Of a stretch of 33,213 nucleotides of DNA, positions 1 to 33,213 are shown piece after piece. The notes below the pieces were generated by a model, which was not told the origin of the DNA, searched no databases, and saw only the letters and a list, made by a program, of their open reading frames with translations. Every line of letters starts with the position of its first letter. Position 1 is the stretch's first letter. The DNA is from Bacteroidota bacterium (lineage in GTDB: Bacteria; Bacteroidota; Bacteroidia; CAILMK01; JACPUW01). Location of the stretch: contig JAGQWA010000004.1 in assembly GCA_020437725.1 (NCBI GenBank), forward strand, positions 1 through 33,213, given 5' to 3'. The position numbers were made by a program, and so were the translations under genes.

Positions 1-1072
1 TTATTACATTTTCATGTAAACTATTAGTGGGCAAGCCGTGGCAAATAACCAAATGCATTTTTTTTAATTCTGCGTCAGATATTTCAAATTGATTTTTATT
101 TAAAAAATACACCGTTGCTTTATTGCGCTTGTTACGGTTAATGCTTTTATGTAGGGCACCGACATCAGGGTGTGGCCCTGCAGCTAAAATTAAAATTTGT
201 TTACTGGCATCAACCACTTCTATGTAGGTGTTTTTAGAGTTATTTTGGATTAAATCATCATTTAACCCAGATAATTTTAATTGAAATTTTTTAACACCAC
301 TTTTATCGGCATTAAACAGAAAAGTATGTTCCTGATAATCGTTGTTATTTTTAAAGGTTATAGCTCTTTTTTGCTTTAAAACACCCTCTTCAAAAATTTG
401 AAGTTCGCAAGTCTTTTCTTTCATGTTTGTTGCACCAACAGAAACTTTTATTGGAAAGTCGTTATCTAAATAGGCAAAATCGTTATGAGTTATGGCAGAT
501 ATAAACGCGTCTATAGGAATCGATGTGTCGCCAGTTTTTACCGTAAATATTGGGGCATTGGGCAATGATTTACTGTAATTTGGCTCAATTCCTTTGTTTT
601 GAATTCCATCACTTAAAACAACAACACCAGCCAGATTAAGGCCTTCGTATTCATTTTTAATTTGTGTAAGTGCCTCTGTAATATTCGTGCTTTTGCCATT
701 AAACTCGTTTTCAGGAGAACTTATATAGTGCATTCGTTTTTCATATTCAGAATGTTCTTCGTTTTTAAAACTGGTAATTGCATTTTTTACATCTGAAGAA
801 TCAGGTGCCATCTGCATAGAAGCACTATTGTCTACCAAGTATGCTAAAATGGGTTTTTCAGTTTTCTTTTTCACAAACTGCATAAATGGCGAAAGCAATA
901 AAAATGCAATTAGAAAAAGCCATGTGGCACGAGTAAGGGCAAGAACAACAGGCCATTTTTTGGTAAATACTGGCTTTTTTCTGGCCGTAAAATAAAGTAC
1001 CAATGCTCCTATTAATGAGCCTAAAACAACTATAACTAGCCAGATTAGCGAGTGGGGTAAATGTATATTCAA
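1..1072 (-). CDS. VWA-domain membrane protein with GATase-like region (3' end cut off)
   Basis: The reading frame is open on the minus strand from about 1072 to the window edge, giving 357 residues without a stop. Residues 8-30 and 41-64 are hydrophobic membrane segments. A von Willebrand factor A domain follows: its metal-site motif DxSxS sits at residues 81-85 (D81, S83, S85), with a later Thr in NGKSTN and Asp in VVLSDG. Near the cut end, ILILAAGPHPDVG looks like the start of the class I glutamine-amidotransferase-like domain seen in large Bacteroidota VWA proteins of about 650-700 residues; this is family knowledge recalled rather than searched. The start is uncertain. TTG at 1072 is chosen because it keeps both membrane segments; the first in-frame ATG (near residue 64) would lose them. 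The function is unknown; such proteins are thought to act in envelope assembly or protein-protein contacts. Confidence 0.75.
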   Translation of the reverse strand, partial: MNIHLPHSLIWLVIVVLGSLIGALVLYFTARKKPVFTKKWPVVLALTRATWLFLIAFLLLSPFMQFVKKKTEKPILAYLVDNSASMQMAPDSSDVKNAITSFKNEEHSEYEKRMHYISSPENEFNGKSTNITEALTQIKNEYEGLNLAGVVVLSDGIQNKGIEPNYSKSLPNAPIFTVKTGDTSIPIDAFISAITHNDFAYLDNDFPIKVSVGATNMKEKTCELQIFEEGVLKQKRAITFKNNNDYQEHTFLFNADKSGVKKFQLKLSGLNDDLIQNNSKNTYIEVVDASKQILILAAGPHPDVGALHKSINRNKRNKATVYFLNKNQFEISDAELKKMHLVICHGLPTNSLHENVI

Positions 1073-1205
1073 AATGAGTGTTGGTGCTTGTATTGCGAAT
1101 AACCGCAAAAAAATGCTATTAGTGCGTTGAATTACAATTTTTCACAATTTTGAATGAGGGAAAATTATCAAACTAAAAAGCATGTAGGCGAGTTTAATTC
1201 TTACT

Positions 1206-1213
1206 TACTTTTG
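1206..1213 (+). promoter_or_regulatory. Candidate -7 promoter box for gdhA operon
   Basis: TACTTTTG matches the Bacteroidota -7 consensus TAnnTTTG exactly and is followed by CGCC. It lies 47 bases before the gdhA ATG, which would give a leader of about 40 bases. No clear TTG/TTTG -33 box is seen at the usual distance. Confidence 0.5.
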
Positions 1214-1260
1214 CGCCCAATTTTACAACCAACTTTTTTAGACTAATAGTAAAAAAAATC

Positions 1261-2607
1261 ATGTCAGATTTCATGAATAGGGTGATTGCCAGATCACCCG
1301 GAGAAGCTGAGTTTCATCAGGCAGTACGTGAGTTGTACGAAACAGTTCAACCAGTATTAGAAAAACATCCTAAGTATAAAAATCATAAAATTCTAGAAAG
1401 AATGGTAGAGCCAGAAAGGCTAATTTCTTTTAGAATTACGTGGGTTGATGACCAAGGAAACTTGCAAGTAAATAAAGGCTACAGGGTACAAATGAATGGC
1501 GCAATAGGCCCCTTTAAAGGCGGTTTGCGTTTTCACCCAAGTGTAAACCAAAGCATTTTAAAGTTTTTGGCGTTTGAACAAATCTTTAAAAATTCATTAA
1601 CTGGCCTTCCAATGGGTGGCGGTAAAGGTGGTTCAGACTTTGATCCAAAAGGTAAGTCTGACAATGAAGTAATGCGTTTTTGCCAAGCATTTATGAGCGA
1701 ACTTTATAGACATATTGATGCCGATACTGATGTGCCTGCCGGTGATATTGGTGTAGGTGGCAGAGAAATTGGCTATTTATTTGGCTATTATAGAAAACTT
1801 AAAAACGTATATCACGGTGTTTTAACAGGTAAAGGCCAAGGTTGGGGCGGTAGCTTAATTAGACCTGAAGCCACCGGTTATGGTAGCGTGTATTTTGCTC
1901 AAAACATGCTTCAGAATGTGGGAGATAGTTTAGCAGGTAAAATTTGCTTGGTTTCTGGTTCAGGAAACGTAGCTCAATTTACCATTGAGAAACTATTGCA
2001 CATGGGTGCAAAACCAGTAACTGCATCAGACTCATCTGGTTTTATTTATGACTCTGAAGGTATTAATGAAGAAAAACTAGAATTCATTAAAGACCTTAAA
2101 AACAATAAAAGAGGTAGAATAAGCGAGTATGCCGATAAATACTCATCTGCAACTTACACATCTATTGATAGCAGTGCAGATTTTAATCCGCTTTGGAGTT
2201 TAACAGCCAATTGCGCATTTCCATCCGCCACTCAGAATGAGATAAACGAAAAAGATGCGCATAACTTGGTTAAGGGAGGCATAAAATTGGTGTGCGAAGG
2301 TGCCAACATGCCTTCTACAATCGAAGCCATTAATGTTTTCCAGTCAAACGGACTATTATATGCTCCTGGCAAGGCATCAAATGCTGGTGGTGTGGCAGTT
2401 TCGGGTCTTGAAATGAGCCAAAATAGCTTAAGACTTGGCTGGACCAGAGAAGAAGTTGATAACAGACTTAAAGATATTATGAAGAATATTCATGATACTG
2501 CTTTAAGAACATCAGAAGAATATGGAGATAAAGGCAACTATGTAATGGGTGCCAATATTGCTGGATTTATCAAAGTGGCTGATGCCATGATTGATCAAGG
2601 CGTATAA
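1261..2607 (+). CDS. gdhA: NADP-type glutamate dehydrogenase (class I, hexameric)
   Basis: Catalyses reversible reductive amination of 2-oxoglutarate to glutamate in the cytoplasm, linking ammonium assimilation to the TCA cycle. The 448 residues match the usual length of the roughly 450-residue bacterial hexameric class. The substrate-binding stretch PMGGGKGGSDF sits at 118-128, with the conserved active-site Lys at 122. VPAGDIGVGGREIG follows, and GWGGSLIRPEATGYG leads into the Rossmann domain with the dinucleotide motif GSGNVA. The start is a plain ATG after an A-rich leader with no Shine-Dalgarno, as is usual in Bacteroidota. A TAnnTTTG promoter box lies 47 bases upstream. It is first in a tight operon, with the next gene 7 bases downstream. 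NADP rather than NAD preference is inferred from similarity to GdhA and not proven by a residue. Confidence 0.95.
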   Translation: MSDFMNRVIARSPGEAEFHQAVRELYETVQPVLEKHPKYKNHKILERMVEPERLISFRITWVDDQGNLQVNKGYRVQMNGAIGPFKGGLRFHPSVNQSILKFLAFEQIFKNSLTGLPMGGGKGGSDFDPKGKSDNEVMRFCQAFMSELYRHIDADTDVPAGDIGVGGREIGYLFGYYRKLKNVYHGVLTGKGQGWGGSLIRPEATGYGSVYFAQNMLQNVGDSLAGKICLVSGSGNVAQFTIEKLLHMGAKPVTASDSSGFIYDSEGINEEKLEFIKDLKNNKRGRISEYADKYSSATYTSIDSSADFNPLWSLTANCAFPSATQNEINEKDAHNLVKGGIKLVCEGANMPSTIEAINVFQSNGLLYAPGKASNAGGVAVSGLEMSQNSLRLGWTREEVDNRLKDIMKNIHDTALRTSEEYGDKGNYVMGANIAGFIKVADAMIDQGV

Positions 2608-2614
2608 AATTTGA

Positions 2615-3067
2615 ATGATGCTAAGTGAAGCGCAATTTCAGGCTGATTTAAAAACAGCCATGAAAGAAAAAAACCAAGCCGGTTTAAGAACGCTAAGGGC
2701 CATAAAATCGGCCATTTTACTTGCTAAAACCCAAGCTGGTGGTGGTAATGAGATAGATGACTCAGAACTTTTGAAAATTCTTCAAAAGCTAGCTAAACAA
2801 CGCGAAGAGTCTATTGCTGTTTATGAAAAGCAAGGACGAGCTGATTTGGCTTCTGATGAAAAAGAAGAACTTAATATTCTAAACAGCTATTTACCTGAAC
2901 CACTTTCTGATGAAGAATTGGCGGCGTTAATTGCAGAAGTAATTGTGCATGCGGGTGCAAAATCAAAAGCAGATATGGGCAAAGTAATGGGTTTGGCCAT
3001 AGCAAAGGCTAATGGTAAAGCTGATGGAAAACGCATCTCAGCCGAAGTAGGTAAACAGCTTTCATGA
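2615..3067 (+). CDS. GatB/YqeY domain protein
   Basis: A 150-residue soluble protein of the YqeY family, which resembles the C-terminal tRNA-binding tail of the amidotransferase subunit GatB. Typical features are the opening LKTAMKEKN...LRTLRAIKSAI, the middle LQKLAKQREESIAVYEKQGR, and the ending ADMGKVMG...GKADGKRISAEVGKQL. Length and order match the family across its whole span. The exact role of YqeY is unresolved; tRNA binding is suggested for the family. Two adjacent ATG codons (2615 and 2618) could each serve as start. The gene sits 7 bases after gdhA and its stop overlaps the start of the next gene in ATGA, so it is almost certainly cotranscribed and coupled. Confidence 0.9.
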   Translation: MMLSEAQFQADLKTAMKEKNQAGLRTLRAIKSAILLAKTQAGGGNEIDDSELLKILQKLAKQREESIAVYEKQGRADLASDEKEELNILNSYLPEPLSDEELAALIAEVIVHAGAKSKADMGKVMGLAIAKANGKADGKRISAEVGKQLS

Positions 3068-3603
3068 ATGGTTTAGACATTATTGCTCTTGTTTTTATAG
3101 CCTTTTTCTTTTATCAAGGCTTTAGAAAAGGGGCAATTAATGAGCTTTTTACTCTTCTAGCCTTCATTATTGGAATTGTTGTTTCACTTAAAATTACGCA
3201 TGTAGTAATAGAAAAAGTGGCGCCTGATGTTCAGTCGCCACTTTTTCCTTTTATAATGTACTTAATTGTGTTTTTATTGGCTTTAATAGCAGTTCAGTTT
3301 TTAGGAAAATTGCTGAGCAAGCTCATAAAAACCACACTTTTAAGTTTACCTAATAAATTAGCGGGTGGCACAATGGGAATTTTAAAGGCTTTGTTGGTTT
3401 TAGGAACCATTTTTTGGCTTTTACAAAAAACTCAATTGGTTGATATCGAAAACCAAAACAATTCGCTAGTTTTCAATTTTTTGGCCGAACAAACGCCCAA
3501 ATTTTTAGCATTAATTTCTGATATACTGCCCATTGTAAAAGAGCAAATTCAAGATATTGAGCAATATTTTGACTCGCTATTAAAACCAAAAGTAGGCATT
3601 TGA
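3064..3603 (+). CDS. CvpA family membrane protein
   Basis: A 179-residue inner-membrane protein. Four hydrophobic segments can be read at roughly residues 3-20, 28-48, 62-84 and 104-122, and the N-terminus has the family pattern DIIALVFIAFFFYQGFRKG. The CvpA family was named for colicin V production and is linked to envelope stress tolerance; its molecular role is not known. The start overlaps the preceding stop in ATGA, and its own stop overlaps the next gene's TTG start in TTGA, so translation along gdhA-yqeY-cvpA-pabA looks coupled. The C-terminal 45 residues are hydrophilic with EQIQDIEQYFD, possibly a short helix. Confidence 0.88.
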   Translation: MNGLDIIALVFIAFFFYQGFRKGAINELFTLLAFIIGIVVSLKITHVVIEKVAPDVQSPLFPFIMYLIVFLLALIAVQFLGKLLSKLIKTTLLSLPNKLAGGTMGILKALLVLGTIFWLLQKTQLVDIENQNNSLVFNFLAEQTPKFLALISDILPIVKEQIQDIEQYFDSLLKPKVGI

Positions 3604-4178
3604 TAGTGCTCATTGATTGTTACGACTCTTTTAGCCACAACCTACAAGCCCTTGTAAGAAGCAACGGAGTTGAGTGCTGTGTAGTTAGAGTTAATGAGCT
3701 TAAAGACTTGAAAAACATTCCAAAAATTTCTGGAATAATTTTGAGTCCCGGCCCTGGTCAGCCAAATGATTACCCAGAATTGCAGCAATTTTTTATAGAG
3801 CATTATCGCCAATGGCCTTTCTTGGGTGTGTGTTTGGGTCATCAACTAATAGGTACTTATTTCGGGTTGAAGTTGACCAAGCTTAGCTATCCAATTCACG
3901 GAAAAATTCGCAAAGTAGAGCAAATCGATAATCATGCAATGTTTAGGCTTTTCCCTAGACAATTTAAAGTAACACGCTATCATTCATTGGTTTTAGAAAT
4001 GGCCGAAACGCCAAACCTGGCTATTACCGCAAGAGACCTAAATGAAGGTTGGCCAATGGCCTTTGCACACAATAATTTACCAATATGGGGTGTTCAGTAT
4101 CACCCAGAGGCTTTTTGTACCGAATATGGTAATCAATTGCTCACCAATTGGTTAAACTTTACCAATGTGGCAACTTAA
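3600..4178 (+). CDS. pabA: Glutamine amidotransferase of chorismate-using synthases (PabA/TrpG type)
   Basis: Class I glutamine amidotransferase subunit of aminodeoxychorismate or anthranilate synthase, releasing ammonia from glutamine for its partner. The 192 residues match the family. The oxyanion motif is LSPGPGQP at 49-55, the nucleophile is C78 in GVCLGHQ, and H168 and E170 in YHPEAF complete the triad. The start is TTG at 3600, overlapping the cvpA stop; GTG at 3606 would also keep the conserved LIDCYDSF and cannot be excluded. No partner synthase subunit (PabB/TrpE) is in the window, so the choice between folate and tryptophan is open. Isolation from trp genes favours PabA or a dual-use subunit. 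Confidence 0.85.
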   Translation: MIVLIDCYDSFSHNLQALVRSNGVECCVVRVNELKDLKNIPKISGIILSPGPGQPNDYPELQQFFIEHYRQWPFLGVCLGHQLIGTYFGLKLTKLSYPIHGKIRKVEQIDNHAMFRLFPRQFKVTRYHSLVLEMAETPNLAITARDLNEGWPMAFAHNNLPIWGVQYHPEAFCTEYGNQLLTNWLNFTNVAT

Positions 4179-4243
4179 TATTCGTTTGGTGGCTGTTATT
4201 TATCTATGTTGCGTTAATTGCATTCACCAAATACAAGTAAAAT

Positions 4244-4909
4244 ATGCTTGCAAGTAAACTTATGATTCAAGACTTTCCAATAATTAAGGAAAGCGATAAT
4301 ATAGATAGAGTTAGCGAAGTTGCCTTTGAGTTTGATGTGTTTCATGTTCCAATAGTTAAGGGTGAAAAGTACGTTGGGCTGCTTCCTTTTGATATTCTCT
4401 CTGAGTTAGATATTCTAGAAGACAAAAAAATTTTAGAGTTTAGAAACGATTTATTGCCCATAAGTATTAAAGAAAGCGACTTTGTATTTTCTGCAATAAA
4501 ACCCATTGCCGATATGGAGTTAACGTTAATGCCTGTAGTGGACGAAAATGAAAAATTAATTGGGGTAATAAGAAACATTGATATTATTAAGTACTTAAGC
4601 CAAACAATTAGTTTAAGCGAACCTGGATCATTCATTACTTTAATGGTAAATCAACGTGATTATAATTTGCAAGAAATATCACGAATTGTAGAAAGCAATA
4701 ATGCCAAGGTTCTATCTCTTTACTTAGAGCCAACAAATGAAACTGACGAAATGCTTGTTACTTTGAAAATAGACCGTAAAATTATTTCTCACATCTTAGC
4801 AACATTTAATAGGTTTGGATACCAATATTTAGCGCACTCTGGCTTTGAAGAACACAACAACGATCTTTTAGATCGCTACCGTTTGCTAATGAAAATGATG
4901 AATATTTAA
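4244..4909 (+). CDS. CBS-domain protein, next to NAD kinase
   Basis: A 221-residue soluble protein. The first 125 residues carry a pair of CBS motifs, readable as FDVFHVPIVKGEKYVGLLPFDI and MELTLMPVVDENEKLIGVIRNIDII, the form that normally binds adenosyl ligands. The C-terminal part (about 135-221) reads SLSEPGSFITLMVNQRDY and then ISRIVESNNAKVLSLYLEP, which resembles an ACT-like regulatory fold. Its last base overlaps the nadK start (TAATG), so the two are translationally coupled. A CBS gene directly before nadK is, as I recall, a common arrangement in this phylum and suggests nucleotide sensing tied to NAD(P) balance; that role is inference. Confidence 0.85.
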   Translation: MLASKLMIQDFPIIKESDNIDRVSEVAFEFDVFHVPIVKGEKYVGLLPFDILSELDILEDKKILEFRNDLLPISIKESDFVFSAIKPIADMELTLMPVVDENEKLIGVIRNIDIIKYLSQTISLSEPGSFITLMVNQRDYNLQEISRIVESNNAKVLSLYLEPTNETDEMLVTLKIDRKIISHILATFNRFGYQYLAHSGFEEHNNDLLDRYRLLMKMMNI

Positions 4910-5787
4910 TGAGACTAGCCTTATACTCTAGATTCGGTAAAAAAGAAGTTGAAATCATTAAATCGTTTGCCAAAATTTTAGGCAAACACAAAATTCAATT
5001 TACTGCCAATGAGCATAAAAAAAGCGAATATTTAAATAAGTTAGAAGGTTTTTCTGGGTTCTATAATAGTCATTTGTCTCTAAAAGAATCGGCATCTGAT
5101 TATGTAATTAGTTTTGGAGGAGATGGAACTGTACTTGAAACCCTTCTTTTTGTGCTCGATTCGCAAATACCAATTGTGGGTTGCAATACAGGTAGGCTTG
5201 GATTCTTAGCCAGTATTGGTAAAAATGATTTAGAAAAACTTATAGAGCAACTATTGGCTCGAAACTTTACACTAGAATCGCGCAGTGTGTTAAAAATTGA
5301 ATCGAAGAACGACTCATTGAAAGAACCGCAATATGCTCTAAATGATGTTAGTTTACACAAACGAGATACATCAGCCATGATCACTGTTGATACATTTTTA
5401 GATGAGGAGTATTTCAATACATATTGGTCTGATGGTTTGCTAGTTTCTACTCCAACAGGAAGCACTGCATATTCTCTTAGTTGTGGGGGGCCGTTAATGT
5501 TTCCAAACTCATCGGGTTTTATTATTAATCCTGTTGCTCCGCATAATCTCAATGTTAGACCCGTTGTAGTATCAAACAACACCAGAATAAAATTAGTGGT
5601 AAAAGGCAGGGGTACTAAATTTTTACTATCATTAGATTCTAGGTTTAAAGTGCTCGACTACGGCAGTGAAATAACCATAACAAAAGCACCGTTTGAATTA
5701 AAATTTGTTGAAATAAATAGGCAAACCTTTGTAAATACTCTACGCGGTAAATTGAATTGGGGAACCGACCACAGGAACAAATATTAG
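4909..5787 (+). CDS. nadK: NAD kinase
   Basis: Phosphorylates NAD to NADP in the cytoplasm, the only route to NADP. The 292 residues fit the family. The signature GGDGT is at 70-74 (ISFGGDGTVLETL), followed by GCNTGRLGFLA, the ALNDV region, and the C-terminal motif SDGLLVSTPTGSTAYSLSCGGP. LNVRPVVVSNNT closes the core. The ATG shares one base with the upstream CBS stop. Neighbouring NADP-dependent enzymes such as gdhA give a plausible metabolic setting but do not share its operon clearly. Nothing abnormal is seen. Confidence 0.95.
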   Translation: MRLALYSRFGKKEVEIIKSFAKILGKHKIQFTANEHKKSEYLNKLEGFSGFYNSHLSLKESASDYVISFGGDGTVLETLLFVLDSQIPIVGCNTGRLGFLASIGKNDLEKLIEQLLARNFTLESRSVLKIESKNDSLKEPQYALNDVSLHKRDTSAMITVDTFLDEEYFNTYWSDGLLVSTPTGSTAYSLSCGGPLMFPNSSGFIINPVAPHNLNVRPVVVSNNTRIKLVVKGRGTKFLLSLDSRFKVLDYGSEITITKAPFELKFVEINRQTFVNTLRGKLNWGTDHRNKY

Positions 5788-5858
5788 TGGTTTTATGCCC
5801 AATTTTTATTGCTTAAAGTATATTCGTGGCTAGCTGCGATTTGACTTAAGACTTGTAT

Positions 5859-6668
5859 ATGTTTAACAGGCTCAAAATTATCATTCCATTACTTCTTTTG
5901 CCATTTATGGGTTTGGCACAACATGAGGTTGGATTCAAGGTGGGTTTTGCCAATTATCTTGGCGATTTAGCGCCATCAATTGCATTTGGCTCATCTAGAC
6001 CAGCAGCAGGGCTGCTTTATAGATACAACTACAGCGCTAAATGGAAGTTTAGAACAGGGTTAACCTATTTTAGACTACACGGCTCTGATAGAAATTTTAG
6101 AGAAAACGAAACAAGAAACCTAAGTTTCAGAACATCAATTTGGGAAGCTGAGTTTCTGGCAGAGTATCATTTGTTGCCATTTATTCCAGGTATGAGTAAA
6201 CTCACATTTTCGCCTTACATAGTTGGTGGTTTTGCAGCCTTTAAGTATCAACCTCAAGTAGATTACGATGGCACTTGGTTAAATCTTAGAGATATAGGTA
6301 CCGAAGGACAAGTTGCACCAGGCTCAAATCTTCAGCCGTACAACGACTTTTCTTTCTCGTTTCCAATTGGTTTAGGTTTCAAAAAAACACTTACCGATCA
6401 AATGACTTTTGGACTAGAAGTAACCTATCGCTTTACGCTTACAGATTATTTAGACGATGTAAGTAAAGCCTATGCCGACCCAGCTTTGTTGGCAGGTTCA
6501 CCGTATCCTGAAACCACTATTGCCCTTGCTGATAGAACCCCAGAATTAGGTTTAGAGCGCAATGAAATTGGTTCTTTACGTGGTAATCCAGACGATTTGG
6601 ATAAGTATTTAATGGTAACAATATCATTCTGTAAAAGACTGGGATACGCTCCTTGTTACGCATTTTAA
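5859..6668 (+). CDS. DUF6089 outer-membrane-type protein, copy 1 of 3
   Basis: A 269-residue exported protein. A signal peptide is evident: MFNRLKIIIPLLLLPFMGLAQ, cut after AQ. The body has alternating hydrophobic strands typical of small outer-membrane beta-barrels. It shares with the next two genes the landmarks YLGDL, RNLSF, a TEGQ segment, FTLTDYLDDVSK and a C-terminal RG(N/D)P...DKY block, which I assign to DUF6089. The C-terminus is CYAF; the second copy ends CNAF and the third CFKF. An upstream in-frame TTG at 5853 is possible, but ATG at 5859 gives the cleaner signal peptide. In flavobacteria a single DUF6089 gene often follows nadK, as I recall. Function unknown. Confidence 0.85.
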   Translation: MFNRLKIIIPLLLLPFMGLAQHEVGFKVGFANYLGDLAPSIAFGSSRPAAGLLYRYNYSAKWKFRTGLTYFRLHGSDRNFRENETRNLSFRTSIWEAEFLAEYHLLPFIPGMSKLTFSPYIVGGFAAFKYQPQVDYDGTWLNLRDIGTEGQVAPGSNLQPYNDFSFSFPIGLGFKKTLTDQMTFGLEVTYRFTLTDYLDDVSKAYADPALLAGSPYPETTIALADRTPELGLERNEIGSLRGNPDDLDKYLMVTISFCKRLGYAPCYAF

Positions 6669-7525
6669 TGGTTAGAATGAAAAACATTTTTCAGATTATA
6701 GCAGTTCTCGGAGTTTTGTTGGTATGCAAAAATGTATCGGCACAATGGAACGAACGCAACTATTGGGAATTTGGGCTAATGCTTGGCGGCAGCAGCTACC
6801 ACGGAGAGTTAACTGAACGCCTTAATAACACCGAAGATTGGAATGCAGCATCTAGTTTTATCATGAAATACCACTTTGATAGAACTTCTTCGCTTCGATT
6901 TGCAATAAGTGCTGGAACCATTTCAGGCAACGACCTAAACTCAATTTACGCGTGGAGAAGGAACAGAAATTTAAACTTTAGATCTAGAATTTTGGATGTA
7001 AGTTTTGTTCCCGAAATTCACTTGTTTACAGGCCCCGCATTTAATCGTGGTATTCATCCTTATGTTAGTGCAGGTTTTGCATTTGCGTATTTTAATCCTA
7101 AAGCAAATCTTAATAATGAGTGGATTGATTTACAGCCACTTGGCACCGAAGGGCAAGGGCTAATTTATAATGGCGCACCTGGAGACAAATACTCATTAAC
7201 AACCCTTGCTTTTCCTTTAGGCTTAGGAATAGAAGCCCATGTAGGAAACAGTTGGTTTTTGAGTGTAGATGTTAGGTATAATGTTACACTTACCGATTAT
7301 TTAGACGATGTGAGCACCTATTATCCATCACAGTCTGCCATGTTAGCAGCTTACGGAGTAGGCTCTAACAATGTGGTGCTTTCTGATAGAAGATTAGTTC
7401 CAGAAAATTCAACTACTGGAAGTTTAGACGACCTTAGAGGAGACCCCCAAAACAAAGACCGATACCTATTTTTTGGCATAGTATTATCAAAAAAAATGAT
7501 CTCTATGCCTTGCAATGCATTCTAA
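6668..7525 (+). CDS. DUF6089 outer-membrane-type protein, copy 2 of 3
   Basis: A 285-residue paralog of its neighbours. The signal peptide ends at VSAQ after a hydrophobic run beginning at IFQIIAVLG. Shared landmarks are SSYHGEL, RNLNFRSRI, LQPLGTEGQG, TLTDYLDDVSTYY and the terminal DLRGDPQNKDRYLFFGI. The start at 6668 is chosen because its ATG overlaps the preceding stop (TAATG). A second ATG at 6677 opens a more standard signal peptide (MKNIFQ) and is an equal alternative. The tight junction implies coupled expression with copy 1. Function unknown beyond an outer-membrane beta-barrel prediction. Confidence 0.85.
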   Translation: MVRMKNIFQIIAVLGVLLVCKNVSAQWNERNYWEFGLMLGGSSYHGELTERLNNTEDWNAASSFIMKYHFDRTSSLRFAISAGTISGNDLNSIYAWRRNRNLNFRSRILDVSFVPEIHLFTGPAFNRGIHPYVSAGFAFAYFNPKANLNNEWIDLQPLGTEGQGLIYNGAPGDKYSLTTLAFPLGLGIEAHVGNSWFLSVDVRYNVTLTDYLDDVSTYYPSQSAMLAAYGVGSNNVVLSDRRLVPENSTTGSLDDLRGDPQNKDRYLFFGIVLSKKMISMPCNAF

Positions 7526-7539
7526 ATTGTTGACCCTTT

Positions 7540-8385
7540 ATGATTAAAAAAACTGTTCTTCTCCTAATGCTTTCCTTGCCAATAATGGCATTCTCCCAAA
7601 AATGGGAAGCAGGTATTTTTGGTGGAGTATCTCATTACAACGGAGACTTTAGCGAAGGTCTTATTGAATTGGAGCATACCCATATGGCCTTGGGTGGGTT
7701 GTTGAAATACAATTATGCTGAGAAAATTACCCTTCGTGGTGGTCTTTATTATGGTACCATTTCTGGTGATGATGTAGATGCCAGCGACATTATAAGAAGA
7801 GATAGAAATTTGCACTTCACTTCAACCATAACTGAGTTTAGTCTCGTTCCTGAATTTAACCTAACCGGATATAACATTAGTAGAAACAACTTGAGATTTA
7901 CTCCTTTTGTTTATGCTGGTTTGGGAGTATTTAAATTTAACCCATATGCAACCAGTACAACTGGCGGGCAAGTATACTTGCAGCCTTTGAGAACTGAAGG
8001 ACAAGGAGCTCAATATTTTCAGCAGCCCGGTAAGGAAGAGAGAAAACCATATGCATTAACTCAAATTAATGTTCCAATTGGTGTTGGAATTAAATTTAGA
8101 CTAGCAGGAAACTTTACAATGACCATAGAAGCTTCTGCCCGAAAAGTATTTACTGATTATCTTGATGACGTGAGCAAAACTTATATTAGTGACGATATTA
8201 TTAACTCGCTTGGTGGACAGGAATTAACAGGGAAATATAGCGATAATAGGTTGGGGATATATGACTATGGTTCAGCTGATATTAATAGTATTCCAAGAGG
8301 CAACTCAACTTACCAAGACTGGTATTATTACCATGGCATTGGAATTACCTATACCTTCTTTCCGCCTAGATGCTTTAAATTTTAG
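7540..8385 (+). CDS. DUF6089 outer-membrane-type protein, copy 3 of 3
   Basis: A 281-residue exported paralog, 14 bases after copy 2. The signal peptide MIKKTVLLLMLSLPIMAFSQ is cut after SQ. It keeps SHYNGDF, RNLHF, LQPLRTEGQGAQYF and FTDYLDDVSKTY, and the C-terminal RGNSTYQDWYYYHGIGITY. In the second half it differs more from copies 1 and 2 than they do from each other, as far as can be judged by eye. It is the last gene of the cluster; a hairpin terminator follows 27 bases after the stop. Function unknown. Confidence 0.85.
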   Translation: MIKKTVLLLMLSLPIMAFSQKWEAGIFGGVSHYNGDFSEGLIELEHTHMALGGLLKYNYAEKITLRGGLYYGTISGDDVDASDIIRRDRNLHFTSTITEFSLVPEFNLTGYNISRNNLRFTPFVYAGLGVFKFNPYATSTTGGQVYLQPLRTEGQGAQYFQQPGKEERKPYALTQINVPIGVGIKFRLAGNFTMTIEASARKVFTDYLDDVSKTYISDDIINSLGGQELTGKYSDNRLGIYDYGSADINSIPRGNSTYQDWYYYHGIGITYTFFPPRCFKF

Positions 8386-8409
8386 GTTAGATAGTATTTG
8401 AATAAGAAT

Positions 8410-9060
8410 TTAAAGAGGCATAATCCACGGGTTATGCCTTTTTTCGTGTCCAATGGTAGTGTTCTGCATATGTCCTGCATATACTATTGTTTCATTGGGT
8501 AAAGTATAAAGTTTGGCCCGTATGCTTTTCTCGAGCACCTTAAAATTACCATCTGGTAAATCGGTTCTGCCTATACTTTCATAAAAGAGCACGTCTCCAC
8601 TAATTACAAAACCAAAATTTCTATTGTAAAAGGCCAAATGTCCGTTAGAATGTCCGGGCACAAATAGTGTTTCTAATTCGAACTCACCTAAAAATTCTGG
8701 TAAACTATTCATATTAAAATACACGGGCTGAATAACGGCTTCACTTGGGTTTAGCTTAAAACCAAACATTGATGCCTGTAGTGCAAAATTGTCAATATTC
8801 CATTTTTCTAATTCATGGCAGAATAGATCAATGTCATAAGCCAATTTGGTTTTATTTACGCCAAGAATATGGTCAATATGGCAATGAGTATTTAGAATAG
8901 CGATGGGTTCAAGTTGTTGTTTTTCAATAAATTGAAATAGCTCGTCGCATTCATGATCATCTTGCATGCCGGGGTCAATAATTAAGCATTTCTGCTCTTT
9001 ATTTACCAACAGATAGGTGTTTTCTTGGAAAGGATTAAAAGTGAACTTATGTACTTTCAT
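8410..9060 (-). CDS. MBL-fold hydrolase (glyoxalase II-like)
   Basis: A 216-residue cytoplasmic metallo-beta-lactamase-fold protein. The metal motif HxHxDH is complete in THCHIDH (H59, H61, D63, H64). The later ligands appear in GHSNGHLAFY, SGDVLF and AGHMQNTTIGHEKRHNPW. The pattern GRTDLPDG and the ending TTIGHEK...NPW belong to the small thioester-hydrolase-like group often annotated as MBL-fold metallohydrolase. The usual GHG of the C-terminal motif is GHM here, a minor change. The substrate cannot be told from sequence; glyoxalase II activity is only one option. It is separated from the lipoprotein gene upstream by a terminator. Confidence 0.88.
   Translation of the reverse strand: MKVHKFTFNPFQENTYLLVNKEQKCLIIDPGMQDDHECDELFQFIEKQQLEPIAILNTHCHIDHILGVNKTKLAYDIDLFCHELEKWNIDNFALQASMFGFKLNPSEAVIQPVYFNMNSLPEFLGEFELETLFVPGHSNGHLAFYNRNFGFVISGDVLFYESIGRTDLPDGNFKVLEKSIRAKLYTLPNETIVYAGHMQNTTIGHEKRHNPWIMPL
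8412..8444 (+). terminator. Intrinsic terminator after DUF6089 cluster
   Basis: GGCATAA at 8417-8423 pairs with TTATGCC at 8432-8438 around an 8-base loop. The stem extends outward through A/T pairs, and a T run at 8439-8444 follows. It lies inside the last codons of the convergent hydrolase gene, so one sequence serves as coding end and terminator. Confidence 0.7.
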
Positions 9061-9063
9061 GGC

Positions 9064-9095
9064 AAAAAAAATCCGGACAATTGCTTGCCCGGATT
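9064..9095 (-). terminator. Intrinsic terminator after the lipoprotein gene
   Basis: AATCCGG at 9070-9076 pairs with CCGGATT at 9089-9095. Read on the minus strand, the stem is followed by a T run (A run at 9064-9070 on the plus strand). It lies about 20 bases beyond the stop of the lipoprotein gene and just before the hydrolase start. Confidence 0.75.
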
Positions 9096-9114
9096 AGATT
9101 ATTATTGGGTTTTA

Positions 9115-9783
9115 TTACTTTCTAAAAGTGGCAACTACGTTGCTAATAACGGTAATTTCAGTAGCGCCGGCCAAGTCTGAGCTTTCAAAATAGTTGGTAG
9201 AATAATTCTGCTCAAGTTTAAGTTGATCAGCTTTTAAGGCAACTACATTAAAATCTCCCAAAATAAGTGGGTTAGAAAAATCAGAGCTGTTTTCATCGTT
9301 ATTACTGCTCGATGAAGTAAAATTAATAGCAGCCTTATTCTTTTTGCTATTGCCCCAAATCCATTGTCCTGTAACCTTGTTTTTGAAGTTTAATATTTCG
9401 CCTCTTATGTTGAATTCAACAGAATCTTTTGATGAATAAGTGCCATCAGCATTTATGGTAAGGGTAACATCACTAGAGATTAGCGGGCGAGTTTGGTTGT
9501 TAGTTTCAGCACCATTAAGCATCGTAACGTCTACCACCGAACCTGGATCGTCTTTAGAAAAGCTATATGTTCTGGTGCTCTTTACCCTGCTTTCAGCCCC
9601 TTGAGGCGTTCTGTTTAGAGTAATGGTTTCTTTGGTAATTTGAACGTTATCAAGAAGCCATTCGCCTTGAATTCTGTTGTCACGAGATTTAAAAGATAAG
9701 AATGGGTCTTCTTCGCCTTTTTTACAGCTGTTAAAAGCAAGCACTGCGCCTGCAAGAGCCATAATTGAAAGAAATTTTTTCAT
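9115..9783 (-). CDS. Lipocalin-like lipoprotein
   Basis: About 222 residues. A lipoprotein signal peptide ends with the lipobox FNSC, followed by KKGEED, a charged spacer typical of exported Bacteroidota lipoproteins. The mature part begins RIQGEWLLDNVQIT and later has the VTGQWIWGNS repeat-like element, which resembles the G-x-W of lipocalin-like domains; this family call is tentative. ATG at 9783 (MKKFLS) is chosen over ATG at 9792 because it gives the standard signal peptide. It lies 33 bases after the citrate synthase stop on the same strand, so it may be cotranscribed, though a TATATTCG element at 9805-9812 could provide its own start. Function unknown. Confidence 0.75.
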   Translation of the reverse strand: MKKFLSIMALAGAVLAFNSCKKGEEDPFLSFKSRDNRIQGEWLLDNVQITKETITLNRTPQGAESRVKSTRTYSFSKDDPGSVVDVTMLNGAETNNQTRPLISSDVTLTINADGTYSSKDSVEFNIRGEILNFKNKVTGQWIWGNSKKNKAAINFTSSSSNNDENSSDFSNPLILGDFNVVALKADQLKLEQNYSTNYFESSDLAGATEITVISNVVATFRK

Positions 9784-9816
9784 GTTGGTCATTTGTTAAA
9801 GTTTCGAATATAACCC

Positions 9817-11130
9817 TTAGGCATTTACAGAGTTAATTCTGTTCATAATTGCCTCTGAAGTAAATGATTTAGGTCTTTCTAAAGGTAAACCTAGGTATCT
9901 ATCCCAAATGAGCGATGCAAGCACGCCTAAAGCACGAGAAACACCAAACAAAACAGTATAAAAATCATACTCTTCAAAATTGTAATGAAGCAGTAAACAG
10001 CCTGAATGTGCATCAACATTTGGCCAAGGGTTTTTAACCTTGCCAGTAGCGGCTAAAATTTCAGGAACAATATCGTACATATTTGAAACTACTCCAAAGA
10101 GTTCATCGTTTGGCAAGTGCTTAAGGGCAAACTCTCTTTGAGCCATATATCGCGGGTCAGTTTTTCTTAAAACAGCATGGCCAAATCCTGGAACTACCCT
10201 TCCGCTATCTAACGTTTTTTGGCAATAAGTTTTAATTTCTTCTGCAGTAGGATTCTTGGTGCCAAGTTCATCAAGCATGCCAAAAATCCATCTAATAACT
10301 TCTTGATTTGCTAGGCCATGTAAAGGACCAGCCAAACCATTCATGGCTGCAGAAAATGATAAATACGGATCACTTAATGCAGAGCCTACAAGTTTTGTAG
10401 CATGGGCTGATACGTTGCCTCCTTCGTGATCTACGTGTATGGTTAGGTACAAGCGCATTAACCTTTTAAAGCCATCGCTGCTGTAGCCCAACATATGTGC
10501 AAAATTGCCTGCCCAATCAAGCGATTTATCAGCCGCTATATGGTTGCCCCCGTGGTATTTTCTCCTATAAATGTAGGCAGCCAAGGCTGGTAGTTTGGCA
10601 ACAAGTTCCATCACATCTTCAAACGTGTATTTCCAATATTCTGTTTTAGAAACACCATTTGTATAAGCCTCCGCAAACTTTGAGTCTTTTTGAAGACTTA
10701 AAATACCCATGCTAAATTGGGTCATTGGGTGTGTTTCTACAGGAATAGCATCAATTACATCTTTTGCATATTGAGGTAAATCACCATTTTCTACCCAAGC
10801 TTTTGAAAGCATTTTAACGTCATCTTCGGTAGGCAGTTCGTTGAAAAGCATTAAATAGAAGATTCCTTCTGGCAAGGGTTCATCACCGCCTTCAGCCTTT
10901 GGAAGTTTATCTCTTAACTCAGGTATTGAATAACCTCTAAACCTAATTCCTTCTACTGGATCTAAGGCAGATGTTTCGCACATTAAAGCTTGAATTCCCT
11001 TCATTCCGGTTAATACCTGACCAAGAGTATATTCTCCTAAAACAAAGTCGGCATGCTCTTTTTTAAGCGTTGCAAATCTTTCTTTAGTGGCCTGTGCTTT
11101 TTCTTCAAATTTTGCAAAGAGTGCTTCCAT
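9817..11130 (-). CDS. gltA: Citrate synthase, eukaryotic (mitochondrial) type
   Basis: Condenses acetyl-CoA and oxaloacetate to citrate, the entry step of the TCA cycle. All 437 residues read like the animal mitochondrial enzyme rather than the usual bacterial hexameric GltA. Stretches such as LDPVEGIRFRGYSIPE, DHEGGNVSAHATKLVGSAL, MNGLAGPLHGLANQEV and FGVSRALGVLASLIWDR are near-identical to the pig protein as I remember it. The catalytic residues are present: H271 (GPLHGLAN), H318 (GFGHAVLRKTDPRY) and D373 (NVDAHSG), matching pig H274, H320 and D375. No organelle leader is present. A TAnnTTTG box lies about 50 bases upstream. Confidence 0.95.
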   Translation of the reverse strand: MEALFAKFEEKAQATKERFATLKKEHADFVLGEYTLGQVLTGMKGIQALMCETSALDPVEGIRFRGYSIPELRDKLPKAEGGDEPLPEGIFYLMLFNELPTEDDVKMLSKAWVENGDLPQYAKDVIDAIPVETHPMTQFSMGILSLQKDSKFAEAYTNGVSKTEYWKYTFEDVMELVAKLPALAAYIYRRKYHGGNHIAADKSLDWAGNFAHMLGYSSDGFKRLMRLYLTIHVDHEGGNVSAHATKLVGSALSDPYLSFSAAMNGLAGPLHGLANQEVIRWIFGMLDELGTKNPTAEEIKTYCQKTLDSGRVVPGFGHAVLRKTDPRYMAQREFALKHLPNDELFGVVSNMYDIVPEILAATGKVKNPWPNVDAHSGCLLLHYNFEEYDFYTVLFGVSRALGVLASLIWDRYLGLPLERPKSFTSEAIMNRINSVNA

Positions 11131-11179
11131 TCTAATCTTCTAAATTTTGCGTTTTTTTTGATGAACTTTAAATTGGGTG

Positions 11180-11187
11180 CAAAACTA
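11180..11187 (-). promoter_or_regulatory. Candidate -7 promoter box for citrate synthase
   Basis: On the minus strand the sequence reads TAGTTTTG, an exact TAnnTTTG match, 49 bases before the citrate synthase ATG and followed by CACCC. A TTTG lies upstream, but the gap of 14 bases is shorter than usual. Confidence 0.5.
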
Positions 11188-11338
11188 CTATTATTTACAA
11201 CCAAATTGTTGATAAACTCACGTATCAAAGATTACAACATTTAATTAGCCAATCTGTTCGCTTTATCTTAAACTATATCGCCTAATTCTTGTTCCAAAAC
11301 CTAATCGACTCGTAATATTGAGCAGTTTATTTTTAGGG

Positions 11339-12799
11339 ATGGAATTAAAATTATTAAACAGTAAACTTTTTCGTTGCGAAGCCTACATAGATGGCAAATG
11401 GATGGCTGAAATTGATGACAAACGATTTAATGTAGTTAACCCAGCCAACGGCAACCAAATTGGTAAAGTTTCAAACCATGGTGCCGACGGAGCGCAAATG
11501 GCGGTTAATGCAGCAGAAAAAGCGCAAAAACCTTGGGCCGCTTTAACAGCTGGCCAAAGAGCAGGGTTTTTGAGAAAATGGTATGAATTAATGGTTGAAA
11601 ACGCCAGCGATTTGGCGCAGATATTAACATTAGAACAGGGTAAGCCCTTGGCCGAAGCAAAGGGCGAAATCTTATACGGTGCATCTTTTGTAGAATGGTT
11701 TGCAGAAGAGGCTAAAAGAACGTATGGCGATGTTATTCCATCTCATGGAGTTGACAAAAGAATTGTAGTAATTAAACAACCTATAGGGGTTGTTGCTGCA
11801 ATTACCCCGTGGAATTTTCCCAACGCGATGATTACCAGAAAAGTGGCGCCGGCTTTGGCGGCAGGATGCACAGTTGTGGTAAAACCCAGCGAAGAAACCC
11901 CACTTTCGGCCTTGGCTTTGGCTGTTTTGGCACACGAGGCCGGTATTCCAGCAGGAGTTTTTAATGTAGTAACGGGTTTAGATGCTAAAGCCATTGGCGG
12001 TGTTTTTACCCAAAGTGCTGTGGTAAGAAAACTTTCTTTTACAGGCTCTACGCCTGTAGGTAAAATTTTAATGAAACAATGTGCTGATACGGTGAAAAAA
12101 GTATCGCTAGAACTGGGTGGAAATGCACCTTTCATTGTTTTTGATGATGCTGATATTGATGCTGCCGTAAAAGGTGCCATTGCTTCTAAGTACCGCAATG
12201 CAGGGCAAACCTGTGTTTGTGCAAACAGATTAATGGTGCAAGACGGAGTTTATGATAAGTTTACGCAGAAATATGCCGCTGAAGTTGCCAAGCTTAAAGT
12301 GGGCGTTGGTACCGAAAGTGGAGTTGAAATTGGCCCGCTAATTAATAAAGCAGCCATGGAAAAGGTTGAGCGCATAGTGGCCGATGCCATTGAAAAAGGA
12401 GCAACTGCGCTTACCGGTGGTCATAAAAACGAGCTCGGCGATAAATTCTACCAACCAACTGTTCTTACCAATGTAAACGAAAACATGGCATGTGCTACCG
12501 AAGAAATTTTTGGACCTGTTGCCCCTGTTTTTAAATTTAAAACTGAAGAAGAAGCAATAGAAATGGCCAATAATACTCCATTTGGTTTAGCATCATATTT
12601 TTATGCTCGCGATATAGGCCGAATTTGGCGAGTTGCAGAAGGGCTAGAGTACGGAATGGTGGGTATAAATGAAGGTATGATTTCTACTGCCGTGGCGCCA
12701 TTTGGCGGTATTAAAGAAAGCGGAACCGGACGTGAAGGTTCTAAATATGGAATGGATGATTTTCTAGAAATTAAGTACCTGTGCATGGGCGGACTTTAA
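11339..12799 (+). CDS. gabD: NAD(P)-dependent succinate-semialdehyde dehydrogenase-like enzyme
   Basis: Oxidises succinic semialdehyde to succinate, the last step of the GABA shunt, or a related aldehyde. The 486 residues fit the aldehyde dehydrogenase superfamily. Readable landmarks are the cofactor site TPWNFP (156-161) and KPSEETP, the turn FTGSTPVG, the general base E258 in LELGGN, and the nucleophile C292 in NAGQTCVCANR. The TCVC pair matches the redox-switch cysteines known in SSADH enzymes. Start ATG 11339 directly follows TTTAGGG, a weak purine-rich site; an in-frame TTG at 11318 is less likely. Substrate choice within the GabD group is inferred from overall resemblance. It diverges from citrate synthase and lies upstream of acyl-CoA dehydrogenase. 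Confidence 0.85.
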   Translation: MELKLLNSKLFRCEAYIDGKWMAEIDDKRFNVVNPANGNQIGKVSNHGADGAQMAVNAAEKAQKPWAALTAGQRAGFLRKWYELMVENASDLAQILTLEQGKPLAEAKGEILYGASFVEWFAEEAKRTYGDVIPSHGVDKRIVVIKQPIGVVAAITPWNFPNAMITRKVAPALAAGCTVVVKPSEETPLSALALAVLAHEAGIPAGVFNVVTGLDAKAIGGVFTQSAVVRKLSFTGSTPVGKILMKQCADTVKKVSLELGGNAPFIVFDDADIDAAVKGAIASKYRNAGQTCVCANRLMVQDGVYDKFTQKYAAEVAKLKVGVGTESGVEIGPLINKAAMEKVERIVADAIEKGATALTGGHKNELGDKFYQPTVLTNVNENMACATEEIFGPVAPVFKFKTEEEAIEMANNTPFGLASYFYARDIGRIWRVAEGLEYGMVGINEGMISTAVAPFGGIKESGTGREGSKYGMDDFLEIKYLCMGGL

Positions 12800-12843
12800 A
12801 TCTTAGAACAATCTTTAACTTTTAATTGTCTGAAAGCAAATAA

Positions 12844-12851
12844 TAAGTTTG
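12844..12851 (+). promoter_or_regulatory. Candidate -7 promoter box for acyl-CoA dehydrogenase
   Basis: TAAGTTTG matches TAnnTTTG exactly, 24 bases before the ATG, and is followed by CACACC. A TTG lies 15 bases upstream, slightly closer than the usual -33 spacing. Confidence 0.45.
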
Positions 12852-12875
12852 CACACCAAATTGTAAAAAAACATC

Positions 12876-14036
12876 ATGACTAAAGCACCTTATTACTTCG
12901 GATCTGATACAGAACAAATGGAAATGATTCGTTCAGCCGCCAGAGAGTTTGCTGAGCAACATATAAAGCCATTTGTAATGGAATGGGACGAAGCACAATA
13001 CTTTCCCAGAGATCTATTTAATAAAATGGGTGAGTATGGTTTTACAGGTGTATTAGTTCCAGAAGAGTATGGCGGCGCAGGGCTTAACTACCAAGCCTAC
13101 ATAACAATAATTGATGAGATAGCCCAAGTTTGCGGCTCAATTGGCTTATCAACCGCAGCACACAATTCACTTTGCACAGGTCATATTTTGGCATTTGGTA
13201 ATGAAGAACAAAAGAAGAAATACTTGCCAAAGCTTGCAGCGGGCCAATTTCTTGGGGCCTGGGGTTTAACTGAGCCAAATACCGGTAGCGATGCTATGCG
13301 AATGAAATGCGTTGCCGAAAAAGACGGTGATTATTGGGTAATAAATGGCGCTAAGTGTTGGATTACCCACGGTATATCAGGCAATGTTGCCGTGGTTTTG
13401 GTTAGAACTGGTGAGTTATTAGATAGCCATGGTATTTCTGCTTTTGTGGTTGAACGTGGCACACCTGGTTTTTCAGCTGGCAAAAAAGAAAATAAGCTCG
13501 GCATGCGGGCTAGTGAAACAGCTGAAATGATTTTTGACAATTGCAGGGTTCATAAAAGCCAAATGCTTGGAAACGAAGGTGATGGGTTTATTCAAGCCAT
13601 GAAAATTCTTGATGGTGGAAGAATTTCTATAGCTGCGCTTAGTTTGGGAATTGCTAAAGGAGCCTACAAGGCAAGTTTAAAATATGCCAAAGAAAGAGAG
13701 CAATTTGGAAAGCCAATAGCACAGTTTCAGGGCATTGCTTTCAAATTGGCTGATATGGCCACCAAAATTGAAGCAAGCGAATTGCTTACTCGCCAATCTG
13801 GCTACATGAAGAATGCTGGAATGAACATGACAACTGAATCGGCCATTGCAAAATACCAAGCTTCAGAAACGGCGGTTGAAGTTTCTACCGATGCCATTCA
13901 AATTCATGGCGGATATGGCTACACCAAAGATTTTCCAGTAGAAAAGCACTATCGCGATTCTAAACTTTGCACCATTGGCGAAGGAACTTCAGAAATTCAG
14001 AAGTTGGTTATTTCAAGAAATATTCTTAAAGACTAA
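12876..14036 (+). CDS. Acyl-CoA dehydrogenase (short-chain type)
   Basis: FAD enzyme that makes the trans-2-enoyl-CoA in fatty-acid or branched amino-acid breakdown, passing electrons to ETF. The 386 residues match the family. Seen in order are the N-terminal helical domain, GAWGLTEPNTGSDAM (FAD and substrate contact), CWITHG, REQFGKPIAQFQGI, and QIHGGYGYTKDFPVEKHYRDSK. The catalytic base of the short-chain and butyryl type is E369 in IGEGTSEIQ. The exact chain length or substrate is not decided by these motifs. It has its own promoter-like box. Its end overlaps the convergent lipoprotein gene by 4 bases. An enoyl-CoA hydratase at 29429-30208 could act on its product. Confidence 0.92.
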   Translation: MTKAPYYFGSDTEQMEMIRSAAREFAEQHIKPFVMEWDEAQYFPRDLFNKMGEYGFTGVLVPEEYGGAGLNYQAYITIIDEIAQVCGSIGLSTAAHNSLCTGHILAFGNEEQKKKYLPKLAAGQFLGAWGLTEPNTGSDAMRMKCVAEKDGDYWVINGAKCWITHGISGNVAVVLVRTGELLDSHGISAFVVERGTPGFSAGKKENKLGMRASETAEMIFDNCRVHKSQMLGNEGDGFIQAMKILDGGRISIAALSLGIAKGAYKASLKYAKEREQFGKPIAQFQGIAFKLADMATKIEASELLTRQSGYMKNAGMNMTTESAIAKYQASETAVEVSTDAIQIHGGYGYTKDFPVEKHYRDSKLCTIGEGTSEIQKLVISRNILKD

Positions 14037-14506
14037 GGAAATTTTACGCTAAAGAAGCCTCTTGCAAGGTTATCTTCTTCATAGTCTGGAATTACTTCTT
14101 TAACCTTACCATTAAAATGGGCCCCTAGTACTTTGTCTTCCCACTTACTTACTTTAATGGTTCCCTGCACCATTTTAGAATATTTGTCAGGGGTTAAATA
14201 GTTTTCGGTATAAATTAACTGTACTCCATCAGCTGCCATGTCGCCAGTTAGGGTGTATTCTTTTACCTCTGGCGCACCTTTAAAAGTAATGTTTATAGTA
14301 ATAGGTAAATCGCTAGATTCTACCTTATAATTTCCGTTAGAAACACCGGTAAACAAGGTATTGCCTTCGGCCTTGTAGTTCTTTTGATTTATTTCAACAG
14401 CAAATGAAGCCGTAAACTCATCTGGTACTTCGGGTGTTTCGTCTTTTCCGCAAGAAAAAAATAATGAAGTGCCAAAAAGGAGAATTGAAAGCAAGGAGAT
14501 TCTCAT
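14033..14506 (-). CDS. Small lipoprotein, paralog A of a tandem pair
   Basis: A 157-residue exported lipoprotein. The signal peptide ends in the lipobox FFSC and is followed by GKDETPEVPDE, the acidic spacer. The mature part has no family I can name with confidence. It aligns by eye with the next gene at the lipobox (CGKDE-T/S-P), at PEVKEYTLTGDMA against PEIKKYDIASDFA, at GTIKV against GTLEV, at FNG, and at the C-terminal KFP against QFP. The two are therefore ancient tandem duplicates. It is the last gene of a minus-strand run and overlaps the acyl-CoA dehydrogenase end by 4 bases. Function unknown. Confidence 0.75.
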   Translation of the reverse strand: MRISLLSILLFGTSLFFSCGKDETPEVPDEFTASFAVEINQKNYKAEGNTLFTGVSNGNYKVESSDLPITINITFKGAPEVKEYTLTGDMAADGVQLIYTENYLTPDKYSKMVQGTIKVSKWEDKVLGAHFNGKVKEVIPDYEEDNLARGFFSVKFP

Positions 14507-14559
14507 TGAATGATTATTTGAAAAGCCAAAATAAATAAGCCCTTTGTTTTTTTGGTGTT

Positions 14560-15042
14560 TTAATCTGGAAATTGTGCTTTTAAAGTTCCGTTTTTAATTT
14601 GTGCAACCTTACTCGAATTTGTTATTCTTGGCGCGGTGCCATTAAACATACATTCAATTATACTGTTGTTGTATGAAATTACTTCTAGGGTTCCGTTATT
14701 TACTCTATGATTTGATCCGCTGTAAAGTTCATCTTCAAACCAATTTATTGAAACTTCGTTTAAAGCAAAATCGCTTGCAATATCATACTTTTTTATCTCT
14801 GGTTTGGCTGAGAAAATAATAGAAACTCTTTGGCCATTGCTTGATGCATTTATCTGGTACATTCCGCCTGAAATGGCAGTATTTACTTGAAATTTATCGG
14901 CTAAAAATGTGTCGTTGTTTATTATAGCAATTAATTCAATTGGTCTAATAGTTGGTTGTTGATCTGGTTCTTTAGGTGATTCATCTTTGCCGCAAGCAAA
15001 TAGCAAAAAAAAGAAAGAAAAGAGTAGGTAAAATGGTTTCAT
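14560..15042 (-). CDS. Small lipoprotein, paralog B of a tandem pair
   Basis: A 160-residue exported lipoprotein, homologous to the gene downstream. The signal peptide MKPFYLLFSFFFLLFAC ends at the lipobox Cys and is followed by GKDESPKEPDQQP. The start is ATG 15042; an upstream in-frame TTG at 15048 adds only two residues. It lies 14 bases after the DUF3820 gene and 53 bases before paralog A, so the four genes DUF3817 - DUF3820 - B - A probably form one operon. No function can be assigned. Confidence 0.75.
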   Translation of the reverse strand: MKPFYLLFSFFFLLFACGKDESPKEPDQQPTIRPIELIAIINNDTFLADKFQVNTAISGGMYQINASSNGQRVSIIFSAKPEIKKYDIASDFALNEVSINWFEDELYSGSNHRVNNGTLEVISYNNSIIECMFNGTAPRITNSSKVAQIKNGTLKAQFPD

Positions 15043-15056
15043 GCCCAAAATGTTAA

Positions 15057-15293
15057 TTAGTTGCGTTTTGGTCTTAAAGGGGCTATTAATTCTGTAAGAC
15101 CATTTTGTTTAATCTCAAAAATAGTAGCCATTAGCATACCTAGTTTTCCTTGCGGAAAACCCTTAGCTGCAAACCACTCTAAGTAATAAATAGGCAAATC
15201 GGCAATTAAAACTCCCTCGTGTTTTCCAAAGGGCATTTTGGTTGTAAATAGCTCTTTTAGAATTTCAGGATTTGGTGCATTGGCTGGTTCCAT
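15057..15293 (-). CDS. DUF3820 family protein
   Basis: A 78-residue soluble protein. The stretch MPFGKHEGVLIADLPIYYLEW and then FAAKGFPQGKLGMLMATIFEIKQNGL is the DUF3820 core over nearly its whole length. The function of the family is not known to me. It starts 1 base after the DUF3817 stop and is followed within 14 bases by a lipoprotein gene, so it is in an operon. Confidence 0.85.
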   Translation of the reverse strand: MEPANAPNPEILKELFTTKMPFGKHEGVLIADLPIYYLEWFAAKGFPQGKLGMLMATIFEIKQNGLTELIAPLRPKRN

Positions 15294-15294
15294 C

Positions 15295-15576
15295 TTAACT
15301 CAATTCAGTTCTAAGTCGTTTGTCGAACCAAAACGTGCCAAAAGGAATAATTGAAGCTGCAAACCCATAAGCAAATTCCTTCCACGAAAAATGTAGTTCT
15401 TGTTTTAGGTTAAATAGAAAGAAAACGTAAGCTATGAACAAAACACCATGAAACATGCCTACGTATCTAACCATGGCAGGCATATCCATTAAATGCTTTA
15501 GTGGCATGGCAATAAACATTAGCAGAATTAGGCTTATTCCTTCAAGAAAGGCAATGATTCTAAAGGTTTTAATCAT
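15295..15576 (-). CDS. DUF3817 family membrane protein
   Basis: A 93-residue inner-membrane protein with three hydrophobic segments (about 5-25, 37-57, 68-82). The pattern FLEGISLILLMF, MPAMVRYVGMFHGVLFIAYV and FGTFWFDKRL is that of DUF3817. Family function is unknown. It is the first gene of a four-gene minus-strand run. The downstream DUF3820 gene begins one base after its stop. Confidence 0.88.
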   Translation of the reverse strand: MIKTFRIIAFLEGISLILLMFIAMPLKHLMDMPAMVRYVGMFHGVLFIAYVFFLFNLKQELHFSWKEFAYGFAASIIPFGTFWFDKRLRTELS

Positions 15577-15640
15577 TTGGAAATGAAATTTTACGCAATT
15601 AAATATGCTTTTAATAGTGGCACTTTGTTGAATATCAAAC

Positions 15641-16432
15641 TCACTTTTTGGCAGTAATTGAGTAAACTAACGGGAGCATGTTTCCATGCTTTTTGGGTCT
15701 AAATCTTCTCGGTTCATTTTCGGTTGATGGACCAAAAATATCGTAGGGCGAATAGTCATACTCTTGCAAATGGTCTATTGTTAAACCTGCATTTAGTAGG
15801 GCAGTGGTTACTTCGCCTATGCTGTGGTTCCAACCAACCGACTCGAGATTAATCTGTGCGTTTTCATCGGCATAGGTGGCCGATTCAGTTTCAATTATGG
15901 GTTCTGAATTAAAATAGCAGTACTTCACTTTTTCTAGGGCTTCATCAAACATCCAAACTACAGGGTGAAATTCAACAAACACAAGTTTTCCGCCCGGTTT
16001 AAGGTATTTGGCAACCAAGCGTGCCCATTCGTTAATATCAGGCAACCAGCCAATGGTACCATAAGTGGTAAAAACAATATCGAACGGCTGTTTTAAATGG
16101 TTTTCGATATCATACACATTGCAGCACAAAAATTGGGCATTGGCCTTTGTTTGTTTCGTTAATTCATTCGCTTTTTCAATGGCTTTGTTTGAAAGATCTA
16201 CACCCGTGCAACTGGCACCCATTCTGGCCAGCGAAATAGTGTCTTGCCCAAAATGACATTGAAGATGCAAAAGACTCTTGCCGGCAATGTCGCCAAGAAG
16301 ACGTAATTCAATTTCTTGTAATGATGTTTCGCCATTTAAAAAACCTTTCATGTTGTAGAAATCAGAATCTACGTGAGCATTTACTCGCTCATTCCAAAGT
16401 TTTTTATTAATGGCTTCGTGTTTAGAGTCCAT
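15641..16432 (-). CDS. Class I SAM-dependent methyltransferase
   Basis: A 263-residue soluble protein. The SAM-binding motif I is LLHLQCHFGQDT at about 54-65, followed by LARMGASCTGVDLSNKAIEKA with the acidic Asp of motif II. Motif IV reads FDIVFTTYGTIGWLPDINEW, and PGGKLVFVEFHPV follows. The HLQCHFGQD variant instead of GxGxG is common in one Bacteroidota and Firmicutes group of unknown substrate. It is transcribed away from the toxin-antitoxin pair; the intergenic repeats at 16441-16492 lie just upstream of its start. Substrate unknown. Confidence 0.88.
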   Translation of the reverse strand: MDSKHEAINKKLWNERVNAHVDSDFYNMKGFLNGETSLQEIELRLLGDIAGKSLLHLQCHFGQDTISLARMGASCTGVDLSNKAIEKANELTKQTKANAQFLCCNVYDIENHLKQPFDIVFTTYGTIGWLPDINEWARLVAKYLKPGGKLVFVEFHPVVWMFDEALEKVKYCYFNSEPIIETESATYADENAQINLESVGWNHSIGEVTTALLNAGLTIDHLQEYDYSPYDIFGPSTENEPRRFRPKKHGNMLPLVYSITAKK

Positions 16433-16440
16433 GATAATAA

Positions 16441-16492
16441 TTTATACTAGACCAAATTATACGGATTAAATTTTTAACTTTACACGTATAAA
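16441..16492. promoter_or_regulatory. Candidate operator/promoter region of the toxin-antitoxin pair
   Basis: TTTATAC at 16441-16447 and ATTATAC at 16456-16462 are direct repeats 15 bases apart, and GTATAAA at 16486-16492 is their inverse complement. TAACTTTA at 16475-16482 differs from TAnnTTTG at one base and lies 18 bases before the antitoxin ATG. Placement fits autoregulation by the antitoxin; this is inference. Confidence 0.35.
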
Positions 16493-16499
16493 TGTGCTA

Positions 16500-16754
16500 A
16501 TGATGGACGCAAAGTTGACGTTAAAATTAGATAAGAATGTAATTGAAAAGGCTAAAGACTATGCCGCTTCGCAAAAAAGGAGTCTTTCTAGGTTAATTGA
16601 AGCCTATTTGAAATCTTTGGTTGAAAAGGAAGTCGAGCAAAATGAACTTGAGATTTCCCCATTTATAAAAAGTTTACAATCAGGTAGTGGTGTGCCTGTT
16701 GATGTCGATTCTAAAAAAGAGTATAGAGAGCACCTTGACAAAAAGCATAAATAA
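16500..16754 (+). CDS. Antitoxin, DUF6364-like
   Basis: An 84-residue protein. Its N-terminus KLTLKLDKNVIEKAKDYAASQKRSLSRLIEAYLKSLV is a ribbon-helix-helix-like DNA-binding stretch as in DUF6364 antitoxins. The acidic, charged tail (about 45-84) would wrap the toxin. ATG 16500 is chosen; ATG 16503 and GTG 16494 are alternatives. Its stop overlaps the toxin start in TAATG, the classic arrangement for a type II pair. It probably represses its own promoter through the repeats at 16441-16492. Confidence 0.82.
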   Translation: MMDAKLTLKLDKNVIEKAKDYAASQKRSLSRLIEAYLKSLVEKEVEQNELEISPFIKSLQSGSGVPVDVDSKKEYREHLDKKHK

Positions 16755-17176
16755 TGGAACGGCTCTTTATTGATACCAATGTTATTCTTGACTTATTGGG
16801 AGAAAGAGAACCGTTTTATGTTGCGGCAGCAAAGATTGCAACGCTGGCAGATATTGGTCAAATAAGGATTGTTACGTCAGCTCTTTCCTATGCCAATACC
16901 TTCTACATACTTTCAAAGTACTATGGAAAGTTAACTGCAAATGATAAAATAAAACGATTTAAGGTCCTTTCAATTACAGCTGAATTAACGGACAAAGTAA
17001 TTGACCAAGCGTTGGTGTCGAAGTTTGGTGATTTTGAAGATGCACTGCAGTATTATTCAGCTCTTACGGCCAAAAGCCATTTAATAATTACTAGGAATGT
17101 GAAAGATTTTAAAGCTGCACAAATCCCTGTTATGACACCAAATGAATACCTAAAGAGAAGGATGAATAAAACTTAG
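16754..17176 (+). CDS. PIN-domain toxin (putative RNase)
   Basis: A 140-residue PIN-domain protein, expected to cut RNA when not bound by the antitoxin. The opening FIDTNVILDLL gives the first acidic ligand D7. FGDFEDALQYYSA gives D93, E95 and D96, and IITRNVKDF gives D118. The second acidic residue usually seen near position 43 is not obvious: the stretch is VTSALSYANTFYIL, a form I recall from a Bacteroidota PIN subgroup. The gene shares one base with the antitoxin stop. Target RNA is unknown; VapC-like enzymes cut tRNA or rRNA. Confidence 0.85.
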   Translation: MERLFIDTNVILDLLGEREPFYVAAAKIATLADIGQIRIVTSALSYANTFYILSKYYGKLTANDKIKRFKVLSITAELTDKVIDQALVSKFGDFEDALQYYSALTAKSHLIITRNVKDFKAAQIPVMTPNEYLKRRMNKT

Positions 17177-17184
17177 ATTAATGG

Positions 17185-17697
17185 TTACCTAAGCTGATTG
17201 TATTTTTTAATGGTTGAATTGAGCATTTTAAAGTCTAACTGTCCGTTTACTTCATTCAAATGGTGGCAAATGGCCAACGCCTTGTTTATCCGGCTTTGAG
17301 TGTTTTTTACCTTGGCTACTATATGAATAAGGTTGCGTTGTTTGCCAGGGGTCAATTCCAAAAAATGACTTTTCGCAACCAGATCTTGTGCAAATACTTC
17401 TTCCAATTCTTCTGGCATTTTCATGCCAAATTCGCTTTTATCTTCTTTTAATTGAACCTGCACCTGCTCCCCAATAGAGAGATTTAACCTTTTAGCCAGT
17501 TGCTGATTAATGAGAATGTACCAATAAGGTTTTACGGCCATAATACCGCTATGTATGGTTTCGATTTCGTTTATGGTGCACAGCACTCTTTTATTCCCCG
17601 AAGCTAAAATGGCTTGCGCAATATCTTCTGGCAATGGAAGGTGTAGGCCATAAACATTATTGCTAAAGTTTTGAAGGGTGGTTGTAAATGAGTGCAT
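17185..17697 (-). CDS. YdeI/OmpD-associated family protein with DUF1905 domain
   Basis: A 170-residue soluble protein. The N-terminal half (1-85) has the DUF1905 pattern VYGLHLPLPEDIAQAILASGNKRVLCTI, with YILINQQLAKRLNLSIGEQVQVQL. The C-terminal half, FLELTPGKQRNLIHIVAKVKNTQSRINKALAICHHL, is the YdeI/OmpD-associated domain. The two-domain layout is common in Bacteroidota. Function is not established; one relative is described as bacteriocin-protection-like. It converges on the PIN toxin gene with 8 bases between them. Confidence 0.85.
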   Translation of the reverse strand: MHSFTTTLQNFSNNVYGLHLPLPEDIAQAILASGNKRVLCTINEIETIHSGIMAVKPYWYILINQQLAKRLNLSIGEQVQVQLKEDKSEFGMKMPEELEEVFAQDLVAKSHFLELTPGKQRNLIHIVAKVKNTQSRINKALAICHHLNEVNGQLDFKMLNSTIKKYNQLR

Positions 17698-17755
17698 GTT
17701 GCGAAACTAGAGGTTAACCAATAGCTCTAAAGGTCGTCATTTTTTTAAATTCTAA

Positions 17756-17983
17756 TCAATTTTGATAATCAGAATTAGTAAGATGGAGATTAATAGTGTA
17801 GGATTGAATGGATCTATTATATCTAATGGCGATGCCTTCTTCTTTTAAATGAGCAATCATTCGGCGTAATGTTCGCTCAGACACGTTCAGCTTTTGTGCC
17901 AATGCTTTTGGTGTTCCGGTTCTTTTAAATTTTACAAGCTCAAGAATTCTTTGTAAACAATGATTGTAAGAAACATAGTCCAT
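17756..17983 (-). CDS. Small HTH (HTH_11-type) regulator
   Basis: A 75-residue protein that is little more than a helix-turn-helix. Residues 5-20 form a leading helix (YNHCLQRILELVKFKR), and TGTPKALAQKLNVSERTLRRMIAHLKEEGIAI at 22-53 is a winged-helix unit of the DeoR/HTH_11 kind. No ligand domain is present. It is transcribed away from the Cys-rich secreted protein gene, with the shared promoter region between them. Such stand-alone HTH proteins are, in my experience of Bacteroidota genomes, frequent beside small secreted peptide genes. Acting on the divergent promoter is an inference. Confidence 0.8.
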   Translation of the reverse strand: MDYVSYNHCLQRILELVKFKRTGTPKALAQKLNVSERTLRRMIAHLKEEGIAIRYNRSIQSYTINLHLTNSDYQN

Positions 17984-18046
17984 CTATAGGTTGGTTTAAA
18001 ATGTTTTGCATAAATAGTAAAAATGATGTAATAAATTGGAATAATA

Positions 18047-18074
18047 GGGGGGGTAAAATTGAATTTTTTTTTTT
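18047..18074. repeat. G7 and T11 homopolymer tracts in divergent promoter region
   Basis: A run of seven G (18047-18053) and a run of eleven T (18064-18074) lie ten bases apart in the region between the HTH gene and the Cys-rich gene. Runs of this length can change by slippage. Confidence 0.9.
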
Positions 18075-18083
18075 AGAGTTGAT

Positions 18084-18112
18084 TTGACAAAAAAGAATTT
18101 ACTTGCTATAAG
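18084..18112 (+). promoter_or_regulatory. Promoter-like TTGACA-N17-TATAAG
   Basis: TTGACA at 18084-18089 and TATAAG at 18107-18112 are separated by exactly 17 bases. This is one base off the classic proteobacterial sigma-70 promoter, unlike the TAnnTTTG boxes elsewhere in the window. It points at the Cys-rich gene, with a leader of about 130 bases. The TTG also fits a Bacteroidota -33 box. Confidence 0.4.
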
Positions 18113-18251
18113 TAGTTGGTAAACAGTTAATTGCGTTCTGATTTATTCGAAATGAAATAAAATTAATTTAATGTGGAGAGATTAAAATGTTAACGGCCAA
18201 ATTTTGACCGCGAAGTATTTTAAAATTGACCCAAACAAAAAATATTACACA

Positions 18252-18710
18252 ATGAAAAAGAAACTTTTTTTATTAACTGGCTTGGTTTTGGCCATAGCTG
18301 CTGGGCTATTGGTTATGCAGCCAAAAGAAGCTTATGCTAACGGACCTTGCAATCCTCCATGTCAAACTCCATGTGAATGTCCCACGGTAACAATTGACAA
18401 TCAGGTTTATAATCCACTTACTCAAAATTGCGGGCAATTAACATTTATTTATCCTTCACCTTGTGCAGATGAAGTTGTAGATGTTGAATACGGAGGGCTT
18501 TATTCAACATGTTCACAAGGTGATTGTGGTGCCAAGTGCGCACTAGGTCTTAATTTTCAAGGTTGTTTTATTGATTTTAGTGGAGGTGCAAATACTTGGA
18601 CAATTTCCGGAGATCATTGCTGTGGTGCTGGAACTCAAATTAAAATCACATTTACACCTGATTTGACAAATTGTTGCAATCATGGAACTTTAACTTTAGA
18701 GTGCATATAA
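18252..18710 (+). CDS. Secreted cysteine-rich protein, no recognised family
   Basis: A 152-residue exported protein I do not recognise. A signal peptide (MKKKLFLLTGLVLAIAAG...) ends near AYA. The mature part holds 15 cysteines in about 120 residues, as C-PP-C, TPCEC, then spaced single Cys, a QGDCGAKC segment, and two CC pairs (DHCCGAG, TNCCNHG). The odd count leaves one Cys unpaired if all others form disulfides. Glycine is frequent and charged residues are few, as in compact extracellular domains. The start is ATG 18252; an in-frame extension to TTG 18204 would add a hydrophilic stretch before the signal peptide and is unlikely. A strong hairpin terminator follows at once. Candidate roles such as a surface protein or a secreted peptide or toxin are guesses. 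Confidence 0.8.
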   Translation: MKKKLFLLTGLVLAIAAGLLVMQPKEAYANGPCNPPCQTPCECPTVTIDNQVYNPLTQNCGQLTFIYPSPCADEVVDVEYGGLYSTCSQGDCGAKCALGLNFQGCFIDFSGGANTWTISGDHCCGAGTQIKITFTPDLTNCCNHGTLTLECI

Positions 18711-18725
18711 ATTTTGTGATTATGT

Positions 18726-18768
18726 ATCGAGTTTGGCAATAAATAGTAAATTGTCGAACTCGATTTTT
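18726..18768 (+). terminator. Strong hairpin terminator before the T9SS cargo gene
   Basis: A stem of about 15 pairs (18726-18740 with 18750-18764, including three G-T pairs) has a 9-base loop and runs into TTTTT at 18764-18768. ATCGAGTT and AACTCGAT form its lower arms. It sits 15 bases after the Cys-rich stop and only 12 bases before the next ATG. Confidence 0.8.
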
Positions 18769-18780
18769 CGTATTAATTTT

Positions 18781-21516
18781 ATGAGTATAACGGGCTTGTG
18801 TATATTATTATTAATGTCTATAGTAAGTATGGATTGTAAAGCTCAGAAAAGCGCGTCCATAATAGTTCCCGAAATGAATCAAGGTTACGCAGTTGAACAC
18901 CTTTTGTCTTTAAAAAATGGCTCTTGGGTAATAGCTTTTGAAGCAAATTCCGTAGAGAATCTACCTTTTAGGTTTGTAATTCTAGACAGTTGTTTAAACA
19001 TATTGAACTCTGTTAAATTGAACCATAAGGAACTTGATGTACAACATTACTTTATTAATGCAGATGAAGAAAGTAATGTATATTTTGTTATGAGCATAAA
19101 GAAGCGATTGCTAGACACAACAATTTACTATTCTGTTATTTCTAAATTCGGTCCAGGCGGTGAAAATAAATGGAGTAAATTATTGAAATATGAAAGTGAT
19201 GATTCGCAATTAGACGGTTGGAGTGGAAAGCAGCTTATTGCTCTAAGCGATGGGTTACTTTATAGTTTTAGTATTCGATCTGGGTATAGTGGTTCAAAAT
19301 TGGTTACTAATATTTTTGTCAATGTCTTTGATACGTCAGGTAATCATGTAAGGCAACAAAGAATACCAATTAGTGGCTTAAATAATTTTCCGCTAGGATT
19401 AACTGTATTTGAAGGTTCCGTTCACTTATTTTTTAAATGTGCTTGGTGTCAGAATGGATTACTAGGTATTTTGACGATTTATCCTAATGGGAAATTAAGT
19501 GCCAAATATGTACGAGCAGAGCAATTATTAGATGGAATTGGAGAAGTTGCATCAGATAAATTTGGAAATACTTATTATGTTGACATTAAGAGCAGTCATA
19601 ATGAAAGTGTTCTATTCTCCCTAGATAAGAAATTGAATATGCGATGGGGATATGTTCTCTCAAAAAATCATGACATGCGAGATGTTCAATTGATTTCAAA
19701 GGACAGTTCAATCTTACTAGGAAGTATTATTACACCCAATGCTGGTCAAATAAATTATAATTACGAAGTGAGTGAACTCAACCTTGATGGCAAGCCGATA
19801 AACACAAAAAATTGGATAATGGATAGGCGTATATCTCCCATCATATCTATTTCTAGTCGTGGAGATTTAGGATGGCTTCGCTATCCAAATACGTTTATGG
19901 TGAACCCAGAAAGGTTGCCTGAAACATGCTTCCCGATACCAAGTAAAAGTTTATATTCCCTTGAAAAAGACACTACCATTAAAATTGTGGATATTCAACC
20001 ACCACCCATTTACAGAATACAGCCTGACATAATAGATACCGTTCTGCCCTTCAAAACTGGTTGGTTTTCATACACCTTCAACTGCAACACTGGCCTTTTT
20101 GGTTCTAATATGCAAACAGACACTTTGCTATGCTACGGTAACAATTTAAAACTTCAGCCAAATGTTTTTGGAGATACTGTAGGTTTAAAATACCGTTGGA
20201 ATACAGGCGATACCACACCCTATTTAACCACTAGCAAAACGGGTAAGTATCAACTTTCTATAACAAATGGAAGTTGCGCTCATAAGCATAAAACAACGGT
20301 TTTGGTAGCTGATGAACTGCGAGCCACCATACCTGATAGCGTTGGTTTTTGCCCAAATGACTCTATGGCATTTCTGGCTGATACATTGTTTAATGAAACA
20401 ACCTTTTGGCAAAAACCTGATAGTTCATTTACAAATAGTGTAAATACCTATTTCAACCAAAAAGGGGTTTATAAACTTAACTCACATAAACAGCATTGTA
20501 GCCAAATTGATAGTACAAATAGCCGAGAGTTGAGTAATCAATTAGTAGGCATAGTGGCCGATACGCTTGTTTGCTACCAGCAGGCAACAACTTTATTGGC
20601 TAAAGGGGCTAAAAAAACCAACTGGCAGCCTACAGCATTATTTGCTAGTGGAGAAGATACTTTACAAACCACAACCATTTACCCCAAACAAAATGTAACT
20701 GTATTTTTAAACGCTTTAAACAGTAATGGCTGCTTAGAACAAGACTCTATAGAGATAACCGTGTTGCCCGAACTTGAAGTAACAATTTCGCCAAAAGATA
20801 CCAGTGTTTGCAGAGGCGATTCAGTGGTTTTTACTTCACAGTTAAAAGGTGGTAAACCAGCAAATTATAAGCTCAAATGGTTTGGTAATAATTCAGATTC
20901 CAGTCAGATTAAAATGCGGTTCCGTACAACAAAAAATGTAATTGTTGAGCTTAACGACAACTGCTCAGAAACAAAATATGATACCGCTGTGGTTACAGTA
21001 AAAGAAGTTGAATTGGGTAATATAGAATACTCACCCATTGCGGCCAAGGCAGGCCATACCATTAGCTTTAATAACACCATTGCAAACGACAGTTCAAAAT
21101 GGTTTGTAAACGATACCATTTTTACAGATGTAGCCACTGGGCAGCATTACTTTACTAATCCAGGAGAATACACAATAAGGCAAATAGTTTTTCAAAACGG
21201 ATGTGCTGACACAGCATATTTAAAGCTAACGGTTGATGATGATTTTGGGTATTATTACCCAACTGCGTTCACCCCAGATAACGATGGGTTAAATGATTAT
21301 TGGTTTATTAAAGGCCACGGAATTGCAGAAGTTGAGTTGAGCATATTTAATAGATGGGGTGCACCTATTTTTTGGTATCAAGATGAACAGGTAAAGTGGG
21401 ATGGAACATTCAAAGAAAAACCATGTCCGCCAGGCCGCTATCAATTTGTAGCCTTTTTAACAGATTTAACTGGAGCCAAACACCAAGTTAGGGGTGAGTT
21501 TGTATTGCTTAGATAA
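18781..21516 (+). CDS. T9SS cargo protein with type B (gliding-associated) C-terminal sorting domain
   Basis: A large exported protein of 911 residues. The signal peptide MSITGLCILLLMSIVSMDC ends around KAQ. Residues about 30-400 look like beta-strand repeats of the kind that begin SLKNGSWVIAFE, possibly a propeller. From about 430 on come PKD/Ig-like modules (YRWNTGDTTPYLTTSKTG, KAGHTISFNNT, NPGEYTIRQIVFQNG). The end, YYPTAFTPDNDGLNDYW...ELSIFNRWGAPIF...WDGTFKEKPCPPGRYQF, is the type B sorting domain (TIGR04131/CHU_C), which sends proteins through the type IX system to the cell surface. TTG 18733 upstream lies inside the terminator hairpin, which favours ATG 18781. There is no room for a separate promoter between terminator and start. 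Confidence 0.88.
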   Translation: MSITGLCILLLMSIVSMDCKAQKSASIIVPEMNQGYAVEHLLSLKNGSWVIAFEANSVENLPFRFVILDSCLNILNSVKLNHKELDVQHYFINADEESNVYFVMSIKKRLLDTTIYYSVISKFGPGGENKWSKLLKYESDDSQLDGWSGKQLIALSDGLLYSFSIRSGYSGSKLVTNIFVNVFDTSGNHVRQQRIPISGLNNFPLGLTVFEGSVHLFFKCAWCQNGLLGILTIYPNGKLSAKYVRAEQLLDGIGEVASDKFGNTYYVDIKSSHNESVLFSLDKKLNMRWGYVLSKNHDMRDVQLISKDSSILLGSIITPNAGQINYNYEVSELNLDGKPINTKNWIMDRRISPIISISSRGDLGWLRYPNTFMVNPERLPETCFPIPSKSLYSLEKDTTIKIVDIQPPPIYRIQPDIIDTVLPFKTGWFSYTFNCNTGLFGSNMQTDTLLCYGNNLKLQPNVFGDTVGLKYRWNTGDTTPYLTTSKTGKYQLSITNGSCAHKHKTTVLVADELRATIPDSVGFCPNDSMAFLADTLFNETTFWQKPDSSFTNSVNTYFNQKGVYKLNSHKQHCSQIDSTNSRELSNQLVGIVADTLVCYQQATTLLAKGAKKTNWQPTALFASGEDTLQTTTIYPKQNVTVFLNALNSNGCLEQDSIEITVLPELEVTISPKDTSVCRGDSVVFTSQLKGGKPANYKLKWFGNNSDSSQIKMRFRTTKNVIVELNDNCSETKYDTAVVTVKEVELGNIEYSPIAAKAGHTISFNNTIANDSSKWFVNDTIFTDVATGQHYFTNPGEYTIRQIVFQNGCADTAYLKLTVDDDFGYYYPTAFTPDNDGLNDYWFIKGHGIAEVELSIFNRWGAPIFWYQDEQVKWDGTFKEKPCPPGRYQFVAFLTDLTGAKHQVRGEFVLLR

Positions 21517-21575
21517 AGCTATTTATAAAATTCTTGACCTAAATGTCATTTTGGTAGTTTTCAATCATCATTAAA

Positions 21576-21627
21576 CATTCAAAATTCAACATTATTTAAA
21601 CTCAACACTCAATACTCAAGACTACAT
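21576..21627 (+). repeat. Degenerate 7-base tandem repeat
   Basis: Three adjacent units ACTCAA followed by C, T or G (21600-21620) continue into ACTACAT. Upstream, CATTCAA and AATTCAA at 21576-21589 are weaker copies with an interruption. It lies in the 178-base gap before the mevalonate cluster. Confidence 0.75.
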
Positions 21628-21676
21628 GTTAGAGTTCTAAACATTCTACCCAACAAGTTGTTATTACCCCTAACCA

Positions 21677-21684
21677 TACATTTG
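21677..21684 (+). promoter_or_regulatory. Candidate -7 promoter box for the mevalonate cluster
   Basis: TACATTTG matches TAnnTTTG exactly, with a TTG 16 bases upstream (21658-21660). Transcription would begin near 21690, only a few bases before the TTG start used for the isomerase gene, so the mRNA may be nearly leaderless. Confidence 0.5.
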
Positions 21685-21694
21685 CTAATAACCA

Positions 21695-22729
21695 TTGGAA
21701 GCAGTACTGAAAAAATTGGAGAATCCAGAACAGTTAGAAAACAGAAAGGCCGATCATATTGAGCTGGCTCTTAAATCGCAAGTGCAAATGGCTCAAATAG
21801 ATAATCGTTTTTATTATGAGCCACTGCTTTCTGGTCATGTAAATGAGCTTCCAAACACCAAGTTTTTAGGCAAAAATCTAAGCACTCCCATTTGGGTTTC
21901 TAGCATGACTGGTGGTACCGAAATGGCGCATTTTATTAATCATAACTTGGCCAAAGCTTGTTTAAAGTTTGGAATGGGAATGGGTTTAGGCTCATGCCGA
22001 CCACTTCTTGAGTCGAACGAAAGATTCGAAGATTTTAACCTAAGGCCTCTAATGGGCAACGATTTGCCGCTGTTTGCCAATTTGGGGGTGGCTCAGATCG
22101 AAGAAATTTTGGCGAGTGGAAGAATTGAGAAAATTGCCAACTTGGTATCAGATCTTGAAGCTGATGGATTAATTGTGCATGTGAATCCACTGCAAGAATG
22201 GTTGCAGCCCGAAGGCGATAGGTTTACCAAGGCGCCCATTATAACCATTTCAGAGTTGATAAATAAACTCGATTTGCAAGTAATTGTTAAAGAAGTAGGC
22301 CAGGGCATGGGCAGGGCCAGTTTAAAATCGTTATTGCAAATGCCGCTGGCAGCTATTGATTTTGGCGCCCACGGCGGAACCAATTTTGCCAAGCTAGAAA
22401 TGCGCAGAAATACAGATTTGCAACGCAAGCACTACCAAGAAACTGCCAATATTGGCCATTCAGCAAATGAGATGGTAAATATGGTGAACGAACTTGTCGG
22501 CGAGCTTGGAAATCAGGTTATGTGTAAGGAGATAATCGTTTCAGGAGGCGTTAAAAACTTTTTAGACGGATATTATCATACGTCTAAGTTGAAATTGAAC
22601 TCAGTTTATGGTCAGGCATCAGCATTGCTAAAGCCTGCCCGCGAAGGTTTTGAACCATTGGTTGAATACTTAAATTTGCAGATTGAAGGGTTAAAAATGG
22701 CCCATTCATTTCTGCGGGTAAAAGTTTAG
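21695..22729 (+). CDS. fni: Type 2 isopentenyl-diphosphate isomerase
   Basis: FMN- and NADPH-dependent enzyme that interconverts IPP and DMAPP, the last step of the mevalonate supply of isoprenoid units. The 344 residues fit the type 2 family. Landmarks are NRKADHIELALKSQ, the flavin-site PIWVSSMTGGTE, GLGSCRPLL, FANLGVAQI, LIVHVNPLQEW, VIVKEVGQGM and DFGAHGGTNFAKLE. No ATG precedes the conserved N-terminus. TTG 21695 is one start; TTG 21716 (LENPEQ) is an alternative that leaves a longer leader after the promoter box. HMG-CoA reductase follows after 2 bases, so the cluster is an operon. Confidence 0.92.
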   Translation: MEAVLKKLENPEQLENRKADHIELALKSQVQMAQIDNRFYYEPLLSGHVNELPNTKFLGKNLSTPIWVSSMTGGTEMAHFINHNLAKACLKFGMGMGLGSCRPLLESNERFEDFNLRPLMGNDLPLFANLGVAQIEEILASGRIEKIANLVSDLEADGLIVHVNPLQEWLQPEGDRFTKAPIITISELINKLDLQVIVKEVGQGMGRASLKSLLQMPLAAIDFGAHGGTNFAKLEMRRNTDLQRKHYQETANIGHSANEMVNMVNELVGELGNQVMCKEIIVSGGVKNFLDGYYHTSKLKLNSVYGQASALLKPAREGFEPLVEYLNLQIEGLKMAHSFLRVKV

Positions 22730-22731
22730 AA

Positions 22732-24087
22732 ATGAACATTAAGGACTTAAAAAACAAAGCCATTTCGGGCTTCTCTAAGTTAACCAAACAAGAAAAAATT
22801 GAGTGGTTAATTAGCAACGTTTTCGAGAATCCGAAAGAAATAATTAGAGAGTTTACCACTTATTGGCACTCTGACGAAACCAAGCAAAAGGTTTTTGACG
22901 AAATAAGTGAAAACACGCTCACCAATTTTTATTTGCCATATGGTGTTGCACCTAATTTTCTCATAAACGGGAAAATGCACGTAATTCCAATGGTAATTGA
23001 AGAAAGCTCGGTTGTAGCAGCTTCTGCCAAAGCAGCTAAATTTTGGCTAGATCGTGGCGGATTTAAAACCCAAGTAATTTCAACCAAAAAAATTGGCCAA
23101 GTTCACTTCTATTGGCATGGCGAAGGCGAAAAGCTTAGGGCGTTTATGCCAGAGTTAAAGCAAAAGCTTATTCATGCTACCAAAGACATTACTGCCAACA
23201 TGGAGAAGCGTGGCGGCGGTATTTTAGACATTGAGCTTGTAGATTTTACTGATGCCGAACCAGGTTTGTATCAATTAATGGCCACTTTCGAAACTTGCGA
23301 TTCGATGGGGGCTAACTTTATAAATTCTTGTCTTGAAGAATTTGGAAAGCAACTGCCAGAATTCATAAATCAAAATCAGGAATTTTCTGCCGAAGAACAA
23401 GAATGTAAAGTGGTTATGTGCATTCTTTCAAACTTTACACCTGAAAGTTTGGTGCGCGCGGAAGTTGAATGCGATGTTCAAGATTTGGGTGTGGTTGAAG
23501 GCTTGCCAGCAGAGGTATTTGCTGAGAAATTTGCACAAGCTGTGCGAATTGCGGAGATTGACCCATACCGCGCCACTACTCACAACAAAGGCATTTTTAA
23601 TGGAATTGATGCCGTAATTCTGGCAACAGGAAACGACTTTAGGGCTATTGAAGCTTGTGGGCACACATATGCTGCTCGTAATGGGCAATACACAAGCCTT
23701 TCTCACGCAGAAGTTAAAGATGGTAGATTTAGATTCTGGTTAGAATTTCCATTATCAGTTGGCACCGTAGGTGGCTTAACCAAAATTCATCCGTTAGCCA
23801 AGCGCTCATTAGAGTTACTGGGTAATCCTTCAGCAAAAGAATTAATGCAAGTGGTTGCTGCAGTTGGGTTGGCACAAAACTTTGGCGCAGTAAAAGCACT
23901 TACCACCAGCGGAATTCAAAAAGGGCACATGAAAATGCACCTTAATAACATTCTTGCCAACTTTGAAGCCAACGCTCAAGAAGCTGAAAAGGCAAGAGAA
24001 TATTTCTTAGACAAAGTGGTGAGTTTTGCTTCGGTAAGAGAGTTTTTAGAAGGCTTACGCGGAAAGTCATTCACTTCTAAGGTGTAA
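22732..24087 (+). CDS. mvaA: Hydroxymethylglutaryl-CoA reductase (class II type)
   Basis: Reduces HMG-CoA to mevalonate in the biosynthetic direction; the class II form is soluble. The 451 residues lack the membrane anchor of class I. The catalytic Glu lies in IPMVIEESSVVAA (E90/E91), and the later Asp-containing segment TCDSMGANFINSCLEEF corresponds to the DAMGAN motif. EFPLSVGTVGGLTKIHPLAK and the C-terminal catalytic His H399 in KGHMKMHL complete the active site. It is sometimes labelled degradative by name, but the neighbouring isomerase, kinase and decarboxylase show it works in synthesis here. Cofactor choice (NADH or NADPH) is not decided. Confidence 0.93.
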   Translation: MNIKDLKNKAISGFSKLTKQEKIEWLISNVFENPKEIIREFTTYWHSDETKQKVFDEISENTLTNFYLPYGVAPNFLINGKMHVIPMVIEESSVVAASAKAAKFWLDRGGFKTQVISTKKIGQVHFYWHGEGEKLRAFMPELKQKLIHATKDITANMEKRGGGILDIELVDFTDAEPGLYQLMATFETCDSMGANFINSCLEEFGKQLPEFINQNQEFSAEEQECKVVMCILSNFTPESLVRAEVECDVQDLGVVEGLPAEVFAEKFAQAVRIAEIDPYRATTHNKGIFNGIDAVILATGNDFRAIEACGHTYAARNGQYTSLSHAEVKDGRFRFWLEFPLSVGTVGGLTKIHPLAKRSLELLGNPSAKELMQVVAAVGLAQNFGAVKALTTSGIQKGHMKMHLNNILANFEANAQEAEKAREYFLDKVVSFASVREFLEGLRGKSFTSKV

Positions 24088-24091
24088 GAAA

Positions 24092-25045
24092 ATGCAATAT
24101 TTGGCGCCTTTGTTCTATGCACGTGCCAACGGCAAATTCCTAATAACAAGCGAATATTTTGTGCTTGATGGTGCCAAAGCTTTGGCCATTCCCTTAAAAT
24201 TTGGACAAGAATTAACCATTAAGTCTTCTTCTGAAAATCTCATTTGGGAAAGCATTAACGTAAATGGAGACACCTGGCTTAAGGCAGAATACGATATTCA
24301 ATTCTTGACCTTGTTGAGTCTTGAAGGCGATCAAAAAGCAGCTCAAAAGCTAGAAGAAATATTTCAATCAATTCGCGGACTAAATCCTGAATTTTTGGCC
24401 AATTCGGCAACAGGATTTCATTGTCAAATTAAAGCCGATTTCGACTTAGGTTGGGGCTTGGGTTCAAGCTCAACTCTTATTTGGTTGTTGGCAAAATGGG
24501 CAGAGGTAGATCCATTTAAGCTTCAGTTTGAGTGTTTTGGCGGATCAGGTTATGACATTGCTAGTGCAGGTGCTAATTCCCCCATTGTGTATCAACGTTG
24601 GCCTGAGCCAAGTTTCGAACAAGTGACTTTTAATCCTTCATTTAAGGATAAACTGCATTTCGTTTACTTGGGTCAAAAACAAAATTCAAGAGACGCCATT
24701 GCTCGTTATCGCGAGCTTGAATTGGACTCCAAGAATGAAATCATTCAAGAACTGAATTCAATTACCAAATCACTGCTTAAGGTTCAAGACTTTGAAGAAT
24801 TCTGCTCGTTGCTAAACCGTCATGAAGATTTAGTGGCCAATGCACTCCAACAAGAACGAGTTCAAAACAGACTGTTTCCAGATTTTAAAGGCATTGTTAA
24901 ATCGCTCGGTGCCTGGGGCGGAGATTTTGTTTTGGTGGCTTCAGCTGCAAGTGAATTAGAGATTCGCAATTATTTCAACCAAAAAGAATTTACAATTGTT
25001 TTGCGATGGAATGATTTGATTTTAAAGCAAGAAGAAATTAGATAA
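24092..25045 (+). CDS. GYDIA-family GHMP kinase of the mevalonate cluster
   Basis: A 317-residue GHMP-superfamily kinase. The N-terminal motif is NGKFLITSEYFVLDGAKALAIP (13-34), like the APGKLLLxGEYxVLDGA of mevalonate-type kinases. The phosphate loop is GLGSSST at 122-128, and the name-giving GYDIA is at 153-157. The cluster position between HMG-CoA reductase and diphosphomevalonate decarboxylase says it phosphorylates mevalonate or phosphomevalonate. Which of the two is not clear, since only one kinase is present here. It begins 4 bases after the reductase stop. Confidence 0.85.
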   Translation: MQYLAPLFYARANGKFLITSEYFVLDGAKALAIPLKFGQELTIKSSSENLIWESINVNGDTWLKAEYDIQFLTLLSLEGDQKAAQKLEEIFQSIRGLNPEFLANSATGFHCQIKADFDLGWGLGSSSTLIWLLAKWAEVDPFKLQFECFGGSGYDIASAGANSPIVYQRWPEPSFEQVTFNPSFKDKLHFVYLGQKQNSRDAIARYRELELDSKNEIIQELNSITKSLLKVQDFEEFCSLLNRHEDLVANALQQERVQNRLFPDFKGIVKSLGAWGGDFVLVASAASELEIRNYFNQKEFTIVLRWNDLILKQEEIR

Positions 25046-25049
25046 GTGC

Positions 25050-25057
25050 CACCTTTG
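25050..25057 (+). promoter_or_regulatory. Possible internal promoter box before mvaD
   Basis: CACCTTTG, followed by CACCC, is one base off TAnnTTTG and lies in the 29-base gap before mvaD. It would give a leader of about 11 bases. It may allow mvaD and the downstream genes to be expressed apart from the rest. Confidence 0.3.
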
Positions 25058-25074
25058 CACCCAGCAATTATTTC

Positions 25075-26142
25075 ATGAAACAAATTACTGAACATAAAAC
25101 AGGCCATATAGAGTGGCAGAGTCCAAGCAATATTGCCATTGTTAAGTATTGGGGCAAGCACGGTAACCAATTGCCAGCAAACCCTTCGTTAAGTTTTACG
25201 CTTAGCACTTCTTACTCTCAAACGTCAATGGAATTTGACGTTAATCCAGACCGCAAAAAGTTTGACCTAGACTTTGAGTTTGAAGGCAAGCCATCACCAA
25301 AATTTGCGGAGCGGATTCAAAAGTATTTTGAGAGAAACGCCGCAGATTTTCCATACCTGAACAATCTAAAACTATATTTAAAAAGCAGGAACTCATTTCC
25401 ACACTCGGCTGGTATTGCTAGTTCGGCTTCAGCTATGAGTGCACTGGCCATGTGCATTGCTAGTATGGAGAGCAGGTTGTTTGGTGGTTTTCCTGAGAAA
25501 AGCATGTTTAGAATGCGCGCGTCTCATTTGGCAAGATTGGCATCTGGTTCGGCTGCACGTTCAGTTTATGGTGGTTTGGTTGCGTGGGGTGAGTCTGAGT
25601 TTATTGCCAACTCGTCTGATTATTATGCCGTGCCAGTTAACGAAAACCTGCACGATACTTTCAAGTCGTTTCATGATACCATTCTAATTGTTGACGCCGG
25701 TGAAAAAGCGGTAAGTAGCTCTGCCGGCCATAGTTTAATGACCAAGCATCCATATTCTGAGATGCGCTATTTCACGGCTCGCCAACACATGGAAATGCTC
25801 AAAGAGATTATGGAACAAGGTGATGTTGAAGAGTTTGGCAAAATCTTGGAGAACGAAGCACTCACACTTCATGGATTAATGATGAACTCTGATCCTTCAT
25901 TCATTCTCATGAAACCCAACACGCTCAAGATTATTGAGATTGTTAGAGAAGTGCGGGAGTCGCAGAAGTTCCCTTGGTATTTCACGCTAGATGCTGGCCC
26001 AAATGTGCATCTCATGTATCCGCACGAAGTAGCCGATGAAGCACGCAAGCTCATAACCGAACTTTTAGTACCTTACACCCAAGGTGGCCAAGTGCTTTAC
26101 GATCAGGTAGGTGCAGGCCCACGTAAAATTCAGGGTGAATGA
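25075..26142 (+). CDS. mvaD: Diphosphomevalonate decarboxylase
   Basis: ATP-dependent decarboxylation of mevalonate 5-diphosphate to IPP. The 355 residues fit. The N-terminal signature SPSNIAIVKYWGKHGNQLPANPSLSF (16-41) holds the conserved YWGK. The phosphate-binding stretch is PHSAGIASSASAMSALA (109-125). SGSAARSVYGGLVAW follows, and LDAGPNVHLMY gives the family's Asp. Its stop shares bases with the DUF6922 start (ATGA), so the downstream toxin-antitoxin pair is translationally linked to it. Confidence 0.93.
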   Translation: MKQITEHKTGHIEWQSPSNIAIVKYWGKHGNQLPANPSLSFTLSTSYSQTSMEFDVNPDRKKFDLDFEFEGKPSPKFAERIQKYFERNAADFPYLNNLKLYLKSRNSFPHSAGIASSASAMSALAMCIASMESRLFGGFPEKSMFRMRASHLARLASGSAARSVYGGLVAWGESEFIANSSDYYAVPVNENLHDTFKSFHDTILIVDAGEKAVSSSAGHSLMTKHPYSEMRYFTARQHMEMLKEIMEQGDVEEFGKILENEALTLHGLMMNSDPSFILMKPNTLKIIEIVREVRESQKFPWYFTLDAGPNVHLMYPHEVADEARKLITELLVPYTQGGQVLYDQVGAGPRKIQGE

Positions 26143-26444
26143 CAGAAGCAGAATTAAGAGCCGCATTACAACCCCATACTTTTTGGGATACCGAGATTGA
26201 TCGAATCGACTTTGATAAAAACGCTCGGTTTGTGATTGAGCGCGTTTACACCAGAGCAGATATGCCAGAGATATGGGCGGTTCAAAAATTCTACGGTCGA
26301 AAAAAGGTAGAAGAAGCATTAAAGCAAGTTCGCTGCATGGACCATTTAACCCTTAATTGGGTATCAAAGTCGTTAAACATTCCATTAGAAGAATTTAGAT
26401 GTTACGAAGGGAAGCCGTTAGACCGGAGCTATTTAGGCTATTAA
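26139..26444 (+). CDS. DUF6922 protein, likely antitoxin
   Basis: A 101-residue soluble protein. The order FWDTEIDRIDFDKNARFVIERVY...RADMPEIW...YGRKKVEEALKQVRCMDHLTLNWVSKSLNIPLEEFRCYEGKP matches the DUF6922 domain, which I recall as the usual partner of AbiEii-type nucleotidyltransferases. It starts inside the mvaD stop (ATGA) and its last 46 bases overlap the next gene. The overlap covers the conserved FRCYEGKP end, so the arrangement looks selected rather than accidental. Antitoxin role is inferred from the partner. Confidence 0.78.
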   Translation: MTEAELRAALQPHTFWDTEIDRIDFDKNARFVIERVYTRADMPEIWAVQKFYGRKKVEEALKQVRCMDHLTLNWVSKSLNIPLEEFRCYEGKPLDRSYLGY

Positions 26445-27025
26445 TCGACATTTTTGATTCTGATTATTTTCCAGATTTTTTCTTGGTAGGCGGAACTGCG
26501 CTTGCGCTTAAACTAGGGCACAGAGAATCTATTGATATTGATCTTTTCACTGACAAAGAAATTCATCCTGAGCAGATTTTAGAGAAGATGGCCGATTTTG
26601 GTGAATTAACCTTAATTGGAATGAATCCAGGTGGCTTAAATGTATTGATTGATGGAATTAAAATTGATTTCGTTAGACATCCGTACACAATTCTAGAGCC
26701 AATTGAAAAGCACAACAGCGTTAGAATGCTTTCTAATATTGACATTGCTGCTCAAAAGCTTCACGCCATTGTTAGAAGGGGAAGCAAAAAGGATTTTATT
26801 GATCTCTATTACTTGCTTAACCTGTTTTCTGTAAAGGAATTGATTAGCGCTTATGGCAAAAAGTATAACCATACGTTGTACGAATCTTTTGTTTTAAAAA
26901 GCATGACTTATTTCGATGATGCAGATGAGCAAACCATGCCCAAGATATTTGATGGCACTACTTGGCAAGAGATAAAACAAGGCATATCTCAGAAATGTAA
27001 CAAACAGAGTAATTCAGGGTTTTAA
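26399..27025 (+). CDS. AbiEii/AbiGii-type nucleotidyltransferase (putative toxin)
   Basis: A 208-residue protein of the AbiEii (type IV-like) toxin family. The nucleotidyltransferase signature FFLVGGTALALKLGHRESIDIDLF (28-51) has the GG, HR and DxD elements, and the third acidic residue is in GIKIDFVRHP. The C-terminal part has NIDIAAQKLHAIVRRGSKKDFIDLYYLL, the conserved helix of the family with KDFxDLY. AbiEii members add nucleotides to targets such as tRNA and cause growth arrest; this member's target is unknown. The start ATG 26399 lies in the DUF6922 gene. rlmN begins 2 bases after its stop. Confidence 0.85.
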   Translation: MLRREAVRPELFRLLIDIFDSDYFPDFFLVGGTALALKLGHRESIDIDLFTDKEIHPEQILEKMADFGELTLIGMNPGGLNVLIDGIKIDFVRHPYTILEPIEKHNSVRMLSNIDIAAQKLHAIVRRGSKKDFIDLYYLLNLFSVKELISAYGKKYNHTLYESFVLKSMTYFDDADEQTMPKIFDGTTWQEIKQGISQKCNKQSNSGF

Positions 27026-27027
27026 GA

Positions 27028-28062
27028 ATGAAAAAAGACATACGCTCACTTTCTGAAGAACAACTCATTGCCGTTTTTAGTGAGATTGGCGAGCCTAAAT
27101 ACCGTGCCAAGCAAGTGCATCAATGGGTGTGGCAAAAGGCCGTTCATTCTTTTCAAGAAATGACCAATCTGCCTAAAGCCACTCGCCAAAAGCTAGAAGA
27201 GCAATTCGAGATACGAGCCATTACCATAGAACACCAACAAATAAGCGAAGACGGCACCATTAAATTCGGTTTTCGCGTTTTTGACGATGAATTGATAGAA
27301 GGCGTTCTAATACCAAAAGGTGATAGAATGACAGCCTGTATATCATCTCAAGTGGGTTGTAGTTTAACCTGTAAGTTTTGTGCCACGGCCAGTTTAGACA
27401 GAAAGAGAAATCTCGACTTTTTTGAAATCTACGACCAAGTGGTTTTGGTTGACAAAGCAGCCAAAGAGCATTACCAAAAACCATTAACCAATATAGTTTA
27501 CATGGGCATGGGCGAGCCGCTGCTTAATTATGCTAATGTGAAGCGCTCGATAGAAATGATTACGTCCCCAGATGGTTTAGGAATGTCGCCAAAACGCATT
27601 ACACTTTCTACAGTGGGCATTGCCAAAATGATTAAGAAGCTGGCTGATGATGATCTGAAAATCAACCTGGCCATTTCATTACATGCACCGACCAATCAGA
27701 AACGTGGGCAAATGATGCCTATTAACGAGAGCAACGATATTGATGCCGTAGTTGATGCGCTTGATTATTGGTATGAAAAAACCAAAAGCCGAGTTACGCA
27801 CCAATACGTAATGCTCAAGAACTATAACGAAAGCGAAGAAGACGCCAAACAGCTCGCTGAGATAGTTAAGCGAATTCCGAGCAAGGTGAATCTCATAGAA
27901 TACAACCCTATTGACAATGGATTATTTGAACGCACCAGCGGCAACCGAGCCATGAACTTCTTACGCATGTTAGAGTCAAAAAACGTAATTGCCAATATCC
28001 GCCGCAGCCGCGGAAAAGACATAGATGCCGCCTGCGGACAATTGGCCAATAAAAACGGCTAA
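27028..28062 (+). CDS. rlmN: Dual-specificity rRNA/tRNA adenine C2-methyltransferase RlmN
   Basis: Radical SAM enzyme that methylates C2 of A2503 in 23S rRNA and A37 in some tRNAs. The 344 residues match the family. The cluster motif CxxxCxxC is C111, C115 and C118 (GCSLTCKFC), GMGEPLLNYANV binds SAM, and the C-terminal methyl-carrying Cys is C336 in RGKDIDAACGQL. The ATG is 2 bases after the nucleotidyltransferase stop, so it is at the end of the mevalonate/TA run. It converges on the Fic gene, and a repeat element lies between them. Confidence 0.95.
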   Translation: MKKDIRSLSEEQLIAVFSEIGEPKYRAKQVHQWVWQKAVHSFQEMTNLPKATRQKLEEQFEIRAITIEHQQISEDGTIKFGFRVFDDELIEGVLIPKGDRMTACISSQVGCSLTCKFCATASLDRKRNLDFFEIYDQVVLVDKAAKEHYQKPLTNIVYMGMGEPLLNYANVKRSIEMITSPDGLGMSPKRITLSTVGIAKMIKKLADDDLKINLAISLHAPTNQKRGQMMPINESNDIDAVVDALDYWYEKTKSRVTHQYVMLKNYNESEEDAKQLAEIVKRIPSKVNLIEYNPIDNGLFERTSGNRAMNFLRMLESKNVIANIRRSRGKDIDAACGQLANKNG

Positions 28063-28086
28063 CGCATCTCCAAACCACAACACCCA

Positions 28087-28140
28087 GTGGCTACGCTCTG
28101 TGTAGTGACAAATTATCCCGAGCGTCTCCGGTGCGAGTTC
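28087..28140 (+). repeat. REP-like repeat element, copy A
   Basis: A hairpin (10-base arms 28087-28096 and 28100-28109, loop TCT, one mismatch) is followed by a conserved tail containing GCGTCTC and GTGCGAGTTC. The 51-base core 28090-28140 matches 29233-29283 at 44 positions, in the same orientation. A weaker hairpin at 28148-28168 follows. Confidence 0.75.
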
Positions 28141-28179
28141 CCAACTACCTTGCGCGTCTCTAGCGAGGGTTATTATCAA

Positions 28180-29166
28180 TTACACTTTCTTAATCTGATA
28201 AACCGTATTCCGCTTATCGCCTTGTTTAACAATAAGTTTTGCGTCTAGTGCTAGTTTTAAATCTCTACTTGCTGTAGCGGTAGAAATGTTCTTGAACATG
28301 AGCATATAATCTTTTCTGGTGAAAGATGTTTTTGAATGCTGTTCCAAGAAAAGCTCAATGCGGTCGGTTGCTGTTTTAGTATTGCCTTGTTGATTTAGAA
28401 AAACGGCTAGAGACTCATTAATTGCTCCTAAAAGAAACTCAATGGTAACTGTTGAGTTGCCCATTTTGTCTGATTGTTCAAGTGCTGAGTAGTAGGCTTC
28501 TTGGTTTTCTCTTATCACATTTTCAAACGGTAAATAGGTAAAAACGGGATTGAAATTGGATAGGATTATACTTTGCCACAACCGAGCCATTCTTCCGTTT
28601 CCGTCAGAAAAAGGATGAATGAAGGTGAGTTCATAATGTGCAACACAGCTTATAATGAGAGAGTGATCATTGCTTTTCTTTAAGTATTCAAAAAGGGCAT
28701 TCAATAAAGCCTTTAAATTGTTGGCAGGAGGAGCCAGATGCTTCAATTCATTGCCCTTAACTATACCAACTGAACCGGTTCTCAGTTTGCCAGCATCTTT
28801 CATTAAACCAGCCATTAAAAGTTTGTGTGCTTTTAAGAAAGATGGCAGCGATGCTGGTTTGAAGGTTGAAAGTTGCACATAAGTTTTAATGGCGTTTTCT
28901 ATTTCTAAAATGTCTTTCTGTGGCGCCAATACTCTTTTGCCTTCTAAAACTGCAGTTACTTGTTTTTGGCTGAGTGTATTGCCTTCTATGGCCAATGTAG
29001 AGCCTATGGTTTTAACCCTGTTGGCTTTTCTTAGTTGCGGTGAAGGTTTAATTAGGAGCGAAGCTTTTATTTCCCCCAGCTTCTCAGAAATTGAAGCAAT
29101 CAATTGCAGAATTTCTGGCGTAATGTCAAAAGGTGGTTTCGTAATACTATCATTTGATACTATCAC
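28180..29166 (-). CDS. Fic family protein with N-terminal inhibitory motif and C-terminal winged helix
   Basis: A 328-residue Fic protein, expected to attach AMP (or a related nucleotide part) to a protein. The catalytic motif HPFSDGNGRMAR is complete at 184-195 (H184). The inhibitory motif TLAIEG at 57-62 (E61), fitting (S/T)xxxE(G/N), is N-terminal, so this is a class II, self-inhibited Fic protein. The end (about 278-328, TSFTRKDYMLMF...TATASRDLKLALDAKLIVKQGDKRNTVYQ) reads as a winged helix that could bind DNA. The start is GTG 29166; no ATG lies in the conserved N-terminal part. Two of the four palindromic boxes overlap its first codons. REP-like elements flank the gene on both sides. Confidence 0.88.
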   Translation of the reverse strand: MIVSNDSITKPPFDITPEILQLIASISEKLGEIKASLLIKPSPQLRKANRVKTIGSTLAIEGNTLSQKQVTAVLEGKRVLAPQKDILEIENAIKTYVQLSTFKPASLPSFLKAHKLLMAGLMKDAGKLRTGSVGIVKGNELKHLAPPANNLKALLNALFEYLKKSNDHSLIISCVAHYELTFIHPFSDGNGRMARLWQSIILSNFNPVFTYLPFENVIRENQEAYYSALEQSDKMGNSTVTIEFLLGAINESLAVFLNQQGNTKTATDRIELFLEQHSKTSFTRKDYMLMFKNISTATASRDLKLALDAKLIVKQGDKRNTVYQIKKV

Positions 29167-29209
29167 GAATATAGCACACCCTTAATGATACTATCAAATG
29201 ATGCTATTA
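29142..29209. promoter_or_regulatory. Four palindromic operator-like boxes at the fic start
   Basis: The palindrome TGATACTATCA occurs perfectly at 29155-29165 and 29186-29196. Near copies sit at 29142-29152 (10 of 11) and 29199-29209 (9 of 11). The boxes form two pairs with 13-base periodicity, 31 bases apart. A minus-strand TTTG-N21-TATATTCG promoter candidate lies among them. Binding by the Fic winged helix is an inference. Confidence 0.65.
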
Positions 29210-29229
29210 TTGCAACGCTCTAGCTCTTA

Positions 29230-29283
29230 GTCGCTACGCTCTGCGTAGTGACCAACAATCCCTGGCGTCTCCCGTGCGAGTTC
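29230..29283 (+). repeat. REP-like repeat element, copy B
   Basis: GTCGCTACGC at 29230-29239 pairs with GCGTAGTGAC at 29243-29252 around a TCT loop, giving a 10-pair stem with one G-T pair. The conserved tail TGGCGTCTC and GTGCGAGTTC follow. It is in direct orientation with copy A across the Fic gene. Confidence 0.8.
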
Positions 29284-29307
29284 AATGAATGGATTATACG
29301 GGTGCCA

Positions 29308-29391
29308 GAGACACCCTTGATAGCGGTTATGCCGCAGAGCAGCGCAACTGAGACACCCTTGATAGTGGTTACGCCGCGGAGCAACGCAACT
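29308..29391 (-). repeat. Tandem 42-base repeat, REP-like family, inverted
   Basis: Two 42-base units, 29308-29349 and 29350-29391, differ at four positions. Read on the minus strand each unit begins with a GTTGCG...TCTGCGGC or equivalent hairpin-like arm with a TCT or TCC loop and ends in GGGTGTCTC. That layout matches copies A and B, placing these units in the same family in opposite orientation. Confidence 0.75.
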
Positions 29392-29428
29392 GAAACTTTT
29401 GTAATTTCTTCTCGTCCCCGGCTTGTTC

Positions 29429-30208
29429 TTATTCCCCCTTAAACTCTGCCTTTCTCTTGTTAATGAAGGCATCAACACCTTCTTTAAAGTCTGCAGTACC
29501 AAAGCAGATGCCGAACTGCTCTATTTCTTGGGTGAAACCATCTTCGTCTGGGTCTTGGTAGGCATTGCCTAAGTTGATGATTTGTTTGATGGTAAGTGGA
29601 GACTTACTCGCTATTTTGCCCAGAATCTTTTGCGCTAAACCCATTAACTCTTCAACGGCAACTACATGATTCACCAAACCTAGTTGTTGAGCAGTTTCAG
29701 CATCAATCATGTCGGCTGTCATGAGCAGTTCCATGGCTTTGCCATGACCAATTAATCTAATTAAACGCTGCGTGCCGCCATAACCCGGAATAACTCCTAA
29801 GTTCACTTCAGGCTGGCCAAATTTGGCATTGTTAGACGCTATTCTAAAATGGCATGCCATGGCTAATTCTAATCCACCGCCAAGGGCAAAACCATTAATA
29901 GCTGCAATAACTGGTTTAGAGCTGTTTTCTACTGAGTTAAAAACTGCATGTCCATCAGCTGACATCTTGGTTCCTTCTTCAACCGAAAACGAAGCAAATT
30001 CTTTAATGTCAGCACCGGCAATGAATGACTTTTCGCCCGCACCGGTAAGAATCATACCCCGAATTTCGGGGTCTTCGTTGCAATTGGCCACCGCTTGCCC
30101 AACTTCTTGAATGGTTTTTATGTTCAGCGCATTCATTTGGCTTGGACGGTTAATGGTAATGGTGGCAATTGCACCGTTTTTATCGAGAAGAATGTTTTCG
30201 AATGTCAT
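29429..30208 (-). CDS. Enoyl-CoA hydratase/isomerase family protein
   Basis: Crotonase-fold enzyme, probably hydrating trans-2-enoyl-CoA in beta-oxidation or related acyl-CoA breakdown. The 259 residues fit. The oxyanion-hole stretches are AGADIKEF (65-71) and NGFALGGGLELAM (105-117). Both catalytic Glu residues of true hydratases are present, E114 in GGGLEL and E134 in FGQPEVNLG, 20 residues apart as in the rat mitochondrial enzyme. ATG 30208 is the start; an in-frame TTG at 30226 would add six residues and is unlikely. It lies 41 bases after the glycosyltransferase gene on the same strand. It may use the product of the acyl-CoA dehydrogenase at 12876-14036. Confidence 0.9.
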   Translation of the reverse strand: MTFENILLDKNGAIATITINRPSQMNALNIKTIQEVGQAVANCNEDPEIRGMILTGAGEKSFIAGADIKEFASFSVEEGTKMSADGHAVFNSVENSSKPVIAAINGFALGGGLELAMACHFRIASNNAKFGQPEVNLGVIPGYGGTQRLIRLIGHGKAMELLMTADMIDAETAQQLGLVNHVVAVEELMGLAQKILGKIASKSPLTIKQIINLGNAYQDPDEDGFTQEIEQFGICFGTADFKEGVDAFINKRKAEFKGE

Positions 30209-30249
30209 GCAAAAATCTATTTGCAAGCAAAGATAATTGGCGGTTTAGC

Positions 30250-30972
30250 CTACTTCGAAAAAAGGTTGTACTTCAAGATGCAATAAATGGCTCTGAAACC
30301 GTCTTTAGCACCAATTTTTTTGCCTTCGTCATAAGTACGGCCATAATAAGAAATACCCACTTCGTAAATTCTCACTTTGGGTATTCTAGAAATTTTGGCT
30401 GTTACTTCGGGCTCAAATCCAAAGCGCTTTTCTTTAAGGTTCAAACCTTGAATCATATCGCGTTTAAACAGCTTGTAACAGGTTTCCATGTCAGTTAAAT
30501 TCAAGTTGGTAAACATGTTAGAAATAAAGGTTAGAAACTGGTTGCCAATTGAGTGCCAGAAGAATAGAATTCTATGCGGATTTCCACCTAAAAATCTTGA
30601 GCCATAAACCACATCAGCATTGCCTTCTAAAATGGGTTTTAATAAATCGTTATACTCACGTGGGTCGTATTCCAAATCAGCATCTTGAATAAGAATGTAA
30701 TCGCCTGTGGCTTTGGCAATACCTGTGTGCAGAGCTGCGCCTTTACCTTGATTTACTTCGTGAGCATAGTAGGTAATAGGTAAATCTGGGTTGGCCTGCA
30801 TATAGCGCTTAATGGCGCCTTCGGTATCGTCTTTAGAGCAATCGTTAACAATAATGAGTTCTTTTTCTACATCCCCTATTAATTCAACTTCTTTAATTCT
30901 ATTTAAAATAAGGTGAATGGTTGGTTCTTCGTTGTAGGCAGGAATTACAATGGAAAGCTTGATGTTGCTCAT
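30250..30972 (-). CDS. Family 2 glycosyltransferase, dolichol-phosphate mannose synthase-like
   Basis: A 240-residue GT-A fold glycosyltransferase acting from a nucleotide sugar onto a lipid carrier, in the group of Dpm1-like enzymes. The opening [14 protein letters not shown] is the family signature, followed by [11 protein letters not shown] and the metal-site QDADLEYDP (DxD). [12 protein letters not shown] and [15 protein letters not shown] are typical of the polyprenyl-phosphate sugar synthases. No clear C-terminal transmembrane helices are seen, so it would be peripheral. The real sugar and acceptor are unknown. A TAnnTTTG box lies 50 bases upstream of its start. Confidence 0.9.
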
Positions 30973-31021
30973 ATCTTAGAGTTGAGGCCAAAAGCCAATG
31001 TCTCAGTTATTTTGAAGACGG

Positions 31022-31029
31022 CAAAAGTA
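31022..31029 (-). promoter_or_regulatory. Candidate -7 promoter box for the glycosyltransferase
   Basis: Minus-strand TACTTTTG matches TAnnTTTG exactly, 50 bases before the ATG, with a TTG 16 bases further upstream. It resembles the gdhA box base for base. Confidence 0.5.
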
Positions 31030-31169
31030 TAAAACCCCAATAAAGCAACATTCACTAAACCCATCTGCACCAATTATTTGTGAGTTACCGGCAGAATTTA
31101 TGTGTTTAAATCGCTTTTATAATGCTTTAAATAGAAGTAAATTGGCATCATTAAGTAATTCTTTGAGCT

Positions 31170-32393
31170 GTGGAAGAGCATAAGTCGGGATTTAAAGAGA
31201 TAGCTAAAAAGGCGGTTTTGCAACCCCAAGAGAAGCTAGCAGAGGTAAAAAGCAGAACTGGTGGATTAAAAATTGGAATTCCTAAAGAGCGGACTTTTCA
31301 GGAGAAGCGGATTGGGCTAAGCCCACAGGCAGTGCATTTGTTAGTGTCAAATGGGCACGAGGTATTAATGGAAGAAGGCGCGGGAAGAGATGCCAAATTC
31401 AGTAACCATGAGTTTAGCGAAGCCGGTGCCGAAATTGTTCCTGATGCTAAAACGGTTTACGAATGCCCAATTGTAATGAAGGTGGCCTTCCCCACTTATC
31501 AGGAAATTGAAATGCTTCGCGATAATCAAATTTTAATGTCGGCTCTGCATGCCAGTATTCTTAAGAAAGATTGCCTTGAACTTTTGGCTAAGAAGCGCAT
31601 AACGGCTTTCGGTTTAGAATTGCTTAGAGATACTTCGGGTACATTTCCGGTGGTGCAAAGCATGAGCGAAATTGCTGGTAATGCTTCCGTTCAAATAGCA
31701 TCAGAATACTTGAGCAATGTAACCCATGGCAAAGGCGTAATTCTAGGAGGTATTTCTGGTGTGCCGCCAAGCGAAGTGGTGGTTATTGGTGCCGGCACTG
31801 TGGGTCAATATGCCACAAAAGCGGCTTTGGGTTTGGGCGCACTTATTAAAGTTTTTGATAATGATGTTTCCAAACTAAAGCGTCTTCAAAATAATATTTC
31901 TAGCCCAGTATTTACAAGCGTTATGCATCCAAAACTGGTACACAAAGCCCTGCTAACAGCCGATGTAGTAATAGGTGCCGTAAGAGCCATTAAGGGTCGT
32001 GCCCCGATTGTAATTACTGAAGAAATGGTGCAAAGCATGAAACCCGGTTCGGTGATTGTTGATGTGAGCATAGACCACGGTGGCTGCATTGAAACCAGCG
32101 AAATGACCGAGCACAACAATCCTATTTTTACCAAATACGACGTAATACATTACTGTGTGCCTAACATTCCAAGCAGAGTGGCAAGAACTGCTACATATGC
32201 TTTGTCTAATATCTTTTCTCAGTTTTTATTAAATGTTGGAAACCACGGTGGTGTAAAAGACTATTTGTGGGATAATGAATATGTGCGCGACAGTGTTTAT
32301 CTCTATCGTGGAATGCTAACAAACGAGTTTCTGGGTGAGAAATTTGGAATGAAATACAAAGACATTAACCTGCTGGTGGCTTCGCAGATTTGA
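31170..32393 (+). CDS. ald: Alanine dehydrogenase
   Basis: Interconverts L-alanine with pyruvate and ammonium using NAD. The 407 residues exceed the usual 370 because of an N-terminal extension of about 32 residues before GGLKIGIPKERTFQEKRIGLSP. The catalytic His is in SALHASIL, and the NAD-binding stretch is VVVIGAGTVGQYATKAALGLGA. VIVDVSIDHGGCIETS and HYCVPNIPSRVARTATYALSN are the conserved C-terminal motifs. The start is GTG 31170. An N-terminal extension is, as I recall, common in Bacteroidota alanine dehydrogenases. The MORN-repeat gene follows 1 base after the stop. With gdhA it fits a role in amino-acid use and ammonium balance. Confidence 0.92.
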   Translation: MEEHKSGFKEIAKKAVLQPQEKLAEVKSRTGGLKIGIPKERTFQEKRIGLSPQAVHLLVSNGHEVLMEEGAGRDAKFSNHEFSEAGAEIVPDAKTVYECPIVMKVAFPTYQEIEMLRDNQILMSALHASILKKDCLELLAKKRITAFGLELLRDTSGTFPVVQSMSEIAGNASVQIASEYLSNVTHGKGVILGGISGVPPSEVVVIGAGTVGQYATKAALGLGALIKVFDNDVSKLKRLQNNISSPVFTSVMHPKLVHKALLTADVVIGAVRAIKGRAPIVITEEMVQSMKPGSVIVDVSIDHGGCIETSEMTEHNNPIFTKYDVIHYCVPNIPSRVARTATYALSNIFSQFLLNVGNHGGVKDYLWDNEYVRDSVYLYRGMLTNEFLGEKFGMKYKDINLLVASQI

Positions 32394-32394
32394 A

Positions 32395-33027
32395 ATGATG
32401 AAGCGATGGATTGTTTTTGGATTTTTAATTGGCCTGTTGGTGGCCGCAGGCGTTTTAGCAACCCACCATTATAGTACTAGACATGCCAGAGAAGTAAGGC
32501 AATTTGTTGCCGATAGTTTGGCCATAAATGGGCTTATATTAACTTCATGCGAAGAGTTTTTAGATCATTCTATTAATGAACTAGAAACCATTGAAGCCAA
32601 AAGATTTACCAGAAATGCGATTGTTGAAAGACTTAAAAACGGCCAGGCCATAATGGCAATTTTTAAGGTAAAAGATTTAAATAAGCTACTAAATGCCGAT
32701 TTATTAGGGGGTAATTACCAAACCAAACTAGTTTTTAAAACTGGGGTCGAAGAGAAGGATTATCATGTTTTTTCAATAAGGCAAAATCCAGTTCCAGAGC
32801 AAAACAAGTTTTTTCGTTTTTCTGATGGAAGGCGTTATAAAGGCGAATGGAATGGTGCTTTAATGGAAGGAAATGGGTTAATGATTTATCCAGACGGAAG
32901 TTGGTATTCTGGTAGTTGGTTAAGTGGGGTGGCTCATGGTCAAGGCATTCTCTACTCAAAAGACAGCGCCATTGTTGCTGAAGGCGATTGGAATCTTGGC
33001 ACATTTTCTGGACCAAATGTTGAGTAA
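32395..33027 (+). CDS. MORN-repeat membrane-anchored protein
   Basis: A 210-residue protein. Residues 5-22 form one hydrophobic anchor (WIVFGFLIGLLVAAGVLA). The middle part (30-135) has no family I recognise. MORN repeats occupy the end: RRYKGEWNGALMEGNGLMIYPDG (146-168), then SWYSGSWLSGVAHGQGILY (169-187), then a shorter, degenerate third unit AEGDWNLGTFSG. MORN repeats typically mediate membrane or protein contacts. The ATG pair at 32395 and 32398 both work. The 1-base gap from ald says they are cotranscribed, though no functional link is evident. Confidence 0.8.
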   Translation: MMKRWIVFGFLIGLLVAAGVLATHHYSTRHAREVRQFVADSLAINGLILTSCEEFLDHSINELETIEAKRFTRNAIVERLKNGQAIMAIFKVKDLNKLLNADLLGGNYQTKLVFKTGVEEKDYHVFSIRQNPVPEQNKFFRFSDGRRYKGEWNGALMEGNGLMIYPDGSWYSGSWLSGVAHGQGILYSKDSAIVAEGDWNLGTFSGPNVE

Positions 33028-33213
33028 TTACATTTTTCGCTTTGCTTGCTTGCCCAGTTTTATAAGTTGGTTTTTGGTTCTTGCACCTTCAGTTTGCAAA
33101 AGAATTTTACCGTTTTGATCAAGGAAAATGAGCGTAGGGTAGGCTGAAACTTTAAACTGCTTGGCGAGTTTTGGGCCTTCGTCTGTTTCAGCATTTACCT
33201 TTTTGCTAATGTA
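33028..33213 (-). CDS. Thioredoxin-fold protein, C-terminal part only
   Basis: The last 61 residues of a minus-strand gene that runs off the window edge. The stretch VNAETDEGPKLAKQFKVSAYPTLIFLDQNGKILL contains the cis-Pro of the thioredoxin fold (AYPTLIF). The redox CxxC would be in the missing N-terminal part, so activity cannot be judged. It ends immediately beside the MORN gene stop, convergent with it. Confidence 0.8.
   Translation of the reverse strand, partial: YISKKVNAETDEGPKLAKQFKVSAYPTLIFLDQNGKILLQTEGARTKNQLIKLGKQAKRKM

Follow-up and report, generated by a model that had tools for sequence, protein, structure and literature searches.

The window examined here, a stretch of 33,213 nucleotides, contains a fic gene with a group of palindromic boxes at its start (Table 1). 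On both sides the gene is flanked by a 55-nt dispersed repeat in direct orientation; this repeat is present in seven copies in the genome and is 85% identical at the fic flanks. A 42-nt repeat in two tandem copies lies between fic and an enoyl-CoA hydratase gene. About 1.1 kb from fic, a gene for an AbiEii-like nucleotidyltransferase (Pfam E = 6e-19) is found beside that of a small DUF6922 protein, and the two probably constitute an AbiE-like toxin-antitoxin pair.

Table 1. Coordinates of the features at the fic locus and in its surroundings
Feature	Position	Strand	Remarks
AbiEii-like nucleotidyltransferase	26139-27025		beside small DUF6922 protein
55-nt dispersed repeat	28086-28140
fic gene	28180..29166	-	predicted class II Fic AMP-transferase with C-terminal winged helix; putative GTG start
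Winged-helix part of fic	28183..28371	-	about residues 266-328; from secondary structure of the model
Operator 1 (promoter/start-codon operator)	29142..29165	-	coding strand TGATAGTATCA-AA-TGATAGTATTA; 1 mismatch to TGATAnTATCANNTGATAnTATCA
Box TAATACTATCA	29142-29152	+
Box TGATACTATCA, first copy	29155-29165	+
-7-like element TATATTCG	29166..29173	-	1 mismatch to TAnnTTTG; directly abuts operator 1
Operator 2 (upstream, extra copy)	29186..29209	-	coding strand TAATAGCATCA-TT-TGATAGTATCA; 2 mismatches to TGATAnTATCANNTGATAnTATCA
Box TGATACTATCA, second copy	29186-29196	+
Box TGATGCTATTA	29199-29209	+
55-nt dispersed repeat	29229-29283
42-nt repeat, two tandem copies	29308-29391

The Fic Protein

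The fic product of 328 residues matches Pfam family PF02661 (Fic) with E = 2.8e-17 and 63.8 bits against a cut-off of 24. By its motifs, the protein is a class II, self-inhibited AMP-transferase. The active site, HPFSDGNGRMAR, is intact and fits the pattern HPFx(D/E)GNGRxxR, with H184, P185, F186, D188-R192, and R195 invariant among 32 aligned sequences. The N-terminal inhibitory motif of class II is present as TLAIEGN, which fits (S/T)xxxE(G/N), and its residues E61, G62, and N63 are likewise invariant among 32 aligned sequences.

A winged helix at the C-terminus had been proposed in a sequence-only reading of this DNA, and the AlphaFold model of the protein (mean pLDDT of 89), in which the Fic domain is followed by a winged helix, bears this out. 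The helices of the latter span residues 266-276, 284-290, and 296-308, the last of which (ATASRDL...) is the predicted recognition helix, and the wing strands are formed by residues 312-315 and 322-325. Residues R284, A299, R301, D302, L303, G316, and Y323 of this domain are conserved in the alignment. The Pfam scan of the protein identified the Fic domain only, with no model matching the winged helix, and a phmmer search with the winged helix alone gave no convincing solved relative by sequence. A Foldseek search with the model returned Dde_2494 (4rgl), CbFic2 (8cil), and SoFic (3eqx). The PADLOC profile for the SoFic defence system matches residues 13-327, nearly the full length of the protein, with E = 3.7e-38; the NCBIfam SoFic equivalog NF046030 scores 45.4 bits, far under its curated cut-off of 550 bits.

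Palindromic Units at the Start of fic

Four boxes were found at the start of the fic gene, two of them exact and the remaining two with one and two mismatches. They form two pairs, and the within-pair spacing is 13 bp for both, in agreement with the 13-base periodicity noted in the sequence-only reading. The repeated boxes are real and palindromic, but the conserved unit is a 24-bp pair and not the independent 11-bp box. Each pair makes up one 24-bp palindrome, TGATAnTATCA-WW-TGATAnTATCA, and these two palindromes are denoted here as operator 1 and operator 2, with an offset of 44 bp between them. All 35 orthologues that share this type of winged helix have the site at the place where operator 1 lies.

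Across 2000 first-order Markov sequences, each 550 bp long, no match to the pattern had fewer than five mismatches, compared with one and two in the window. When the whole 3.84-Mb genome was searched for the 24-bp pattern with up to three mismatches, as the earlier reading had suggested, the two fic sites and one three-mismatch site within a coding region were obtained; the reversed control pattern gave no matches in this genome. The window genome thus holds no other convincing 24-bp site, and the idea of a larger regulon there was rejected. One extra copy of TGATACTATCA occurs at C166, without a partner box.

The GTG at positions 29166-29164 is the only usual in-frame start codon near operator 1. 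The orthologues begin with MKPP directly after the 3' end of the operator, and the corresponding residues encoded in the window are TKPP: within positions 29139-29166, the codon homologous to the ATG of the orthologues is ACG, and the GTG start of the window gene is therefore uncertain. If the -7-like element is used, the putative GTG would lie just upstream of the transcription start. Two of the boxes had been placed inside the coding sequence; this holds with the GTG start, but the orthologues start just after the operator.

Conservation of the Operator with One Type of Winged Helix

Homologues were collected by protein searches of 60, 396, and 395 genomes, without use of the boxes, and their start regions were scanned afterwards. 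The operator was found in 35 of 35 homologues that possess a winged helix with ISxATASRDL (36-57% identity; window excluded), where it has 0-5 mismatches and overlaps the start codon or immediately precedes it. It was found in none of the 15 homologues with another C-terminal domain, nine of which came from the genome searches and six from plasmids and a phage contig. The Fic-part identity of the operator-less group is 41-51%, compared with 36-39% in the distant operator-bearing group. Conservation near orthologues had been named as a check on the earlier reading, and the boxes are indeed kept at the orthologue starts, where they track the winged helix. A Bergeyella plasmid relative from the same subfamily, which was found later and serves as an out-of-sample check, has a broken frame and a perfect operator.

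In a tree of the Fic part with midpoint rooting, the operator-less proteins constitute one well-supported clade nested among the operator-bearing ones, so that as few as one or two evolutionary changes may underlie the association of the operator with the winged helix. The Fisher p value of 4e-13 for this association (35/35 versus 0/15), which ignores kinship, therefore overstates the contrast. The uniform presence of the operator down to 36% identity is a stronger argument than the p value. In the tree, L005, L179, and probably L035 carry wrong labels, which resulted from an error in the search pattern.

Back-translated peptides of the window protein retrieved no relative when used as queries. 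One short, unverified phage contig encodes a Fic relative that differs at the C-terminus and lacks the operator. The genes at L223, L226, and L227, which belong to the sister Fic clade whose C-terminal domain is different, are located inside plasmid type I restriction-modification operons, adjoining hsdS and hsdR, and are without an operator of their own.

Distribution of the Exact Site

A scan of 84,980 species genomes for the exact 24-mer gave at least 120 loci. In 25 of 395 Bacteroidia genomes, the exact 24-mer was found once each, and the reversed control was found in none. There were no exact matches in viral contigs, and viral carriage was rejected on this ground. The set of exact loci considered here numbers 145 among the matches listed (the species-genome loci, at least 120, together with the 25 Bacteroidia loci).

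Among the matches listed, a fic frame opens within 200 bp at 101 of the 145 exact loci. At about 14 further loci, fic is frameshifted, deleted, or cut by the contig, and fic or a remnant of it is found at about 115 of the 145 loci among the matches listed. The fic-bearing hosts include Bacteroidota, Bdellovibrionota, Pseudomonadota, and Calditrichota, and the gene and its operator thus occur together across phyla. No family of neighbouring genes is shared by as many as four of 77 loci. Families of small downstream open reading frames, which might encode a small partner, reach at most 3 of 94 loci. In view of this lack of a recurrent neighbour, a second regulator or an antitoxin linked to fic was rejected.

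About 30 of the 145 exact sites, among the matches listed, are solo sites with no trace of fic adjacent to them (L075, L082, L097, L114, L128, L154, L159, L169, and about 22 more). A close fic elsewhere in the genome was absent in 16 of the 17 solo-site genomes searched for one, and the site can therefore exist without the Fic protein. At L075 and L169, the solo operator is located at the start codon of other genes; at L082 and L154, the flanks of the solo operator extend the palindrome; and several solo sites retain TAnnTTTG. Decayed fic genes are seen at L062, L100, and L178, where the operator and the code for the winged helix lie close together and most of the Fic domain has been lost. By comparison with these three loci, some of the solo sites could be scars of lost fic genes. 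Alternatively, they may be targets of another protein.

Anatomy of the Operator and Its Promoter Context

The core of the operator, ATCA-WW-TGA, is invariant in 38 of 38 unbiased sites, and the T that follows is found in 37 of 38; in these sites the outer half-sites are more variable than the core. In the exact loci, G and C predominate at the two box centres, whichever of them comes first. The intervals between the half-sites are 6, 7, and 6 bp, and these would be tight for winged helices on one face of the DNA; our guess is that two dimers are bound on different faces. Most relatives have one 24-bp unit and the window has two. No second full unit was found nearby in the other 37 unbiased loci, and a more distant second unit was found in 2 of 99 exact-pattern loci. 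The fic genes at L085 and L098 have a second full operator farther upstream, at a distance from the first of 138 bp and 233 bp, respectively.

The -7 box recognized by sigma-A of the Bacteroidota is TAnnTTTG, located at -12 to -5 (PMC9723704). Among Bacteroidota, a TAnnTTTG sequence that ends with the first TG of the operator is present in 71 of 98 exact loci and in 30 of 38 unbiased loci. A TTG located 19-20 nt upstream of the -7 element is enriched, and the start codons are mostly found between -1 and +14 from the end of the operator. With the operator positioned over both TAnnTTTG and the start codon, a bound protein would thus mask the -7 box together with the transcription start and the start codon. 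In the window, a TTG 21 nt upstream of the -7-like element falls within operator 2. Outside the Bacteroidota, TAnnTTTG is absent in nearly all of the loci examined, as expected for another sigma factor, and the promoter argument is therefore limited to the Bacteroidota.

Proposed Function of the Palindromes

We consider it very probable that the boxes serve as operator in a loop of negative feedback, by which fic represses itself through its own winged helix. The observations behind this proposal are the sites, their conservation, their association with one type of winged helix, their overlap with the promoter, and the lack of any other convincing site in the genome. Autorepression had been suggested in the sequence-only reading, and the conservation of the operator at the orthologue starts, together with its tracking of the winged helix, argues for it. 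In the proposed mechanism, the C-terminal winged helix would bind the 24-bp palindrome TGATAnTATCA-WW-TGATAnTATCA, and in Bacteroidota, where the -7 element as well as the transcription start and the start codon fall within or next to this site, the bound Fic protein would block RNA polymerase. Repression would keep a potentially toxic Fic enzyme at a low level. Operator 2, which lies 44 bp farther upstream and coincides with the presumed -33 region, should strengthen the repression. We infer both the physical binding of Fic to the operator and the direction of the effect, which is repression rather than activation. The four half-sites would perhaps accommodate two dimers, and the loop may serve either to control toxicity or to hold the enzyme on standby for phage defence.

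Other explanations of the palindromes were weighed against this proposal. An unlinked transcription factor could bind them, with fic as a member of a stress or defence regulon, and such a factor would accommodate the roughly 30 exact sites that are distant from any fic, among the matches listed, as well as the few, such as L075 and L169, that coincide with the start codon of another gene. We regard this as unlikely, however, since the presence of the site goes with the C-terminal winged helix of Fic and the site is found once per genome, unlike the sites of a regulon. The site also occurs in Bacteroidota, Bdellovibrionota, Pseudomonadota, Calditrichota, and further groups with no obvious common regulator, and no neighbouring gene recurs. 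It is similarly improbable that the winged helix binds the operator but activates fic, or that the binding of DNA chiefly switches the activity of the enzyme. The activity of CbFic2 is altered by the binding of DNA (PMC10628234), but the site described here lies on the -7 element and the start codon, a position that normally blocks the polymerase, and CccR, the closest tested case, is a repressor.

The repeats might instead fold, in the mRNA, into a hairpin that covers the start codon and regulates translation, given that the 24-mer is able to fold on itself and is located at the start codon. We hold this to be highly improbable, and it was rejected on the covariation of the centre bases: 35 of the centre-base pairs are complementary and 47 are non-complementary G/C, when 42.9 complementary pairs are expected, and the lack of pairing covariation favours DNA recognition over an RNA hairpin. 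The occurrence of G or C at the box centres in either order is as expected for a DNA dyad, and the operator is partly upstream of the predicted transcription start, where it overlaps the -7 element.

An extension of the autorepression proposal, which we offer as possible but rather doubtful, is that fic is a widespread single-gene module that has spread between phyla with its own operator and combines the enzyme, its inhibitor, and its repressor in one protein, with DNA occupancy by the winged helix coupled to the self-inhibited state of the enzyme. If this were true, loss of the operator complex, for example when an attacking phage perturbs the DNA or the pools of nucleotides, would at once lift the repression of the gene and release the enzyme.

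Comparison with Known Systems

The closest solved structure, both by sequence (E = 1.4e-72) and by fold, is that of Dde_2494, a Fic protein from Desulfovibrio (PDB 4rgl). The sequence match covers residues 9-272 only, and the winged helix of the window protein is thus unmatched; no reported operator or function for Dde_2494 was found in the literature searched. SoFic (PDB 3eqx and 3zcn) resembles the window protein in that both belong to class II and have a winged helix at the C-terminus, in keeping with the match to the PADLOC profile, and EcSofic is toxic and defends against phage (PMC12249575). However, the window protein is far below the NCBIfam equivalog cut-off (45 versus 550 bits) and, in contrast to the SoFic-AS1 toxin-antitoxin system, no AS1-like small gene recurs downstream (at most 3 of 94 loci). 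In CbFic2 from Coxiella burnetii (PDB 8cil), the binding of DNA alters the enzyme (PMC10628234). This protein also combines a Fic domain with a C-terminal helix-turn-helix in a similar fold, but its sequence is 18% identical, and no specific operator is known for it, random DNA alone having been tested there.

The principle of a Fic-wHTH autorepressor is already known from one protein, CccR of Yersinia pseudotuberculosis, which represses its own promoter by binding to palindromes there; this negative feedback was demonstrated with a lacZ fusion, EMSA, and footprinting (PMC9755527). As in CccR, the class II Fic domain of the window protein shares its chain with a DNA-binding domain at the C-terminus. 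In both cases palindromes are found in the promoter of the gene itself, near the -35 and -10 boxes for CccR, and sites of the window type are kept in the relatives. The sites themselves differ. CccR recognizes two 10-bp repeats, AGATAATCAT-N26-ATGATAATCT, and this layout of two inverted repeats 26 bp apart is not found in the window, where the site is a compact 24-bp palindrome with four half-sites. CccR also has an N-terminal DUF4172, whereas Pfam detects just the Fic domain in the window protein. In the literature searched, we found no description of this subfamily, its operator, or a rule that connects operator and winged helix; a search with the sequence of the box gave, among the matches listed, unrelated papers only. 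Class II enzymes are reported to account for about 80% of Fic proteins, and the control of their expression and activity to be almost uncharacterised (PMC9755527). An exact operator tied to one type of winged helix across phyla turns the single case of CccR into a testable rule, and the same operator provides a DNA signature for locating the subfamily and a ready substrate for measuring the effect of DNA binding on AMP transfer.
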